Source of the DNA: Dokdonella sp.
Lineage (GTDB): Bacteria; Pseudomonadota; Gammaproteobacteria; Xanthomonadales; Rhodanobacteraceae
NCBI GenBank assembly: GCA_019634795.1
Contig: JAHCAR010000005.1
Coordinates: forward strand, 1-64,000
DNA: 64,000 nt
Direction of reading: 5' to 3'
Within the stretch, counting starts at the first letter, position 1. Each line of letters starts with the position of its first letter. The position numbers and the translations under genes were made by a program. Below are positions 1 through 64,000 of the stretch, piece after piece. The notes beneath the pieces are model-generated. The model made no database searches. It saw only the letters and a list, made by a program, of their open reading frames with translations, and had not been told where the DNA came from.

Positions 1-933
1 TGGGCGCTTGAGCGGCGCGCTTTCGGTACAGCTTGCCTCCCAGTACGGCTCGGGCCCAAAGCGTTCGACCAGGTAGTCGATGAGCACGCGCGTCTTCGCC
101 GGCAGGGCGCGGGTTTGCGCGTACACGGCATGGATGGCGATCGGCGGCACGGTCCAGTCGCGCAGGATCGGCACCAGGGTCCCGGCCTTCAGATGCGGAG
201 CGGCGATGAAGGTCGGCAGCAGGCTGATGCCGTTGCCCTCGATGGTCGCCGCGGCGATGTAGTCGCCGTTGTTGACCAGCAGGTTGCCGTGGATGCGCAC
301 CGCGGCCTTCTCTTCGCCGCGCTCGAAGACCAGTTCGTCGCGCCGGCTGGCCAGGGTGTAGATGAGGAATTCGTGGTTCGACAGCTCCTCGGGGCGGGTC
401 GGGGTTCCGGCCCTCTCGAGGTAGGCGGGCGAGGCCAGCAGGACCAGGCAGGCCGGCGCGATCCGGCGCGCCACCAGCGATGAATCCGCCAGCCGGCCGA
501 TGCGGATGGCCAGATCGAATCCTTCGTCGACGAGGTCGACCACGCGATCATTGAGGTCGAGTTCCAGTTCGAGGCGCGGGTAGCGGCGCTGGAACTCGGA
601 CAATGCGGGCGCCAGGTGCAGCACCGAGAACGAGATCGGCGCGCTGACCCGCATGCGACCGCGTGGCTCGATCTGCAATTCGGCCGCTTCGGCTTCGGCT
701 TCGGCCAGCTGGGCGAGCAGTTCGCTGACCCGCTGGTAGTAGTTCTTGCCGGGATCGGTCAGGCTGATCCGGCGCGTGGTGCGATTGAGCAGGCGCACGC
801 CGAGCGAATCCTCGAGGTTCTGGATCAGCTTGCTGGCCAGGGCCCGTGAAATGCCCATCTGCTCGGCACCGGCCGTGAAGCTGCCGGCCTCGACGACCCG
901 GGTGAACAGTTGCATGCCCTGCAGCTTGTCCAT
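1..933 (-). CDS. LysR-family transcriptional regulator (3' end cut by window edge)
   Basis: Translated from the ATG at 933 the protein begins MDKLQGMQLFTRVVEAGSF, the typical LysR winged helix-turn-helix start, and continues about 311 codons to base 1 without a stop. LysR proteins are usually about 300 residues, so only a few C-terminal residues are missing. The last visible residues are CTESAPLKRP. The start codon shares one base with the stop of the upstream arsC-type gene (TGATG at 931-935), so the two are probably translated together. LysR proteins bind DNA through the N-terminal HTH and sense a small effector in the C-terminal periplasmic-binding-like domain; the effector here is unknown. 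The subgroup with this N-terminus (DsdC/CrgA-like) often controls nearby oxidoreductases, but that is inference. Confidence 0.9.
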   Translation of the reverse strand, partial: MDKLQGMQLFTRVVEAGSFTAGAEQMGISRALASKLIQNLEDSLGVRLLNRTTRRISLTDPGKNYYQRVSELLAQLAEAEAEAAELQIEPRGRMRVSAPISFSVLHLAPALSEFQRRYPRLELELDLNDRVVDLVDEGFDLAIRIGRLADSSLVARRIAPACLVLLASPAYLERAGTPTRPEELSNHEFLIYTLASRRDELVFERGEEKAAVRIHGNLLVNNGDYIAAATIEGNGISLLPTFIAAPHLKAGTLVPILRDWTVPPIAIHAVYAQTRALPAKTRVLIDYLVERFGPEPYWEASCTESAPLKRP

Positions 934-1283
934 CAGAGGATGCCCAGGACCGCCTCGGGCGGCCGTCCGATCGCGGCCTTGCCATTGGCGATGACGATCG
1001 GCCGCTGGATCAGCCCAGGATTCGCAACGAGAGCCGCCAGCAGCTCGCTGCGATCGAGCTGCGGATTGTCGAGGCCGAGATCGCGATAGGCCGGTTCATC
1101 CCTGCGCATCAGCTCGCGCGGACCGATGCCGAGCATGCCCAGAATCCGCTCGACTTCATCCCTGTCCGGCGGCGTTCTCAGATATTCGAAGACACGCGGA
1201 CGGATGCCACGAGCCGCGAGCAGCTCGAGCGTGGCCCGGGACTTCGAACAGCGGGGATTGTGCAGGATGGTGACGTCGGTCAA
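933..1283 (-). CDS. arsC: ArsC/Spx-family reductase (arsenate reductase-like)
   Basis: The 116-residue protein starts at a TTG (1283) preceded by a GGAGCGGA ribosome-binding site at good spacing; no ATG exists near the conserved N-terminus. It reads TDVTILHNPRCSKSR, the ArsC active-site motif with the catalytic Cys at about residue 12, followed by RRDEPAYRDLGLD and RPIVIANGKAAIGRP, the conserved ArsC C-terminal block. Family members use glutathione/glutaredoxin to reduce arsenate to arsenite, but many chromosomal copies (YfgD-like) have no proven arsenate activity. No ars efflux gene is visible, so a general thiol-reductase role is possible. The stop overlaps the LysR start by one base. Confidence 0.85.
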   Translation of the reverse strand: MTDVTILHNPRCSKSRATLELLAARGIRPRVFEYLRTPPDRDEVERILGMLGIGPRELMRRDEPAYRDLGLDNPQLDRSELLAALVANPGLIQRPIVIANGKAAIGRPPEAVLGIL

Positions 1284-1390
1284 GGCGTCCGCTCCGTTGG
1301 CCGGAGCGGCAACTTTGACCGGATCGTCGACGGCTGGCAAGGCGACCGGCCATTGAGTCTGGCCGGGCCCGCGGCCTTGGGCGCCCGCGA

Positions 1391-1603
1391 TCAGTAGGCC
1401 GGATGCCGGATCCCGGTCGTGTGGCCGCGCAGCTCGCGCATCAGGATGAAGCGCTCGGCCGACGGACGATCGGGGAAGCTGGCAATGACGTCGCCACCAT
1501 CGGGTGCCAGGACCTCGTATTGGGTGGTCCAGTGGCTGCCGGCCTCGACGCGATCGAGCTGGTAGCCGAGGATGTTGGCTTCGGTTCGGCGATTGGCGTG
1601 CAT
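1391..1603 (-). CDS. Small hypothetical protein (70 aa)
   Basis: ATG at 1603, TGA at 1391-1393. The product is a small soluble-looking protein with a central segment YEVLAPDGGDVIASFPDRP and a basic C-terminus. I do not recognise a family. It lies 107 bases upstream of arsC in the same direction and could share its transcript. No strong ribosome-binding site is seen. Its amino-acid composition (balanced, no Arg/Pro/Ser runs) is unlike the shadow frames around it, which is the main reason to keep it. Confidence 0.5.
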   Translation of the reverse strand: MHANRRTEANILGYQLDRVEAGSHWTTQYEVLAPDGGDVIASFPDRPSAERFILMRELRGHTTGIRHPAY

Positions 1604-1800
1604 GGCATGGATTGGGTTGTTGCGAGGATGCCGACTCTAAGGATTTCATGTGTCGCGTCGGTTAACCATGCGTTGCGGTCGCGTTATCGCGCCCGGACGT
1701 CCGCTTTGGGCACCGAAAAGCGTTAATCAGCACACACAATGCATGCGCGCCAGTTCGGGTTTGCAAGGACGACCGGTGCGCCATTGGTCACCAGATCGCC

Positions 1801-1809
1801 TGCTAGAAT
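1801..1809 (+). promoter_or_regulatory. Candidate extended -10 element upstream of the CsgG-like gene
   Basis: TGCTAGAAT, a TG-N-TAGAAT extended -10 with five of six consensus bases. It sits in the 341-base gene-free stretch 1604-1944, which is more AT-rich than its surroundings. No convincing -35 lies 17 bases upstream (TTGGTC at 1784-1789 is too close). If used, the leader would be about 130 bases. Identified by eye only. Confidence 0.35.
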
Positions 1810-1868
1810 GCTCGCAAATCGAGTTGCCTGGAGGCTGTCCGGCCACTACCAGGCAGGAGACGTTGGCA

Positions 1869-1874
1869 TACAAT
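1869..1874 (+). promoter_or_regulatory. Alternative -10 box (TACAAT) upstream of the CsgG-like gene
   Basis: TACAAT matches the -10 consensus at five of six positions and would give a leader of about 65 bases before the ATG at 1945. No good -35 is visible. Apart from this and the element at 1801, I see nothing else in the gap 1604-1944. Confidence 0.3.
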
Positions 1875-1944
1875 CGCCAAGTCGACCTGGCTAGCCGGGC
1901 GGACGGGCGATAGTCATGGGTCCGAATCAAACGGGAGAGGAAAG

Positions 1945-2661
1945 ATGAAGAAGCTTGCAATAGTGGCCGCGCTGGCCATCGCAGGAATCGGTTTTGCCGG
2001 CACCGTGCTGGCGGGCGGCGAGAAGCCATCGGTCGGCGTTGCCGAATTCAAGAACGAGTCCGGTGCGGCCTGGTGGCGCGGCGGCGTGGGTTGGGAACTC
2101 TCGGGAATGCTCTCGAACGAGCTCTCGAGCACGGGCAGCTTCCGTGTCGTCGAGCGGGCCAAGCTCGAAAAGGTGCTCGAAGAGCAGAACCTCGCGGCTT
2201 CGGGTCGGGTGCGCTCCGGCAGCGGTGCGCAGATCGGCAAGCTCACCGGCGCCGACTACCTCGTCATGGGCACGGTCACGTCCTATGAAGAGAACACCGC
2301 CAGCACCGGCGGCGGCATCAGCTTCAAGGGCATTTCCCTGGGCGGCAAGAAGAGCGAAGCCTATATCGCCGTCGACGTGCGCGTGGTCAATGCAACGACC
2401 GGCGAAATCGATTTCTCGCGCACCGTGGAAGGGCGCACTTCGGGTGGCGGCGTGAGCGTCGGCGTGTTTCGTGGCGGCTTCGGTGGCTCGCTGTCGCAGG
2501 AGAAGAACACCCCGGCCGGCAAGGCCATCCGCGCCGTGCTGGTCGAAGTGACCGATTACCTGAGCTGCGTGATGGTCGAGCGCAATGGCTGCGAAGACGA
2601 ATACGCGGCCAAGGAACGCAAGCGCCGCGACAGCAACAAGAAGGGTCTGAAACTCGACTAG
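1945..2661 (+). CDS. CsgG/HfaB-family exported protein
   Basis: 238 residues starting at an ATG 5 bases after GGGAGAGGAA. Residues 1-23 are a Sec signal peptide (MKKLAIVAALAIAGIGFAG...VLAG) without a lipobox Cys. The mature part has the CsgG-type core: GVAEFKNESG, SNELSSTGSFRVVERAKL, GADYLVMGTVTSYEE and a strand-rich stretch with VDVRVVNATTGEI. CsgG proteins form outer-membrane export channels for curli; many shorter homologues such as this one are periplasmic or outer-membrane proteins without a curli system, and no csgA/B/E/F is visible here. Two Cys near the C-terminus (SCVMVERNGC) may form a disulfide. The C-terminus is Lys/Arg-rich. The gene appears monocistronic, ending at a strong terminator. 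Confidence 0.75.
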   Translation: MKKLAIVAALAIAGIGFAGTVLAGGEKPSVGVAEFKNESGAAWWRGGVGWELSGMLSNELSSTGSFRVVERAKLEKVLEEQNLAASGRVRSGSGAQIGKLTGADYLVMGTVTSYEENTASTGGGISFKGISLGGKKSEAYIAVDVRVVNATTGEIDFSRTVEGRTSGGGVSVGVFRGGFGGSLSQEKNTPAGKAIRAVLVEVTDYLSCVMVERNGCEDEYAAKERKRRDSNKKGLKLD

Positions 2662-2689
2662 GCGCTTACGCCCGGTACCGGGTCAAAAG

Positions 2690-2715
2690 CGGCGGGGCGC
2701 AAGCTCCGCCGTTTT
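2690..2715. terminator. Bidirectional intrinsic terminator
   Basis: A 9-bp stem (CGGCGGGGC / GCTCCGCCG, one G-T pair) with a GCAA loop, flanked by AAAA on the left and TTTT on the right. It serves the convergent CsgG-like gene (+) and rluB (-); the rluB stop codon begins at the edge of the stem. Confidence 0.85.
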
Positions 2716-4277
2716 CATTCGTGCTTGCCGCCGCCAGGACCGCGTCGGTTGCCATTGTGGCCCGGGTTTCCGCGACGTCCGGTGTTGCCACCGTTCCCGC
2801 CGCGCTGCGGAGCGTTACCACGCGCTCCCTTGCCGCGAGCCTGGTTGCCGCGGCCTTCGCCCCCCGCCGGTCGTGCGCGATTGCCCCAGACGCCGCTCTG
2901 GTCGCGTTGCCCGCCTTGCGGCTGGGCGCGGTTGCCGCGGGCGTCGTCATGGATCGAATTTCCGCGCGGCGCGCGATTGCCGACCGCATCGTCCGTGCGG
3001 GCGTGATCACGCGGCGGCCGATTGCCGTGGACCGGGCCACTGCGTTGCGGGTTTCCGCGCGGCGCGCGATTGCCGTGCTCGACATTGCCGTTCGCATTCG
3101 GATTGGGACGGCCTCCCGGGCCGCGCTGGCCGGGCTTGCGCTTGCGCGCGCCGGGCTGCGGTGAATCGGGAAACCAGGCGCGCAACACGGCCGGATTGAG
3201 GCCCGGATCGACATACTGGGAACCGGCGACCGGCCCCGGCTTGCCGCGCGGCCGTGACGGACGCGGTCCGCCGCCGCCGCGCGAGCGCTTGCCCTTGTTC
3301 GCCGAGGGCGACTTCCAGCCATCGTCGCGGATTCGGTCGAACTGTCCGAACTCGCGGGCCTCCTCGGTACGCGTGCTGGTCCAGGCCTGCTGGGCCTTGG
3401 GATCGGGCCGGAATTCGGTCGGCATGCTGCGGCGCTGGCCGATGACCGGGGCCAGGGTCAGGCAGGGTTCCGGTTCGGCGGCGCCGCACAGCTCACGCAG
3501 GGCCTTGACCTGGTCCGGTTCCAGCGGGCTGCTCTGTTCGCGCTTGAGCAGTCGCGGCAGTTCGACGTTGGCGTAGCGCACGCGCTTGAGGCGGCTGACC
3601 ATCAGGCCGACCGCTTCCCACATGCGCCTGACCTCGCGGTTGCGACCCTCGCGGATGACGACGCGGAACCAGGAATGGCTGCCGCCACGGCTGATCACGG
3701 CAATCTCGTCGAAATGGGCCGGACCATCCTCGAGGTCGACACCGCTGCGCAGGCGCTCGATCACCTCGTCGGGGACCTCGCCGTGGACCCGGCAGATGTA
3801 TTCGCGTTCGAGTTCCGAGCTGGGGTGCATCAGCGCATTGGCCAGGGCCCCGTCGGTAGTCAGCAGAAGCAGACCGGTGGTGTTGATGTCGAGGCGGCCG
3901 ACGGCGATCCAGCGCGCACCCTTGAGTCGCGGCAGGTGTTCGAAGACCGTGGGCCGGCCTTCGGGATCCTCGCGCGTGGTCATGACCCCTTCGGGCTTGT
4001 TGTAGACCAGCACCTGGGCGTGCTCGGTGTTGTCGCTGATGACGACGAAGCGTTTGCCGTCGATCTCGATACGGTCGCCGGCGCGCACGCTGACCCCGAG
4101 GCTGGCGGTGCTGCCGTTGACCTGGACCTCACCGGCCTCGATGCGGCCCTCGAGCATGCGTCGCGAGCCGAGACCGGCCGTGGCGAGCACCTTGTGCAGG
4201 CGCTCTTCAAGCGTCGCGGTCACCTCTTCGGGCGCCGATCGTTTCAGGGAAAGTACGTTGCGTACGGGGGAAGTCAT
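2715..4277 (-). CDS. rluB: 23S rRNA pseudouridine synthase RluB with a long Asn/Gly/Arg tail
   Basis: 520 residues. An S4 RNA-binding domain (about 25-72, ERLHKVLATAGLGSRR) is followed by the RsuA/RluB catalytic domain with the nucleophile in VGRLDINTTGLLLL (Asp130). The enzyme isomerises a uridine of 23S rRNA (position 2605 in E. coli) to pseudouridine. The catalytic part ends near residue 265; the remainder is a basic low-complexity tail, and its last 130 residues repeat GNRAPRGN-like units, so the protein is roughly twice the size of the E. coli enzyme. Such tails are common on RluB homologues of this bacterial group and probably bind RNA. Its start overlaps the scpB stop by 4 bases (ATGA), making it the third gene of scpA-scpB-rluB. 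Confidence 0.93.
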   Translation of the reverse strand: MTSPVRNVLSLKRSAPEEVTATLEERLHKVLATAGLGSRRMLEGRIEAGEVQVNGSTASLGVSVRAGDRIEIDGKRFVVISDNTEHAQVLVYNKPEGVMTTREDPEGRPTVFEHLPRLKGARWIAVGRLDINTTGLLLLTTDGALANALMHPSSELEREYICRVHGEVPDEVIERLRSGVDLEDGPAHFDEIAVISRGGSHSWFRVVIREGRNREVRRMWEAVGLMVSRLKRVRYANVELPRLLKREQSSPLEPDQVKALRELCGAAEPEPCLTLAPVIGQRRSMPTEFRPDPKAQQAWTSTRTEEAREFGQFDRIRDDGWKSPSANKGKRSRGGGGPRPSRPRGKPGPVAGSQYVDPGLNPAVLRAWFPDSPQPGARKRKPGQRGPGGRPNPNANGNVEHGNRAPRGNPQRSGPVHGNRPPRDHARTDDAVGNRAPRGNSIHDDARGNRAQPQGGQRDQSGVWGNRARPAGGEGRGNQARGKGARGNAPQRGGNGGNTGRRGNPGHNGNRRGPGGGKHE

Positions 4278-5047
4278 GCATCTTGCTCCGTGGTCTCGGC
4301 GTCGGTTGCGGACGCGGACAGGGTCGGGGAGAGGGTGTCGGCCTCGTTCGAGGCGGTTGCGGGATGGCGCTCGTCGGCCTCAGCCGCGCTGGCCGGATCG
4401 TCGTTGGCGGCGCCGGCCTCGCGCGCCGCGGCGGCGAGCGTGGCCGGATCGTCACTGACGGCAGTGGCGGTTTCGTCCTGGGGTGGCGGGCCGAGCGACA
4501 GCTGTGGATCGAATTCGTCGATGTCGCGGATTTCGCCGAGCGATGGCAGTTCGTCGAGCGACTTCAGGCCGAAATAGTCGAGGAAACCCCGGGTGGTTCC
4601 GAACAGGGCCGGCTTTCCCGGAACGTCGCGGTGTCCGACGACGCGGATCCACTCGCGTTCCTCGAGCGTCTTGACGATGTGCGTGGATACCGCGACACCG
4701 CGGATCTGCTCGATTTCGGCACGGGTGATCGGTTGGCGGTAGGCGATCAGGGCCAGGGTTTCGAGCAGGGCGCGCGAATAGCGGCTCGGCCGTTCGGTCC
4801 ACAGGCGCGCCACCCACGCGTGCACGTCGTGGCGCACCTGGTAGCGGAAGCCCGAGGCGACCTCGACGAGTTCGATGCCGCGCGATTCGCAGTCGGCCTG
4901 CAAGGAGGCGATCGCACGCGAGATTTCGTCGTGGCTGGTCGCCTCGTTCTCGCCGAACAGGGCGAGCAGCTGGGTGGGCGTGAGTGGATTGCCGGAGGCC
5001 AGCAGGGCAGCCTCGATGATGCGCTTGAGCAGTTCGAATTCGATCAT
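4274..5047 (-). CDS. scpB: Segregation and condensation protein B
   Basis: 257 residues with the tandem winged-helix ScpB fold: MIEFELLKRIIEAALLASGNPLT, then ETLALIAYRQPITRAEIEQIRG and LEEREWIRVVGHRDVPGKPALFGTT, which are hallmark ScpB motifs. It dimerises and binds ScpA and the SMC ATPase to form the condensin-like complex that compacts and segregates the chromosome. The last 70 residues are an acidic Ala/Glu/Asp-rich tail that looks unstructured and is not part of the conserved fold. It lies 10 bases after scpA and overlaps rluB by 4 bases. The partner smc gene is nearby at 7997, on the other strand. Confidence 0.93.
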   Translation of the reverse strand: MIEFELLKRIIEAALLASGNPLTPTQLLALFGENEATSHDEISRAIASLQADCESRGIELVEVASGFRYQVRHDVHAWVARLWTERPSRYSRALLETLALIAYRQPITRAEIEQIRGVAVSTHIVKTLEEREWIRVVGHRDVPGKPALFGTTRGFLDYFGLKSLDELPSLGEIRDIDEFDPQLSLGPPPQDETATAVSDDPATLAAAAREAGAANDDPASAAEADERHPATASNEADTLSPTLSASATDAETTEQDA

Positions 5048-5057
5048 GTGTCGGAGT

Positions 5058-5915
5058 TCAATCGGATGAGGCGAGCGACTTCAGGTAGATCGGCGCGAGC
5101 GGCTCTCCCTGCGAGATTTCGATCAGTTGCTCCTTGGCCAGTTCGAGAATGGCGAGGAAGGTGACGATGATGCCGTGCCGCCCTTCGCTCAGATCGAACA
5201 GGTTTTCGAAGCGGTGGAACTCACCGTTGCCGAGTGCGCGCAGCACGTCGCTCATGCGGTTGCGCACGGACAGCGCCTCGCGCTGGATCGCGTGATGGCT
5301 GAACAGCTCCGCACGGTTGAGCACGTCCTTGAGCGCGAGCAGCAGTTCGCGCAGGTCGACCGGTGGCGGCAGGCGGATGATGTTGCGGTCGGGAACGTAG
5401 GCGGAAACGGTGCTGGTGTCGCGCTCCATGCGCGGCAGTTCGTCGATATCGGCGGCTGCCTTCTTGAAACGCTCGTATTCCTGCAGGCGGCGCACCAGCT
5501 CGGCTCGCGGATCCTCCTCGATACCTTCGGCATCAGGCGGTCGCGGCAGCAGCAGGCGGGATTTGATCTCGGCCAGGATCGCCGCCATGACCAGGTATTC
5601 GGCAGCCAGTTCGAGCCGCATTTCCTGCATCAGGTCGATGTAGTCGACGTACTGACGCGTGATTTCGGCAACCGGTATGTCGAGGATGTCGAGGTTCTGC
5701 CGGCGGATCAGGTAGAGCAGCAGGTCAAGTGGACCCTCGAAGGCGTCGAGAATGACCTCGAGCGCATCCGGCGGAATGTAGAGGTCCTGCGGCATCTGCA
5801 GGACCGGTTCGCCACGCACCAACGCCAGCGGCATTTCCTGCTGCTGCGGAACCGGCGGAAAGGCCGGGGCGGATTCGTCGTGCTGGTTCTGGTTTTCGGC
5901 TATCGGGGTGTTCAT
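5058..5915 (-). CDS. scpA: Segregation and condensation protein A
   Basis: 285 residues from the ATG at 5915 (MNTPIAENQ); a GTG at 5942 would add 9 residues. The conserved ScpA (kleisin) N-domain appears as LDAFEGPLDLLLYLIRRQNL and DIPVAEITRQYVDYI, the middle as EYLVMAAILAEIKSRLLLP, and the C-terminal winged helix as IIVTFLAILELAKEQLIEI. ScpA bridges the two SMC heads and recruits ScpB. The first 45 residues are a Gln/Glu/Pro-rich extension lacking in many homologues. First gene of scpA-scpB-rluB. Confidence 0.92.
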   Translation of the reverse strand: MNTPIAENQNQHDESAPAFPPVPQQQEMPLALVRGEPVLQMPQDLYIPPDALEVILDAFEGPLDLLLYLIRRQNLDILDIPVAEITRQYVDYIDLMQEMRLELAAEYLVMAAILAEIKSRLLLPRPPDAEGIEEDPRAELVRRLQEYERFKKAAADIDELPRMERDTSTVSAYVPDRNIIRLPPPVDLRELLLALKDVLNRAELFSHHAIQREALSVRNRMSDVLRALGNGEFHRFENLFDLSEGRHGIIVTFLAILELAKEQLIEISQGEPLAPIYLKSLASSD

Positions 5916-6537
5916 ATCCGATCCGGTTGCCCGGCGCCTCACGGCGTGGGTTACGCGCAGATCTAGCGTGCTGAAGTTTCAGTCCGCGGGCACCTCCCGC
6001 CTGGACCGTTTGCGTGGCGGGCGACAGTGCGCCGAAACCATGCGGTTTGCTGCTGGCCCGGGCCAAACCTGGCGGCCCGACGCCCGAGGATCACGAGAAA
6101 CAAAAAACTGATGCCGGCTGGTCCGGATCGCTGCAGCCATCCACGGCCAGCGCTGGCCCCGGATCTCCGAAGCGAAGCATGGTCGATGGTTGCGTGCTGG
6201 CAAACCGAATTCGGGGACAAGGCCGGAATTCCCACACGAATCCGGATGCCCGACGCCTTGCACGGAAACCAGCGGCGCAAATCCCGTAGTTGCCGGATTC
6301 GCCATCCCGGCGGCCCTGGAATGCCCGCCGAACGCTGATACAAGGCAAGCGTAAGCCCAATGGGTACCGGAAGTCCAGCCTGCATCAGGTAATGGAGCCA
6401 GGCCGGGCTTGATGCCTGCCTCCATGATCGGCACCTCAGGCCGGCCGATTTCCGCGCCGCCAGGCTGCAACCGGCGCATGCCGCCCTCGCGCGCGCTCAT
6501 CGGCTACCATACGCGCCCCTCCACGGAAGCCCGGCGA
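5916..6537. other. Gene-free stretch of about 620 bases
   Basis: No convincing gene. Several overlapping open frames of 90-173 codons exist on the minus strand (largest 5979-6500), but they have shadow-like composition, disagree in frame and none shows a signal, domain or ribosome-binding site. The stretch is less GC-biased than its neighbours. It must hold the scpA promoter (minus) and the promoter of the YciI-like gene (plus); TAGATC at about 5963-5968 is the only weak -10-like word noticed. It may contain a decayed gene or dispersed-repeat remnant; I cannot tell which. Confidence 0.45.
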
Positions 6538-6837
6538 ATGTGGTACGCGATCATCGGAAACGACAAGCCAGCAGCGCTCGATGGTAGAAAGCGCGCGCGG
6601 CCCGCCCACCTGCAACGCCTCGAAGCGTTGAAGGAGCAGGGGCGGCTGCTGCTTGCCGGGCCCTTTCCGGCGATCGATGCCGACGATCCGGGTCCGGCCG
6701 GTTTCAGCGGCAGCCTGATCGTGGCCGAATTCGAGGATCTGGCCGCGGCGAAAGCCTGGGCAGCGGAGGATCCCTATGTCGAGGCTGGTGTCTATGCCAG
6801 CGTCGATGTGCGTCCGTTCCGCCGGGTGTTGCCGTGA
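6538..6837 (+). CDS. YciI-family protein
   Basis: 99 residues starting MWYAIIGNDKPAALDGR, with RPAHLQRLEALKEQGRLLLAGPFPA and SGSLIVAEFEDLAAAKAWAAEDPYVEAGVY, the YciI ferredoxin-like fold with its conserved His and the Asp-Pro-Tyr region. YciI proteins are small dimeric enzymes of mostly unknown substrate. The ATG at 6538 is chosen because the conserved strand begins immediately there. The stop overlaps the next gene by 4 bases (GTGA), so it is the first gene of an operon with the bolA-like and ppiC-like genes, an arrangement common in Gammaproteobacteria. Confidence 0.85.
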   Translation: MWYAIIGNDKPAALDGRKRARPAHLQRLEALKEQGRLLLAGPFPAIDADDPGPAGFSGSLIVAEFEDLAAAKAWAAEDPYVEAGVYASVDVRPFRRVLP

Positions 6838-7103
6838 CCGACCGGCTGGAGGCCATTCGTGCGTGCCTGCAGCAATTGGCACCGCTCGAGTTGCAGATTC
6901 GCGATGATAGCCATCTGCATGCTGGACATGCCGGTGCGCGCGATGGTCGCGGTCATTTCAGCGTTCGCATCGTCAGTCGCGCGTTCGAGGGCATGACGCC
7001 ACTGGCCCGCCATCGTGCGGTCTATGCCGCGCTTGGGACGCTGATGCAAACCGATATCCACGCGTTGTCCATCGACGCCAAAGCTCCCGAGGAAGAACAA
7101 TGA
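6834..7103 (+). CDS. BolA/IbaG-family protein
   Basis: 89 residues from a GTG that overlaps the preceding stop. The BolA fold is seen as DDSHLHAGHAGARDGRGHFSV followed by SRAFEGMTPLARHRAVYAALG, with the conserved His of the FxGxxxxxRHRxV block. BolA proteins partner with monothiol glutaredoxins to handle [2Fe-2S] clusters and also influence cell shape. Here it is sandwiched between a YciI-like protein and a periplasmic isomerase, with 4-base overlaps on both sides. Confidence 0.88.
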   Translation: MTDRLEAIRACLQQLAPLELQIRDDSHLHAGHAGARDGRGHFSVRIVSRAFEGMTPLARHRAVYAALGTLMQTDIHALSIDAKAPEEEQ

Positions 7104-7972
7104 ATCATCGACGTCCCTTGCCGATCGCCCTGGCCGCACTGCTCGCAACCGCCTCGCTTGCGGCCTGCTCGGGCCAGCGCGCCGGCAATGCCTTGCCGGC
7201 CGATCTGCCGGTGGTCGAAACAGTCAATGGCCAGGATGTGCCGCAGATCCTGCTCGACGTGCTGGCGCGTGAGCGCAACCTCGATCTGGCCGTGCCCGAG
7301 CAGCGCGCGCGGGCGCTGACCGAGCTGACCGACTACATCCTGCTCAGCCAGGCTGCCAGCAGTGAGGCTTATGCCAGGGATCCGGCATTCGCCGCCGAAG
7401 TCGAGATCAACCGCTTGCGCGGCACCGCGAATGCCACGCTGGCCAAGTTCCGCAGCAGCGCACAGGTCGACGACAGCGTCCTGCGCACCGAATACAATCA
7501 ACAGATCGCGCGCGCCGGCAAGTCCGAGTACGACTTCAGCCAACTCCTCTTCGACAATGAGGACGATGCGCTGAAGGCGGCCGGCGAGGCGATGTCGAAA
7601 CCGTTCGCCGAGGTCTTCGACAGCTGGAACACCCGTGCCAAGCAGGCGCGCGCCTACCAGCGGGTGCGGCCGGGTCAGCTGCCGCCCGCCCTGGGCGCGG
7701 CCCTCGCCGCGCTGAAAGCGGGAGAAACCACGAAGGTGCCGGTGCACACCGAATTTGGCTGGCACGTGATCCACGTCGGCGCCGTCTCGCCGTTCGTTCC
7801 GCCGACCTTCGAACAGCTCAAGGACAGCATTCGCGAGACCCTGCTCGGGCAACTGGCCGACCAGCGCCTGGCCAAGTTGCGCAGCGATGCAAAGGTGGTC
7901 ACGAATTCGCCGACGGCATCGACCGCAGCGACAGCGAGTGAAACGAAGCCTGCCGAAAAGAACGCCAATTGA
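7100..7972 (+). CDS. PpiC-type peptidyl-prolyl isomerase lipoprotein
   Basis: 290 residues. The N-terminus is a lipoprotein signal with lipobox LAAC (Cys22). Residues 30-130 form the SurA-like helical chaperone part, and residues 135-230 are a parvulin domain (YDFSQLLFDNEDDA ... FGWHVIHVG). The parvulin core looks shortened: the usual GG-LG motif is replaced by QLPPALGAALAALKAGE. This family folds outer-membrane or exported proteins in the periplasm. The C-terminal 30 residues are a Thr/Ala/Lys-rich tail. It overlaps the BolA gene by 4 bases and is followed after 24 bases by smc. Confidence 0.85.
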   Translation: MNHRRPLPIALAALLATASLAACSGQRAGNALPADLPVVETVNGQDVPQILLDVLARERNLDLAVPEQRARALTELTDYILLSQAASSEAYARDPAFAAEVEINRLRGTANATLAKFRSSAQVDDSVLRTEYNQQIARAGKSEYDFSQLLFDNEDDALKAAGEAMSKPFAEVFDSWNTRAKQARAYQRVRPGQLPPALGAALAALKAGETTKVPVHTEFGWHVIHVGAVSPFVPPTFEQLKDSIRETLLGQLADQRLAKLRSDAKVVTNSPTASTAATASETKPAEKNAN

Positions 7973-7996
7973 TCCACCGGGGATGAACCAGATTCC

Positions 7997-10900
7997 ATGC
8001 GACTGACCACGATCAAGCTGTCGGGCTTCAAATCCTTCGTCGATCCGACCACGCTGCACCTGCCCACCAACATGTCGGCCGTCGTCGGCCCGAATGGCTG
8101 CGGCAAGTCCAACATCATCGACGCGATCCGCTGGGTCATGGGCGAGAGCGCTGCGAGCCGCCTGCGCGGCGACTCGCTGACCGACGTGATCTTCTCGGGC
8201 TCGAGCGCGCGCAAGCCGGTCGGGCAGGCGGTCGTCGAACTGATCTTCGACAATTCCGACGGCACGGTCACCGGCGAATACGCCCACTACAACGAGATCT
8301 CGGTCAAGCGCCTGGTCAGCCGCGACGGTCAGTCGCAGTACTTCCTCAACGGCACGCGTTGCCGGCGCCGCGATATCACCGACCTGTTCCTCGGCACCGG
8401 CCTCGGCCCACGCAGCTACTCGATCATCGAGCAGGGCATGATCAGCCAGATCATCGAATCGGATCCCGAGCAGCTGCGCGTCCATCTCGAGGAGGCCGCC
8501 GGCATCTCCCGCTACAAGGAACGGCGCAAGGAGACCGAGAGCCGGATCAAGTCGACCCGCGAAAATCTCGACCGGGTCAAGGACGTCCGCGACGAAGTCG
8601 ACAAGCAGCTCGAACACCTCAAGCGCCAGGCGCGGGCAGCCGAGCGCTGGCAGGGCTATCAGGCCGAGCACAAGCGCAAGGAGGCCGAGCTCAAGGCACT
8701 GACCCTGCGTGAAGCGCGCGCCGCGCTCGATTCGCAATCGGGCGCATTGCGCCAGGCGGAACTCGCGATCGAGCAGCAACTCGCCGAGCAACGCCAGCGC
8801 GAAGCGCAGATCGAAGCCGGTCGCGAGGCTCACGTGGCCGCCACCGAACACCTGAATTCGGTGCAGGGCGAGGTCTACAAGGTCGGTGCGGAGATCGCCC
8901 GCGTCGAGCAGCAGATCCAGCACAGCCGGGTCATGGCCGAACAGCTCGAACGTGCGCGACTGGAGACCGAGCGCGCGCATGCCGAACTGGCCGAACATAT
9001 CGCCGCGGACCTGGCCCAGGCCGAGTCCCTGCAGGCCACACTGAGCGATTCCGCGCCACAACGCGAGGCACTGCACGAGGCGGTCGAAAACGCCGCCGAA
9101 GTCCTGCGCGTGGCCGAAGCGAGCCTGGCCGAGTGGCAGGAACAGTGGGACGTTTATGCCAGGGCGAGCTCGGAGGCGGGGCAAGCTGCCGAGATCGAGC
9201 GAACCCGGCTCGACTATCTCGACCGCCAGTGCGTGGAGGCCGACCGACGGCGTGAAGCGCTCGAGGCGGAGAAAAAGGCGGCCGATCTCGGTGAGCTCGC
9301 GCGTGTGCTCGAGACCCTGGTCGGCGAACAGGACAAGCTGCGCGAAATGGTCGAGACGCTCGGCGGCGCCCTCGAATCGCGGCGCGAGGCTTTCGAGCAG
9401 ATCGTGGAAGCCGAGCGTCAGCAGCAGGCGCTGTTGAGCTCCAAGCGCAGCGAGCTCGAGAAATGCCGCGGCCGACACGCTTCGCTGGAAGCCCTGCAAC
9501 ATGCCGCCCTTGGCGAAGACGGCGGCGCCGCCCACGATTGGCTCGAGCGTCTCGGCATTGCCGATTCGCGCCGGCTCGGCGAAGTACTCGATGTCGACGC
9601 CGGCTGGGAACAGGCGGTCGAGACCGTGCTGCAAGGCTGGCTCGATGCGGTTCTGGTCGAATCGCCAGAGTCGCTGCAGGCCGAGCTGGGGACCCTGCAG
9701 GAAGCTGACCTGACCTTGCTGGCCGAAGCGGCCGGCGAAGATGCGCCAGCGGAATCGACGCTGGCGGCCCATGTACGCGGTCCACGGGTCATCCGCGCCA
9801 TGCTGGCGCGCGTGCATACCGCGGAATCGCTGGAACAGGCCCGCGACTCGGTCGCCGGCCTCGCCGAAGGACACTCGGTCATCACGACTACTGGCGAATG
9901 GCTGGGGCAGGGATTCGCACGGATCGCCCGGGCCCAGGGATCCCAGGTCGGGGTGCTCGCGCGCGAACGCGAAATCGTCGAGCTCGGCAACCGCATCGTC
10001 GACCTCGATGCGCAGATCGCCGAACTGGCGGCCCAGCTCGATGCCTCACGACTGGCCCGCGTCGATGCCGAGCGCAGTCGCGATGATGCACAGCGCGAGG
10101 CCCATGCGGGGCACCGCCGCCTGGCCGAGATCTCGGGTCAGCTGCAAAGCCAGCGCGGGCGCATGGACAGCGCCCAGGAACGCCTGCAGCGGGTCGATGC
10201 CGAACTGGGCGAGTTGATCGCAAAGCTCGACGCGGACCATGCCCAGATCCGCGAAGCCCGCGGTCGTCTCGACAAGGCCGTCGAGCGCATGGGCGAACTC
10301 GAGCAACAGCGCCAGCAGCTCGACGCCGGACGCCGCCAGCTGCTCGAATCGCGCGAGGAAGCCCGCATGAACGCGCGCGAGGCACGCGACATCGAACACC
10401 AGGCTGCACTCTCGATCGAATCCAAGCGCTCGGCGCTGACCTCGCTCGAGCAGTCCCTGCAGCGCATGCAGACCCAGCTCGCGCAGCTCGAGACCCGGCG
10501 GGCGGAGATCGCTGCCCAGCTCGAGTCGAGCGGGGATCCGCTGGCCGAACTCGAAGCCGAACGCCAGTCCTGCCTGAACCAGCGTCTGCTGGTCGATCGA
10601 CAACTGGTCGAAGCGCGCAAGCAGCTCGAGGAGCGCGATGCCGAGATGCGCAAGCACGAGGTCGAGCGCAATGCCATCGCCGAAGCCCTGACCGCACGCC
10701 GCGAAGCGCTGGCCGAACTCAGGCTCGGCGAGCAGGAACGGCGCCTGCAGGCGCAGAGCCTGGCCACGGCCATCGTCGAGGCCGGGTTCGAGGTCGAGGC
10801 GCTGTTCGCGGAACTGCCCGAGGAGATCGAAGCCGGGCAATGGCAGAAGGATCTCGAGGACCTCGAGCAGAAGATCCGGCGCCTCGAGCCGGTCAACCTG

Positions 10901-11500
10901 GCCGCCATCCAGGAATACGAAGAGCAGTCGCAACGCAAGGTCTATCTCGACTCGCAGCTGACCGATCTGAGCACCGCGCTGGAAACGCTCGAGGGCGCCA
11001 TCCGCAAGATCGACCGCGAAACGCGCCAGCGCTTCAAGGATACGTTCGATCGCGTCAACGCCGGCGTGCAGGAGCTGTTCCCGCGCCTGTTCGGCGGCGG
11101 CCAGGCCTACCTCGAGCTGACCGGCGACGACCTGCTCTCGACCGGCGTCTCGATCATGGCGCGCCCGCCGGGCAAGCGCGTGACCTCGATCTCGTTGTTG
11201 TCCGGCGGCGAAAAGGCGATGACTGCGGTGGCCCTGGTATTCTCGATCTTCCGCCTCAATCCGGCGCCGTTCTGCCTGCTCGACGAAGTCGATGCGCCAC
11301 TCGACGAAGCCAACGTCGGGCGATTCTCGGCCATGGTGACGGAGATGAGCCAGAACGTGCAGTTCATCTTCGTGACCCACAACAAGGCGACCATGGAGGC
11401 CGCGACCCAGCTCTGCGGCGTGACCATGCGCGAGCCGGGCGTTTCAAGGCTGGTTCAGGTGGATCTCGCCGAAGCGGCTAAACTGGCCGGAGCAGCCTGA
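7997..11500 (+). CDS. smc: Chromosome partition ATPase SMC
   Basis: 1167 residues, the usual length. Walker A GPNGCGKSNIIDAIRW is at 31-46; a long coiled coil rich in Glu, Arg, Ala, Gln runs to about 500; the hinge is centred near 510-620 (RLGEVLDVDAGWEQAVETVL); a second coiled coil follows; the C-terminal head has the ABC signature LSGGEKAMTAVALVF near 1068 and Walker B FCLLDEVDAPLDE near 1093. It forms ring dimers that entrap DNA and works with ScpA/ScpB, encoded 2 kb away on the other strand. A very long antisense open frame over the first half is a codon-bias shadow. Confidence 0.97.
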   Translation: MRLTTIKLSGFKSFVDPTTLHLPTNMSAVVGPNGCGKSNIIDAIRWVMGESAASRLRGDSLTDVIFSGSSARKPVGQAVVELIFDNSDGTVTGEYAHYNEISVKRLVSRDGQSQYFLNGTRCRRRDITDLFLGTGLGPRSYSIIEQGMISQIIESDPEQLRVHLEEAAGISRYKERRKETESRIKSTRENLDRVKDVRDEVDKQLEHLKRQARAAERWQGYQAEHKRKEAELKALTLREARAALDSQSGALRQAELAIEQQLAEQRQREAQIEAGREAHVAATEHLNSVQGEVYKVGAEIARVEQQIQHSRVMAEQLERARLETERAHAELAEHIAADLAQAESLQATLSDSAPQREALHEAVENAAEVLRVAEASLAEWQEQWDVYARASSEAGQAAEIERTRLDYLDRQCVEADRRREALEAEKKAADLGELARVLETLVGEQDKLREMVETLGGALESRREAFEQIVEAERQQQALLSSKRSELEKCRGRHASLEALQHAALGEDGGAAHDWLERLGIADSRRLGEVLDVDAGWEQAVETVLQGWLDAVLVESPESLQAELGTLQEADLTLLAEAAGEDAPAESTLAAHVRGPRVIRAMLARVHTAESLEQARDSVAGLAEGHSVITTTGEWLGQGFARIARAQGSQVGVLAREREIVELGNRIVDLDAQIAELAAQLDASRLARVDAERSRDDAQREAHAGHRRLAEISGQLQSQRGRMDSAQERLQRVDAELGELIAKLDADHAQIREARGRLDKAVERMGELEQQRQQLDAGRRQLLESREEARMNAREARDIEHQAALSIESKRSALTSLEQSLQRMQTQLAQLETRRAEIAAQLESSGDPLAELEAERQSCLNQRLLVDRQLVEARKQLEERDAEMRKHEVERNAIAEALTARREALAELRLGEQERRLQAQSLATAIVEAGFEVEALFAELPEEIEAGQWQKDLEDLEQKIRRLEPVNLAAIQEYEEQSQRKVYLDSQLTDLSTALETLEGAIRKIDRETRQRFKDTFDRVNAGVQELFPRLFGGGQAYLELTGDDLLSTGVSIMARPPGKRVTSISLLSGGEKAMTAVALVFSIFRLNPAPFCLLDEVDAPLDEANVGRFSAMVTEMSQNVQFIFVTHNKATMEAATQLCGVTMREPGVSRLVQVDLAEAAKLAGAA

Positions 11501-11516
11501 GGGCCTCGGAGTCAGC

Positions 11517-12293
11517 ATGGAGCAGCAAGCATTGGGCGCCACCGAAATGCGGGTCATCATTTTCTTTCTTGGCCTGATCGTTCTGGCCCTGATCTACTTC
11601 TTCGGGCGCCCGAAGAAGCCGGGGCAGGGCAAGCGCACCCTGTTCCCCAAGCGACCTGCAGAACGGGTCGAGCCGACACTGGGTGACGATCCCGCCGGCA
11701 CCGACGACGAATCGCCGGAACCGGGCGAACAGTTCAACCTGCTCGAGCCCGTCGACGGTGAAGCGGTGGAGCGCAAGGCCAAGGGCGGATCGGGCTCGAA
11801 GTCCCGACGCTCCGCGAAAGCGCCGGTCGGCGTTCGCCCGGAGGGTCCGATCGAACGCATAGTCACCCTGTATGTCTGCGCGCGCGACGGAATGACCCTG
11901 TCCGGCAGCGACCTCGTCGTCGCGGCGGAAAAGGCCGGACTCGAATTCGGCGATCGCGGCATCTTTCACCGTATGCTGGTCGGCAAGCCGGAGCTGGGAC
12001 CGATCTTCAGCATGGCGAACATGCTCAAGCCGGGTAATTTCGACATGTCGCGGATCGAGTCGCTCGAAACGACCGGGATTTCGCTGTTCATGACCCTGCC
12101 GGGTCCGTTGCCGGCGCTCGATGCCTGGGAGGCCATGCTGCCGACCGCGCAGCGACTCGCCGAGTTGCTCGATGCCAGCGTCCTCGACGAGAACCGCAGC
12201 GCACTCGGTCGCCAGGGTGTCGCCCATGTTCGCGATGAACTGCGGGCCTGGGACCGGCAACGCGAAAGCGGCCAGATCCGCGGCAACTGGTAA
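11517..12293 (+). CDS. zipA: Cell division protein ZipA
   Basis: 258 residues. An N-terminal membrane anchor (MRVIIFFLGLIVLALIYFF, about 11-29) precedes a variable linker rich in Pro, Glu, Lys, and a C-terminal FtsZ-binding domain from about 118 (PIERIVTLYVCARDGMTLSG ... LMPAQ-region replaced by SMANMLKPGNFD ... SLETTGISLFMTLPGP). ZipA tethers FtsZ to the membrane at the division site. The gene follows smc after 16 bases. In many gammaproteobacteria ligA (NAD-dependent DNA ligase) comes next; here the next gene is a phasin. Confidence 0.92.
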   Translation: MEQQALGATEMRVIIFFLGLIVLALIYFFGRPKKPGQGKRTLFPKRPAERVEPTLGDDPAGTDDESPEPGEQFNLLEPVDGEAVERKAKGGSGSKSRRSAKAPVGVRPEGPIERIVTLYVCARDGMTLSGSDLVVAAEKAGLEFGDRGIFHRMLVGKPELGPIFSMANMLKPGNFDMSRIESLETTGISLFMTLPGPLPALDAWEAMLPTAQRLAELLDASVLDENRSALGRQGVAHVRDELRAWDRQRESGQIRGNW

Positions 12294-12439
12294 GCCGCCG
12301 GTGGGCGGAGCGGCGTTCCCTCGCCGGTACCTGCGGCGCGCCATCGGTCGGCTGCCTGTAGTGTGAATGCTCGACAGCGAGCGGGGATGATGTGCCCATC
12401 GCCACTCGGTGGCGAATATTCCCCATCAGGAGACGCATC

Positions 12440-12838
12440 GTGAGCAAGCAGATCAAGGTGACGAAGCAGGCCAGGCCGGCTGCCAAGGTCAACGTCGACA
12501 AGGCCCGCAAAGTCTGGCTGGCCGGCCTCGGCGCATTTTCCATCGTGCAGAAGCAGGGCGCCGAGGTGTTCGAGAACATGGTCAGCGAAGGCAAGTCCTT
12601 CCAGACCCGCAGCGAAAAGCTTGCGCGCAAGGTTTCCGGAGAAATCAGGACCGTGGTCAGCAAGCGCATGAAGCCGGTCAAGGCTCGCCTGCAGAGCGTG
12701 CGCCGCGAAGCCGAAGCGCGGGTCGAGCAGGGCGTCGGTCGCGTTCTCTCCTACGCCGGCATCCCGTCCAAGGCCGATGTCGATGCCTTGATCTCGCGCG
12801 TCGACGCGCTGTCCAAGCAGTTGCGCGCAGCCAGGTAA
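12440..12838 (+). CDS. Phasin-family granule-associated protein (short)
   Basis: 132 residues from a GTG (12440) with AGGAG 7-8 bases upstream. The core VDKARKVWLAGLGAFSIVQKQG followed by a long amphipathic helix (QTRSEKLARKVSGEIRTVVSKR) and the end VDALISRVDALSKQLRAAR are typical of the PhaI/PhaF-type phasins. Phasins coat intracellular polymer or lipid granules. This copy has a short basic N-terminus and no Lys/Ala-rich tail, unlike the copy at 16103. It is transcribed towards the tetR gene and ends in a strong terminator. With no PHA synthase visible, and a fatty acyl reductase next door, it may coat wax ester or triacylglycerol droplets (inference). Confidence 0.85.
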   Translation: MSKQIKVTKQARPAAKVNVDKARKVWLAGLGAFSIVQKQGAEVFENMVSEGKSFQTRSEKLARKVSGEIRTVVSKRMKPVKARLQSVRREAEARVEQGVGRVLSYAGIPSKADVDALISRVDALSKQLRAAR

Positions 12839-12868
12839 GGTAACGCTTGTCTCCAGCGTGACCAGCCG

Positions 12869-12900
12869 GAACGGCCGCCTTGCGCGGCCGTTCTGCTTTT
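12869..12900 (+). terminator. Intrinsic terminator after the short phasin gene
   Basis: Perfect 10-bp stem GAACGGCCGC / GCGGCCGTTC with a 5-base loop, then TGCTTTT. It lies between the phasin (+) and the convergent tetR-type gene (-). Confidence 0.85.
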
Positions 12901-12913
12901 GGCGGCTCCTTTC

Positions 12914-13546
12914 CTAGCGCAGGTAGGCGGCGGCCAGGGTATTCAGGTGCAGACGTTCCGAGTCGCGCAGGAACGGCGCGATCAGCATCATGACCTGGTG
13001 GATGCCGCGACCGATGTCGAGCTGGCCGGATTCGTTCTTGCCATGCCGCACGGCATCGAAATTGAGCCAGAACGTAGCCACCAGGACGATGTTTTCGGCA
13101 GTCGCCCGGATCTCGTCGGCACTGGCGCGGAAGATGCCGGCCGCGGCCAGGCCGCGCATCACCGCAGCCGCGTTCTCAGAGGCGCGCTTGAGGATGCGGG
13201 CGAAGTGCAGGCGCAGCTTGCGGTTGCGCGAGAGGATATCGACCAGGTCGCGGTAGACGAACCGGTAGTCCCACATGCACTCGAAGATCAGGTGCAGTTG
13301 CAGCCAGACGTCCTCGAGGTTGGGCAGGCGGTCGTCCGGCGCGACCAGCGCTTCGTCGATGCGCTGTTCGTAGCGCGCGAACAGGTGCCCGATGATGTCG
13401 TCCTTGTTCCGGTAGTGGTAATACAGGTTGCCGGGACTGATGCCGAGCTCGTCGGCAATGTGATTGGTCGTGACGTTGGGCTCGCCCTGTTCATTGAACA
13501 TGGCCAGCGCCGTTTCGAGGATCAGCTCGCGGGTCTGACGCGCCAT
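12914..13546 (-). CDS. TetR/AcrR-family regulator of the lipid island
   Basis: 210 residues. The DNA-binding HTH is VTTNHIADELGISPGNLYYHYRNK (two parts, residues 24-48), a textbook TetR N-domain. The C-terminal domain is long and aromatic (LHLIFECMWDYRFVYRDL) and fits the TetR subgroup seen with lipid and granule genes. It lies 28 bases downstream of the acyl-CoA-binding protein gene in the same direction, so it probably shares its transcript. By position it likely controls the divergent acbP/reductase promoter region (13833-14020), with a fatty acyl-CoA or related molecule as ligand; both statements are inference. Confidence 0.88.
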   Translation of the reverse strand: MARQTRELILETALAMFNEQGEPNVTTNHIADELGISPGNLYYHYRNKDDIIGHLFARYEQRIDEALVAPDDRLPNLEDVWLQLHLIFECMWDYRFVYRDLVDILSRNRKLRLHFARILKRASENAAAVMRGLAAAGIFRASADEIRATAENIVLVATFWLNFDAVRHGKNESGQLDIGRGIHQVMMLIAPFLRDSERLHLNTLAAAYLR

Positions 13547-13574
13547 CGGGAATCCCCTGCGAGTGACGCGGCGG

Positions 13575-13832
13575 TCAGGCGCGCAGCTTGGCGACCAGGT
13601 CGATGTACTTCTGCATGGCCTCTTCCCGGGCCGTGCCCTTCAGCTTCGCCCAGGCTTCGTACTTGGCCGTGCCGACGAAATCGAAGAAGCCGGGCTTCGG
13701 ACCCGAGACGTCGCCGTCGGCGCCCTGCTTGTACAGTGCGTAGAGTTTGAGCAGGGTGTCGTTATCCGGGCGCTCCGGCAGTTTCTTGATGTCCTCCGCG
13801 GCTTTCTCGAAACTGGCTTGGAGTTTGGACAT
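13575..13832 (-). CDS. Acyl-CoA-binding protein (ACBP)
   Basis: 85 residues, a complete ACBP four-helix bundle. The signature YALYKQGADGDVSGPKPGFF followed by KYEAWAKLKGTAREEAMQKY is unmistakable. ACBPs bind long-chain acyl-CoA esters and shuttle them to enzymes. They are common in eukaryotes and patchy in bacteria. Here the gene is divergent from a fatty acyl-CoA reductase, 188 bases away, which suggests it delivers acyl-CoA to that enzyme. The tetR-type gene follows it. Confidence 0.93.
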   Translation of the reverse strand: MSKLQASFEKAAEDIKKLPERPDNDTLLKLYALYKQGADGDVSGPKPGFFDFVGTAKYEAWAKLKGTAREEAMQKYIDLVAKLRA

Positions 13833-14020
13833 GTCGTTCGGCCTGTTTGATCGCGCCCCCTGCGCCCGAACTTTCTATCATGCACCCCGTAGGCGGTCAA
13901 CGCGATCGGCTGCTCATGGAAACCCACACGGCGGACGTCTATGCTGTTCGCCGATGGCGCCGGACGGGATCGGCGCCGTCCTTTGTATCGGGCATCCTGA
14001 ATCTGGAAGGGAGTGGGGAA

Positions 14021-16015
14021 ATGACTTATTTCGTGACCGGCGCGACGGGCTTCATCGGTCGTCATCTTCTGGAGCGCCTGCTGCAGCGCAAGGGCAGGAT
14101 CTACTGCCTCGTGCGCAAGGAGTCGATGGCGAAGTTCGAGGCGTTGCGCGAACGACTCGGCGCGGACAAGGATCGCCTCGTCGCGATCACCGGCGACCTC
14201 GGCAAGCCGCGCCTCGGAGTGACTCCGGCGTCGCTGAGGAACATGGGCGGCAAGGTCACTCATTTCTTCCATCTCGCCGCCATCTACGATCTGTCCGCCG
14301 ACGAAGCGAGCCAGGTCACCGCGAATATCGATGGTACGCGTCATGCCATCCAGCTCGCCGAAGCACTCAAGGCCGGCTGCTTCCACCACACCAGTTCGAT
14401 CGCGGCCGCCGGCTTGTACCCGGGCGTGTTCCGCGAGGACATGTTCGACGAGGCGGAGGGGCTCGATAATCCGTATTTCCGCACCAAGCACGATTCGGAA
14501 GGCATCGTGCGCAAGGAGTGCAAGCGTCCGTTTCGCATCTATCGGCCCGGCATCGTCATCGGCAATTCGCAGAATGGCGAGATGGACAAGATCGACGGGC
14601 CGTATTACCTGTTTCCGCTGATCAAGCGCATGCGCGAACTGCTGCCGCCGTGGATGCCGGCGATCGGCCTCGAAGGCGGGCGCCTGAACCTGGTTCCGGT
14701 CGACTGGGTGGCCGCCGCGATGGATCACATCGCGCACGTGCCCAAGCTCGACAGCCAGTGCTTCCATCTGACCGATCCGGCACCGCGACGCATCGGTGAA
14801 GTCCTCAACATCTTCGCCCATGCCGGCCATGCGCCGAAGATGTCGATGCGCATCGATGCCCGCATGTTCGCGTTCATTCCGGGCGCAGTCCGCCAGGCCC
14901 TGTCGAGCCTGCCGCCGGTGCGCCGCATGATCCGCTCCTTCCTGACCGACTTCGGCATTCCCGCCGAAATCATGCGCTTCATCAACTATCCGACCCGTTT
15001 CGACATGCGCGAGACCGAGCGCGCCCTGCGCGGCTCGAAGATCAAGTTCCCGAAACTGCAGAACTACGCCTGGCGACTCTGGGATTACTGGGAGCGTCAT
15101 CTCGATCCGGCCCTGTTCGTCGATCACTCGCTGTCCGGCAAGGTGCGTCGCAAGGTGGTCGTGATCACCGGCGGATCCTCGGGCATCGGCAAGGCTGTGG
15201 CCCTCAAGGTGGCCGCGGCCGGGGCGAAGGTCGTGATCTGTGCGCGCGGCGAAGAAGAGCTGGCGGCGGCCAAGGTCGAGATCGAGGCGGCCGGGGGCAG
15301 CTGCCACACCTACAAGGTGGATCTGGCCGACCTGGCTTCCTGCGACGAGTTCATCAAGCAGGTGACCGCGGACCATGGCGGCGTGGAGATCCTCATCAAC
15401 AACGCCGGACGCTCGATCCGGCGTGCCATCGCCTCGAGCTACGATCGCTTCCATGATTTCGAGCGCACGATGCAGCTCAATTATTTCGGCTCGCTGCGCC
15501 TGATCCTCGGCTTCCTGCCGAAGATGACCGAGCGTCACCGCGGTCACATCATCAATATCTCGTCGATCGGCGTGCTGACCAACGCGCCGCGTTTTTCTGC
15601 CTATGTATCTTCGAAGGCTGCGCTCGATGCCTTCTCGCGCTGTGCGCAGGCGGAGTTTTCCGACCAGGGAATCAACTTCACCACGATCAACATGCCGCTG
15701 GTGAAGACACCGATGATCGCGCCGACGAAAATGTACGAATCGGTGCCGACCCTGAGTCCCGAGGAAGCCGCCGATCTCGTCGTCGGCGCGATCATCGAGC
15801 GCCCGGTTCGGGTGGCGACGCGGACCGGAATCTTTGCCCAGTTGTTCTATTCGGTTTCGCCGCGCGCCTACGAAATCGTCATGAACACGGCGTTCCGGTT
15901 GTTCCCCGATTCACCGGCGGCCAAGGGCATCAAGGGCGTGCGCCAGGAAGCCCAGCACGGGCCTTCGTCGGAGCAGGTCGCCTTCGCGGCCCTGATGCGC
16001 GGCGTGCACTGGTAA
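14021..16015 (+). CDS. Alcohol-forming fatty acyl-CoA reductase (two SDR domains)
   Basis: 664 residues from an ATG preceded by GGAAGGGAGTGGGGAA. Domain 1 (1-365) is an extended SDR of the fatty acyl-CoA reductase type: GATGFIG at 7-13, HTSSIAAAGLYPG and the Tyr/Lys pair in YFRTKHDSEG near 152/156. Domain 2 (375-664) is a classical SDR: TGGSSGIGKA near 382, NNAGRSIRRAI and YVSSKAALDAFSRCAQAE (Tyr near 527). From memory, length, domain order and long stretches match the Marinobacter aquaeolei enzyme that reduces acyl-CoA or acyl-ACP to fatty alcohol with NADPH, the entry step to wax esters. No alignment was run. Neighbouring ACBP, patatin and phasins support a lipid-storage role. No wax ester synthase (WS/DGAT) is in the window. 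Confidence 0.88.
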   Translation: MTYFVTGATGFIGRHLLERLLQRKGRIYCLVRKESMAKFEALRERLGADKDRLVAITGDLGKPRLGVTPASLRNMGGKVTHFFHLAAIYDLSADEASQVTANIDGTRHAIQLAEALKAGCFHHTSSIAAAGLYPGVFREDMFDEAEGLDNPYFRTKHDSEGIVRKECKRPFRIYRPGIVIGNSQNGEMDKIDGPYYLFPLIKRMRELLPPWMPAIGLEGGRLNLVPVDWVAAAMDHIAHVPKLDSQCFHLTDPAPRRIGEVLNIFAHAGHAPKMSMRIDARMFAFIPGAVRQALSSLPPVRRMIRSFLTDFGIPAEIMRFINYPTRFDMRETERALRGSKIKFPKLQNYAWRLWDYWERHLDPALFVDHSLSGKVRRKVVVITGGSSGIGKAVALKVAAAGAKVVICARGEEELAAAKVEIEAAGGSCHTYKVDLADLASCDEFIKQVTADHGGVEILINNAGRSIRRAIASSYDRFHDFERTMQLNYFGSLRLILGFLPKMTERHRGHIINISSIGVLTNAPRFSAYVSSKAALDAFSRCAQAEFSDQGINFTTINMPLVKTPMIAPTKMYESVPTLSPEEAADLVVGAIIERPVRVATRTGIFAQLFYSVSPRAYEIVMNTAFRLFPDSPAAKGIKGVRQEAQHGPSSEQVAFAALMRGVHW

Positions 16016-16044
16016 GGGCCAGCGCCAGGGGGTGTTCCAACAAG

Positions 16045-16077
16045 AAACCCGCGCCGTATCAGGCGCGGGTTTTTCTT
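16045..16077. terminator. Intrinsic terminator between the reductase and the large phasin
   Basis: Stem of 11 bp (AAACCCGCGCC / GGCGCGGGTTT) with loop GTATCA, followed by TTTCTT on the plus strand. The A-rich left flank lets it serve the convergent phasin gene as well. Confidence 0.85.
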
Positions 16078-16102
16078 CGCCATTGGCGAGTGCTGCAGCG
16101 GA

Positions 16103-16741
16103 CTACTTGCGGGAGGTCTTCTTGCCGGCCGAAGCCTTCTTTGCCGTAGTCTTGCGCGCAGCAGCGGGCTTGCGCTTGCTGCTGGCCTGATGCAGCTGGG
16201 CCGATTCGAGCTCGCGGGCGACGTCGGCAAGCTCATCCTTGACTCGCGACACCGAGCGGGTAGAGCCGCTCCGGCTACCCGAGGCCTTGGCCGCCGGCTT
16301 GCCGCCGGCCTTGGCATTGAGCTTGTGGACTTCGCGTGCGAGTTCCTCGACCCGCGCAGAGAGGCCCTTCAGTTCCTTCGCGCCCGGAATGCCGAGATGG
16401 TTGAGCGCGCGCGACACCCGCGACTCGAAAACCTTCTCGAGCTTGTCCCAGGTTTCCTGGCTGCGCTCCTTGACCTGTCCGACCGCGGCTTCGACCGCGC
16501 CACGTGCTTCCTCAGCCTTGCCTGCGGTCAGCTTGCGGGTCTTCTGCTCGAGCGAGACGCCCTCGCGGACCAGCGCCTCGAACAGGCGGGTGCCTTCGTC
16601 CTGGGCCTTGGCGAATGCACCCAGTCCGGCGAGCCAGATGTGCTGGGCGGATTCGACGATGCTCTTGCCGCCGGCGCGAGCTGCCGGCTTGCTTGCCGCG
16701 GGCGCGGCCTTGGATTTCAGCTTGGGCTTGGGCTTGGACAT
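16103..16741 (-). CDS. Phasin-family granule-associated protein with basic tails
   Basis: 212 residues. A Lys/Ala/Pro-rich N-terminus (1-25) leads to the phasin core ESAQHIWLAGLGAFAKAQDEG and VREGVSLEQKTRKL, a long helical region, then ESRVSRALNHLGIPGAKELK. The last 60 residues are Lys/Ala/Ser/Thr-rich like the histone-H1-like tail of PhaF, which binds DNA and helps distribute granules at division. It is the last gene of a minus-strand run PHA-system protein - patatin - phasin (102-base gap to the patatin stop). Two phasins flank the TetR/ACBP/reductase genes. Confidence 0.88.
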   Translation of the reverse strand: MSKPKPKLKSKAAPAASKPAARAGGKSIVESAQHIWLAGLGAFAKAQDEGTRLFEALVREGVSLEQKTRKLTAGKAEEARGAVEAAVGQVKERSQETWDKLEKVFESRVSRALNHLGIPGAKELKGLSARVEELAREVHKLNAKAGGKPAAKASGSRSGSTRSVSRVKDELADVARELESAQLHQASSKRKPAAARKTTAKKASAGKKTSRK

Positions 16742-16843
16742 GGCGTTTTCCTTCGATGAGTCGGTCGCGGATGCGCCCGAATGTTGAAAAGAATAGCTGG
16801 AACTCCTAGAGCATCTAGTCGATGCAGCAGGTCGGGTCGGCTA

Positions 16844-18151
16844 TCAGGAGTGGGCGGAGGGTGCAGACCCCGCTTCGGGCCCGGATCGTCGACGGGACTT
16901 TTCGCGCTTGCGTCCGGGGCGCGCGCGCTCGAGCGCGACATCGAGATCGTCGAGCGTGCGATGCAGCTTGGACGTCGCCTGGGAACGTCTCGGCGGTTTG
17001 CTTTCGAGGCCGCTCAGGACCGTCCTCGTCGTGTCGTCGAGGACATCGTCGCGTAGGACCAGGCCGTGCCGTCCGAGCAGATGGGCGAGCGCCCGGCGAT
17101 GCCGTCGCAAGTCGCTCATGGTTGCCTGGTAGGCATGTTCGGCCAGTCGCTTGCGGTGCGCGAAACTGAAGACATTGGTGAAGAACATGTCGGTATCGTC
17201 GCTCTCCGGCTCGAGCAGGATCAGGTCCGAGCCGGGGTATTTGCGCTCGTACTTGGGCATGCTCGCCTGCATGCGAGATTGCAGCAGGGTGCGGAACATC
17301 TGTGAAAGGACCGTCGGCAGTCCTCCTTCGATCAGGCTGGTCGGCGAAGACTTGCCGAGCGCGTTGGCCGTGGTCGTGTCGATCGGGACCAGCGGATTGA
17401 TGGCCAGCACGAGGTCGGCGCCGGCGTCGAGCGCGACCGAGGCATGCACGGTGTGCCTGAGCGCACCGTCGACGAAATACTTGCCGCCGATCCTGACCGG
17501 CGGATAGAGCCCGGGCAGGGCGGCGCTGGCCTCGATGGCGCGCGAGATCGGTACGGCATCGTTGCCCTCGGTACCGAAGCGCACCGCCTGGCCGCTGTCG
17601 AGCTCGACGGCGACGATCACGAGCTTGCGTTCGAGCTTGCGGAAGTCGTTGCTGCGCCCGTGCGCAGTGAACGCATTGCGCAGGAATTTCTCGATCGCCT
17701 CGTTGTCGAACAGCCCGGTTGGCAGGATGCTGCCCATGTGCAGGATGCTGTCGGAGATGCGCAGGCTCAGCGGATGGCGGGCGAACTCGGCCAATCCGGC
17801 GAACAGCATGCGCGGTACGCCGGCCAGGCGGCGCAGGTACTCGTAGATGGCCGGCCGCACGAAGTCTTCCGGCTGGAAGCGGAACTGGTCGGAATCGCCG
17901 GTGATGAAGATCCGGCAGAGTTCGGCGGTGCTGAGCCGGTTGGCCAGGCTGGCGGCGACGAATGCCCCTGAGCTGATGCCGACGTAGACATCGAGCGCAT
18001 TCATGTCGAGGCCGTCGATGGCTTCGTCAAGGGCGCGCACCGCGCCGATTTCGTAAATGCCGCCGATCGGTCCGCCACCGGCGACGGCCAGAGCGATGCG
18101 CGGATGGGCCTTCTTGCGGCCGGGCCTGCGTGCGGACTTGACGACCAGCAT
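16844..18151 (-). CDS. Patatin-like phospholipase / lipid hydrolase
   Basis: 435 residues. The patatin signature is complete: oxyanion loop GGGPIGG (25-31), nucleophile elbow GISSG with Ser60, and catalytic Asp228 in DGALRH. Patatins cleave acyl ester bonds of phospholipids or neutral lipids. The C-terminal 60 residues are Arg/Lys-rich. The ATG at 18151 overlaps the stop of the PHA-system gene by one base (TGATG), so translation is coupled. Together with the reductase, ACBP and phasins it is likely to act on granule lipid, either remodelling or mobilising it (inference). The upstream in-frame extension is rejected because it would read through the preceding gene. Confidence 0.87.
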   Translation of the reverse strand: MLVVKSARRPGRKKAHPRIALAVAGGGPIGGIYEIGAVRALDEAIDGLDMNALDVYVGISSGAFVAASLANRLSTAELCRIFITGDSDQFRFQPEDFVRPAIYEYLRRLAGVPRMLFAGLAEFARHPLSLRISDSILHMGSILPTGLFDNEAIEKFLRNAFTAHGRSNDFRKLERKLVIVAVELDSGQAVRFGTEGNDAVPISRAIEASAALPGLYPPVRIGGKYFVDGALRHTVHASVALDAGADLVLAINPLVPIDTTTANALGKSSPTSLIEGGLPTVLSQMFRTLLQSRMQASMPKYERKYPGSDLILLEPESDDTDMFFTNVFSFAHRKRLAEHAYQATMSDLRRHRRALAHLLGRHGLVLRDDVLDDTTRTVLSGLESKPPRRSQATSKLHRTLDDLDVALERARPGRKREKSRRRSGPEAGSAPSAHS

Positions 18152-18426
18152 CAGCCGATCTGCTCGTCGAGGTGGCGGTGGATCTCGCGCTCGATCATCG
18201 GTTTCATGACGCCCATCAGGAATCCGAGGTCGGCGTAGACATGGACCTCGCCTTTTTCGAGGGCGATGTGGCCGTCGACGCCGCTGCGCGAAAAGGCCAG
18301 GGTGTTGCCTTCCCAGCCGCAGTCGAGGTCGAATTCGCTGGCAATCGACTTGGCCAGCTTGTTGACCGCCTTGCGGGCTTCGGCCAATGACAGGTGGTGC
18401 TTGCGACGGATGTCGATTTTCGCCAT
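18151..18426 (-). CDS. Polyhydroxyalkanoic acid system family protein (PHA_gran_rgn)
   Basis: 91 residues: MAKIDIRRKHHLSLAEARKA, then LDCGWEGNTLAFSRSGVDGHI and ADLGFLMGVMKPMIEREIHRHLDE. This small family is found next to phasin and PHA genes; function is unknown, and the pattern resembles a SRPBCC-like or coat-associated protein. It is the first gene of the minus-strand run with patatin and the large phasin. Its presence supports the granule assignment for the whole island. Confidence 0.85.
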   Translation of the reverse strand: MAKIDIRRKHHLSLAEARKAVNKLAKSIASEFDLDCGWEGNTLAFSRSGVDGHIALEKGEVHVYADLGFLMGVMKPMIEREIHRHLDEQIG

Positions 18427-18629
18427 TCATGCTCTCCGGTTGCGCGGACACGCGCGGGCCGCGCGACGGGCGCTATGATGCCCTAGCCGGCAGCATGGCA
18501 GAAGCGTCGGATCGGATTCGTCGCCGCCTCTGGCTGCGCTCGAGCCCGCACAAATGGCCCCGATTCCGGGCAGGTGTCAGCTTTGCCGCATCCTGCTAAA
18601 GTGCCAGCACCTCCACAGTCCGTGCACCG

Positions 18630-19457
18630 ATGCGCCTGACTTTTTCAAATGGAGAACATGCCGATGTGATCGTCGAAGGCGGCGTCACCGGCATTGGGGC
18701 AGCGCAGGGCAACACGATCAGGCTCGAATCGGGCGGGGTCAAGCCCTGGCACGCGCGCTTGGTCGTCGACCAGCGCGGCATGATCCTCGAAGTGCTCGAC
18801 GCCCAGGCCAGGACCCACGTCAACGCGCGCCCGGTGCTCGAGAAGGCCCTGCTCCGGCTCGGCGACGTCATCAATATCGAAGACGTGACGGTCCTGATCA
18901 AGCCTGACGATGACCGCATCATCGATACGCGCGTTCCCGCCGAGGCCGCTCCCGGCAGTTCCTCCGAGGTATCCCGGGTCGTTCTGCGTGGCGTCTCGGG
19001 CGCGCATTTCGGCAAGACGGTCAGCGTCGGCGAGCGCCTGCTCATCGGCAGCGGCGGTGGCGGGCTGGACCTCGACGAGCCGGGTATGTCCGTCCGGCAC
19101 GCCTCGATCGACGCAACCGAAGAAGCCATCCATCTGCGCGATCTCGGCTCGGCTGACGGCACCGAAGTCAACGGGGTCAAGGTGCGCAACGCCGTGCTGC
19201 ACCCGGGCGACCAGATTTCCTTCGGGCGCAACCGTTTCGTTCTCGAGGCGCCGGGCTACCCGGCGCGCGGCCAGAGCATGCCGACGCCGGCCACTCTGGC
19301 ACCGGCCATCACCCAGACACTCGACGCGATCCAGATCGCCGAGCCGATCCGGGCGCCATCCACGGATGATGGCGGATCCAGCGTCTGGTGGCTGATCGCG
19401 GCAGCAGCGCTGATCGGGGTCGGCATCGCCGGCCTGCTCTGGTTCGGCAACTATTGA
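18630..19457 (+). CDS. Membrane-anchored protein with two FHA domains
   Basis: 275 residues. The first FHA-like unit is at about 1-90 (GNTIRLESGGVKPWHARLVV, with degenerate Gly-Arg-Ser), the second at about 110-205 (RLLIGSGGGGLDLDEPGMSVRHASI, DLGSADGTEVNGVKV). A single transmembrane helix ends the protein (WWLIAAAALIGVGIAGLLWF), so the FHA part faces the cytoplasm. FHA domains bind phosphothreonine peptides, but no Ser/Thr kinase or type VI genes are in the window. TAAAGT (18597-18602) after TGC may be an extended -10. The 3' end overlaps msrQ on the other strand by 7 bases. Confidence 0.82.
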   Translation: MRLTFSNGEHADVIVEGGVTGIGAAQGNTIRLESGGVKPWHARLVVDQRGMILEVLDAQARTHVNARPVLEKALLRLGDVINIEDVTVLIKPDDDRIIDTRVPAEAAPGSSSEVSRVVLRGVSGAHFGKTVSVGERLLIGSGGGGLDLDEPGMSVRHASIDATEEAIHLRDLGSADGTEVNGVKVRNAVLHPGDQISFGRNRFVLEAPGYPARGQSMPTPATLAPAITQTLDAIQIAEPIRAPSTDDGGSSVWWLIAAAALIGVGIAGLLWFGNY

Positions 19458-20113
19458 GGGAGCGGGCGGCTCGGCGCCACGCGTCCTGACGCGGCAACAC
19501 GGCGTTGCCGGCTCCGGCGCAACCAGTCCGGCAGACGCGCCAGCATCAGAATCACGAAGATGCCTGCATAGACCACCGGTTCGATGGCCGCGATGGTCTT
19601 GCCGTATTTGACCTGCCAGAGGAAGTGCAGGGCAGCCAGCGCACCGCTGAGGTAGACCAGGCGGTGCAGACGCTGCCACAGGCCGCCGAGCCGGCGCATC
19701 ATGCTCCGGGTCGAGGTCGCGGCAAGCGGAAGCATCAACACCCAGGCGAGAAACCCCACCGTGATGAACGGCTTCTTCGCGATCTCGGTCAGTATCTGCG
19801 ACCAGAATCCGCCAAGATCCACGACCAGATAAACCGCGAGGTGAATGCTCGCGTAGAAGAACGCAAACAGTCCGAGCATGCGGCGGTAGCGGAGTGCTGC
19901 GCTCCACCCGGTCAGCCTGCGCAATGGGGTGATGGCCAGGGTCAGCAGCAGCAGGCGCAGGGCCCAGAGGCCGGTGTTGTGTTCGAGTTGGGCGACCGGA
20001 TCCGGGCCCAGGGTATTGGCGTGGATCCGCCAGGCGAGGAGGCCGAGCGGAACCAGGGCAGCGGCAAAGACCAGTGGCTTGCTGGCAGCGATGCGGTCGA
20101 TGCGTCGGGCCAT
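19451..20113 (-). CDS. msrQ: MsrQ, haem-binding membrane subunit of the periplasmic methionine sulfoxide reductase
   Basis: 220 residues, six predicted transmembrane segments, including YRRMLGLFAFFYASIHLAVYL and LHRLVYLSGALAALHFLWQ with the conserved haem-ligand His residues of the ferric-reductase-like fold. MsrQ passes electrons from the quinone pool to MsrP. The ATG (20113) overlaps the msrP stop by one base (TGATG). The stop codon lies inside the 3' end of the convergent FHA gene. Confidence 0.92.
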   Translation of the reverse strand: MARRIDRIAASKPLVFAAALVPLGLLAWRIHANTLGPDPVAQLEHNTGLWALRLLLLTLAITPLRRLTGWSAALRYRRMLGLFAFFYASIHLAVYLVVDLGGFWSQILTEIAKKPFITVGFLAWVLMLPLAATSTRSMMRRLGGLWQRLHRLVYLSGALAALHFLWQVKYGKTIAAIEPVVYAGIFVILMLARLPDWLRRSRQRRVAASGRVAPSRPLPQ

Positions 20114-21099
20114 CAATGGTTCCTGACCAGGTCCATGCCCGCGTAGAGCGAGGCCACCTGCTCGGCGTAGCCATTGAAGGGCAGGGTCTGCAGGCGATTT
20201 CCGGTCAGGCTGAAGCCGTCGCCGGCGATGCGCCGCTCGGTGGCCTGGCTCCAGCGCGGATGACTGACCGCCGGGTTCACGTTCGAGTAAAAGCCGTACT
20301 CGTCCGGCGCCGACTGGTTCCACGAGGTTGGCGGCTGTTCCTCGGTGAAGTCGATGCGGACGATCGACTTGATGCTCTTGTAGCCGTATTTCCACGGCAC
20401 GACCAGGCGCAGCGGAGCTCCGTTCTGGGCCGGCAGCTCATGCCCGTAGAGGCCGACCGCGAGCAGGGTCAGGGGATGCATCGCTTCGTCGATGCGCAGG
20501 CCTTCGCGATACGGCCAGTCGAGCACCGGATAGCCGAGCCCGGGCATTTCCGTGGGGCGCGCAACGGTCGTGAAGGCGACGTAGCGAGCATCCGCAGAGG
20601 GTTCGAAACGCTTGAGCACGGCGGCCAGCGGGATGCCGATCCACGGAATCACCATCGACCAGGCTTCGACGCAGCGCAGTCGGTAGATGCGTTCTTCGAG
20701 GGCGTGGCCCTTGAGCAGGTCCTCGAGCGTGAAGGTGCCGGTTACGGCGGCCTTGCCGCCGACCGTCACGCTCCAGGGTTGCGGCCGGAACCGCGAAGAG
20801 TTGCGTGCCGGATCGGCCTTGTCGGTACCGAATTCGTAGTAGTTGTTGTAGTGGGTCGCATCGGTTGCCCGGGTCAGGGTCTCGCTCGTGCTGAACGCGC
20901 TGTTGCGAAGAGCGACCAGGCGTTTTCCCGGAAGTTCAGGCTCGACCGCCGCTGCCGGCTGCGGGTCCTGCGCATTTCCACAGCCGGCCAGCAGGGCCGG
21001 AGCAAAGGCCAGACCCTTGAGCAACTCGCGCCGGCGCAAGTAGACCGATTCCGGGGTGATCTCGGATGGCTTGATGCGTGGGTCGGTCTGCCTGCTCAC
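20113..21099 (-). CDS. msrP: MsrP, periplasmic protein-methionine-sulfoxide reductase catalytic subunit
   Basis: 328 residues from a GTG (21099) with AGGAGGAGTCC just upstream. A Tat signal ([19 protein letters not shown], 21-39) exports the folded molybdopterin enzyme. The cofactor Cys is Cys143 in [12 protein letters not shown], and the family block [15 protein letters not shown] is present. MsrP repairs oxidised methionines in envelope proteins using electrons from MsrQ. In the second half [19 protein letters not shown] matches the family C-terminus. The pair msrPQ is a complete two-gene operon divergent from serC. Confidence 0.95.
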
Positions 21100-21203
21100 G
21101 ATTCGGACTCCTCCTGGCTTGTTGCGACGGGCGCCGCGTGGACCCCGATCCGGGGAAGACTTCGAGCAGACCCGGGCCGGCGCAAAAAGCTTACATGCCG
21201 TGC

Positions 21204-21231
21204 TTGCAGAGATGCTGCATTGCGACATACT
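21204..21231 (+). promoter_or_regulatory. serC: Weak candidate promoter of the serC operon
   Basis: TTGCAG (21204-21209), 16-base spacer, CATACT (21226-21231), about 75 bases before the serC GTG. Both boxes are only partial matches. It is the best pair I see in the 206-base divergent region between msrP and serC. Confidence 0.3.
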
Positions 21232-21305
21232 GTTGCCGGGAAAGTACCGGCATCGTCAACGCGGGGTTGCACGACCGGGCCGAGTCATTCGATGAGGAAA
21301 CCCTG

Positions 21306-22388
21306 GTGACGCGTGCGTGCAATTTCAGCGCCGGCCCTGCCGCGCTGCCGGAAGAGGTACTGGTTCAGGCCCAGTCCGAGTTGCTCGACTGGGGCGATAC
21401 CGGTGCCTCGGTCATGGAACTCAGTCATCGCGGCCGCGACTTCATGGCCCTGGCCGCCGAGTCCGAGCAGGACCTGCGCGACCTGATGGGGATCCCGGAT
21501 CATTATCGCGTGCTGTTCCTGCAGGGGGGCGCGACCCAGCATTTTGCCCAGATCCCGATGAATTTCGCCGCTTCGGACCAGGGTGCAGACTACATCGTCA
21601 CCGGCGCCTGGGGCGAAAAGGCCGTTCGCGAGGCCATGCCCTACGTGCAGGCGCGGATCGCGGCAACGTCAGTGGACAAACATTTCACACGGATCCCGCC
21701 GCGCGATGCCTGGTCGCTCGACCCACGCGCACGCTATGTCCATTACACGCCGAACGAGACCATCCATGGCGTGGAGTTCCAACAAGTCCCCGAGGTCGGT
21801 GATGTTCCGCTGATCGCCGACATGTCCTCCGACATTCTTTCGCGTCCTCTGGACGTCTCGAAGTTCGGCATGATCTACGCGGGCGCACAGAAGAACATCG
21901 GCGCCTCGGGCCTGGTCGTCCTGATCGTGCGCGACGACCTGCTCGAACGATGCCCCGACTCGATCGCCCGGATCTTCAGTTATGCCGAACACGCAGCCGG
22001 GCATTCGCTGTTCAACACGCCGAACACGTTTGGCTGGTACCTGGCGTCGCTGGTGTTCAAGTGGCTCAAGCGCCAGGGTGGTCTCTCGATCATCGGCGAG
22101 CGCAACCGGGCCAAGGCCAATCGCCTGTACAGCGTCATCGATGGTTCCGGCTTCTATTCGAACCCGGTCGAGCCGTCGGCACGTTCGTGGATGAATGTCC
22201 CGTTCTTCCTGCCGCGGGTCGAACTCGAAGCGCCGTTCCTGGCCGAGGCAAGCGCCGCCGGCCTGATCGGACTCAAGGGCCATCGCGCCCTCGGCGGCAT
22301 GCGTGCCTCGATCTACAACGCCGTGACCATGCAAAGCGTGGAAACCCTGGTCGATTTCATGACCGACTTCGCCCGACGTCATGGGTGA
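21306..22388 (+). CDS. serC: Phosphoserine aminotransferase
   Basis: 360 residues from a GTG (21306) with GAGGAAA upstream; the conserved start VTRACNFSAGPAALPEEVL fixes it. The PLP lysine is Lys196 in YAGAQKNIGASG. SerC makes 3-phosphoserine from 3-phosphohydroxypyruvate in serine synthesis and acts in pyridoxine synthesis. Length matches the family (about 360). It leads the run serC-pheA-hisC-aroA, which groups three enzymes of aromatic and histidine metabolism with serine supply. Confidence 0.97.
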   Translation: MTRACNFSAGPAALPEEVLVQAQSELLDWGDTGASVMELSHRGRDFMALAAESEQDLRDLMGIPDHYRVLFLQGGATQHFAQIPMNFAASDQGADYIVTGAWGEKAVREAMPYVQARIAATSVDKHFTRIPPRDAWSLDPRARYVHYTPNETIHGVEFQQVPEVGDVPLIADMSSDILSRPLDVSKFGMIYAGAQKNIGASGLVVLIVRDDLLERCPDSIARIFSYAEHAAGHSLFNTPNTFGWYLASLVFKWLKRQGGLSIIGERNRAKANRLYSVIDGSGFYSNPVEPSARSWMNVPFFLPRVELEAPFLAEASAAGLIGLKGHRALGGMRASIYNAVTMQSVETLVDFMTDFARRHG

Positions 22389-22481
22389 TTGCGCCACTCC
22401 ACTTCAATCGCCATCGGCCCTGGGCCGGGCGACCGACGACTCGTCGCCACTGCAGGCAGGATCCGCACGGAAACAGCAACC

Positions 22482-23591
22482 ATGAGCAATGACATCGAAT
22501 CGGACCAGCCGACGCCGGATCTCTCCACGGTGCGCACGCGCATCGACGGCATCGATCGGGCCATCCAGGAACTGATCGCCGAGCGTGCGCGCTGGGCGCA
22601 CCAGGTCGGCCTGGCCAAGGGACCGCTGGCCGCTGCCGTCGACTACTACCGGCCCGAACGCGAGGCGCAGGTCCTGCGCATGGTCGTCGACCGCAACGAG
22701 GGGCCGCTCAGCGACGAGGTTCTCGTGCATGTCTTCCGCGAGATCATGTCGGCCTGCCTGGCCCAGCAGGAACCGCTCAAGATCGGCTACCTCGGACCGG
22801 AAGGCACGTTCAGCCAGCAGGCCGTGCTCAAGCACTTCGGGCGTTCGGCACACGGCCTGCCGATGGCCAGCATCGAGGAGGTCTTCCAGGAAGTCGAGAA
22901 CGGCGGCGCCGATTTCGGCGTGGTACCGGTCGAGAACTCCGGGCAGGGCACGATCCAGGTCACCCTCGACATGTTCCTGACCTCGCAGCTGAAGATATGC
23001 GGCGAGGTCGAACTGCGCGTGCACCAGTACCTGCTTTCGCGCAGCGGCCGCATCGAGGACATCGAGCGCATCTATTCGCATCCGCAGTCCTTCGCCCAGA
23101 CCCAGGCCTGGCTGCGCGGCAACCTGCCCGATGTCGAAAAACTGCCGGTATCGAGCAATGCCGAAGGTGCCAGGCGGGCGCGCAATGCCGACGACGCGGC
23201 GGCGATTGCCGGCGAGTCGGCCGGCCTCGTCTACGGCCTCAAGAAAGTCATCATGCGGCCGATCGAGGACCACGCAGACAACACCACGCGCTTCCTCGTG
23301 CTCGGCCGCCAGATTTTCCCGCCATCGGGGCATGACCGGACCTCGGTGCTGGTCTTCATCAAGGATCAGCCCGGCGCGCTGTTCAACGTGCTCAGTCCGT
23401 TCGCGAAACACGGCATCACGATGAACCGGATCGAGTCGCGGCCTTCGCACCAGGCCAAGTGGGAATACGCCTTCTTCATCGATCTGGCCGGGCATGTCGA
23501 GGACGCGCCGATGCAGAAGGCGCTAGCCGAGCTCGATGCCTACGCGGCGCAGGTCAAGATCCTCGGCTCCTATCCGGTCGCCGTGCCATGA
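22482..23591 (+). CDS. pheA: Chorismate mutase / prephenate dehydratase (P-protein)
   Basis: 369 residues. Domain order: chorismate mutase type II (about 14-100, VRTRIDGIDRAIQELIAERARW), prephenate dehydratase (about 105-285, IGYLGPEGTFSQQAVLKHF; the catalytic NTTRF), and a C-terminal ACT domain (RTSVLVFIKDQPGALFNVL; ESRPS) for phenylalanine feedback. It converts chorismate to phenylpyruvate. The stop overlaps the hisC start (ATGA). Confidence 0.97.
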   Translation: MSNDIESDQPTPDLSTVRTRIDGIDRAIQELIAERARWAHQVGLAKGPLAAAVDYYRPEREAQVLRMVVDRNEGPLSDEVLVHVFREIMSACLAQQEPLKIGYLGPEGTFSQQAVLKHFGRSAHGLPMASIEEVFQEVENGGADFGVVPVENSGQGTIQVTLDMFLTSQLKICGEVELRVHQYLLSRSGRIEDIERIYSHPQSFAQTQAWLRGNLPDVEKLPVSSNAEGARRARNADDAAAIAGESAGLVYGLKKVIMRPIEDHADNTTRFLVLGRQIFPPSGHDRTSVLVFIKDQPGALFNVLSPFAKHGITMNRIESRPSHQAKWEYAFFIDLAGHVEDAPMQKALAELDAYAAQVKILGSYPVAVP

Positions 23592-24694
23592 GCTTCGACG
23601 CCGCCGCACTGGCCAACCGGGTCACGCGCCCGCTGCGCGCCTACGATCCGGGCCATGACCTGCCGGCCCTGCGCAAGCGCTTCGGCCCGGCACTGGCCGA
23701 ACTCGGCTCGAACGAAACCGTGCTCGGCCCGAGTCCGCAGGCCGTGGCGGCGATCGAATCGGCGCTGCCCGAGGTGTTCCGGTATCCCGATCCGCAGGGC
23801 GGCGCGCTCAAGCAGGCCATCGCCGCACGGCTCGGGGTCCAGCGCGCGGGCATCGCGCTCGGCAACGGCTCGCACGAGTTGCTGATGCTGCTCGCCCAAT
23901 GCTTTGCCGACGAGCAAAGCTCGGTCGTGTTCTCGCAATTCGGCTTCGCCGTGTTCCCGATCGCCACGGCAGCAGCGGGCGCCAACGCGATATGCGTGAA
24001 GGCGCTTGCGCCCGATCATCCCTCGGCCCCGTACGGTCATGATCTCGATGCCTTGGCCGCAGCAGTCCGGGCGGACACCCGCCTCGTCTATCTCGCCAAC
24101 CCGAACAATCCGACCGGGACCTGGTTCTCCGATGCCGAACTGGCCGCGTTCCTCGGGCGCGTACCGGACTCGACCCTGGTCGTGGTCGACGAGGCCTACC
24201 AGGAATTCGTCGACGCGACTGGCGTCGGTGGCGCGCTGGCCCTGCGCGAACGCTTTCCGAACCTTGTCGTGACGCGGACCTTCTCCAAGGCCTACGCCCT
24301 GGCCGGGTTGCGCATCGGTTACCTGGTCGCCGATCCCGGCGTGGTCGCGGTGCTCGAACGCCTGCGCGAGTCGTTCAACGTCAACGTCTTCGCCATGGCT
24401 GCCGCCGAAGCGGCGCTCGGCGACACCGCGCATCTCGAGCAGGTTTGTCGCTGGACGCGCGAAGAACGTGCGTGGTTGGCCGCCGAACTGGCCGGGCGCG
24501 GCTACCGGGTGCTGCCTTCGCAGACGAATTTCCTGCTGGTCGATCTCGGCCAGGATGCGAGTGGCCTGCAGGATCGATTGTTCGAGCGCGGCGTGATCGT
24601 CCGCCCGATGGCAGGCTATGGGCTGGCCCACACCCTGCGCATCAGCCTCGGCACGCGAGCCGAGAACGAGCGCCTGCTCGCCGCCCTGCCGTGA
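23588..24694 (+). CDS. hisC: Histidinol-phosphate aminotransferase
   Basis: 368 residues, class II PLP aminotransferase. LGSNETVLGPSP near residue 40, YLANPNNPTGTW near 170, and the PLP lysine in TFSKAYALAGLRIGY (Lys234) identify HisC. It transaminates histidinol phosphate; HisC copies in the aromatic operon can also act on aromatic keto acids, as known for hisC2 in related genomes. The start overlaps the pheA stop, and its stop overlaps the aroA GTG. Confidence 0.93.
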   Translation: MSFDAAALANRVTRPLRAYDPGHDLPALRKRFGPALAELGSNETVLGPSPQAVAAIESALPEVFRYPDPQGGALKQAIAARLGVQRAGIALGNGSHELLMLLAQCFADEQSSVVFSQFGFAVFPIATAAAGANAICVKALAPDHPSAPYGHDLDALAAAVRADTRLVYLANPNNPTGTWFSDAELAAFLGRVPDSTLVVVDEAYQEFVDATGVGGALALRERFPNLVVTRTFSKAYALAGLRIGYLVADPGVVAVLERLRESFNVNVFAMAAAEAALGDTAHLEQVCRWTREERAWLAAELAGRGYRVLPSQTNFLLVDLGQDASGLQDRLFERGVIVRPMAGYGLAHTLRISLGTRAENERLLAALP

Positions 24695-26010
24695 GCGGCC
24701 CGATCGGCTGGCTGGCCTCCGGCGGCGGACCCCTGCACGGCGAGGTCCTCGTGCCGGGCGACAAATCGGTGTCGCATCGCGCCATCATGCTGGCCGCGCT
24801 GGCCGACGGCGTGTCACGCGTCGAGGGCTTCCTCGAAGGCGAGGATACCCGGGCCACGGCGGCCGCATTTGCCGGCATGGGCGTGCGCATCGACACGCCG
24901 TCGCCCTCGCAACGCATCGTCCACGGCGTCGGCATGAACGGACTTTCGGCGCCGCGCAAGGCGATCGATTGCGGGAATGCGGGCACCGGCATGCGCCTGC
25001 TGGCCGGCTTGCTCGCCGGGCAGCGCTTCGACTCGGTCCTGGTCGGCGACGAGTCGCTGTCGCGCCGGCCGATGCGCCGAATCATCGAACCGCTCGCGCG
25101 CATGGGCGCCGAGATCCGCGCCGAAGCCGGCGATTTGCCGCCACTGCGCATCCGCGGCGGACGCCATCTGCGTGGCATGCTGCACACGCCGGCGATCGCC
25201 AGTGCCCAGGTCAAATCGGCGATCCTGCTGGCCGGGCTGCAGGCCGAGGGCGTCACCGAAGTGCGCGAAGCCCATCCGACCCGCGACTACACCGAGCGCA
25301 TGCTGCAGGCGTTCGGTTGGCCGATCGAATTCGGCCCCGGCTGGGCGCGCCTGGCAGGCGGCCATCGACTCGCGGCCACCGACATCGTGGTGCCCGCCGA
25401 CTTTTCCTCGGCGGCGTTCTTTCTGGTCGCGGCCAGTATCGTTCCGGGGTCCGACCTCGTGCTGCGCTCGGTCGGCATCAATCCGCGGCGGACCGGGCTG
25501 CTTTCGGTGCTGCGCCTGATGGGCGCCGATATCGTCGAAGCCGGTCGCCGGGGGCAGGGCGATGACGCAGTGGCCGATCTGCGCGTGCGCCATGCGGTGC
25601 TGCGTGGAATCGACGTACCCGAGGCGCTCGTCGCCGACATGATCGACGAGTTTCCGATCCTTTTCGTCGCCGCGGCGGCCGCGCGCGGGACGACCCGGAT
25701 CGCCGGCGCGTCGGAATTGCGGGTCAAGGAGTCGGACCGCATCACGGCGATGGCGCAGGGCCTACAGGCGCTCGGCATCGGCGTGGCCGAAACGCCCGAC
25801 GGCGCGGTCATCGAGGGTGGCGCGCTGGCCGCTGGCCGGATCGAAAGCGCCGGTGACCACCGCATCGCCATGAGTTTCGCCGTGGCCGGCCAGATCGCGG
25901 CGGGGCCGGTCCGGATCGGTGATTGCGCCAACGTCGCGACCTCGTTTCCGGGTTTCGCCGAACTCGCCCGCAGCTGTGGCATGAACGTCCGCGACACCGA
26001 CCTGGCATGA
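24691..26010 (+). CDS. aroA: 3-phosphoshikimate 1-carboxyvinyltransferase (EPSP synthase)
   Basis: 439 residues from a GTG (24691) overlapping the hisC stop (GTGA). The phosphate-binding [10 protein letters not shown] is at 22-31, [14 protein letters not shown] near 92, and the signature [17 protein letters not shown] near 345. It joins shikimate 3-phosphate and PEP on the way to chorismate, the substrate of PheA. The longer upstream in-frame reading overlaps hisC and is not used. Confidence 0.96.
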
Positions 26011-26040
26011 GCCGTTCGGCGAGCCGGGGCGGTCCGAGGC

Positions 26041-26046
26041 TACAAT
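26041..26046 (+). promoter_or_regulatory. cmk: Possible -10 box upstream of cmk
   Basis: TACAAT, five of six consensus bases, 29 bases before the cmk ATG in the 64-base gap after aroA. No good -35. It suggests cmk-rpsA can be transcribed separately from the serC-aroA run. Confidence 0.35.
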
Positions 26047-26074
26047 CAGGTTTCGTTTTCAGCCGCAGGTCCCC

Positions 26075-26752
26075 ATGTCGAATCCCGCACCGGTCCTGAC
26101 CATCGACGGCCCTTCCGGCTCCGGCAAGGGCACGATCAGCCGCCTGGTGGCCGAACGCCTGGGCTGGCACCTGCTCGATTCGGGCGCCCTGTACCGGGCC
26201 GTGGGCTATGCGGCCGGGGCCGAGGGGCTCGATCTCTCCGACGCAGAGGCGGTCACGCGCTGTGCGCAGACCACGAAAATCCGCTTCCGCGACCCTGGGG
26301 ATGGCAGCGAGACCCGGGTCATCGTCAACGGCCACGACGCCACCGACGAATTGCGCACCGAAACGGCCGGCGCCGCCGCCTCGGCGATTGCCGCCATTCC
26401 GGGCGTTCGCAGCGCCCTTTTCGACAAGCAGCGCGATTTCCGCAGGAATCCTGGACTGGTCGCCGACGGGCGCGACATGGGCACCGTGATCTTTCCGGAT
26501 GCCCGCTACAAGGTGTTCCTCACCGCGAGCGCCGACGAACGGGCGAAAAGGCGCTATAAGCAGTTGAAGAATAAGGGGTTGAATGTTACCCTTGCTGCCC
26601 TTTTGCGCGAGATCCAGGCGCGCGACGAGCGTGACGCCGCCCGAACGGTGGCTCCACTCAGACCGGCGGAAGACGCGCTGACGATCGATACCACGGGTAT
26701 TCCGGTCGACAGCGTGGTCGCTGCCGTGCTGTCGGTGGTTCGTCCCGCCTGA
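26075..26752 (+). CDS. cmk: Cytidylate kinase
   Basis: 225 residues. P-loop [10 protein letters not shown] (11-20), the CMP-site [13 protein letters not shown], and [15 protein letters not shown] are family hallmarks, followed by the lid region [17 protein letters not shown]. It phosphorylates CMP and dCMP. The cmk-rpsA-ihfB order is conserved across gammaproteobacteria. Confidence 0.97.
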
Positions 26753-26903
26753 TTCCGAGCAAGAGGGAAATTGGTCCGGTGCCGATGGCGCCGGTAACAG
26801 TAACGGCATGTCCGACATGCCCCCGACAGGTGGGCCGAATCCCTTCCCGTGCGCCAGGGTGCCACGCTCGGATTACGGTCTGTTGTCTTCTCTGGATAAT
26901 CAC

Positions 26904-28598
26904 ATGAATGCAAGTGTTGCCGAAACCGCGATGACCGAAAGCTTTGCCGAGATGTTCGAGCAGAGCCAGTCGATCGCCAACCTCAAGCCGGGCTCGATCG
27001 TCCTCGGCACCGTTGTAGAAATCCGCTCCGATGTCGTCGTCATCAATGCCGGGCTCAAGTCCGAAGGCATCGTGCCGATCGAGCAGTTCCGCAACGAAGA
27101 GGGTGAACTGGAAATTGACGTCGGTGACGAGGTCAAGGTTGCCCTCGACTCCATCGAAAACGGCTTCGGCGAGACCATGCTCTCGCGCGAAAAGGCCAAG
27201 CGCTCGCTGGTCTGGGACGAACTCGAAGAAATCCACTCGAAGAACGAAAGCGTCGTCGGACGCATCTCGGGCAAGGTCAAGGGTGGCTTCACGGTCGACA
27301 TCAAGGATGTCCGTGCGTTCCTGCCGGGCTCGCTGGTCGACGTGCGTCCGGTGCGCGATCCTTCCTACCTGGAAGGCAAGGAACTCGAATTCAAGATCAT
27401 CAAGCTCGATCGCAAGCGCAACAACGTCGTGGTTTCGCGCCGCGCCGTGGTCGAAAGCGAATTCAGCGTCGAGCGTGAACAGCTGCTCGATCGCCTGCAG
27501 GAAAACGCCGTGGTCAAGGGTGTGGTCAAGAACCTCACCGATTACGGTGCGTTCGTCGACCTCGGCGGTATCGACGGCCTGCTGCACATCACCGACATGG
27601 CCTGGAAGCGCGTGCGTCATCCGAGCGAAGTGGTCAACGTCGGCGATGAGCTCGATGTCCGCGTGCTCAAGTTCGATCGCGAGCGCAATCGCGTCAGCCT
27701 CGGCCTCAAGCAGCTCGGCGAGGATCCCTGGGTTGCCATCAGCCGCCGCTACCCGAGCGGCACCAAGGCGGTCGGCAAGGTCTCCAACGTCACCGACTAC
27801 GGCTGCTTCGTCGAGCTCGAAGCCGGCGTCGAAGGCCTCGTCCACGTGTCCGAAATGGACTGGACCAACAAGAACGTCAATCCGGCCAAGGTCGTGCAGG
27901 TCGGCGACGATGTCGAGGTCATGGTTCTCGACGTCGATGAAGAGCGTCGTCGCATTTCGCTCGGCATCAAGCAGACCCGCGCCAATCCGTGGGAAGCCTT
28001 TGCCGCGATCTACAAGAAGAACGACAAGGTCTCCGGCCAGATCAAATCGATCACCGACTTCGGCATCTTCATCGGTCTCGAAGGCGGCATCGATGGTCTC
28101 GTCCACCTGTCCGACATCTCGTGGGCGGCTGCCGGCGAAGATCTCGTGCGCAACTTCAAGAAGGGCGACGACATCGAAGCCGTGGTCCTCGCGGTCGATC
28201 CGGAGCGCGAGCGCATCTCGCTCGGCATCAAGCAGCTCGAGCAGGATCCGTTCGGCCAGTTCATGGCCAACCATCCGCGCGGCAGCATCCTGACCGGCAC
28301 GGTCAAGGAAGTCGATGCGCGTGGTGTCACCGTCGACATCGGCGAGGGCATCGAGGGTTACCTGCGCGCCAACGACATCGCCAAGGAGCGTGTCGACGAC
28401 GCGACCCAGCACTTCAAGGTCGGCGACCCGGTCGAAGCCAAGTTCATCGGCATGGATCGCAAGGGCCGCGTGCTGCAGCTCTCGATCCGGGCCAAGGACG
28501 AGGAAGAGTTGCAGTCGGTTCTCGACGACTACCAGGGCACCACCGGTGCGACCACGCAACTCGGTGCCCTGCTCAAAGAGAAGTTCAACCGCGAGTAA
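26904..28598 (+). CDS. rpsA: 30S ribosomal protein S1
   Basis: 564 residues from ATG 26904; ATG 26931 ([13 protein letters not shown]) matches the usual family start and may be the true one, with 9 fewer residues. Neither has a strong Shine-Dalgarno, as expected for rpsA. Six S1 RNA-binding repeats are seen, with the recurring pattern G-x-V-x-x-x-x-x-Y/F-G-x-F-V/I (for example [15 protein letters not shown] and [16 protein letters not shown]). S1 unfolds and delivers mRNA to the ribosome. The 151-base region before it (26753-26903) holds no gene and probably a leader controlling autoregulation. Confidence 0.97.
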
Positions 28599-28642
28599 TG
28601 CGGGATGGCCGTTTCGCTCGCGTCCCGGCCATTGATCTGATG

Positions 28643-28674
28643 GTGCCCACCACGGCGGTGGTGGGCACTTTTTT
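28643..28674 (+). terminator. Intrinsic terminator after rpsA
   Basis: Perfect 11-bp stem GTGCCCACCAC / GTGGTGGGCAC with a GGCG loop and a run of six T. It separates rpsA from ihfB, whose start is 25 bases further on, so ihfB needs readthrough or its own promoter inside the rpsA end. Confidence 0.92.
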
Positions 28675-28698
28675 ATCCCGACCAAAGTGCCTACAGCG

Positions 28699-29010
28699 AT
28701 GACCAAATCCGAATTGATCGAAGCGCTGTCCATTCGTCAGCAGCATCTTGCCGGCAATGATGTCGAGCTCGCCGTGAAGAGCATGCTCGAACAGATGACG
28801 CATTCGCTCGCGCACGGCGAGCGCATAGAGATTCGCGGATTCGGAAGCTTTTCCCTGCACTTTCGCCCACCGCGCATGGGCCGCAATCCGAAGACCGGCG
28901 ATGCGGTCGCCTTGCCCGGCAAACATGTGCCACACTTCAAGCCCGGCAAGGAATTGCGCGAACGGGTGAATGGGGGCATGCGCTCCACTCCTTCCGACAG
29001 CGCCCACTGA
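28699..29010 (+). CDS. ihfB: Integration host factor subunit beta
   Basis: 103 residues from [11 protein letters not shown], the conserved IHF-beta start. The beta-arm signature [29 protein letters not shown] is complete, including the intercalating Pro region. It dimerises with IhfA to bend DNA in recombination, replication and transcription. The last 12 residues are a variable tail. Confidence 0.96.
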
Positions 29011-29019
29011 TTGCCTTTG

Positions 29020-29037
29020 GATCGCCGCACGGCGATC
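29020..29037 (+). other. Small inverted repeat after ihfB
   Basis: GATCGCC / GGCGATC around GCAC, 7-bp stem, no T run, between ihfB and lapA. It may attenuate transcription or stabilise the ihfB mRNA end; nothing more can be said. Confidence 0.3.
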
Positions 29038-29057
29038 GTCTCCTGGAGAGATCGGCC

Positions 29058-29354
29058 ATGCGACTTGGCGTGGTGGTTTTGATTCTGCTGTCCATCGTTT
29101 TCGGCGCCACCTTCGGCGCACTGAACTCCGAGCGCATCGCGTTCGATCTCTACCTCACCGAATTTTTCCTGCCCAAGGGGGCAGCCCTGCTGGCGGCGAT
29201 GCTGGCGGGCTGGATCCTCGGCGGCCTGCTGGTCTGGGTCCTGCGCGTTCGACGCTTGCGCAGGGAACTGCGCAACTGCAATCGTCTGCTGCGTGAATCG
29301 AGAGCCGAGCTGAGCGCAATGGTGAACCGCGACAACGCTTCCGGCGACGCATGA
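29058..29354 (+). CDS. lapA: LapA-domain inner-membrane protein (LPS assembly, YciS-like)
   Basis: 98 residues with two transmembrane segments (VVVLILLSIVFGATFGALN and LAAMLAGWILGGLLVWVL) and a short basic cytoplasmic coiled tail. A GGAGAG site precedes the ATG. LapA acts with LapB in controlling LpxC and lipopolysaccharide assembly. Stop and lapB start overlap (ATGA), the conserved lapA-lapB arrangement. Confidence 0.88.
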   Translation: MRLGVVVLILLSIVFGATFGALNSERIAFDLYLTEFFLPKGAALLAAMLAGWILGGLLVWVLRVRRLRRELRNCNRLLRESRAELSAMVNRDNASGDA

Positions 29355-30523
29355 GCGAACTTTCCCTGCTTTTCCTGCTGCTTCCGGTCGCGGCCTTTTC
29401 CGGCTGGTACGTCGCCCGCCGCGGCAGCGAACGGACATCCGGCGCTCGCGTCAGCGAGCTGTCGAGCAATTATTTCCGTGGCCTCAACTACCTGCTCAAC
29501 GAACAGCAGGACAAGGCCATCGAGGTTTTCCTCAAGCTGGCCGAATACAACCGCGACACGGTCGAGACGCATCTTGCGCTCGGCAACCTGTTCCGGCGGC
29601 GTGGCGAGGTCGATCGGGCCATCCGCGTCCACCAGAGCCTGATCGCGCGGACCAGCCTCACCGACGAGGAAAAAACCGTCGCCCTGCTCGAACTCGGCGA
29701 GGACTACATGCGCGCCGGCTTGCTCGACCGCGCCGAAACACTGTTCACCGACCTCGTCACGATGGACGCGCTGGCTTCTTCGGCGCTGACCCATCTCGTT
29801 TCGATTTATCAGCACGAGCGCGACTGGAACAAGGCGATCGACAACGCGACCCGGCTCGAGGCCGCCACCGGCGAGTCCTGCGGTTCGCTGATCGCCCAGT
29901 TCCACTGCGAACTGGCCGAACAGGCACGCGGACGCCGCGACTGGGACGAAGCACGGCGCTGTCTCGATGCGGCACTGGCTGCCGAAGACGATTGCGTGCG
30001 GGCGAGCATGATCCTCGGTCATATCGAGGCCGCAAACGACAACCTCGATGCGGCCATCGAAGCCTTCGAGCACGTCGCCGAACGCGATGTCGACTACGTG
30101 CCCGAAATCCTCTCGCCGCTGCTCGACTGCTATGCCCGCGCGCACCAGATGCAGCGCGCCGAGGAATTCCTGCTGCGCATGACCGAGCGCCACCAGGGCG
30201 TCTCGCCGGTGCTGGCCCTGGCCGGGCTGTATACGCGCACGAAGGGCGAGAAGGCCGCCGTCGAATTCCTGACCCGCCAGTTGCACCAGCGACCGTCGGT
30301 GCGCGCACTGATGGCCCTGATCGATGCAAATCTGCACACGGCCCAGGGCGAGGCGCGCGAAAGTCTGCTGATCCAGCGCGACCTGACCCGCAAGTTGCTC
30401 GAAGGGCAGGCCATGTACCGCTGCACGCGCTGCGGCTTCGGTGCCAAGGCCCATCATTGGCAATGCCCGAGCTGCAAGAACTGGAGCACGATCCGGCCCA
30501 TTCACAGCGTCGTCGGCGAGTAG
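29351..30523 (+). CDS. lapB: Lipopolysaccharide assembly protein LapB (YciM)
   Basis: 390 residues. An N-terminal membrane helix (3-20) anchors a cytoplasmic TPR array (about 45-330: GLNYLLNEQQDKAIEVFLKL, ALGNLFRRRGEVDRAIRVH). The C-terminus is a rubredoxin-like metal knuckle, CTRCGFGAKAHHWQCPSC, with four Cys. LapB regulates LpxC turnover by FtsH and so balances lipid A synthesis. Length and domains match the family (389 in E. coli). Confidence 0.95.
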   Translation: MSELSLLFLLLPVAAFSGWYVARRGSERTSGARVSELSSNYFRGLNYLLNEQQDKAIEVFLKLAEYNRDTVETHLALGNLFRRRGEVDRAIRVHQSLIARTSLTDEEKTVALLELGEDYMRAGLLDRAETLFTDLVTMDALASSALTHLVSIYQHERDWNKAIDNATRLEAATGESCGSLIAQFHCELAEQARGRRDWDEARRCLDAALAAEDDCVRASMILGHIEAANDNLDAAIEAFEHVAERDVDYVPEILSPLLDCYARAHQMQRAEEFLLRMTERHQGVSPVLALAGLYTRTKGEKAAVEFLTRQLHQRPSVRALMALIDANLHTAQGEARESLLIQRDLTRKLLEGQAMYRCTRCGFGAKAHHWQCPSCKNWSTIRPIHSVVGE

Positions 30524-30531
30524 GGCGGCGC

Positions 30532-31641
30532 ATGCAGGGCGTGCCGCAAGCCGTCTGGTGGCTGCTGGCCCTGGCGACAGCCGTGGTCTCGCTGCTCGCG
30601 ACCCGCGCGAGCATCCGCTATGCGCACAGACGCCGCCTTTTCGATCAGCCCGGGCAAAGGCGCTCGCATTCGCTGCCGACGCCGCGCGGCGGCGGAATCG
30701 CGATCGTGCTTGCGGTCGTGTTGTCGATGCTGGCACTGGTGGAGATCCGGAACGGAGTCGCCGGCATGCTCGCTTCGATGCCTCTACTCGGAGCCATCAC
30801 CCTGGTCGCACTGGTTGGCTGGATCGATGATCATCGCAGCCTGGCCGCGGGCTGGCGCCTGCTCGTCCATTGCCTGGCCGCAATCGTCCTCGGCGTGCCG
30901 GCGCTGATCCTGGTATTGCGTGACACCGGCTCGAATCCTGCGCTGCCCTGGGTCATCGCGGCCTGGCTGTGCTGCGGACTCGCCCTGGTATGGTCGATCA
31001 ACCTGCACAATTTCATGGACGGCATCGACGGACTGCTCGGCACCCAGGCGCTGTTCGTGTTCTGTGTGCTGGCATGGATCTGCGATCAGGCCGGCCGCGT
31101 CGGCGAAGCGCAGCAGATCGGCCTGTTCGCCGCGGCCACGCTCGGTTTCCTGCCCTTCAATTTTCCGCGCGCCCGGATCTTCATGGGTGACGTCGGCAGC
31201 GGCGTGCTCGGCCTGCTGGTGGCGGTCGCGGTGTTTCGCCAGATGGCTGCGGTTCCCTCTGCGTTCTGGGTCGGATTCATTGCCTGTTCGGCCTTCATCG
31301 TCGACAGTACCGCGACCTTGCTTTCTCGAATGCTGAGCGGCCGGCGTTGGTATAGTGCGCACCGCGAACACCTGTACCAGTGGTTGGTCCGTTGCGGCTA
31401 TAGCCATCCCCGGGTCGTTGGCATGTACATGGGCTGGAATCTTGCGATCGCGTTGCCGATGATCTACTGGAGCCTGCAGACGGGCGACCCGCTGCCCGGC
31501 GGGCCGGAATCTGCGGATCCCGGTTCGGCATCCGGGACCTGGGCGCTCGTACTCACCTATCTGCTGGCCGTGGCATGCTGGGTCGCCGGCAAGCGCTACT
31601 GCCTGCGGGCAATACGGACCGTCGGGTCCAGGTCGACATGA
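30532..31641 (+). CDS. WecA/WbpL-type undecaprenyl-phosphate glycosyl-1-phosphate transferase
   Basis: 369 residues with about ten transmembrane segments. The MraY/WecA-family motifs are present: the first loop PRGGGIAIV, WIDDHRSLAAGWR (Asp pair), the NFMDGIDGLLGTQ block, FMGDVGSGVLG and the HREHLYQWLV His motif. It transfers a HexNAc-1-phosphate to undecaprenyl phosphate, starting O-antigen or a related glycan in the inner membrane. It follows lapB by 8 bases and overlaps the next gene by 4, so initiation and sugar dehydration are co-produced. Confidence 0.9.
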   Translation: MQGVPQAVWWLLALATAVVSLLATRASIRYAHRRRLFDQPGQRRSHSLPTPRGGGIAIVLAVVLSMLALVEIRNGVAGMLASMPLLGAITLVALVGWIDDHRSLAAGWRLLVHCLAAIVLGVPALILVLRDTGSNPALPWVIAAWLCCGLALVWSINLHNFMDGIDGLLGTQALFVFCVLAWICDQAGRVGEAQQIGLFAAATLGFLPFNFPRARIFMGDVGSGVLGLLVAVAVFRQMAAVPSAFWVGFIACSAFIVDSTATLLSRMLSGRRWYSAHREHLYQWLVRCGYSHPRVVGMYMGWNLAIALPMIYWSLQTGDPLPGGPESADPGSASGTWALVLTYLLAVACWVAGKRYCLRAIRTVGSRST

Positions 31642-33524
31642 TCAATCGCGTCATCGCCAAGATCCACCCCCGCTTCGCCGTCGTGGTCCACGACCTGACG
31701 ATGGTCTGGCTTGCCTGGACCGCGATCACCTCGATCCGCTGGTCGTTCGAAAGCGTGCGTCCGGAACTTGGGCTGTTCGGGCCGGAGGTTTGCCTCGTAC
31801 TCGCGTCGCAGGGCCTGATCTTCTGGATCACCGGTCTTTACAAGGGCCTATGGCGTTTCGCCAGCCTTCCCGATCTGTGGAACATCCTGCGCGCGGCCAC
31901 GCTCGGTGCGCTGGCCATCAGCGTGACGCTGTTCCTCTACAACCGGCTCGCGACCGTGCCGCGCACGGTGCTGCTGGTCTATACGCCGACCCTGGCCTTG
32001 CTGCTCGGCTTTCCGCGCCTGGCCTACCGCTATTGGAAGGACAATCGCCTCGATTTCCTGTCGCGCTCGCCGGCCATGCGCGTGCTCGTGCTCGGTGCCG
32101 GCCGCGCCGGCGATACTCTGGTTCGTGGCCTGGTCCGCGAAAGCCGCTACCGGCTGGTCGGCATGCTCGACGACAACCCGCAGATCCGCGGTGCCCGCAT
32201 CCACGGCGTGCCGGTCCTCGGCACGCTCGAGCAGTTGCCGGACCTGGCCCGCGAGACCGCCGCGCAGATGCTGCTGATCGCGATGCCGTCGGCGACCAGC
32301 GTGCAGATGCAGCGCGTGGTCGGTTTCTGCGAACAGACCGGCCTGCCTTTCCGGACCATGCCGCGGCTCGCCGATGTGGTCGCCGGGCGTTCCAGCTTCG
32401 GCGAGCTCAAGGAGGTCGCCATCGAGGACCTGCTCGGGCGCGAGCAGGTCCAGCTCGACTGGACCTCGATCCGCACCGGCATTTCCGGAAAGCGGGTGCT
32501 CGTTACCGGTGGCGGCGGCTCGATCGGATCGGAGCTTTGCCGGCAGGTCGCCCGCCTCGGCGCCGCCTCGCTGACGATCCTCGAACTTTCCGAATACAAC
32601 CTCTATCGCATCGAGCAGGAACTGCGCCGCGAGTTTCCCGAGCTGCTGCTCGATGCGCGCATCGGCGATTGCGGCGACGCGGTCGGCTGCGAGCGCGTGT
32701 TTTCGCTGGCCAGGCCGCAGGTCGTCTTCCACGCCGCGGCCTACAAGCACGTGCCGCTGTTGCAGGACCAGTTGCGCGAGGCATTCCGCAACAATGTGCT
32801 CGGCACCCATGTCGTGGCCGAGGCCGCGGACCGGCATGGGGTGGAGTGCTTCGTGCTGATCTCGACCGACAAGGCAGTCAATCCGAGCAGCATCATGGGC
32901 GCGTGCAAGCGTGCGGCCGAAATCTATTGCCAGAATTTCGCCGCCCATTCGGATACCCGCTTCATCACGGTACGGTTCGGCAACGTGCTCGATTCCGCCG
33001 GCTCGGTGGTTCCGCTGTTTCGCAAACAGATCCGCGCCGGTGGGCCGGTCACGGTCACGCACCCGGAAATCACACGCTATTTCATGACCATTCCCGAGGC
33101 CTGCCAGCTGATCCTGCAGGCCGCCGTGCTCGGCAAGGGTGGTGAGATTTTCGCGCTGGACATGGGCGAACCGGTCAAGATCGCCTATCTGGCCGAGCAG
33201 ATGATCCGGCTCGCCGGCAAGCAACCCGGGCGCGACGTGGAAATCGCGTTCACCGGATTGCGGGCCGGAGAAAAACTGTTCGAGGAACTGTTCCACCCGC
33301 TCGAGAACTACCAGGCGACGACCCACGCGAAGATCTACCTGGCGCAGCCGCGCAGCATGGCCTGGAGCCTGCTGACGATGCTCATGCAGCAGGCCGGCCA
33401 GGCCGTGCACGAGTTCGATGAGGTCCAGTTGCGCCGAATCCTCGACCAGTTGCTGCCCGAGTTCGAGGCACGCGAAAGCGATACCACGGCCACCGTGATT
33501 CCGTTCTCGGCGCGGCCTTCCTGA
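31638..33524 (+). CDS. WbpM/CapD-type UDP-HexNAc 4,6-dehydratase
   Basis: 628 residues. Four N-terminal membrane segments, a CoA-binding-like Rossmann unit (RVLVLGAGRAGDTLVRGLV), then the SDR dehydratase with VLVTGGGGSIGSELCRQ, AAAYKHVPLLQDQ and ISTDKAVNPSSIMGACKRAAE. The catalytic Tyr of ordinary SDRs is replaced by Met (MxxxK) as in WbpM/PglF. It makes the 4-keto-6-deoxy intermediate for FucNAc/QuiNAc-type sugars. The usual GATKR reads GACKR here, a small change. Starts inside the stop of the transferase gene. Confidence 0.92.
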   Translation: MINRVIAKIHPRFAVVVHDLTMVWLAWTAITSIRWSFESVRPELGLFGPEVCLVLASQGLIFWITGLYKGLWRFASLPDLWNILRAATLGALAISVTLFLYNRLATVPRTVLLVYTPTLALLLGFPRLAYRYWKDNRLDFLSRSPAMRVLVLGAGRAGDTLVRGLVRESRYRLVGMLDDNPQIRGARIHGVPVLGTLEQLPDLARETAAQMLLIAMPSATSVQMQRVVGFCEQTGLPFRTMPRLADVVAGRSSFGELKEVAIEDLLGREQVQLDWTSIRTGISGKRVLVTGGGGSIGSELCRQVARLGAASLTILELSEYNLYRIEQELRREFPELLLDARIGDCGDAVGCERVFSLARPQVVFHAAAYKHVPLLQDQLREAFRNNVLGTHVVAEAADRHGVECFVLISTDKAVNPSSIMGACKRAAEIYCQNFAAHSDTRFITVRFGNVLDSAGSVVPLFRKQIRAGGPVTVTHPEITRYFMTIPEACQLILQAAVLGKGGEIFALDMGEPVKIAYLAEQMIRLAGKQPGRDVEIAFTGLRAGEKLFEELFHPLENYQATTHAKIYLAQPRSMAWSLLTMLMQQAGQAVHEFDEVQLRRILDQLLPEFEARESDTTATVIPFSARPS

Positions 33525-33545
33525 ACCCTTCCGGAGAGTGATTCG

Positions 33546-34439
33546 ATGAGCAACGGACGATTGCGCAAGGTGGTCTTCCCGGTCGCGGGCCTTGGTACGC
33601 GCTTCCTGCCGGCAACCAAGGTCGTGGCCAAGGAGATGTTGCCCGTCCTCGATCGCCCGTTGATCCAGTACGCGGTCGATGAAGCGGTCGACGCCGGAGC
33701 CGACACCCTGATCTTCGTCACCAACCGCTACAAGCACGCCATCGCCGACTATTTCGACAAGGCCTACGAACTCGAGAGCAAGCTGGCCAAGTCGGGCAAG
33801 GACGAGTTGCTGGCGCTCGTCCAGGGCACCTTGCCCAAGCACGTGCGCTGCGTGTTCGTGACCCAGCCCGAAGCGCTCGGCCTCGGCCATGCCGTGCTCT
33901 GCGCGAGGCCCGTGGTCGGCGACGAACCGTTCGGCGTGATCCTCGCCGACGACCTGATCTGGAATGGTAATCCGGGCTCGGGCCGCCCCGGTGCATTGCG
34001 CCAGATGAACGAAGTGGCCTTGCGCGAGGATGCCGGCGTGCTCGCCGTCGAAGAAGTGCCGCAGGCCGACACCGGCAAGTACGGCATCGTCGACGCCGAA
34101 CCGATCTCCGAGCGGGCAGCGCGGATCCGCCTGGTCGTCGAGAAGCCGAAGCCGGAGGTGGCGCCGTCGAACCTCGCGATCGTCGGCCGCTATGTGCTGC
34201 CGGGCAACATCTTCGGCCTGCTCGAAAAGACCCGCCCTGGAGCCGGCGGTGAGATCCAGCTGACCGACGCGATCGAGGATCTGCTGCACGAGAAGCCCGT
34301 GCTCGCGTATCGCTTCGAAGGCACGCGCTTCGATTGCGGCAACAAGCTCGGGCTGGTCAAGGCAACCCTGCACATGGCCCTGAACGATCCGCAGATCGCC
34401 GCCGAAACCCGGCGCCACATGCTCGAGTCGGCGCAATGA
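33546..34439 (+). CDS. galU: UTP-glucose-1-phosphate uridylyltransferase
   Basis: 297 residues. N-terminal nucleotide-binding FPVAGLGTRFLPATKVVAKEM, YAVDEAVDAGAD, the substrate region GLGHAVLCARP, and GLLEKTRPGAGGEIQLTDAI identify GalU. It forms UDP-glucose for LPS core, trehalose and glucans. GGAGAG precedes the ATG. Its stop overlaps the following gene by 4 bases. Confidence 0.96.
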   Translation: MSNGRLRKVVFPVAGLGTRFLPATKVVAKEMLPVLDRPLIQYAVDEAVDAGADTLIFVTNRYKHAIADYFDKAYELESKLAKSGKDELLALVQGTLPKHVRCVFVTQPEALGLGHAVLCARPVVGDEPFGVILADDLIWNGNPGSGRPGALRQMNEVALREDAGVLAVEEVPQADTGKYGIVDAEPISERAARIRLVVEKPKPEVAPSNLAIVGRYVLPGNIFGLLEKTRPGAGGEIQLTDAIEDLLHEKPVLAYRFEGTRFDCGNKLGLVKATLHMALNDPQIAAETRRHMLESAQ

Positions 34440-34951
34440 CCTGGCGCCTGCTGGCCCTGGCCGTATGCATGCTCATTTGCGTCGGTGCAGGAGCCGCTAC
34501 GGCAGCGGATCCGTTTGCCAGGCTCCTGGCCATCGGCGGCCATTGGCAGGGAACCAGCGACAACGGCCGAATCGTGCGATTGAAATACGCGCCGACCGCA
34601 CGCGGTTCGGTGCTCGTCGAGACCTGGCAGGAAGGCACGGCTGGCGAGACGATGTCGGTCTTCCACCGCGATGGCAACCGCATCATGGCTACGCACTATT
34701 GCGGGCAGGGCAACCAGCCGCGACTCGTGCTCGAGCCGGGCAGCGACGACGATCTGGTTTTCGACTATCTCGATGCGACCAACCTCGCCGACGCCGATGC
34801 CTCGCATCTGGTCCGGCTCCGCTTCGTGATCCACGACGACGGCAGTCTCGACCGCATCGAGACCTATCGGCATGCCGGCACCGATGAAAGCAGCCGACTG
34901 CATCTGCGGCGCGTCGATGAGCGCGATCCGGCCAGCGGCCATGGATCTTAG
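34436..34951 (+). CDS. Exported protein of unknown function
   Basis: 171 residues. Signal peptide 1-23 (LLALAVCMLICVGAGAATA). The mature protein (GGHWQGTSDNGRIVRLKYAP, GETMSVFHRDGNRIMATHYC, LVFDYLDATNLADADASHL) has an alternating beta pattern resembling small lipocalin-like exported proteins that I cannot name further. It is translationally coupled to galU (ATGA) and its end overlaps the next gene by 11 bases, so it sits within the operon. Confidence 0.75.
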   Translation: MTWRLLALAVCMLICVGAGAATAADPFARLLAIGGHWQGTSDNGRIVRLKYAPTARGSVLVETWQEGTAGETMSVFHRDGNRIMATHYCGQGNQPRLVLEPGSDDDLVFDYLDATNLADADASHLVRLRFVIHDDGSLDRIETYRHAGTDESSRLHLRRVDERDPASGHGS

Positions 34952-36107
34952 CTACATCCTCAATCATCTCGGCGAGGAGCGCGAGGGCTACCACGGCGCG
35001 GTCTCGCCGCCAGTCATGCAGTCCTCGATCTTCGCCTATCCGACCGTGGCGAAGATGCGCAGCGGTTTCGCCGACGAGTTCGCCGAGCATCTCTACACGC
35101 GCGGCAACAATCCGACCGTGGCCATCCTGCGCAGGAAGATGGCGGCGCTCGAGGGTGCTGAAGACTGCCTGGCTTTCGGCAGCGGCGCCGCGGCGATTTC
35201 CGCAGCCGTTTTCGCATGCATTCGCGCCGGCGACCATGTGGTCTGCGTGGCCCGACCCTACAGCTGGACGCGCAGCCTGCTGCGCGACCTGCTGCCGAAG
35301 TTCGGCGTCGCGACGACATTCGTCGATGGCACCGAGGTCGTCAACTTCGAAGAGGCGATCACCGACGCGACACGCCTGATCGTGCTCGAAAGTCCGAATT
35401 CGATGACCTACGAGCAGCAGGATCTGGCCGCGGTCGCCGAACTCGCGCGTGGACGCGGCATCCGCACGCTCTGCGACAACAGTTTCGCCACACCGCTGAA
35501 CCAGTCGCCGATTGCATTGGGGATCGACCTCGTCGCGCATTCGGCGACCAAGTACCTGAACGGCCATTCCGATGTCGTCGCCGGCATGCTTTGCGGCAGC
35601 GAAGCGCTGTTGCGGGAAGTCTTCAAGGGGCCCTACATGACCTTCGGGTCGATCCTCTCGCCGCACGATGCCTGGCTGCTGATCCGCGGCATGCGCACCC
35701 TGGCCGTGCGCATGGAGCGGGTTGCGGCGACGACGCTGCGCGTCATCGATTTTCTCGAGTCGCACCCGAAAGTACGCCGCGTCCATCATCCGCATGCGAG
35801 CGACAATCCGCAGCTCGGTCTGACCCGGCGTCAGCTGTCCGGTGCCAGCGGCATGATCACGATCGATCTTGCCGCCGACTCGATCGCCGCGGTCGAACGC
35901 TTTTGCGATTCGATGAAGCGTTTCCTGATGACGGTTTCGTGGGGTGGCTACGAATCGCTGGCGTTTCCGGTCTGCGCGGTGTTTCCAGCCGATGCGCCGC
36001 TGCGGGCCACGGCCGGATTGCCCCTGAGCCTGGTCCGGCTCTCGATCGGACTCGAAGACGCCGACGTGCTGATCGAGGATCTCGGCCAGGCCCTGGACAG
36101 GCTCTGA
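34941..36107 (+). CDS. Trans-sulfuration-type PLP enzyme (Cys/Met metabolism family)
   Basis: 388 residues. PLP Lys204 in SATKYLNGHSD, the Asp of DNSFATPLNQ, and LYTRGNNPTVAILRRKMAALEGAED identify the cystathionine synthase/lyase and O-acyl-homoserine sulfhydrylase superfamily. The usual Tyr-Gly-Gly-Thr loop is RPYSWTRSL here, so the exact reaction is uncertain; beta- or gamma-elimination is as likely as trans-sulfuration. The ATG chosen removes 23 upstream codons overlapping the preceding gene and starts at a family-like N-terminus. Confidence 0.85.
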   Translation: MDLSYILNHLGEEREGYHGAVSPPVMQSSIFAYPTVAKMRSGFADEFAEHLYTRGNNPTVAILRRKMAALEGAEDCLAFGSGAAAISAAVFACIRAGDHVVCVARPYSWTRSLLRDLLPKFGVATTFVDGTEVVNFEEAITDATRLIVLESPNSMTYEQQDLAAVAELARGRGIRTLCDNSFATPLNQSPIALGIDLVAHSATKYLNGHSDVVAGMLCGSEALLREVFKGPYMTFGSILSPHDAWLLIRGMRTLAVRMERVAATTLRVIDFLESHPKVRRVHHPHASDNPQLGLTRRQLSGASGMITIDLAADSIAAVERFCDSMKRFLMTVSWGGYESLAFPVCAVFPADAPLRATAGLPLSLVRLSIGLEDADVLIEDLGQALDRL

Positions 36108-36137
36108 GGCCGGGCATGGTCCGGGCGAGTGCCATGC

Positions 36138-37460
36138 ATGCCTGAGCAAAAGCCTGGCCGCCTGCACATCGCCATCGTCGGTTACGGCACGGCCGGGCAG
36201 GCGGCCGCGATCCTGTTGTCGCGGGACGGACATCGTGTCGAGGTTTTCGAACGCTCGCCCTCGCTCGGTCCGGTCGGTGCCGGCGTCCTCCTGCAGCCGG
36301 TCGGCCTGCGCGTGCTCTGGGAAATGGGCCTGCTCGAAATCGCGTTGGACCACGGACGCCGAGTCGACCGCCTGTTTGGCGAGACGCCAGCCGGACTGCC
36401 GGTCATGGACATGCGTTATGCGAATCTCGATCCGCGCATCTACGGACTCGGCATGCAGCGTGGCGCCCTGTTCTCGATCCTGGCCGCAGCGGTGAATGAT
36501 GAGGTGCAGGTGCATTGCGCCAGGCGCATCATCTCGTGCAGCGAGGATGGACGGCGCATCGAGGACGATGCAGGCTGCAGCCACGGACCCTTCGATCTCG
36601 TACTCGGCGCTGACGGTTCAACCTCGCTGCTGCGCGTCTCGGCAGGTCCGCCGAAACTCGACAGGCCTTATCCCTGGGGCGCCCTGTGGTGTCTGCTCGA
36701 CGAAAGCGATTGGGCGTTTCCGCACGAACTTCGGCAGCGTTACGTCAGGGCACGCAAGATGATCGGACTGCTGCCGGTCGGTACGCGCCCAGGTGATCCG
36801 ACGCCGCGACTGAGCTTTTTCTGGAGCCTTCCGACGGCCCGTTTCGAGGCCTGGTCGAGTGCCGGCCTTGCGCCATGGCTTGATGAAATCCGTGCGCTCT
36901 GGCCCGAGGCGCATGGCCTGCTCGATGGTATCGCCGATGCCGCCCAGCTCAGTCGCGCGTCATACCGCGACGCGATTCCGCGTCGCTGGCAGCGCAATCG
37001 CCTCGCCCTGATCGGCGATGCCGCGCACGCCATGAGTCCGCAACTGGGGCAGGGCGTCAACATGGCCCTGCTCGACGCGCTCGCCCTGCGCGACGCCCTG
37101 CGTGAGGCTTCTTCGGTCGAAGCTGCACTCGCCGGCTACGAGCAGATCCGCCGCCGCCATGTGCGTGCCTACCAGTTCTGGAGCCGCTGGCTGACCCCAC
37201 TGTTCCAGTCCGACCTCGACACGATAGGGGCGCTGCGCGATCTCGCCTTTCACCGCCTCGGTCGACTCTGGGGCATGCGCGGCCTGATGCTGCGCGTGCT
37301 TTCGGGAACTCAACTGGGCTGGCTCGGCAAGGTCGTCTTGCCCGAGCCGTTCCTGGCCGTCCTCGAGCACGCCGGAAGAGCCGATCCGGCAGGCTCTCGG
37401 TTAGACTCATCGGTTGTTTCGAATCGAAGAGAGAACCATGGCCAGTTTCCAGCCTCCTGA
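36138..37460 (+). CDS. FAD-dependent monooxygenase (UbiH/PHBH-type)
   Basis: 440 residues from ATG 36138 (a GTG at 36129 would add 3). Rossmann motif IAIVGYGTAGQAAAILL, the DG motif LVLGADGSTSLLRV, and the GD motif RLALIGDAAHAMSPQLGQGVNMAL form the aromatic hydroxylase flavoprotein pattern. It hydroxylates an unknown substrate using NAD(P)H and oxygen. The C-terminal 20 residues overlap the next gene by 23 bases; the last stretch SRLDSSVVSNRRENHGQFPAS looks like readthrough into its leader. Confidence 0.87.
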   Translation: MPEQKPGRLHIAIVGYGTAGQAAAILLSRDGHRVEVFERSPSLGPVGAGVLLQPVGLRVLWEMGLLEIALDHGRRVDRLFGETPAGLPVMDMRYANLDPRIYGLGMQRGALFSILAAAVNDEVQVHCARRIISCSEDGRRIEDDAGCSHGPFDLVLGADGSTSLLRVSAGPPKLDRPYPWGALWCLLDESDWAFPHELRQRYVRARKMIGLLPVGTRPGDPTPRLSFFWSLPTARFEAWSSAGLAPWLDEIRALWPEAHGLLDGIADAAQLSRASYRDAIPRRWQRNRLALIGDAAHAMSPQLGQGVNMALLDALALRDALREASSVEAALAGYEQIRRRHVRAYQFWSRWLTPLFQSDLDTIGALRDLAFHRLGRLWGMRGLMLRVLSGTQLGWLGKVVLPEPFLAVLEHAGRADPAGSRLDSSVVSNRRENHGQFPAS

Positions 37461-38562
37461 CGTCCTCCTGCTCGGACCCGGTCCGTCGCCGGTCTCGCGC
37501 CGCGTACTCGATGCCATGGCGCGACCGACGATCGGTCACCTCGATCCGCGCTTCGTCGGCATGATGGACGAACTGAAGGAACTGCTGCGGTTTGCCATGC
37601 AGACGCGCAATGCGCTGACCGTGCCGATCTCGGCACCGGGCTCGGCCGGCATGGAAGCGGCCTTCGTCAATCTGGTCGAGCCGGGCGACACCGTCGTGGT
37701 CTGCCAGAACGGCGTGTTCGGCGGTCGCATGCGCGAGAACGTCGTGCGCATCGGGGCGACCCCGGTCATGGTCAACGATGCCTTCGGCACGCCGGTCGAT
37801 CTCGACAAGGTCGAGGCGGCGCTGAAGGCGAACCCCGGGGCCAAGGCCCTGGCCTTCGTCCATGCCGAAACCTCGACCGGCGTCGAATCGGATGCCGAGG
37901 CGCTGTGCCGGCTGGCCCGCGATCACGGCGCACTGAGCATCGTCGATGCGGTGACCAGCCTCGGCGGCATTCCGTTGCGCACCGACGCCTGGGGCGCCGA
38001 TGCGGTCTATTCGGGCTCGCAGAAGTGCCTGTCGGCGCCGCCTGGACTGTCGCCGTTGAGCTTCAGCGAAAAGGCCGTCGCCACCCTGAAGGCCCGCAAG
38101 ACGCCGGTGCAGAGCTGGTTCCTCGATCTCAGCCTGGTCATGGGCTACTGGCAGGGCAGTGGCGCACGCGCCTATCACCATACCGCGCCGATCAACATGC
38201 TCTATGCGCTGCACGAAGCCTTGCTGATCCTGCAGCAGGAGGGCCTCGACGCCGCTTTTGCGCGACATCGCGAGAATCATCTGCGCCTGAAGGCCGGACT
38301 CGAAGCGATTGGACTGGAGTTGCTGGTCGCCGAGAAATCTCGACTGCCGCAGTTGAATGCGGTCAAGGTGCCGGACGGTGTCGACGAGGCCGTGGTCCGC
38401 AAGCGCCTGCTCAACGACTTCGGCATCGAGATCGGCGCCGGTCTCGGCGAGCTCGCCGGCAGGATCTGGCGGATCGGCCTGATGGGCGCCGGCAGCACGC
38501 CGCAGAGTGTCGACCGCGTGCTCGAGGCGCTCGCCGTCTGCCTGGATCGAAAGGCAGCCTAG
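37438..38562 (+). CDS. Alanine-glyoxylate / serine-glyoxylate-type aminotransferase
   Basis: 374 residues, class V PLP fold. LLGPGPSPVSRRVLDAMARP at the N-terminus, ETSTGVESD, and the PLP lysine in YSGSQKCLSAPPG (Lys196) match the AGXT/SGAT family. AGAGAG lies upstream of the ATG. It converts glyoxylate and an amino donor to glycine, or a related alpha-keto/amino pair. Last gene of the run galU - unknown - PLP enzyme - monooxygenase - aminotransferase. Confidence 0.9.
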   Translation: MASFQPPDVLLLGPGPSPVSRRVLDAMARPTIGHLDPRFVGMMDELKELLRFAMQTRNALTVPISAPGSAGMEAAFVNLVEPGDTVVVCQNGVFGGRMRENVVRIGATPVMVNDAFGTPVDLDKVEAALKANPGAKALAFVHAETSTGVESDAEALCRLARDHGALSIVDAVTSLGGIPLRTDAWGADAVYSGSQKCLSAPPGLSPLSFSEKAVATLKARKTPVQSWFLDLSLVMGYWQGSGARAYHHTAPINMLYALHEALLILQQEGLDAAFARHRENHLRLKAGLEAIGLELLVAEKSRLPQLNAVKVPDGVDEAVVRKRLLNDFGIEIGAGLGELAGRIWRIGLMGAGSTPQSVDRVLEALAVCLDRKAA

Positions 38563-38579
38563 GCCGGTTCCTGCCCGTG

Positions 38580-38608
38580 CGGTCCCGGCCAGCGATCGAC
38601 CGGGACCG
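38580..38608. other. Stable inverted repeat between convergent genes
   Basis: CGGTCCCGG / CCGGGACCG, 9-bp stem, 11-base loop, no T tract. It lies between the aminotransferase (+) and the DUF1161 gene (-) and may act as a bidirectional terminator. Confidence 0.4.
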
Positions 38609-38628
38609 TGATTCGTCTCGCTGGACCG

Positions 38629-38910
38629 TCAGCGAAGCGTGGTGGCCACCTGCGGACCGGCGGCCTCGGCGGTGAGGGTTTCGCCGCGGCGATAGGTGAT
38701 GCGCTGCTGGCCGCCGTTGCAGCTGCCGACGATTTTCGCCTCGGTCTGCGCATCGGCGGAAACGATCTCGAGCGCATAGGCGCGAACACCGTTCTTCTCG
38801 ATCTTGGCCGCGATTTCGGATTTCAGTTCATCGCAGGGCTTGCGTGCGGCGGGGGCTTGCGCACCGGCGATGACGGGGGCGATCAGGGCGAGCAGGAGCA
38901 GGGCTTTCAT
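38629..38910 (-). CDS. DUF1161-type periplasmic protein
   Basis: 93 residues with a signal peptide (MKALLLLALIAPVIAGAQA). The mature CDELKSEIAAKIEKNGVRAY, then IVGSCNGGQQRITYRRG, matches the small DUF1161 family with its two Cys (probably a disulfide). Function unknown. Its start is 149 bases from the 3' end of dnaE2, which is on the same strand upstream. Confidence 0.83.
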   Translation of the reverse strand: MKALLLLALIAPVIAGAQAPAARKPCDELKSEIAAKIEKNGVRAYALEIVSADAQTEAKIVGSCNGGQQRITYRRGETLTAEAAGPQVATTLR

Positions 38911-39058
38911 GGTCGGTTCTCGTTTCGGTCGTGGGGAGGCACGTCGGCCATGACGGGGTGCTGGCCGCGTGGAAACCATGGTCGCGCCAGGGCATGACCC
39001 TGACCTGCGCGATTTGTGGCGAATCGCAGGCAGTCTCTGGCCGACGGCAGCCGGCGCC

Positions 39059-42000
39059 TCAGTGGAAATCGCGCGACTGCGCGCCGAGCTCGGGCAGCAG
39101 GGCATCGAGATTGAGCAGGCGGTGGGCGATCACGTGCTGTACGCCCTCGCTCGATTGCAGTTCGCCCTCGACGCCGAGCACGGCGCTTTCGATCAGCACG
39201 CGGCGCTGGCTGCTGGCCAGGGCCGCCCAGACGATGACGTTGAGGATGCCGGTTTCGTCCTCGAGAGTGACGAAGGTGACGCCCTTGGCCGTGCCGGGAC
39301 GCTGACGCACGGTGACCAGGCCGGCACAACGCACGCGGCGGCCGTTGCGGCTGCCGAGCACATCGCGGGCACGCAGCATGCGTCGCGCATCGAGGGCGTC
39401 GCGGACCAGGGCCAGCGGATGCCGGCGCAGGGTGAAACCCTGGCTCGCGTAGTCGCTCATGACATCGCGGCGTAAGGACGGCGCGGCCAGGCGGATCGCT
39501 TCCTCGTTCAAGGGGGCATCGGCGATCACGGCGATCGGCTGGTCGATGCCGGCGCTGTCCCAGCGCGCCTGGTGCCGATGGCCGCTCAAGCTGCGCAGCG
39601 CATCGGCATCGGCGAGGCGTGCGCGCTCGCCGGCATTGAGGCCGGCTCGATGGACAAGATCGGCAACATCGCGGAATGCCTGTGCGTCGCGTGCAGCGAC
39701 GATGCGCTGCGCGGTCGCTTCGGCGAATCCCGAGATGCGCGAGAAGCCGAGGCGCAGGGCGAATGCCTTGTTTTCCGTGGCAGGGTCGCCTTGACCGGTG
39801 CGTTGGTCAGTTTCATGGCTTCGATGGCTGCCGCTGCGTTGCTGCTCCGTTGTAGGAGCGGCTTCAGCCGCGATGCTCTTCGGCGCCCTGTCAGAAAGCA
39901 TCGGGCCTGAAGGCTCTCCTACAAAAGGCACGTCAGCCGCGATGCCCTGGTGGCAAGGTTGAAGAAGAGCATCGCGGCTGAAGCCGCTCCTACAATGTCC
40001 ATTCTCGGATGGAGCTTCGAGCGTGCAATCCCAATCGCTGATCGTCACGTCGACCGGCAGCACGCGCACACCGTGGCGCTGCGCATCGCGGATCAGTTGG
40101 GCGGGGCCGTAGAAACCCATCGGCAGCGAGTTGAGCAGGGCGCAGGTGAAGGCGGCCGGGTGGTGGCACTTGAGCCAGGACGAGGCATAGGCGAGCAGGG
40201 CGAAACTGGCCGAGTGCGATTCGGGGAATCCGTACTCGCCGAAGCCCTTGATCTGTTCGAAGATGCGCTCGAAATAGCTCTCCTCGTAGCCATTGGCGAG
40301 CATGCCGTCGCGGATGCGCTCGCGGAACGGTTCGAGGCCGCCCTTGCGTTTCCAGGCCGCCATCGCGCGCCGCAGTTCGTCGGCCTGCCCGGGCGTGAAG
40401 CCGGCCACGACCTCGACCAGCTTCATGACCTGTTCCTGGAAGATCGGCACGCCGAGCGTGCGCTCGAGCACGGCCCTGACCTGCGACTCGCCCTGGCCGG
40501 CGGCGCGTTCGCTGGCCGACTGCGGATAGTCGATCGCTTCGAGCTGCTGCCGCCGGCGCAGGTAGGGATGCACCATGCCGCCCTGGATCGGGCCGGGGCG
40601 CACGATCGCGACCTGCACGACGAGATCGTAGAACACCGCCGGGCGCAGGCGCGGCAGCATCGACATCTGCGCGCGCGATTCGATCTGGAACACGCCGACC
40701 GTGTCGGCGGCGCGGATCATCGCATAGGTTTCCTCGTCGTCCTGCGGCACCGTGGCCAGCTCCAGTTCCCTGCCTTCGTGCATGCGCACGAGATCGAAGC
40801 ATTTGCGCAGGCAGGTCAGCATGCCGAGCGCCAGGCAATCGACCTTGAGCAGCTTGAGCGATTCGAGGTCGTCCTTGTCCCACTGGATGATCGTGCGGTC
40901 GGCCATCGCCGCGTTCTCGACCGGGACCAGGGTGTGCAGCGGATGCTCGGATATGACGAAGCCGCCGACATGCTGGGAAAGGTGGCGCGGGAAACCGCGC
41001 AACTGGGCGACCAGGCCGACCATGCGACGCATGACCGGCGCCTGCGGATCGAAGCCGCGTTCGCGCAGGGAATCAGCGATCGGCAGGTCCTCGCTGGTGT
41101 GCGCATAGGCCTGGCTGAGCTGGTCGAGCTGGTCCTCGGCCAGGCCGAGCACGCGACCGATGTCGCGCGCCGCGCTCTTGCCGCGGTAGCGGATCACCGT
41201 GGCCGCCAGCGCGGCGCGCGTGCGGCCGTACTTGGCGAACACGTACTGGATGACTTCCTCACGCCGTTCGTGCTCGAAATCGACATCGATGTCGGGCGGC
41301 TCGTCGCGCTCGATCGAGAGGAAGCGCTCGAACAGCAGGTTGCCGTGTTCGGGATCGACCGCGGTGATGCCGAGGCAGTAGCAGACCGCCGAGTTGGCCG
41401 AGGAACCGCGGCCCTGGCAGAGGATCGGCGGTTGCTGTGCGCGCGCCCAGCGCACGATGTCCTCGACGGTCAGGAAGAAATGCTCGTAGCCGAGCCGTTC
41501 GATCAGCACGAATTCATGCTCGAGCTGGCGGCTGACGCCGGCGGGAATGCCTTGCGGCCAGCGCCGGCATGCGCCGGCCAGGGTCAGTGCACGCAGATGA
41601 TCGATGGCGCGCATGCCCGGCGGCACGAGCTCGTGCGGATAGACGTAGTTGATCCCGCGCAGGTTGAAGCGGCAACGTGCGGCGATGCGCGCGGTTTCCG
41701 CGAGCAGGGCGGGCGGATGGATCGCGGCGAGATCCTCGACCCGGCGCAGGTGGCGTTCGCCGTTCGGGAACAGCGCATGGCCGGCTTCGGCGACCGTGCA
41801 GCCGAGGCGGATCGCGGTCAGCGCATCCTGCAGGGCACGCCGGCCGCGCACATGCATGTGCACGTCGCCGCTGGCAACCAGGGGCAGTCCGTGGCGCTGG
41901 CCGAGCGCCTGCAGGCGGGCGAGGGCGCCGGCATCGTCGGGTCCGCGATGCAGTTCGACCGCGATCCAGGCGCGGCCGCCGAAGCGCGCGGCGATCCATG

Positions 42001-42979
42001 CGGCGGTCGCGTCTTCGGGATCGCTCCCTTTTCCCGCACGCGGTAGCCCGATCCCTGTTTTCCACTCTCCTGCTTGCGCGAACACTTCCCCTGTATTTCC
42101 TTCACCCGTGGGCTCCACGCAGCCCGTCGTCCCGGCGAAAGCCGGGACCCAGTGACTTTGCTTTTCCATGCCTGCAACGCCGTCATGAGAGTCCCGATCC
42201 GGATCAGGACGCGGGGTGACGCGCCGCTCCATCGGCTTGCCCTCCGGGCCATTCGCTCTGCGAATGTTCGCTTCGGCATCCTGCCTCCGCAGTCCGGCTT
42301 TCGCCGGGACGATGGTGAGGGTGACGCTGGATTCCCCTGCGCTCCCTTCCTCCGCTGGCGGGGAAACGCATTCCATTTTCCCTTGTCCCGCTTGCGCGAG
42401 CACATGCTCCATTTTCCCTTCTCCCGCTTGCGCGAGCACACACTCTATTTTCCCTTCTCCCGCGTGCGGGAGAAGGTGCCGACAGGCGGATGAGGGAGCG
42501 CAGGCAGAGCGCAAGGCAGGGAGCTTGCGAGGATCCGCTGCAGGCAGAGCCGGGCCGCTCGCGGGCTGTTCCCGTTGCGCGGTGGCGGTGGGCACCCACA
42601 GCACCAGGACCTCCTCGTGCAGGGTTTCGACATCGGCGCGGCTCAACGCGTACTCGCCCTTGGCGCTGCGCCGGCGTCCCAGCGTGATGATCCGGCAGAG
42701 CTCGGAATAGGCCGCCTGCGTGCTCGCCAGCAGGACCAGTTTCGGGCCGTCATCGAGCTGCACTTCGGTACCGACGATCAGGGCGACCCCGGTCGCCTCG
42801 GAGGCTTCCAGGGCACGCACGATGCCGGCCAGCGAACACTCGTCGGTGATCGCGAGCGCGCCGTATCCGAGCTGTGCCGCACGCTCGAACAATTCGTCCG
42901 CACTCGAGGCGCCACGCTGGAAGCTGAAGTTGCTCAGCGCGTGCAGTTCGGCATACCGGGGCGGGTTCAGGCAAACCAT
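39059..42979 (-). CDS. dnaE2: Error-prone DNA polymerase DnaE2 (ImuC) enlarged by two repeat-derived insertions
   Basis: 1306 residues, against about 1080 for typical DnaE2. The PHP domain starts HALSNFSFQRGASSADELF; the Pol III alpha catalytic motif PDIDVDFEHE is at 562-571 (Asp563, 565, 567), with GRGSSANSAVCY before it and FPESHSASFALLAYASSWLK after; the C-terminal OB domain reads VRCAGLVTVRQRPGTAKGV. Two segments are foreign to the family: about 131-320 (inside PHP) and about 993-1065 (after SDWDCTLE). Both consist of dispersed repeats that stay open in this frame. The enzyme performs translesion synthesis with ImuB after DNA damage. The ATG at 42979 overlaps the imuB end by 13 bases. The catalytic residues are intact, so activity is plausible; whether the PHP/proofreading part folds is not known. 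Confidence 0.9.
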   Translation of the reverse strand: MVCLNPPRYAELHALSNFSFQRGASSADELFERAAQLGYGALAITDECSLAGIVRALEASEATGVALIVGTEVQLDDGPKLVLLASTQAAYSELCRIITLGRRRSAKGEYALSRADVETLHEEVLVLWVPTATAQREQPASGPALPAADPRKLPALRSACAPSSACRHLLPHAGEGKIECVLAQAGEGKMEHVLAQAGQGKMECVSPPAEEGSAGESSVTLTIVPAKAGLRRQDAEANIRRANGPEGKPMERRVTPRPDPDRDSHDGVAGMEKQSHWVPAFAGTTGCVEPTGEGNTGEVFAQAGEWKTGIGLPRAGKGSDPEDATAAWIAARFGGRAWIAVELHRGPDDAGALARLQALGQRHGLPLVASGDVHMHVRGRRALQDALTAIRLGCTVAEAGHALFPNGERHLRRVEDLAAIHPPALLAETARIAARCRFNLRGINYVYPHELVPPGMRAIDHLRALTLAGACRRWPQGIPAGVSRQLEHEFVLIERLGYEHFFLTVEDIVRWARAQQPPILCQGRGSSANSAVCYCLGITAVDPEHGNLLFERFLSIERDEPPDIDVDFEHERREEVIQYVFAKYGRTRAALAATVIRYRGKSAARDIGRVLGLAEDQLDQLSQAYAHTSEDLPIADSLRERGFDPQAPVMRRMVGLVAQLRGFPRHLSQHVGGFVISEHPLHTLVPVENAAMADRTIIQWDKDDLESLKLLKVDCLALGMLTCLRKCFDLVRMHEGRELELATVPQDDEETYAMIRAADTVGVFQIESRAQMSMLPRLRPAVFYDLVVQVAIVRPGPIQGGMVHPYLRRRQQLEAIDYPQSASERAAGQGESQVRAVLERTLGVPIFQEQVMKLVEVVAGFTPGQADELRRAMAAWKRKGGLEPFRERIRDGMLANGYEESYFERIFEQIKGFGEYGFPESHSASFALLAYASSWLKCHHPAAFTCALLNSLPMGFYGPAQLIRDAQRHGVRVLPVDVTISDWDCTLEAPSENGHCRSGFSRDALLQPCHQGIAADVPFVGEPSGPMLSDRAPKSIAAEAAPTTEQQRSGSHRSHETDQRTGQGDPATENKAFALRLGFSRISGFAEATAQRIVAARDAQAFRDVADLVHRAGLNAGERARLADADALRSLSGHRHQARWDSAGIDQPIAVIADAPLNEEAIRLAAPSLRRDVMSDYASQGFTLRRHPLALVRDALDARRMLRARDVLGSRNGRRVRCAGLVTVRQRPGTAKGVTFVTLEDETGILNVIVWAALASSQRRVLIESAVLGVEGELQSSEGVQHVIAHRLLNLDALLPELGAQSRDFH
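39851..39994. repeat. REP-type inverted repeat pair inside dnaE2 (144 bp block)
   Basis: Left arm 39851-39881 begins TGTAGGAGCGGCTTC; right arm 39964-39994 is its exact 31-base reverse complement. Each arm folds as GCGGCT-TC-AGCCGC. Between them lies a diverged inverted copy (about 39892-39926, TGTAGGAGAGCCTTC when read on the minus strand) and a fragment GTCAGCCGCGATGCC (about 39933). The block is 48 codons long, keeping dnaE2 in frame; its translation shows CRSGFSRDALL on one side and SIAAEAAPT on the other. The GTAG head is the hallmark of REPs moved by REP-associated tyrosine transposases; no such transposase is in the window. Confidence 0.9.
42130..42147. repeat. Palindromic dispersed repeat unit, copy 1, in dnaE2
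   Basis: TCCCGGCGAAAGCCGGGA, a perfect 7-bp hairpin with GAAA loop. Read in the dnaE2 frame it gives WVPAFAGTTG, the peptide frequently produced when this dispersed palindrome is translated. A second, oppositely oriented copy is at 42293. Confidence 0.8.
42293..42309. repeat. Palindromic dispersed repeat unit, copy 2 (inverted), in dnaE2
   Basis: TCCGGCTTTCGCCGGGA, the reverse-orientation counterpart of the unit at 42130, with one mismatch in the stem. In the dnaE2 frame it gives TIVPAKAGL, the other well-known peptide of this element. Confidence 0.75.
42372..42479. repeat. Three tandem 36-bp repeats in the PHP region of dnaE2
   Basis: Units 42372-42407, 42408-42443, 42444-42479 are contiguous and near-identical, each starting TC(C/T)ATTTTCCCTT and containing CCCGC(T/G)TGCG. 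Unit length 36 is a multiple of three, so each adds 12 residues of the type AQAGEGKMEHVL. The third ends in a palindrome around CTCCCGCGTGCGGGAG. Degenerate copies lie at about 42050-42110. There are no spacers, so this is not CRISPR. Confidence 0.9.
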
Positions 42980-44427
42980 CCCTGCAGCATCCAGTGGGCG
43001 GTCTCATCGCGCGCGACGTAGGCCCAGGCGCGCTGGCCGGCACGCGTCTGCACCACGTAGTAGTCGTGGCGGCGGTCTTCGCCATCCCACCAGCCGCTCT
43101 CGATGCGCTCGGGCCCGGCGAGGATGCGCAGCGGATCCGGGCGCAGCGGAATCGCCTTGCGCAGCAACCACAGCGGACGTGGAGGCGCACCGCGCACGGC
43201 GTGTGCCAGCGTGCGCGACGTCTTCCCGGTCGCCGCTTCACGCAGCGCCGGCTTGCCGAACGCCTGCCAGCGCCAGGCCCGCTCAGGCCGATGGTCGGCC
43301 ACTTCGAGAAAACAGCCGAGCGCCTGGTCGCCGAGGCGGGCGCGCAGGCGCTCGATCAGCACCGGCCACTCCAGGGTCTCGCGCGGATTCGTATCGAACA
43401 GGTCTTCGTGCAGCGGGCGCAGGGCGGGCAGGTCGTCGGCGACCACGTTGAGGGCATGCACCGGGGCGACCAGGGCGATGCGTTCGAGACGTGCGTGGGC
43501 CAGTTCCAGCAGCATGGCCGGATCGCGCTGGGCTTCGAGCAGGCCGACCGTGATCCGCGTCGTCGCCTGGTGTTCGTGTTCGAGGATCAGCTCGAAGGAC
43601 TGCACGCCGCCATCGCGTGCGACGAGGAAACGGCCGAGGTCGCGCAGCATGCGTTGCAGCGGAAACAGCAGCGCCTGCACGCTGTCGATGCGGTAGTCGA
43701 ATTCGAGCCGGCGCGCATAGCGGGTCGGCGGCTGGTAGCTGACCAGGGCTTCGGCCACGAGGCCACGCATGCGGTCGAGATGGGCCAGCGCCTGCGGGCC
43801 GATGCGCCGGGTCAGCTCGATACGCGGCAAGCCAAAGAGCTGGCCGAGGCGGGTCAGGCCCATGGCTGTCAAACTACTCGAAGTTTTCCTCTCAAGTCCG
43901 CAATTTTCAACGGAAATATTTCCAAGGACATTGACCAGTTGCGCTTGCGTGCTCAGCGCGATGCCATCGTGCGAGCCAGCCACCACGCGTGCGCCGGTGG
44001 CGGTCGGGGCGGCGGCCAGGCGATAAGCCAGGTTCCAGCCATCGAAATCCCCGCGCAGGCCGCGTTCCAGCGCCGCCCAGCCGCCGAAAAGCGCGAGGCT
44101 GGCGCCGATCTCGACCAGCAGTGCACGCGGCCTGGCCAGGCTCAGTTCGCCGCTGTAGCGGTAGGCCGTATCGGCCAGCAGGGTCAGCATATGCTGCTCG
44201 GCCTCGACATCCCGCCGCCAGCCCGGCAGGCCGGGCTGCAGGGCGCGCGCGGCCGCCAGCGACTGACCGGGATGCACCCCGGCCGCGCGTGCGGCGGCAT
44301 TGCTCAGGACGATGCGTGGATTGCGCAGCGGACCATCGACCAGGGCTGCGGGCGCCTCGCGCGGGCAGTCCGGCGGGCGCACGGCATCGAGCGGCAGTTC
44401 GGGAAAATACAGGCAGGCCCAGCGCAT
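42967..44427 (-). CDS. imuB: ImuB, inactive Y-family polymerase-like mutagenesis protein
   Basis: 486 residues, beginning MRWACLYFPELPLDAVRPP. It follows the Y-family fold (GWRRDVEAEQHMLTLLADTAY, then the little-finger part with ALLFPLQRMLRDLGRFL), but the acidic catalytic residues of DinB are absent, as is normal for ImuB. The C-terminus WDGEDRRHDYYVVQTRAGQR is the typical ImuB end. It bridges the beta clamp and DnaE2 during SOS mutagenesis. It overlaps dnaE2 by 13 bases. The usual upstream partner imuA (and lexA2) is not in front of it: the next gene upstream is an unrelated exported protein. Confidence 0.92.
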   Translation of the reverse strand: MRWACLYFPELPLDAVRPPDCPREAPAALVDGPLRNPRIVLSNAAARAAGVHPGQSLAAARALQPGLPGWRRDVEAEQHMLTLLADTAYRYSGELSLARPRALLVEIGASLALFGGWAALERGLRGDFDGWNLAYRLAAAPTATGARVVAGSHDGIALSTQAQLVNVLGNISVENCGLERKTSSSLTAMGLTRLGQLFGLPRIELTRRIGPQALAHLDRMRGLVAEALVSYQPPTRYARRLEFDYRIDSVQALLFPLQRMLRDLGRFLVARDGGVQSFELILEHEHQATTRITVGLLEAQRDPAMLLELAHARLERIALVAPVHALNVVADDLPALRPLHEDLFDTNPRETLEWPVLIERLRARLGDQALGCFLEVADHRPERAWRWQAFGKPALREAATGKTSRTLAHAVRGAPPRPLWLLRKAIPLRPDPLRILAGPERIESGWWDGEDRRHDYYVVQTRAGQRAWAYVARDETAHWMLQGWFA

Positions 44428-44450
44428 GGAACGGTCCGGCAGAAATCGAT

Positions 44451-44474
44451 GTACGTATCTTAGTACGTATTATC
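44451..44474 (-). promoter_or_regulatory. imuB: Candidate SOS operator and -10 box of imuB-dnaE2
   Basis: Two direct copies of GTACGTAT (44451-44458 and 44463-44470), 12 bases apart, 24 bases before the imuB ATG. The palindrome TACGTA is at the centre of each. On the minus strand GATAAT (44469-44474) overlaps the outer copy and fits a -10 box. TTAGTACGTATTAT partly resembles the Xanthomonas LexA site TTAG-N6-TACTA. The overlap of operator and promoter fits repression by a LexA-type protein; the identity of the regulator is inference. Confidence 0.55.
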
Positions 44475-44536
44475 GAAACCGTCGTGGGGGTTCCGCTCAG
44501 GGGCCGGTCCGCGACGCCGCCGGGCGTCACTCCGGG

Positions 44537-45010
44537 TCAATCGATCCGGTAAACGCGCGCCTTCGGCATGTCCTCGACGACCTGCAGGAACCAGCGCCCG
44601 GCGATGCCCGGAACGAGCTTGACCTCGGGCGCATGCAGGGTCTCGCGCAGCTTCACGCTGCCCTTGAGCACCTTCCACTGCTGGCCATTCTCGAGTTCGA
44701 AGACGGTCCCGGGTTGCCAGCCGTCGAGCGATCCCTTGAGGCGGCTGCTGATCGGGCCTTCATCGAGACCGGCGAGGAATTTCGGCGACTGCTCGCGGGT
44801 CGACTCGGCCACCGCGGCCTCGACCGTCTTCACCGATTCCTCGCGCAACAACCGGTTGAGCAGCTGCAGTTGCTGCGCGGAAAGGGTATCGAGACCGGTT
44901 GCATGGCGCTGCTCGGCATTGAGTCGCTGTTCGATATCCACGTAAGGCTGGCCGGCCATTGCAGCGGACGAGAGCAGGAGCAATCCGGCAAGCGGAAATC
45001 TCAGGCGCAT
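44537..45010 (-). CDS. Exported protein of unknown function
   Basis: 157 residues from ATG 45010 with a signal peptide (FPLAGLLLLSSAAMAGQP). The mature part has a helical segment (LDTLSAQQLQLLNRLLREES) and a strand-rich end with PGTVFELENGQQWKVLKGSV and RWFLQVVEDMPKARVYRID. The C-terminal half resembles a small SH3-like/OB pattern. Conserved in this group by impression; no function known. Transcribed away from the AI-2E-type gene and towards imuB. Confidence 0.72.
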   Translation of the reverse strand: MRLRFPLAGLLLLSSAAMAGQPYVDIEQRLNAEQRHATGLDTLSAQQLQLLNRLLREESVKTVEAAVAESTREQSPKFLAGLDEGPISSRLKGSLDGWQPGTVFELENGQQWKVLKGSVKLRETLHAPEVKLVPGIAGRWFLQVVEDMPKARVYRID

Positions 45011-45184
45011 GTTCAAGAGGCATTCCCCGATCGGGCGGCACCGGCGCAACGACTGCGCCGGCATGCCGCGAAGTCTGTGTCAGCGGGATTGCAGTGATAT
45101 GACAGCGGTGAGGCTGCCTTCAGGCTGGCCCACAATGCCCACGATCAACGGTCGAAAAATACTTTCAAATCAGGCTGATGAAGA

Positions 45185-46387
45185 TCATTTTTCAAGCATT
45201 ATCGCCCAGCCCTGCAGGCCCTCGACGCGGCTGCAGACGATCTTCACGCAGACCAGCATCGGCACCGCCAGCAGCAGGCCGAGGATGCCCCACATCCAGC
45301 CCCAGATCATCAGCCAGAGGATGATCGCCAGTGGATTGAGATTGACCGTGCGACCGAGGGCCAGCGGCGTGGCCAACTGGCTTTCGAGCAGATGCAAACC
45401 GAGATACCCGGTAGCCGGCAAGGCCGCCGCGCCGAGGCTCGGGAACTGGGACAGGCCGACCAAGGCGAGCAGGGCGGCCATGATCAATGGTCCGACATAG
45501 GGGGTCAGGTTGAGCAGGGCGGCCAGCGCACCCCAGAGTAGCGGTGAATCGACGCCGAGCCCCCAGAGCAGGCCGCTGGTCGCACAGCCGAGTGCGATGC
45601 TGGTCGAGCAAACGGTCAGGAAATAACGCGACAGGTCGTTCTGGATCGAGCGCACGATGTCGACCGTGATGCGCTTCTTCTCCCAGGTCGAACGCATCAT
45701 CAGGGTCCGGCGCAGCAGGCTGTCGCCATAGAGCAGGAAGAAATAGGTCAGCAGGACCACGGCCAGCACGCTGGCCAGCACCCGCGGCGTCGTCGTCAGC
45801 AGGCTCGGGCGGGGCTGCGACTGGACCACGACCTGCTGCTTGCCGGGCTTGCCCTCGCCGGCAATTTCGCTCAGCGATTCGCCCATCTTGTTGGCCTCGG
45901 CGATCGGTCGCATCAGCGACTTGAGCTTGGGCGTCACGTTGCGGATGACCTGCGGTGCACGCCCGACCCATTCGGCGGCCGGTGCATAGAGCGCATTGCC
46001 GATGCCCACGACGGTCGCCATGGTCAGCGAAATGAGCAGCAGGGCGGCAATCCAGCGCGGCAACCAGCCGCTGGCCAGGCGCTTCATCATCGGGCTCAGC
46101 AACAGGGCAAAGAATGCCGCGAGCAGGATCGGCAGGATCAGTTCGGCGGCGAAATAGCAGGTATAGAGGCCTCCGACGACGACGAGTACGGCGAGCAGCT
46201 TGTGGATTCCCGCGTTGACGTCGAGCAGGGATTCGCGAACGGCCCGGTTGAGCACGCGATTCCCGGGCGACGCATCGCGCCCGCCTTCCTCGACGTCAGC
46301 CGCCGCGGTGGCAGCAGGGCTTTCGACGGCGGGCACCGGCGGCTCCGCCTGCGCAGCCGGAAGGCCGGACTTTTCCTCTGCTGTCAT
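45185..46387 (-). CDS. AI-2E family transporter (PerM/TqsA-like permease)
   Basis: 400 residues from ATG 46387. A Pro/Ala/Glu-rich cytoplasmic N-terminus (1-60) precedes eight predicted membrane segments. The family block LLNLTPYVGPLIMAALLALVGL and PLALGRTVNLNPLAIILWLMIWGWMWGILGLLLAVP (in parts) are typical. Members export autoinducer-2 or other small solutes or act in Na+/H+ antiport; the substrate here is unknown. It is transcribed divergently from the gene at 46599. Confidence 0.9.
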   Translation of the reverse strand: MTAEEKSGLPAAQAEPPVPAVESPAATAAADVEEGGRDASPGNRVLNRAVRESLLDVNAGIHKLLAVLVVVGGLYTCYFAAELILPILLAAFFALLLSPMMKRLASGWLPRWIAALLLISLTMATVVGIGNALYAPAAEWVGRAPQVIRNVTPKLKSLMRPIAEANKMGESLSEIAGEGKPGKQQVVVQSQPRPSLLTTTPRVLASVLAVVLLTYFFLLYGDSLLRRTLMMRSTWEKKRITVDIVRSIQNDLSRYFLTVCSTSIALGCATSGLLWGLGVDSPLLWGALAALLNLTPYVGPLIMAALLALVGLSQFPSLGAAALPATGYLGLHLLESQLATPLALGRTVNLNPLAIILWLMIWGWMWGILGLLLAVPMLVCVKIVCSRVEGLQGWAIMLEK

Positions 46388-46598
46388 GCAAGTTCCCGCA
46401 GGATCGTTGCGGCCATTCTGCACGGGTTCCCCGGCCGATGCGGAGAACGCCGAACCGGCGTTTAACCGCCGTTCCCGAATCGATGCGCAGCGGTGGCGCG
46501 AAGTCCGCTGCCGAGGTTGCCGCGGCCCGTTCAGCGCATGTCGCACGCAAGGCGTTAGGGTCGAGGCAAGGGAGTCCAGCGTCAGAGGAGTTCAGACC

Positions 46599-47045
46599 AT
46601 GAAAATGCATTGGGATTTCTTCAAGGAGTCGGACACGTCGATGGGCGTCTTCTATCCGCTGCACTATGTGATGGCGGCATTCGACAACGAGGCGCGCGCC
46701 GGGGAAATCCGCGAGCGCTTTCTCGAGGCGGGATTCAGGGAGGACGATGTCGCCGCCGTCGATGGACCCTTCGTCGCGGAAAGGCTCGAATCGATGGAAG
46801 ATTCGAGCGTGCTCGAAAAGATGGGTCAGGAGTTGGTGCGGGCAGTCGGCACCGAGCTCGGCTACGTCGACGACGATCTGAAGACGGCCCGGCGCGGTGG
46901 CGCCTTCCTGTTCGCCTACACCCCCGACAGGGAGACCACCGACAAGGCCGTCGAGTTGCTCAAGTACGCCCATCCGATCTACGCACGCCGCTACCATCGG
47001 GCTGGCATCCACCGGATCAGCTATCCGAAACAATCGGTGCTCTAG
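46599..47045 (+). CDS. Hypothetical protein, possibly stress-related
   Basis: 148 residues from an ATG with AGAGGAG upstream. It starts MKMHWDFFKESDTSMGVFYP and has AAFDNEARAGEIRERFLEAGF and DDDLKTARRGGAFLFAYTPDR, giving a ferredoxin-like pattern with two helix-strand units, reminiscent of small stress-response proteins of the general-stress type. Lone gene; no partner visible. Confidence 0.7.
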   Translation: MKMHWDFFKESDTSMGVFYPLHYVMAAFDNEARAGEIRERFLEAGFREDDVAAVDGPFVAERLESMEDSSVLEKMGQELVRAVGTELGYVDDDLKTARRGGAFLFAYTPDRETTDKAVELLKYAHPIYARRYHRAGIHRISYPKQSVL

Positions 47046-47255
47046 TCCGGCATCCGGGATACGCTCGCCGGCCAGGGCGAGGTCGCGCCCTGGCCGGGGA
47101 TCGCGGTTGCTTTCCAGAATTGGCGCAGCTGATGCGGAGGAACGCGGTTGCGTCGGGGACTGCAATTGCAACCAAGCATGCCCACTTCGGGTCAATGATC
47201 CGGTTGCCGGGTCTGCCCCCAGGGCAACGATGCCCATCGGAACGACCATCCAGCC

Positions 47256-47936
47256 ATGACCGTATCGAAACCCGTCGAGAGATCCGTTGTGCGACGACTC
47301 TTCGCGCGTATCCGCAAGCGCCCGCGCCTGATGGTCTCGGCCATCGTGTTCTGCCTGTTGCTCGCTGCCGCGACCGGCCTAGGGATCAGGCTCACCCTGG
47401 CCATCCTGCTTTCGTTCGACCTCAGCATCTGCCTGTTCCTCGGCATGACTGCGTGGGTGTTCTCGCATTCCGACGAGAAGTCGATGCGTCGCCGCGCGGC
47501 GGCCGAAGACAATGGGAGCTGGAGCTTCCTGCTGACCAGCATCGCCGTGTCCGCCGTGGTCCTCGTTGCGCTCGGCGCCGAACTGCATGGCAGCAAGAGC
47601 GGCGAGCTGCTCGATATCGGACTCGCCGCGGTCAGCCTGGTGCTTTCCTGGCTTTTCATGAACACGATGTTCGCACTGCACTATGCGCACCGGTATTACT
47701 GGGAGGAGCACGAACAGGCAGGCGCCGAAAAGCTCGGCTTTCCGGGCGCCAACAGGCCGGACTACTGGGACTTCGCCTACTTTTCGTTCGTGATCGGCAT
47801 GACTTTCCAGGTCTCCGACGTCGCGATCAACGACCGCCATATCCGTCGCATCGCCCTGATGCACGGCGTCATCGCGTTCTTCTTCGATGTCGTCATCGTG
47901 GCCCTCAGCGTCAACCTGATCGCCGGCAACCACTGA
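47256..47936 (+). CDS. DUF1345 inner-membrane protein
   Basis: 226 residues with five to six membrane segments. The family block PDYWDFAYFSFVIGMTFQVSD and the end GVIAFFFDVVIVALSVNLIAG are characteristic of DUF1345. Function unknown. The gap before it (47046-47255) holds no gene and no recognisable element. Confidence 0.88.
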   Translation: MTVSKPVERSVVRRLFARIRKRPRLMVSAIVFCLLLAAATGLGIRLTLAILLSFDLSICLFLGMTAWVFSHSDEKSMRRRAAAEDNGSWSFLLTSIAVSAVVLVALGAELHGSKSGELLDIGLAAVSLVLSWLFMNTMFALHYAHRYYWEEHEQAGAEKLGFPGANRPDYWDFAYFSFVIGMTFQVSDVAINDRHIRRIALMHGVIAFFFDVVIVALSVNLIAGNH

Positions 47937-47963
47937 TTGCAGGCCTGCAGTCTGCGCCAGACG

Positions 47964-49598
47964 CTAGCCGGCTCGTGGCCGCAGCAGACTGCTCGCGACG
48001 GCTTCGGCCACCCTGATGCCATCCACCGCCGCCGACAGGATGCCGCCGGCGTAGCCGGCGCCCTCGCCGGCCGGGTACAGCCCGCGTGTGTTCAGGCTCT
48101 GCAGGTCATCGTCGTTGCGCTTGATGCGGATCGGTGACGAGGTCCGGGTTTCGATGGCGGTGAGGATCGCATCGTGCTGGTCGAAGCCGCGGATCTGCCG
48201 GGCGAATGCCGGCAGCGCCTCGCGCATCGCGGCCAGGGCGAAGTCGGGCAGGGTCCCCGCGAGGTCGCACAGTTGCACACCCGGTTTGTACGAGGGTTCG
48301 ACCGTGCCGAGCCCGGTTGACGCGCGACCGCCAAGGAAATCCCCGACCAGTTGCGCTGGCGCATCGTAGTTCGATCCGCCGAGGGCAAACGCTCGCTCCT
48401 CCCAATGGCGCTGGAAGGCGATGCCGGCCAGCGGACCGCCCGGATAGTCGGCCGGGGTGATGCCGACCACGATCGCGCTGTTGGCGTTGCGCTCGTCGCG
48501 CGAATACTGGCTCATGCCATTGGTAACCACGCGTCCCGGTTCGGAGGCCGCGGCGACCACGGTGCCGCCCGGACACATGCAGAAGCTGTAGACGGAACGT
48601 CCGTTGGCGGCGTGGTGGACGAGCTTGTAGTCGGCGGCGCCGAGCAACGGATGCCCGGCGCTCGGACCGTAGCGGGCGCGATCGATCAGTCCCTGCGGAT
48701 GCTCGATGCGGCAACCGATCGAGAACGGCTTGGCCTCGACGTAGATTCCGCGCGCATGCAGCATCTCGAAGGTGTCGCGGGCACTGTGGCCGATGGCGAG
48801 GATGACGTGCCCGGCCTCGAGTTGTTCGCCGCTGGCCAGCACGACGCCGCGCATCTGGCCGTCCTCGACGTGCAGGTCCGTGACCTTGCTCGAGAAGCGG
48901 AATTCGCCGCCGAGCGCCTCGATGCTGGCGCGCATGTGTTCGACCATCTTGACTAGGCGAAACGTGCCGATGTGCGGCTTGCTGACGAACAGGATTTCTT
49001 CCGGCGCGCCGGCCTTGACGAATTCGGTCAGCACCTTGCGCCCGTAGTGGTGCGGGTCCTTGATCTGGCTGTAGAGCTTGCCGTCGGAGAACGTGCCGGC
49101 GCCGCCCTCGCCGAACTGCACGTTCGATTCGGGATCGAGCCGGCTCTGGCGCCAGAAGCCCCAGGTATCCCTGGTGCGTTCGCGCACGGCCTTGCCGCGT
49201 TCGAGGATGAGCGGACGCAGGCCCATCTGGGCAAGGATCAGCGCGGCAAGGATGCCGCATGGCCCGGTACCGATGACTATCGGACGCCGCGGAAGGGGCT
49301 GCACGCGCCGGGCCGGGACCGATTCGCCGCTGTCGACGAAGCGATAGCGCGTGTCCGGAGTCGCCATGACATGCGGATCCGCGGCGTGCGCCGCCAGCAA
49401 CTCCGCATCGCGCTGCGTGCGCACGTCGACGGTATAGATGAAGGCGATGGCCGACTTCTTGCGCGCATCGACGCCGCGCCGGAAGATCGCGAACTCGAGC
49501 GGCTCGTCGGCTGCCAGGGCCAGTCGCGCACGGATCGCCTGGGCCAAGGCCTGCTCCTCATGGTCGAGCGGCAGCTTGATTTCGGTCAGTCGCAGCAT
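47964..49598 (-). CDS. Uncharacterised FAD-dependent dehydrogenase (COG2509 type)
   Basis: 544 residues. The first 100 residues form the family-specific alpha/beta cap; then PIVIGTGPCGILAALILAQMG, the FAD Rossmann motif, GEGGAGTFSDGKLYSQI and the C-terminal NLYPAGEGAGYAGGI-like GLYPAGEGAGYAGGILSAA. The enzyme family is broadly conserved and its substrate is unknown. It lies 24 bases after the next FAD enzyme gene on the same strand, with YaeQ upstream. Confidence 0.85.
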   Translation of the reverse strand: MLRLTEIKLPLDHEEQALAQAIRARLALAADEPLEFAIFRRGVDARKKSAIAFIYTVDVRTQRDAELLAAHAADPHVMATPDTRYRFVDSGESVPARRVQPLPRRPIVIGTGPCGILAALILAQMGLRPLILERGKAVRERTRDTWGFWRQSRLDPESNVQFGEGGAGTFSDGKLYSQIKDPHHYGRKVLTEFVKAGAPEEILFVSKPHIGTFRLVKMVEHMRASIEALGGEFRFSSKVTDLHVEDGQMRGVVLASGEQLEAGHVILAIGHSARDTFEMLHARGIYVEAKPFSIGCRIEHPQGLIDRARYGPSAGHPLLGAADYKLVHHAANGRSVYSFCMCPGGTVVAAASEPGRVVTNGMSQYSRDERNANSAIVVGITPADYPGGPLAGIAFQRHWEERAFALGGSNYDAPAQLVGDFLGGRASTGLGTVEPSYKPGVQLCDLAGTLPDFALAAMREALPAFARQIRGFDQHDAILTAIETRTSSPIRIKRNDDDLQSLNTRGLYPAGEGAGYAGGILSAAVDGIRVAEAVASSLLRPRAG

Positions 49599-49622
49599 CG
49601 GGAGTCTTCTTTCGGAGTTCGG

Positions 49623-50807
49623 TCAGAGCGCCATGCCGGCGGCATGTCCGGATGCCCAGGCCCACTGGAAATTGTAGCCGCCCAGGTGCCCGGTCACGTC
49701 GACCACCTCGCCGATGAAGTAGAGACCGTCCACGAGCCGCGATTGCATCGTGGTCGAGGACAACTGATCGGTGTCGACGCCGCCCAGGGTGACCTCGGCG
49801 GTGCGGTAGCCCTCGGTGCCGCTGGCGACGACAGGCCAGGCCTCGAGTTGACCGGCAATCTCGCGCAATTCGATCTCGCGCAATTGTCTCATCGGCTTGT
49901 TGCCGAGCCAGACCTCGCACAGGCGCTGGGCGAATCGGCGCGGCAGCAGGTCGCCGAGCACGGTCTTCAATTCGGCGGCCGGACGTTCGCGCTGCTGCGC
50001 ATGGAGGAATTCGAAGGCGTCCATATCGGGCATCAGATCCAGGCGCAGGTCGTCGCCCGGCTGCCAATAGGAGGAGATCTGCAGGATCGCCGGGCCGCTG
50101 AGACCGCGATGGGTGATCAGCAGATCGGCACGGAAGCTGGCCCCGTTGCAGCGGCTTTCGACCGGCAAGGCCACGCCGCTGAGGTCCTGCAGGCGCTCGT
50201 GATGCTTGCCGCTGAGGGTCAGCGGAACGAGTCCGGCGCGCACCGGCAGTACTCCATGGCCGAATTGGCGGGCCAGGTCGTAGCCGAAGCCGGTCGCGCC
50301 CATGCTCGGTATCGACAGGCCGCCCGTGGCGACGACGAGGGCAGGGCATTCGATCTCGCCAAGGCTGGTCTCGATGCGGAACGCGCCGTCCCTGCGCTGC
50401 ACCTTGGCGACGCTGCAGCCGGTATCGATGCGCACTCCGGCCTGCGCGCACTCGTCGAGCAGCATGGCCACGATCTGCTTTGAAGACACGTCGCAAAACA
50501 GTTGTCCGAGCTCCTTCTCGTGCCAGACGATGCGGTGGCTGTCCACCATGTCGATGAAGTCCGCGGGCGTGTAGCGCGCCAGCGCCGACTTGCAGAAGTG
50601 CGGATTGGCCGAGAGGAAATTGGCCGGCGTGGTCCCGGTGTTGGTGAAGTTGCAGCGTCCGCCGCCCGACATCAGGATCTTCTTGCCGACCCGGTTGGCG
50701 TGCTCGATCACGCGCACGCGTTTGCCGCGCCGGCCGGCCGTGAGCGCGCACATGAGCCCGGCGGCACCGCCACCGATGATCACCACGTCCACGGCCGCGC
50801 TCGCCAA
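49623..50807 (-). CDS. BaiN/HI0933-type NAD(P)/FAD-dependent oxidoreductase
   Basis: 394 residues from a TTG (50807) placed directly after the yaeQ stop (TGATTTG); a GTG at 50792 is an alternative start. DVVIIGGGAAGLMCALTAG, MSGGGRCNFTNTGTTP and the C-terminal GGYNFQWAWASGHAAGMAL are the HI0933 family signature. Members reduce flavin-linked substrates, including dehydroxylation of bile acids in gut bacteria (BaiN); here the substrate is unknown. Confidence 0.9.
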   Translation of the reverse strand: MASAAVDVVIIGGGAAGLMCALTAGRRGKRVRVIEHANRVGKKILMSGGGRCNFTNTGTTPANFLSANPHFCKSALARYTPADFIDMVDSHRIVWHEKELGQLFCDVSSKQIVAMLLDECAQAGVRIDTGCSVAKVQRRDGAFRIETSLGEIECPALVVATGGLSIPSMGATGFGYDLARQFGHGVLPVRAGLVPLTLSGKHHERLQDLSGVALPVESRCNGASFRADLLITHRGLSGPAILQISSYWQPGDDLRLDLMPDMDAFEFLHAQQRERPAAELKTVLGDLLPRRFAQRLCEVWLGNKPMRQLREIELREIAGQLEAWPVVASGTEGYRTAEVTLGGVDTDQLSSTTMQSRLVDGLYFIGEVVDVTGHLGGYNFQWAWASGHAAGMAL

Positions 50808-50808
50808 A

Positions 50809-51366
50809 TCAGCGACCCGGCGGATTGGAGGTCATGCGCGGACGCGGATCGATGCCGATCACCGAATCGGTCGAAAGGATCTGCACGTGGCCGTCCTGGA
50901 TCAGGCATTGCACGCGCAAGCCGCGTTGCGCGAGTGCCGCCAGGGCGTCGACCGATTCGCTGGCGATGTCGATCACGTCGAGGTTCTTGAGACGCTGCAG
51001 GACTTCGGCGGACTTCTCCCACCAGATGTCGGCGCTGCGACCGCCGTAGTTGACCACGATGACCTTGCGAGCCCGGGCGCAGGCCTTGCGGATGCGCACC
51101 GGATCCGACTGGCCGAGGTCGATCCACAGGGCGATGTCGCCGTCGAGTTCCTTGCGCCAGAGGTCCGGCTCCTCGTCATTGCTGAGGCCCTTGCCGAACT
51201 CGAGGCGCTCGTCGGCATACAGGGCAAACGCAAGCAGTCGCACCATCATGCGTTCATCGGTTTCGGACGGGTGCCGGGCCAGGGTCAGCGCATGGGTCGC
51301 GTAGTAGTGGCGATCCATGTCGCTGAGCTGCAGCTCGATCTTGTAGATGGTGGCATTCGGCGCCAT
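50809..51366 (-). CDS. yaeQ: YaeQ-family protein
   Basis: 185 residues. MAPNATIYKIELQLSDMDRH, then HPSETDERMMVRLLAFAL, DIALWIDLGQSDPVRIRKAC and WWEKSAEVLQRLKNLDV make up the conserved YaeQ core, a PD-(D/E)XK-like fold without proven nuclease activity. It is the first gene of the minus-strand run yaeQ - HI0933-type - COG2509-type. Confidence 0.93.
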   Translation of the reverse strand: MAPNATIYKIELQLSDMDRHYYATHALTLARHPSETDERMMVRLLAFALYADERLEFGKGLSNDEEPDLWRKELDGDIALWIDLGQSDPVRIRKACARARKVIVVNYGGRSADIWWEKSAEVLQRLKNLDVIDIASESVDALAALAQRGLRVQCLIQDGHVQILSTDSVIGIDPRPRMTSNPPGR

Positions 51367-51393
51367 GACTCGGCCTGGTCGGACAAAGCCGCC

Positions 51394-51399
51394 ATTGTA
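51394..51399 (-). promoter_or_regulatory. yaeQ: Candidate -10 box of yaeQ
   Basis: TACAAT on the minus strand, five of six consensus bases, 27 bases from the ATG, in the 150-base region separating yaeQ from the copper locus. No clear -35. Confidence 0.3.
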
Positions 51400-51516
51400 G
51401 GCGTTGACCGCGGAAAAGAGCGGAGCGCTGTCCCTGCTTGCGCCGATTGCGGGTCGCTTGAAAACTTTTGCTTCAGCGAGCAGTCTATTTCGGCGCTGAA
51501 ACGGTCCGGATTCCCC

Positions 51517-51897
51517 TTGTCGCGTATTGCCCTCAAATGCCTGCTGGCCCTGATGCTTTGCCTGAACGGCTTCGGCATGCCATCGGCCATGGCGCACGCC
51601 GTCACGCCGGGCAGTGCGGCGGCACCCGCCAGTTCCGTCCACCCCTGCCATGAAGGCATGAGCGACGCTGCGGCGACCGACAGGTCGAATCCCGACCAGC
51701 CAAGCGGAGCACGCGACGACGGCCGCGCATGCTGTGCAAACGGCCAGTGCTTTTGCGGCTGCATCGTCTCGGCGGTATTCGACGTTCCGCTGCTGGCGCC
51801 AGCCCTTCATGTGCTGTCCGAGCGTACGCTCGCAGTCGATGAGCCCGGCTTCCCGCAAGCCCGTTCCGGCGTGCTTCAGCGACCTCCCATCCTCTGA
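51517..51897 (+). CDS. copL: CopL-family copper-resistance regulatory protein
   Basis: 126 residues from a TTG (51517); no ATG occurs before the signal peptide, so the start is uncertain. N-terminal signal RIALKCLLALMLCLNGFGMP. The mature protein is Cys/His-rich: ASSVHPCHEGM and DDGRACCANGQCFCGC, a metal-binding cluster matching CopL of Xanthomonas, which is needed for copper-induced expression of the copAB genes. The TolC-type gene follows after 123 bases, consistent with copL heading a copper operon. Confidence 0.75.
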   Translation: MSRIALKCLLALMLCLNGFGMPSAMAHAVTPGSAAAPASSVHPCHEGMSDAAATDRSNPDQPSGARDDGRACCANGQCFCGCIVSAVFDVPLLAPALHVLSERTLAVDEPGFPQARSGVLQRPPIL

Positions 51898-52020
51898 TTC
51901 CCGCCTGACGACTGCGGTCGTCTGAGCCGCGGGCCCACCGGCCCGCATCCGTCACCCGCACGATTCCCAACGGCGACACCCGCGCGTGTCTGCTGATCGT
52001 GCCTGTCAATGGAACATGCA

Positions 52021-53700
52021 ATGAAACGAGTGTTTTCAAGGCTGCCAATGGTGGTCCTGGTGGCCATGCTTACGGCCTGCGCTTCGGTATCGCGGCGCGA
52101 AGGTGCCGACCGGGTCCAGGCCATGGTCAGCCAACGCGTGCCGGATGCCCGATTCTGGCCGCAGCAGCCGCAAGCTGCTGCCGCGGTCGAAAAGCGCCTC
52201 GGCGAGCTGGTCGCGGTCCCACTGACGCCTGCCTCCGCGCAGAGAATTGCCTTGCTGAAAAATCCCGGGCTTGCCGCCAGCTTCGCCAGGCTCGGAATCG
52301 CCCAGGCCGACGTCGTCGAGGCGAGCAGGATCGGCAATCCGGGCTTTTCCGGCTCGGCGCTGCGCGACGGCGGGCCTTCGAAGATCACGATGGGCCTGAG
52401 CCTGCCCTTGTCCGACCTGCTCTTGCTGTCTTCGAAGCGCCGCCTTGCCGAAGGCGACTATGAGCGCGCCCAGCAGTTGATCGCCGCGGAAATCGTCACG
52501 CTCTGCGCCGATGTCAACCAGGCCTGGTACGAAGCCGCCGCTGCGCAACAGGTAGCCGCCATGCGTGATGCGGCTTCGAGCGCGGCCGCGGCCTCCGCCG
52601 ACCTGGCCCGACGCTATTACGAAGCGGGAAACATCAGTGCGCTGGCCTTGAAACTGGAACAGGCCGCGGCAAGTCAGGCGCGCATCGCAGCGAGCATGGC
52701 CAGGGCCGAATCCACGCGTGCGCGACTGCTGCTGAATACGCGGATGGGCCTGAGCGGGGACATGGCTGCCAGTTGGCGGCTCGATGTCCCTTTGGCTGCG
52801 CCGGTCGAGAACGAGGATGGACTCGAAGCGCTGCGGGCACTGGCTCACGACAATCGCCTCGACCTGCTCGCCGCACGTCGCGAAGTGGAGCTGCTTGGGC
52901 AGGCCCTCGGCGTGGTCCGGCGCTGGCGCCTGATCGGCAGTATCGATCTCGGCATCGAACGCGAGCGCGAGGCCGATGGCAGCAAGCTGACCGGGCCAAG
53001 CCTGTCGCTGGCGATTCCGCTGTTCAACCAGGGACAGGCCGCAATCGCGCGCGCCGAGGCCCAGCTCGAGGTCGGTCGGGCCAGGCTGGCCGGTCTCGAA
53101 GTGCAGATCGACAACGCCGTGCTGCTCGGACGCGAGCGCGTGGCGGCCATGCGCAGCATCGTCGAGGACTACCGCTCGGCCCTGATCCCCCAGCGCGAAG
53201 CCATCGTCGCGCGCCAGCAGGAACGAAACAATTTCATGCTCTCCAGCGCGTTCGAACTGCTGTTGTCCCGGCAACAGGAATTCGATGCCTATGCGGCCTA
53301 CCTCGATGCCGTGCGCGACTACTGGCTGGCGCGGAACGAACTCGGCCGCGCGATTGGCACGGCCTTGCCGAGTGACGCCTCGGCCGGCGCCCGCGTGATC
53401 GGCGTCGAAGCGCTGCTCGCGCCGCCCGAAGATGCGGGCATGGAGCACATGCACCATGGCGACCCCGCGGACGCCGTGCCGGGCATGGACCACTCCGGGC
53501 ATGCGATGCCGCAGGTGGAAGCCGGGCCCGCAGAGGATCCGGTTCCGGCAAGTGGTGAGGGCAGGGGAACGGAGCATTCCGGCCGCGCTTCGACCGCGAC
53601 AGCACGGGCGCCGGCCGGAACGGAAAAGGCGAGGGAGCGTCACCAAGACGCGCACGAAAGCGGCGGGACAATGCACGACCGACACGAGGGCTCGAAATGA
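52021..53700 (+). CDS. TolC-family outer-membrane lipoprotein with Met/His-rich tail
   Basis: 559 residues from ATG 52021 (an ATG at 52009 would add 4). Signal peptide with lipobox LTAC. Two TolC repeats with long coiled coils: VEASRIGNPGFSGSALRDGG, ARRYYEAGNISALALKLEQAAA, LSLAIPLFNQGQAAIARAEAQLE. The last 110 residues are unusual: EHMHHGDPADAVPGMDHSGHAMP and further His/Asp/Glu-rich stretches, a likely copper-binding tail absent from ordinary CusC/OprM proteins. Being next to a multicopper oxidase it may take copper out of the periplasm, but no RND pump (cusA/cusB) is in view. The stop overlaps the next gene by 4 bases. Confidence 0.88.
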   Translation: MKRVFSRLPMVVLVAMLTACASVSRREGADRVQAMVSQRVPDARFWPQQPQAAAAVEKRLGELVAVPLTPASAQRIALLKNPGLAASFARLGIAQADVVEASRIGNPGFSGSALRDGGPSKITMGLSLPLSDLLLLSSKRRLAEGDYERAQQLIAAEIVTLCADVNQAWYEAAAAQQVAAMRDAASSAAAASADLARRYYEAGNISALALKLEQAAASQARIAASMARAESTRARLLLNTRMGLSGDMAASWRLDVPLAAPVENEDGLEALRALAHDNRLDLLAARREVELLGQALGVVRRWRLIGSIDLGIEREREADGSKLTGPSLSLAIPLFNQGQAAIARAEAQLEVGRARLAGLEVQIDNAVLLGRERVAAMRSIVEDYRSALIPQREAIVARQQERNNFMLSSAFELLLSRQQEFDAYAAYLDAVRDYWLARNELGRAIGTALPSDASAGARVIGVEALLAPPEDAGMEHMHHGDPADAVPGMDHSGHAMPQVEAGPAEDPVPASGEGRGTEHSGRASTATARAPAGTEKARERHQDAHESGGTMHDRHEGSK

Positions 53701-55115
53701 CGACGCGACGCAATCTCCTGCAACTGATGGGCATCGGTAGCGCCGGCCTGCTCGCCGCCGCGACGCGGCCCGCGCTCGCCCAGCATCAGTCCGAAGCCAT
53801 GAAGGGCGCGGCCTCGACAGCACAGGACCCGGCAAGGCCCGGCGGGCAGGGCTACCGTCTGGTGCGCACCCTCAACGGCTGGACCCTTCCATACCGGATC
53901 AAGGACGGAGTGAAGGAGTTCCACCTGGTCGCCGAGGAAATCGTCCACGAATTCGCGCCCGGTTCGCGCGCGAAGTGCTGGGGCTACAACGGCACCACGC
54001 CGGGCCCGACCCTGGAAGCCGTCGAAGGCGACCGCGTGCGCATCTTCGTGACCAATCGCCTGCCCGAGGCGACCTCCGTGCACTGGCACGGCATCGACCT
54101 GCCGAACGGCTTCGACGGCATCAGCGGACTCAATCAGCCTGCGATCGAACCGGGCGAGACCTATGTCTACGAGTTCATCCTGAAGCAGCACGGTACGCAC
54201 ATGTACCACCCGCATGCCGACGAGATGACGCAGATGGCCTTCGGCATGATGGGCATGTTCATCATCCATCCGAAAGACGGCGAGGAAGTATCGATCGATC
54301 GCGACTACTGCTTCCTGCTGCACAACTGGGCCCTGCACCCGGGCACCTACCGGCCCGATCCGAGCATCATGGTCGACTTCGACCTATGGACCTTCAACTC
54401 GAAAGCCTTTCCGGCCATCGAGCACCTCGTCATGCGCACCGGCGAGCGCCTGCGCATCCGCATCGGCAACCTGTCGATGTGGAACCATCCGATCCACCTG
54501 CACAGCAACCCGTTCTGGGTGACCGGTTCGGACGGCGGGCGCTGGCCGCGTTCGCAATGGCGGCGTGAAGTGACCGAGATCGTCGGCGTCGGCCAGATGC
54601 GCGATTTCGAGTTCGTCGCCTCGGAACCGGGCGACTGGGCCCTGCATTGCCACATGGCCCATCACACCATGGGCCCGATGGGGCATGGCGTCCCGAATCC
54701 CACCGGGGTCGACCAGTCCGGGGTCGAAGCCGAAATCCGCAAGCTGCTGCCCGGCTACATGGCGATGGGCAGGGACGGCATGTCGGAACATGCCGAACAT
54801 GTCGCCATGGGCATGTCCGGCCCGGCCAATACCCTGCCGATGATGAGCGGCCAGGGGCCGTTCGGAAACATCGAGATGGGCGGCATGTTCACCGTGCTGA
54901 AGGTCCGCGACGATCTCGCCCCCGGCGACTATCGAGACCCGGGCTGGTACCGTTACCCGAAAGACAGGCAGGCCCGTCGAGTCAGCACGGATCCGGGCTT
55001 CGGCCAGCCGCATCGGCGCGATCCGGGTTTCAGCCTCGAGCTGCCGAGGGTCGACGATGCGCAGGCGGCCGTTCCGATGGACCACGGCCGGCACCACATG
55101 AACTCGGGAGAGTAG
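53697..55115 (+). CDS. Periplasmic multicopper oxidase (CopA-like)
   Basis: 472 residues. Twin-arginine signal TTRRNLLQLMGIGSAGLLAA. The four copper motifs are HWHG (129-132), HGTHMYHPH (165-173), HPIHLH (264-269) and HCHMAHHTMGPM (317-328), giving type 1 ligands Cys318, His323 and axial Met328, plus the type 2/3 trinuclear site. A Met/His-rich segment between 360 and 400 (EHAEHVAMGMSG, MMSGQG) resembles cuprous oxidase loops. It probably oxidises Cu(I) to less toxic Cu(II). Overlaps the TolC-type gene by 4 bases. Confidence 0.92.
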   Translation: MTTRRNLLQLMGIGSAGLLAAATRPALAQHQSEAMKGAASTAQDPARPGGQGYRLVRTLNGWTLPYRIKDGVKEFHLVAEEIVHEFAPGSRAKCWGYNGTTPGPTLEAVEGDRVRIFVTNRLPEATSVHWHGIDLPNGFDGISGLNQPAIEPGETYVYEFILKQHGTHMYHPHADEMTQMAFGMMGMFIIHPKDGEEVSIDRDYCFLLHNWALHPGTYRPDPSIMVDFDLWTFNSKAFPAIEHLVMRTGERLRIRIGNLSMWNHPIHLHSNPFWVTGSDGGRWPRSQWRREVTEIVGVGQMRDFEFVASEPGDWALHCHMAHHTMGPMGHGVPNPTGVDQSGVEAEIRKLLPGYMAMGRDGMSEHAEHVAMGMSGPANTLPMMSGQGPFGNIEMGGMFTVLKVRDDLAPGDYRDPGWYRYPKDRQARRVSTDPGFGQPHRRDPGFSLELPRVDDAQAAVPMDHGRHHMNSGE

Positions 55116-55118
55116 CCG

Positions 55119-56102
55119 ATGAAAACCATCAGGATCCTGTTCGCATTGGCCATCATCGCGGCCCTCGCGCTGTTCGGCTTCATCTATTCGGGAATCTACC
55201 CGATCGGCGCCGACGTGCCGCATGCGCGGCTTACCGCCTTGTTGCTCGATACCCTGCGCGAGCGATCGATCGAACAGGCCAGCGCACGCATCGCGGTGCC
55301 GTCGCTCGATGACGCGGCGATGATCGCGCGCGGCGGTGCCGAGTACGACGAGATGTGTTCGGGCTGCCACCTCAAGCCCGGCCTCGAAGATACCGAGCTG
55401 CGCAAGGGCCTGTACCCGCAACCTCCGAACCTGACGCTGGCTGGCCACGGAAACGCGGACTCCGTGGCCGCCGCGGCTGAGCATTTCTGGGTCATCAAGC
55501 ACGGCATCAAGGCTTCGGGGATGCCGGCCTGGGGGCTGAGCCACGACGACGAGGTCATCTGGTCGATCGTGGCCTTCCTGCAGAAGCTGCCGACCCTCGA
55601 CGCAGCGCAGTATTCCGCGATGAGCTCAGGCGAGAGCAGTCACTCGCACGAGCACGAACATGCGGACTCGACGGATGCGCAAGCGGGCGAGGGCGCCGAC
55701 AGCATGGCCGGGACCGAACCGGCCGTGATCGTCGAACAGTTCCAGCAGGCACTGGCCAGCGGCGACACGGAGCAGGCCGCGGCCCTGCTCGATCCCGACG
55801 TCAAGGTCTTCGAGAGCGGCGGGGTCGAGCGTTCACGCCAGGAATATGCCGCCCATCATCTCGGCGCCGACGCGGAATTCCTCGGCCAGGCCAGCGTCAA
55901 GCTGTTGTCGCGTTCGGGTGACGCTGTCGGCGATCTTGCCTGGGTCGGCAGCGAGTCGAGGATCAGCGCGATGGACGCGGCGAAACCGGTCGAACTGGCT
56001 AGCACCGAGACCATGGTGCTCAGGAAGGGCGAGTCCGGCTGGCGCATCGTGCACATCCACTGGTCGTCGCGGCCGGCAGATCCGTCCGCAACGGACCATT
56101 GA
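55119..56102 (+). CDS. Cytochrome c fused to a SnoaL/NTF2-like domain
   Basis: 327 residues. An uncleaved N-terminal helix (residues 5-26) anchors a class I cytochrome c with haem motif CSGCH (80-84) and axial Met135 in GMPAW. A His/Glu-rich linker (HSHEHEHADSTDAQAGEG) leads to a C-terminal NTF2/SnoaL-like domain (about 200-318: VIVEQFQQALASGDTEQAAALL, TMVLRKGESGWRIVHIHWSS). The domain pair in one chain is uncommon. By position it could pass electrons from the multicopper oxidase or respond to copper; function unknown. Starts 3 bases after the oxidase stop. Confidence 0.87.
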   Translation: MKTIRILFALAIIAALALFGFIYSGIYPIGADVPHARLTALLLDTLRERSIEQASARIAVPSLDDAAMIARGGAEYDEMCSGCHLKPGLEDTELRKGLYPQPPNLTLAGHGNADSVAAAAEHFWVIKHGIKASGMPAWGLSHDDEVIWSIVAFLQKLPTLDAAQYSAMSSGESSHSHEHEHADSTDAQAGEGADSMAGTEPAVIVEQFQQALASGDTEQAAALLDPDVKVFESGGVERSRQEYAAHHLGADAEFLGQASVKLLSRSGDAVGDLAWVGSESRISAMDAAKPVELASTETMVLRKGESGWRIVHIHWSSRPADPSATDH

Positions 56103-56177
56103 ACCGCTGCTTCGCCTTGTGCGCCCGACGCATGCCGGGAATGGCGGTATCGAACGGCGCCGGATCCGTCCGCTGCG

Positions 56178-56990
56178 TCAGGGCGTATCGAATCCGTCGG
56201 CGAATATTGCGTCGACGACCGACGCAGCGGGCGGAAAGCGCGGGTCGAAAAGACAGATCGCCATCGACTGCGCGAGCGGGCGACTGCCACTGCATCCGGC
56301 CGCATGGCCCGATATCGCATCGGGGCCCTGGGTGCCGAACGTCGCCGTGCTGCCGAGGCTTGCATCGAGGGCGAGGTACTGGAGCACGATTTCATAGCTC
56401 GCGTGGTAGAGGATCGTCTGCATGTCGATCGCTCCCGACTGGCCACGCAGGGCCCAGTTCTGCCATTGCACGACCGTGCAGGCCCCGGCGACGCCGGTGT
56501 CCGCTGGCCGCGGACAGTCGGCGAAGTAGCGCGCCTGGATCAGCCCGGAGTTCGGGGCGCCATCGAGATCGGCATGATAGACATAGATCCGCGACTGGCT
56601 CGCAGCGGTATTGTCGGCAATCGTCGGCAGCGGGCAATCGGCGCTGAAATCGCCGCCATCCTCACTGGCCAGATCGGCGGCTGCAGCGAGGTAGCCATTG
56701 CTCGACACGACCAGCGCGCTTGTACTGATGCCATAGAGCTCGAATGGAGCGGCAAGGCTCAACACCGCGGCGCCATCGTCGCTGGCCGGCGCGCTGCCCG
56801 AAGCCGCGGTCAGGCCGAGCACGCTGCCGCCGCTCGCATCGAGGTAGTCGAAGGCGCACTGCGGCGTGCCGCTGGCGTAGGACTGATAACCATAGCCATC
56901 GAAGCTGCCAGCGTCGCGCGCATGGGCGGAAAGTGCGCTGAGGAGTGCCAGCGCGGCGAAGCCGAAGAACATGGATCGGGTGCGACTCAT
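56178..56990 (-). CDS. Secreted protein with C-terminal IFADGF motif
   Basis: 270 residues from ATG 56990, which overlaps the stop of the next gene by one base (TGATG); a GTG 3 bases earlier is possible. Signal peptide (SMFFGFAALALLSALSAHA). The mature part has several Cys (CPLPTIADN, CTVVQWQNWA) and beta-rich repeats. It ends with DAIFADGFDTP, a short acidic-aromatic tail seen on many secreted proteins of this bacterial order and thought to be a sorting tag (memory, no alignment). Last gene of the operon transcribed to the left. Confidence 0.75.
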   Translation of the reverse strand: MSRTRSMFFGFAALALLSALSAHARDAGSFDGYGYQSYASGTPQCAFDYLDASGGSVLGLTAASGSAPASDDGAAVLSLAAPFELYGISTSALVVSSNGYLAAAADLASEDGGDFSADCPLPTIADNTAASQSRIYVYHADLDGAPNSGLIQARYFADCPRPADTGVAGACTVVQWQNWALRGQSGAIDMQTILYHASYEIVLQYLALDASLGSTATFGTQGPDAISGHAAGCSGSRPLAQSMAICLFDPRFPPAASVVDAIFADGFDTP

Positions 56991-58909
56991 CACGGCGTCC
57001 TCGCGCTATAGACTTCGGTGTTGCCATCGGCGTTCTGCGAAGGCGTGATCAGGTCGCTGTTGGACAGGAACACCACGGTAGGCACGTTGCCCGCGTCGAC
57101 GCCGACATCGATGCCGAGCGAAAGGTCCATGGCCGCGCCGAGTTTCAGGGTCGCCAGGGTGCCGTTGAAGTTGCCGGTGCCGTCTTCGAACTGGCCGCTC
57201 GAACCATTGAAGAATTCGTAGGCAAACACGGCGCCGGTCCCGTCGGCAGCCTGGCGCACGGTGATGTAGCCGTTGCCGGCAGAGCTGCTGGTCAGCTGCT
57301 TGAGCGTGCTCGTGCCGACGTCGTAGCGGTAGATCTCCGGTGCCGTGTCGCCGAAGATGTTGAAGTAGTTTCCGTCCGAGATGAAGTAGATATACCGACC
57401 GGCATTGGTCGATGTCGCAGCATCGATCGAAGGACTGTAGTTGCTCGTCGTCGCCAGTGGTGCGGTCGTGATGCGCGTCCACGACGTGCCCGAGATGCTG
57501 TAGCGGTAGATGTCCGGGGCCAGCGGCGTCGGCGCGCCCGCCAGTCGGCAGTTCGAAACGAGGGCGATGAAGTTGCCGCTGTCGCCACGGCTCAGGCGCG
57601 GTTCGCTGCCGGTGCAACTGGCGGCCGGGGTTCCGGCCGACATGAAGTTGACCGGTGCCGACCATGAACTCGTGAAGTTGCTGTAGACGATTTTCTGGGT
57701 CGTGCCCTGGCCGGTATAGGCGCTGCAGGTGGTTTCCCAGGCAATGCGGTTGCCATCGCTGCTGATCGACGGATTCCGGTTCGTGCAGCCGGTCGTGTTC
57801 GTGACCTGGGTCAGGGTGGAGGTTTGACGGTCCCAGCGATAGATCTGCTGGGATGCCGATGCGCTGAGGGTCGCGGCGATCGCCAGGTAGCGTCCGTGCA
57901 GGCTACCCACGGTCGGTCCGGACAGGCTCACGCCCTGGACGTTGCCACCTGCGGCCATGGTCAGTCCGGTCACCCGCGAATAACTGGTGTCGTAGATGAA
58001 AACCTGCTGCAGGACGTTGGGGTTGTCGCCGGTGTAGTTGCCGGTGGAAGCGAACGCGAATGCGGTGCCGGTGTTGTCGGTGCTGAGCGCCGGGCCGTTG
58101 TCGATCGGCGTGAACAGCAGGCCGCCATTCTTCAGTTGCACGTACCCGCCGTTCGAAGTCGTGATCTGCTGCAGGGTCGTCGACGCCGCGTTGCAGCTGT
58201 TGCGCACGGCGACATTGTCGAGCAGCAGCGCGCTGTCGTAGGTGTTGTCGCCCTGGTCGGCGGCGCGAAAGGTGATGGTGACCGTATTGCTGCCGATTAC
58301 CGTGCCCGGAATGGCCACGCAGGCCTGTTGCCACTGGCCGACCCCGTAACGAAGCAAGGTGTTGGTGATCGGGGCCGCCCCGGTGATCGTCCAGTTCAGA
58401 ACAGTGCTGCCGAAGCAGGGCACGTTCGGATAGGGCGAAAAACTGGTTCCGTCGTTCTTGCACGAACTCCCGGAGAAGACGCGCGTCGTCGTCGCGCCCA
58501 CTGTGGTTTGCACATCGAACAGGTCGTCGTACTGTCCGGGCTGGTCCTGTTCGCTGGTTGGAAAGTTCCAGTTGAAGACGAGCAGGGCGGGGCTGGTGGT
58601 CGAGGTGAACGTGACAGTCTGCTGCAGGGTGGTCAGGTCGTAGTCGTTGGTGGTGTTGCCATCGACGTTGTAGATGGTGTTCGAGATACCGCCGGAACCA
58701 GTTGAAATCGCTGCAAATCGTGACCCTTCGGGCGCAGGAACCGGGCCCGGATTGAAGTTCGAGGACTGCACGACAGCTGCCCTGTTCTGTACGCCGAGGG
58801 TCCAGCCGCTGAAGTTGCCGGTCTCGAAGCCGCCATTGACGACCTGGGCCATCGCCGGGCCAGAGAGGCTGGCGATGAGGCCGAGTATCGCGACAGGAAT
58901 GGATTTCAT
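56990..58909 (-). CDS. Large exported protein with WD/TolB-like beta-propeller
   Basis: 639 residues from ATG 58909 with AAGGTG upstream. Signal peptide (IPVAILGLIASLSGPAMAQ). The N-terminal 200 residues (VNGGFETGNFSGWTLGVQN ...) resemble the binding module often attached to PEP-CTERM-type or adhesive proteins. From about 250 on it shows repeated blades like TolB/WD propellers: SLSGPTVGSLHGRYLAIAA, PSISSDGNRIAWETTC, RYDVGTSTLKQLTSSSAGNG. It is likely a surface-exposed adhesin or tip protein of the pilus-like operon (inference). Confidence 0.75.
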   Translation of the reverse strand: MKSIPVAILGLIASLSGPAMAQVVNGGFETGNFSGWTLGVQNRAAVVQSSNFNPGPVPAPEGSRFAAISTGSGGISNTIYNVDGNTTNDYDLTTLQQTVTFTSTTSPALLVFNWNFPTSEQDQPGQYDDLFDVQTTVGATTTRVFSGSSCKNDGTSFSPYPNVPCFGSTVLNWTITGAAPITNTLLRYGVGQWQQACVAIPGTVIGSNTVTITFRAADQGDNTYDSALLLDNVAVRNSCNAASTTLQQITTSNGGYVQLKNGGLLFTPIDNGPALSTDNTGTAFAFASTGNYTGDNPNVLQQVFIYDTSYSRVTGLTMAAGGNVQGVSLSGPTVGSLHGRYLAIAATLSASASQQIYRWDRQTSTLTQVTNTTGCTNRNPSISSDGNRIAWETTCSAYTGQGTTQKIVYSNFTSSWSAPVNFMSAGTPAASCTGSEPRLSRGDSGNFIALVSNCRLAGAPTPLAPDIYRYSISGTSWTRITTAPLATTSNYSPSIDAATSTNAGRYIYFISDGNYFNIFGDTAPEIYRYDVGTSTLKQLTSSSAGNGYITVRQAADGTGAVFAYEFFNGSSGQFEDGTGNFNGTLATLKLGAAMDLSLGIDVGVDAGNVPTVVFLSNSDLITPSQNADGNTEVYSARTP

Positions 58910-58938
58910 GTTCACCTTGGGGTCCTCGGACGCTTGCG

Positions 58939-61590
58939 TCAGCGACTGGATGGGATCGGCGCGGTGGGCGGGTGAGGCCCCTCGCCGCGGAAGTCCATTC
59001 CGAATACGAAGCGGTCGGTCAATGTCAGAGCGAGGGTAGCAATGGTCGAGCCAGTTTCGCTGCGGCGAAGTTCGATCCGATATTGGCCGGGCTTGAGACC
59101 ATCGGCACGATAGAAGCCGGACGGGCTGATGCTTGCGCGCGTCACAACCTGACCTGATGCGTCGAGAATGACGATGCCGAGCGTCTGCACTTCGGCATAG
59201 TCCTCGATCCGGCCAGCGCAACCGAGCACGAGTTCGAGCGGAAAATCCGCGCGCGTGGTCGCGCCTGAACGCACCTCGACGTTGCGCGTCGAACCGCTTG
59301 CCGAGACTTCGATCGGCAGATTGTCGGGTTCGAGGCCGACCCGGTAGACGCCGGGCTTGAGATCGCCGATATAGAAGCGACCGGCCTGGTCCGTCTCGGC
59401 GCGAATCTGTCCGTTCAGGCTCACCCCGACATGGGCCAGGCGGTCGCGACCGATACCGCTCGGCAGTGTCCCGGACAATGCTCCCGAAATGCCACCGACC
59501 TGCTGCAGGGCCACGTTGTAGCCACCGCGGGCCAGCCCCGAGCTGGTCACGGCGAAGTCGGCGACGAGGTTCAGGGTTATCGTCGGCGATGTGTCACCGC
59601 TCGTGCCGATCAACGGGTCCTTGAGGACGTCGAGACGCGCATTGAGGCCAGGACGCAGCTCCATGGCACCTTCGAAGAAGTAGCCCGAGGATCCTTCGCC
59701 GGCGAGCGCGCCGATGGTCCACTGGGTCCGTCGCGGGCCCAAGGGCTGGTGCATCAGAAACAGACCGGAACGATTGCCGAGCTGTGCCTGGCGGAGGCTC
59801 GTTGCCATTAGCCGATAGGCCGAATTGACGTCATATTCGGCGGCGGCCTCGGTGCGGTCCTTGTAGCGGGTCACCGAAACATGCGCGCGCATGCCCGGAT
59901 ACCAACTGGCCGCATAGGCATACTCGCCGCGATAGTCGGGTCGCGCGCTGAGCGAAATCGATTTGAACGGCCGCCAATCCGCGGCCGGCCTGGTGTACTC
60001 GATCGTGCCATTGAGCGGATCGGTCACTGATCCGTGGACCAGGGAGAGGCGGGCGGTGCTGCCGAAACTGTGTCCGATTTCGGCGAATCGCGATTCCGTG
60101 GCTTCGGCGGAAGCGCCGGCGGCGACATCTTCGCCCGAGCTGAAGCCGGCATCGAGATGCTGCGCGTAAGCGTGCCAGAACCAGCCATTGCGACCGCCAT
60201 CACCGAGTACGCTCCAGGCTCCGGCGCCGGCCGAATTGCGTGCGCCATAGATGGCCCAGGCGCCGAGGGGTCCCAGACTGCCGGCGGCGCCGAGGCTGCC
60301 GAAGTGGCGGCCGTCCACCCCCTGGACAACCGCGTCGACCGTCAGCGCCGAGGAGACGCCATAGCGAAACTGGTAGAAGCCTGCGCTGCCCGTGCTCGGA
60401 TCGTTCGGGTCGAGCCGCCGGCCATTGAGGCCGGCACCGGCAAAACTGACCCAGGTTCCCTCCGGCAGTTGCAGATTGCTGGCCTGCGAGTAGGCGCGGT
60501 CGACCCGGGTCGGCACGGCGATATCGCGAAATTCATAGATCGCAACCTCGAGGCGAATCGCATTGACCGGGGACGCCGGCACGTTGCGGAACTCATAACG
60601 ACCATCGAGGCCGATGGTCTGGCGCAACAGAACCTGACCATCGAGTTGCAGTTCGGCGATACCTCCTGGTGGCCCTTCGCCGCGCACCACGGTCAACGGA
60701 TTTGCCGCATACGGCACCAGCTGGCCACTCAGCGGGGCCTGCGCGTAAAGGTACTCGGGCGAATTGGTGTAGGCCATCTGGGCTCCGCTGAGGTCGAAGC
60801 CGGGCAGCAGCGGATTGATCGCCACGCGCTGCTGGCCGAACAGCCAGCGCGCCGGTCCCTTGTCGCGAACCCAGATCAACTCGTTGATGCGCGGCGAGCC
60901 TTCGATGCCGTCGACGACTTGCGCCTGCCAGTAGCCGGGTCCAAGCGCGCCACCGAGGTCGGTGACCATGGCCGAGGAGACACTGCCACCGCTGCTCTGG
61001 CTGGTCAGTTCAGTGCGCCAGCGTGACAGGCTCGCATTCGGCGCATGCACATCGATCGGAAGCGGGGCCGCAACTGGACCGGTCTTGTCCTGGATATCGC
61101 GCCAGGCGGTATCGATGATCAGGGCGAATTCGCCCTCGTCGAACTTCAGTCTGCAACCCAGGCGAGTGGCGGCGAGGGGCAGGGCGACGAAATTGGCGCC
61201 ACGATCCGAAATCACGTCCGCAGCGGGGAAGAGTGCGCGGCCAATAGGTGTATCCACGGCAAATGTACCGTCCTCGGAGATCGATAACGACAGTCGCATG
61301 GCCCTTGCGAGCGTCTCGAGGGATACGCCGTAGGGTTCGTTGGTGGCCGTGCGGCGCAGGGCGACCGAGGCTTCCGATTCGTGTCCATCGACCACGGCCG
61401 CAGCGAGCAGCAACCGGGCCTGCTGGCCATCGGATGCGTTCTTGATCTCGCGGAAGTACGGATAGCTCGGGCCCGCCGACAAGTCCGCCGCGGCGAGCTG
61501 ACCCGAGCCTGCGGTCAGCAGCAGGCACGCGCCGAACAGGCCCCAGCACCAGCGCGTCGGAACCTTGCGAAATTCGGTGCTGGCTTTCAT
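58939..61590 (-). CDS. Fimbrial-usher-like outer-membrane protein (non-classical)
   Basis: 883 residues from ATG 61590; the longer upstream reading would overlap the chaperone gene. Signal peptide (WCWGLFGACLLLTAGSG...A). An N-terminal LPL-type domain (GVSLETLARAMRLSLSISED) and the usher-like barrel region GPPGGIAELQLDGQVLLRQT, then GQQRVAINPLLPGFDLSGAQM, suggest an alpha/CS1-like usher. The C-terminus carries two Ig-like carboxypeptidase-regulatory (CarboxypepD_reg) domains: GQIRAETDQAGRFYIGDLKPGVY and LGIVILDASGQVVT. Such ushers secrete and assemble fibre subunits through the outer membrane. Confidence 0.72.
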   Translation of the reverse strand: MKASTEFRKVPTRWCWGLFGACLLLTAGSGQLAAADLSAGPSYPYFREIKNASDGQQARLLLAAAVVDGHESEASVALRRTATNEPYGVSLETLARAMRLSLSISEDGTFAVDTPIGRALFPAADVISDRGANFVALPLAATRLGCRLKFDEGEFALIIDTAWRDIQDKTGPVAAPLPIDVHAPNASLSRWRTELTSQSSGGSVSSAMVTDLGGALGPGYWQAQVVDGIEGSPRINELIWVRDKGPARWLFGQQRVAINPLLPGFDLSGAQMAYTNSPEYLYAQAPLSGQLVPYAANPLTVVRGEGPPGGIAELQLDGQVLLRQTIGLDGRYEFRNVPASPVNAIRLEVAIYEFRDIAVPTRVDRAYSQASNLQLPEGTWVSFAGAGLNGRRLDPNDPSTGSAGFYQFRYGVSSALTVDAVVQGVDGRHFGSLGAAGSLGPLGAWAIYGARNSAGAGAWSVLGDGGRNGWFWHAYAQHLDAGFSSGEDVAAGASAEATESRFAEIGHSFGSTARLSLVHGSVTDPLNGTIEYTRPAADWRPFKSISLSARPDYRGEYAYAASWYPGMRAHVSVTRYKDRTEAAAEYDVNSAYRLMATSLRQAQLGNRSGLFLMHQPLGPRRTQWTIGALAGEGSSGYFFEGAMELRPGLNARLDVLKDPLIGTSGDTSPTITLNLVADFAVTSSGLARGGYNVALQQVGGISGALSGTLPSGIGRDRLAHVGVSLNGQIRAETDQAGRFYIGDLKPGVYRVGLEPDNLPIEVSASGSTRNVEVRSGATTRADFPLELVLGCAGRIEDYAEVQTLGIVILDASGQVVTRASISPSGFYRADGLKPGQYRIELRRSETGSTIATLALTLTDRFVFGMDFRGEGPHPPTAPIPSSR

Positions 61591-61642
61591 TGCGCGAGGT
61601 CGATGGATGCCGAGTCGTTCATCGGTGTGAACCGCGCCGCGG

Positions 61643-62491
61643 TCAGCGTCCGGCGATGTCGAAAGCAAGCTGGTGGCTCAGGGGATCGTCGCCGAGGCGA
61701 CCGAGCAGCACCGCGATGTAGTGGCCCTTGGGCAGTCGATTGCGGAGCGCCAATTCGTACCTGCGATTTCCGCCCGGAAGTACCGGTTGTCCGGGCAATC
61801 CACCGGCGGCGACCATACCCTTTGGCAGGGACGGATTTTCCTCAGTCAGATTGCCGAGCAAGGCAAGCTTGTCGAGTCCGGGAAACTCGGCAGCCTTCCA
61901 GACCATGTACTGGCCGTCGAAGCGGACATTGGCGGATCCAGTGGCGCGCAGTTCGAGCTTGAGTGTCGTTGCATCGACGGACACCGAGACGAGATCGGCG
62001 TGCCGCGTCGCCTCGCCGACCTGGCAATAGATCGCCGTACGAAACTGGAAACGCGCGCGCAAGGCGGTTTGCGCGCCCGCGCCGCTGGCCTCGCCGGGAG
62101 CCTGCGGTTGCAGCACCTCGTCGAAGATCAGCATCGCGCGGTGTTCACCGGGCGCCAGTTGCACGGCGGGCCGGATCGAAAAACGCACGGCCTGGGAATC
62201 ACCCGGCGGGATCGTGAATTCGATCGGATTGACGACGACCCATTGATCGAGGGTCGTGTCCGTGCTCGGGAGGATGCGAATCTGGCCTGCCTCGTCGAAG
62301 TCCCAGCTGACCACACTGACCTTGACCTGCTTGGGGTCCTTGGTCAGGTTGAACAGACGATAGGCGTGCGTACCCTGGGCTTCTGCCAGGCCAAGGTCGA
62401 AATACTGCGGGCTGAATCCGACCTGGGCCATGGCTGCGCCACTGGCAAGGCAGACTATCAGGCAAAGTACTCGCGAGAATCGGGCGTACAT
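61643..62491 (-). CDS. PapD-like periplasmic chaperone
   Basis: 282 residues. Signal peptide (LCLIVCLASGAAMAQ). Two Ig-like domains: FSPQYFDLGLAEAQGTHAYRLFNLTKDP (in part) and FTIPPGDSQAVRFSIRP, the chaperone core with the conserved Pro-Gly-x-Ser; second domain RYELALRNRLPKGHYIAVLLG. It is expected to hold pilin subunits in the periplasm and pass them to the usher. It starts directly after the stop of the gene upstream (TGAATG). Identification as chaperone rests on pattern and gene order. Confidence 0.78.
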   Translation of the reverse strand: MYARFSRVLCLIVCLASGAAMAQVGFSPQYFDLGLAEAQGTHAYRLFNLTKDPKQVKVSVVSWDFDEAGQIRILPSTDTTLDQWVVVNPIEFTIPPGDSQAVRFSIRPAVQLAPGEHRAMLIFDEVLQPQAPGEASGAGAQTALRARFQFRTAIYCQVGEATRHADLVSVSVDATTLKLELRATGSANVRFDGQYMVWKAAEFPGLDKLALLGNLTEENPSLPKGMVAAGGLPGQPVLPGGNRRYELALRNRLPKGHYIAVLLGRLGDDPLSHQLAFDIAGR

Positions 62492-63073
62492 TCAGAATCC
62501 TTCGGTGCGGAGTACGAGCCGGCCGGAGTACTGGCCAGCGTGTTGTAGCGTTGCGCTCGGAATCTGCAAGGCGATGCCTCCCTCCAGAACGCGGCTGCCG
62601 GATTGTTCCAGGCGCACGCTCACAGGGCGCTCCAGAACGGCAACCGGAATCGATACCTCCTCATGCCCGAGCAGGGACAACCTTCCGGGTTCCCCGCGCA
62701 GCGATTCGACGCTCGCCGATACCTGCGCACGGGACGGACTTCCCGCAGGAACCGTCAGTCGCCAGATCCGGACCAGCTCGCGCTGGATGAGCGGATTGAT
62801 CGGCTGGGTGGGGAGGGCGTAGCGGGCGCCGAGCTGCGAGGCACCGAATGCCATGGCCGTAGCCTCGGCTGCTCCCGACGTCGTGGCTGTAGCGGGCGCA
62901 AGATCATTGAAGCGGATCGGCTCCAGGTGCAGATTGGCCTGCAGCGTTTCCATGACAGCCAAACCCCATTGCTGAGGGGCCTGCGCCGAAGGAATGCCGG
63001 GGACGGCCCTGGGGCTGGCAGAGACGGCCAGGCCCAGGGCGAGGGTCAACGAGAGCGCCGCGGCCATTGACAT
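62492..63073 (-). CDS. Secreted subunit-like protein of the pilus operon
   Basis: 193 residues with a signal peptide (LSLTLALGLAVSASP). A variable N-terminal half (PRAVPGIPSAQAPQQWGLAV) leads to a beta-rich C-half (SLLGHEEVSIPVAVLERPVS, ALQIPSATLQHAGQYSGRLVL) similar in pattern to minor pilins. Family unknown. Position between the major pilin-like gene and the chaperone suggests a minor subunit or a second chaperone-like factor. Confidence 0.65.
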   Translation of the reverse strand: MSMAAALSLTLALGLAVSASPRAVPGIPSAQAPQQWGLAVMETLQANLHLEPIRFNDLAPATATTSGAAEATAMAFGASQLGARYALPTQPINPLIQRELVRIWRLTVPAGSPSRAQVSASVESLRGEPGRLSLLGHEEVSIPVAVLERPVSVRLEQSGSRVLEGGIALQIPSATLQHAGQYSGRLVLRTEGF

Positions 63074-63106
63074 GAACAGACCCCTGGTTTGCGGGCTCCG
63101 ACGGCG

Positions 63107-63799
63107 TCAGGTACCGCTGACAGTCAGGACGTAGTTGCTGTCGCCGGTGGCGGACGCGCTGCTCGAGTACAAGCCTGAAGCCGTTGCGTTGGCCATGTTC
63201 AGGGTCAGGGCGACATTGCCCTGCTGCGCATTGACCAGGCCTGGATCGGCAAACGTGACTGCCGTGGTGTTGTTGCCCGAAACGACCGGCGTCGTCGAAA
63301 CGAGCGGTGCGCTGAGGACGATGGTCTGCGGCCCGGTGCCAGCCAGCGACAGAGTGGTGCTGGTTCCGAGCGCAATGCTGACCGTCGTGTTGGCACTGGT
63401 GCCACCGATCGCGCGCACGGCCCAGACGTTCTGCAGGGTCAGCGGGATCAGTGCTGCGCTGAAGCCGCCCGGATTCGCTCCGATCGCGCCATTGGCAGTC
63501 AGACCACTGGCGCCACCCGATGCCGTCAGCGCGCCGGTCGCGCCCAGATCGCAGTTGGCGGCGGAAGTGCTGTAGATCGCACTGACCGTACCGCTTCCAC
63601 AAAGCATTCCAGCCAGGGCCGTGGACGGAACCGTGACGTTCACGGTCGAGAAATAGTAGAGCAGGGTGATCGGGCTGAGGGTGACGTTGAGGTCGACCAC
63701 CGCATTCTGGGCACTTGCGGAATTGGCCCCGAACAGGGCGCCGGCGATGACGAGCGAGGCACCGAAGCGCGTGCCGCGACGGGCAAAGATAGTACGCAT
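63107..63799 (-). CDS. Major pilin-like secreted subunit
   Basis: 230 residues from ATG 63799. Signal peptide (ASLVIAGALFGANSASA). The mature part is Thr/Ser/Ala/Gly-rich beta structure without charged patches: VVDLNVTLSPITLLYYFSTV, VALTLNMANATASGLYSSS, and ends DSNYVLTVSGT, a strand suited to donor-strand exchange. Two Cys (LCGSG, NCDLG) likely form a disulfide. First gene of the operon; a strong T-rich terminator sits 81 bases upstream. The protein resembles CS1-like/spore-coat-U-like major subunits in pattern only. Confidence 0.72.
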   Translation of the reverse strand: MRTIFARRGTRFGASLVIAGALFGANSASAQNAVVDLNVTLSPITLLYYFSTVNVTVPSTALAGMLCGSGTVSAIYSTSAANCDLGATGALTASGGASGLTANGAIGANPGGFSAALIPLTLQNVWAVRAIGGTSANTTVSIALGTSTTLSLAGTGPQTIVLSAPLVSTTPVVSGNNTTAVTFADPGLVNAQQGNVALTLNMANATASGLYSSSASATGDSNYVLTVSGT

Positions 63800-63879
63800 G
63801 ACCTGATTTTCTCTCTGTGTTGACGAAATGGATTGACGTTTCATGCGCCTTTTCGACAAGTCGCGCATTCACGTCGTTG

Positions 63880-63920
63880 AAAAAAACTCCCAAGATTCGG
63901 GCCTCCGGCCGTCATCTTGG
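63880..63920 (-). terminator. Intrinsic terminator upstream of the pilin gene (possible attenuator)
   Basis: Reading the minus strand: CCAAGAT ... ATCTTGG, 7-bp outer stem, inner GGCC/GGCC pair, followed by GAG and seven T (63880-63886). It either ends a gene beyond the right edge or acts as an attenuator in the pilin leader. The remaining bases 63921-64000 hold a GC hairpin (GCCCCC 63966-63971 / GGGGGC 63978-63983) and no gene. Confidence 0.75.
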
Positions 63921-64000
63921 TCCCCCGTGCAGCGAATCCATCGCCAGACAGTTCTTGAAACCTGCGCCCCCCCGGGCGGGGGCTTCGAAATCCTGTGGCT

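Follow-up and report, generated by a model that had tools for sequence, protein, structure and literature searches.

The error-prone DNA polymerase gene dnaE2 of the window (the whole 64,000-nt stretch of Dokdonella sp. DNA analysed here) carries in its C-terminal part an in-frame array of GTAG-headed REPs. We consider it likely that a BIME segment of the GTAG REPIN family entered a turn of DnaE2, kept the frame and is read as an extra loop, the turn being a permissive site for such landings.

The REP array in DnaE2

The dnaE2 gene (39059..42979, minus strand) encodes a predicted error-prone DNA polymerase of 1306 aa, which scores 1414 bits against the NCBIfam profile PRK05672 (cut-off 939), and its reading frame is uninterrupted over all 1306 codons, insert included. 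From ...SDWDCTLE to ALRLG... (39761..40015, minus strand) the protein has an expanded loop of 85 aa, compared with 11 aa in the sister genome G002; the interval from LPVDVTIS to ALRLGFSRI is 327 nt long here versus 105 nt in G002, that is, +222 nt. The repeat-derived (BIME) part of this loop comprises two REPINs and a spacer, 183 nt in all (39816..39998, minus strand). The in-frame GTAG REP pair reported in the preliminary description is confirmed by two exact copies of GTAGGAGCGGCTTCAGCCGCGATG, each with a GTAG head and a short palindromic stem: REP 1 (39970..39993, minus strand), read as CRSGFSRDA, and REP 3 (39852..39875, plus strand), read as SIAAEAAPT. The pair belongs to an outer perfect inverted repeat (39850..39995), for which the 82 nt between the arms stand as first described and the lengths are corrected from 31 to 32 nt for each arm (39850-39881 and 39964-39995) and from 144 to 146 nt for the whole. 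The diverged third REP and the fragment noted between the arms, in the manner of a BIME, were likewise recovered: REP 2 (39899..39922, minus strand), of the GCGCCTTCAGGCGC type, has 2 of 24 mismatches to the genome's second REP type GTAGGAGCGCCTTCAGGCGCGATG and forms the left arm of REPIN 2, and a truncated REP (about 39931..39948, plus strand) is the right-arm remnant of REPIN 1. REP 3 and REP 2 are separated by 23 nt, and truncation has shortened one arm of the other doublet. The array is thus two tandem REPINs, one arm truncated, and the long inverted repeat is therefore the outer pairing of the array. The inter-REPIN spacer (39817..39850, minus strand) recurs next to REPs at 6 further places in the genome with 85-94% identity, and for this reason the repeat-derived part is taken to span 39816-39998. 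As single-stranded DNA the array folds at -57.6 kcal/mol (z -6.84), with 0 of 200 shuffles equally stable. Neither a target duplication nor an exact insertion boundary was found at the dnaE2 locus.

Alignment to E. coli Pol III alpha places the insert after HFHVNDDGE and before IVYGIGAIKGVG, beside NDDGE of the E. coli protein and ahead of its GIGAIKGVG. Sequence alignment to solved homologues, on which the assignment rests, suggests that the insert site is an exposed turn. The stretch after the insert would be the helix-hairpin-helix part, to judge from the alignment together with a Pfam HHH_6 match in DnaE2.

A further in-frame insertion lies in the PHP domain (42029..42583, ends approximate, minus strand) and combines repeats resembling CTTCTCCC with an inverted repeat headed by CGTC; the inverted repeat CCGTCGTCCCGGCGAAAGCCGG, with 22-nt arms at 95%, lies inside it at 42124..42315. 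The CTTCTCCC-like part is present, partly and at the protein level, in G002 too, whereas the CGTC-headed part is not, so the two parts look of different age. The earlier claim of two independent repeat families in dnaE2 agrees with these results, the number being two or three (CTTCTCCC-like and CGTC-headed in the PHP loop, and GTAG). The dnaE2 gene at L015 (G022) has a PHP loop of 181 residues, mostly alanine, threonine and serine.

Constraint on dnaE2

Between this genome and G002, dN/dS of dnaE2 is 0.149 before the insert (residues 323-986, dS 0.19) and 0.130 after it (residues 1070-1306, dS 0.37). Judged from these ratios, purifying selection acts on dnaE2 on both sides of the insert, which argues that the insert-bearing DnaE2 is probably active. 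The protein has a PDIDVDF motif, which we take to be the catalytic motif. The neighbouring imuB (42967..44427, minus strand) is 50% identical to an ORF of L104 that matches IMS; in Pfam it matched no family itself at 1e-3, and no REP insert was seen in its alignment. ImuA is encoded on another contig than dnaE2 (213.8 bits, cut-off 150). With DnaE2 above its family cut-off and ImuA and ImuB both in the genome, all members of an ImuA-ImuB-DnaE2 mutasome are present.

The preliminary description had allowed for insertions that mark a decaying gene, and a dnaE2 with two large insertions, unequal among its sisters, would suit repeats that signal lost constraint. We regard this as very improbable. 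The sequence argues against it, showing no visible decay: 1306 codons are open and PDIDVDF is kept, dN/dS stays at 0.13-0.15 upstream and downstream of the insert, and the genome has both ImuA and ImuB.

The REP family and its RAYT

A genome-wide count with the 20-mer GTAGGAGCGGCTTCAGCCGC gave 109 matches at no more than 2 mismatches in the assembly (3.87 Mb, 85% complete), versus 5 for the reversed control. The surroundings of 100 of the 109 matches were covered (2 in the window and 98 fetched, the other 9 being left out); genes around them were called with our own codon-usage caller and a retrained model, and REP cores were taken at up to 4 mismatches. The resulting 52 classed clusters (51 fetched plus that of the window) contain 145 REP cores. 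One cluster, that of dnaE2, is enclosed by a gene whose coding signal continues on either side; the other 51 were not called intragenic, where some overlapping called gene ends and two in weak-signal ORFs (L048, L074) were all counted as not inside. The family is thus mostly intergenic, as REPs had been expected to be from the start. The examined stretches contain 42 inverted REP pairs, and in 33 of them 23-26 nt separate the two REPs. On the given strand an open frame exists in 39 of 42 single REPINs, and one open frame of three in 7 of 16 two-REPIN arrays.

The search for a RAYT led to an ORF of 169 aa (L040 1408-1917) that matches the Y1 transposase profile at 31 bits (cut-off 23) and has same-family REP arrays on both sides. 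It seems to end in a degenerate REP, CATCGTGGCTAAAGCCGC (L040 1905-1925), which supplies its stop codon. The genome also holds a nearly self-palindromic repeat of about 0.95 kb (L047 2102-3076 and L067 2037-2957, also in L041, L043, L049, L069 and L071), with arms of roughly 400-800 nt that are about 76-84% complementary and with no gene called within; inverted GTAGGAGCGCCTTCAGGCGC REPs edge it in several places, and its copies in L047 and L067 had no Rfam match.

Sister species and the age of the insert

Comparison of dnaE2 among sister species, as the preliminary description had suggested, revealed both REP-free loops and loops with decayed REPs. The interval from VRVLPVDVT to ALRLGFSRI has 112 residues in the window, 38 in G002, 37 in each of G008 and G009, 69 in G007 and 71 in G005. 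No REP was found in the loops of G002 (whose DnaE2 is 93% identical over residues 300-993), G008 and G009, where the best candidate had 10-11 mismatches. In G007 the loop contains one REPIN in decayed form (5 and 3 mismatches of 24), in G005 one decayed REP (6 mismatches), all read in the frame used in the window. The REP 20-mer has 119 matches in G002, 126 in G008, 35 in G009, 8 in G003 and none in G001 and G006. G007 and G005 have 2 matches each, against 2 and 1 for the reversed controls, and are therefore at chance level, for a single 20-mer that would miss a diverged family; one of the two in G007 is the dnaE2 relic.

The DnaE2 tree groups this genome with G002 and G007 with G005, these two pairs being joined and (G008, G009) lying outside, with support of 100 at these nodes. 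Were the array older than the split from G002, perfect arms would have a probability of 0.002 to 7e-6; the arms are perfect despite a dS of 0.19-0.37, which suggests that the outer REPs arrived after that split. Gene conversion from another copy could also have renewed the arms and made them look young. Two histories fit: at least two separate hits on this loop, or a single old insertion that G002 lost and that was renewed in the present genome. A single insertion in the ancestor of this genome, G002, G007 and G005, lost in G002 and with the copy studied here refreshed by gene conversion, would account for the identical reading frame in this genome, G007 and G005 and for the equal arm spacing of the REPINs here and in G007. 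However, such spacing is a property of the family (a gap of 23-26 nt in 33 of 42 pairs), the loop sequences beyond the REPs do not visibly align, and a loss plus a refresh are required; we find this history rather doubtful.

The same turn in other bacteria

We aligned 107 DnaE2 proteins (30 from one search and 77 of 80 from a second, L119, L144 and L166 being dropped), a set in which the L098 loop is identical to that of G007. Their stop-to-stop frames (369 kb) contained 17 inverted repeats with a score of at least 15, versus 1 in one codon-shuffled set. Nine of the 17, in 9 genomes, are at the C-terminal turn, 2 are in the PHP loop (L009, L019), 1 is in L118 at position 483, and 5 are elsewhere, of which those of L102 and L158, at position 36, perhaps precede the true start. 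The turn holds GTAG REPs in L009, L100 and L102, GGGGTCAG palindromes in L118, L128 and L138, a CTCTCCC-type repeat in L106, a GTCATTGC type adjoining a GGGGTCAG motif in L130, and a CCATTCGC repeat in L019. In L100 and L102 the GTAG REP is read in another frame (VGAASAA...SRLKPLLQ), so these insertions are separate from the event in the window. The dnaE2 gene of L118 carries two GGGGTCAG palindromes, at consensus positions 483 and 829-836.

Copies of these repeats were also counted in the host genomes. A GTAG 22-mer occurs 295 times in the genome of L100, 286 times in that of L102 and 68 times in that of L101, whose loop has another repeat (controls 0), and was not found in four other genomes. 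GGGGTCAG occurs 113 times in the host of L118, 22 in that of L138, 13 in that of L130 and 8 in that of L128 (controls 0). CTCTCCC palindromes number 22 in the host of L106, 134 in that of L103, 3 in that of L122, 20 in the present genome and 23 in G002 (controls 0). GGGGTCAG fits the GGGGWSAS motif, described in the available portion of PMC3733652 as the ends of TIR-flanked tyrosine transposase units. The present genome has a second Y1 transposase, of 284 aa (G000:C2:24749-25530), about 440 nt from its only GGGGTCAG match (1 mismatch); the two are perhaps a TIR-type unit.

In 12 of 48 long loops an inverted repeat beats every background window of the same gene, and in 36 it does not. The 39 of 107 loops with at least 15 inserted residues are not usable as a frequency: the query behind the ranking contained the insert, which may have biased the list towards long loops, and some of these, in the Burkholderia group, resemble ordinary insertions of a lineage. 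As a flank control, 459 kb around dnaE2 contained 34 inverted repeats, 15 of them under an ORF of at least 150 aa. Two of 7 such ORFs compared with Pfam matched, the ImuB of L104 (clearly) and a DUF559 ORF of L106 (ambiguously, the repeat preceding the domain), and repeats in other flank genes may occur. The L104 gene (862-2586), from Rhodanobacteraceae bacterium fen_1225, has a GTAG REPIN in frame in imuB, SSFSRDAFSSRIPNKSIAAEAAPT.

Because the earlier list may favour long loops, a class sample of 114 genomes was searched with a query ending before the loop, giving 30 DnaE2 places, of which 28 loops were fetched (our own and G036 being left out) and 27 were readable (all but L190). Loops were located by alignment, a motif search having missed 7 of 28 DnaE2 and 15 of 32 DnaE1. 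Palindromic repeat units are present in 4 of the 27 DnaE2 loops: GGGGTCAG units in L184, whose loop is the same as that of L118; exact CCTCTCCC...GGGAGAGG units in L205 and L202, with 10 and 8 in their genomes; and a 39-nt tandem with CCCTCCCCGC...GCGGGGAGGG units in L186, whose genome gave no match to the CTCTCCC pattern. Host copies are shown for 3 of the 27. At the equivalent position of DnaE1, 21-29 residues long, 0 of 32 had palindromic units. In a one-sided Fisher test p is 0.039 when all 4 of 27 are counted and 0.090 when the count is limited to the 3 whose host copies are shown; since the loops were judged by eye beforehand and DnaE1 is essential, the excess in DnaE2 is a hint.

Two further explanations were rejected. 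A chance palindrome is ruled out by the genome matches (109 versus 5), the folding z of -6.84 and the codon-shuffled control (17 versus 1), and an assembly artefact by the presence of repeats at the same place in several genomes.

Tolerance, targeting or altered function

We propose that the insert derives from a BIME segment of the GTAG REPIN family resident in this genome, which the RAYT or recombination between arrays most likely supplied and which would have entered the codons of the turn between the fingers and the helix-hairpin-helix part. The array would have survived because the frame was kept: with length and frame preserved, translation of the repeat would give the polymerase an additional loop, which it would tolerate. 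Part of this scheme would be that the RAYT drove the insertion, that the insert is translated, that the turn is exposed and that the loop is tolerated and neutral. The turn may be permissive, since other bacteria carry surviving palindromic repeats of unrelated families at that place, and copies that stay in frame may persist longer than the intergenic ones. At least three unrelated palindromic families (GTAG, GGGGTCAG, CTCTCCC) at one DnaE2 turn before the helix-hairpin-helix motifs are possibly new. A wider reading, in which unrelated families land recurrently at this turn across gamma- and betaproteobacteria, coding loops serve as refuges or fossils that outlive the intergenic family, and the mutasome is perhaps remodelled, we advance tentatively, because the strict p is 0.09, the available portion of PMC3733652 gives different sites, and a single 20-mer was used in G007 and G005.

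The suggestion that dnaE2 either tolerates or attracts such insertions holds for tolerance, in view of the purifying selection, ImuA and ImuB, and the unrelated repeats at the same turn; attraction is not separated from tolerance plus survival. REP or TIR transposases that prefer this stretch of dnaE2, or a gene that is single-stranded or transcribed at the time (SOS), might explain why one turn carries three or more unrelated families, the GTAG or GGGGWSAS type tied to tyrosine transposases in the available portion of PMC3733652 accounting for two, and why 32 DnaE1 have none. Yet tolerance and survival would yield an identical pattern, the control gene DnaE1 is essential and therefore cannot separate the two, the aligned flanks have no visible shared target motif, and PMC3733652, in that portion, reports different sites within gene classes; targeting of this kind seems improbable to us. 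Slightly less credible still is retention of the inserts for a change in the polymerase (fidelity, partner or clamp contacts) that favours mutator lineages, a speculation found in the same source. It would fit a mutasome hit repeatedly, DnaE2 in several genomes and ImuB in L104 with its in-frame GTAG REPIN, and dnaE2 as the sole gene called as hit among the 52 clusters here, but family, frame and length vary among the inserts, those of G007 and G005 have a decayed look, G002 has none, and no peptide shared by the families was noticed. Tolerated landing remains our preferred reading.

Relation to previous work and significance

REPs inside DnaE2 are of a known kind, reported in 2013: the available portion of PMC3733652 (BMC Genomics 2013, 14:522) describes GTAG and CGTC REPs inside genes, DnaE2 among them. 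As here, GTAG REPs and dimers lie in genes that are sometimes the only ones hit in their species, and both harmless loops and mutator effects are weighed. Unlike the present analysis, that portion compares neither sister empty sites and ages nor one DnaE2 position across families, and it places the REPs of other same-class genes at different sites, recB of two Xanthomonas species excepted. REPINs and RAYTs, as presented in the parts of PMC3116915 and PMC2817692 available, share with our array the inverted REP doublets, the set spacing and an adjoining tyrosine transposase gene; the REPINs of PMC3116915 are extragenic, whereas ours is inside a gene, and the three commonest 16-mers of SBW25 occur 1,067 times, with only 14 of these occurrences overlapping genes, according to the same part. 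Rickettsia palindromic elements (RPE, as cited in PMC3733652) are also palindromic repeats in frame, in many genes, but represent other sequence families in another host, whereas here one gene is hit among 52 clusters; the likeness, as far as that citation goes, is in the mode of working only. In titles and abstract openings of the open-licence literature, no paper dealt with a DnaE2 position shared by unrelated families, with empty sites in sisters or with REP relics in coding loops; the recurrent DnaE2 position is possibly the new part.

REPs are treated as extragenic; here the sister species of one genus show the loop without a REP, with a young insertion in frame and with decayed remnants, a series in which in-frame REPs can be followed from entry through ageing. 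Should the DnaE2 turn prove a genuine hotspot, selfish repeats would repeatedly add sequence to a mutation-making polymerase, a testable link between mobile DNA and mutagenesis on which the available portion of PMC3733652 had speculated.
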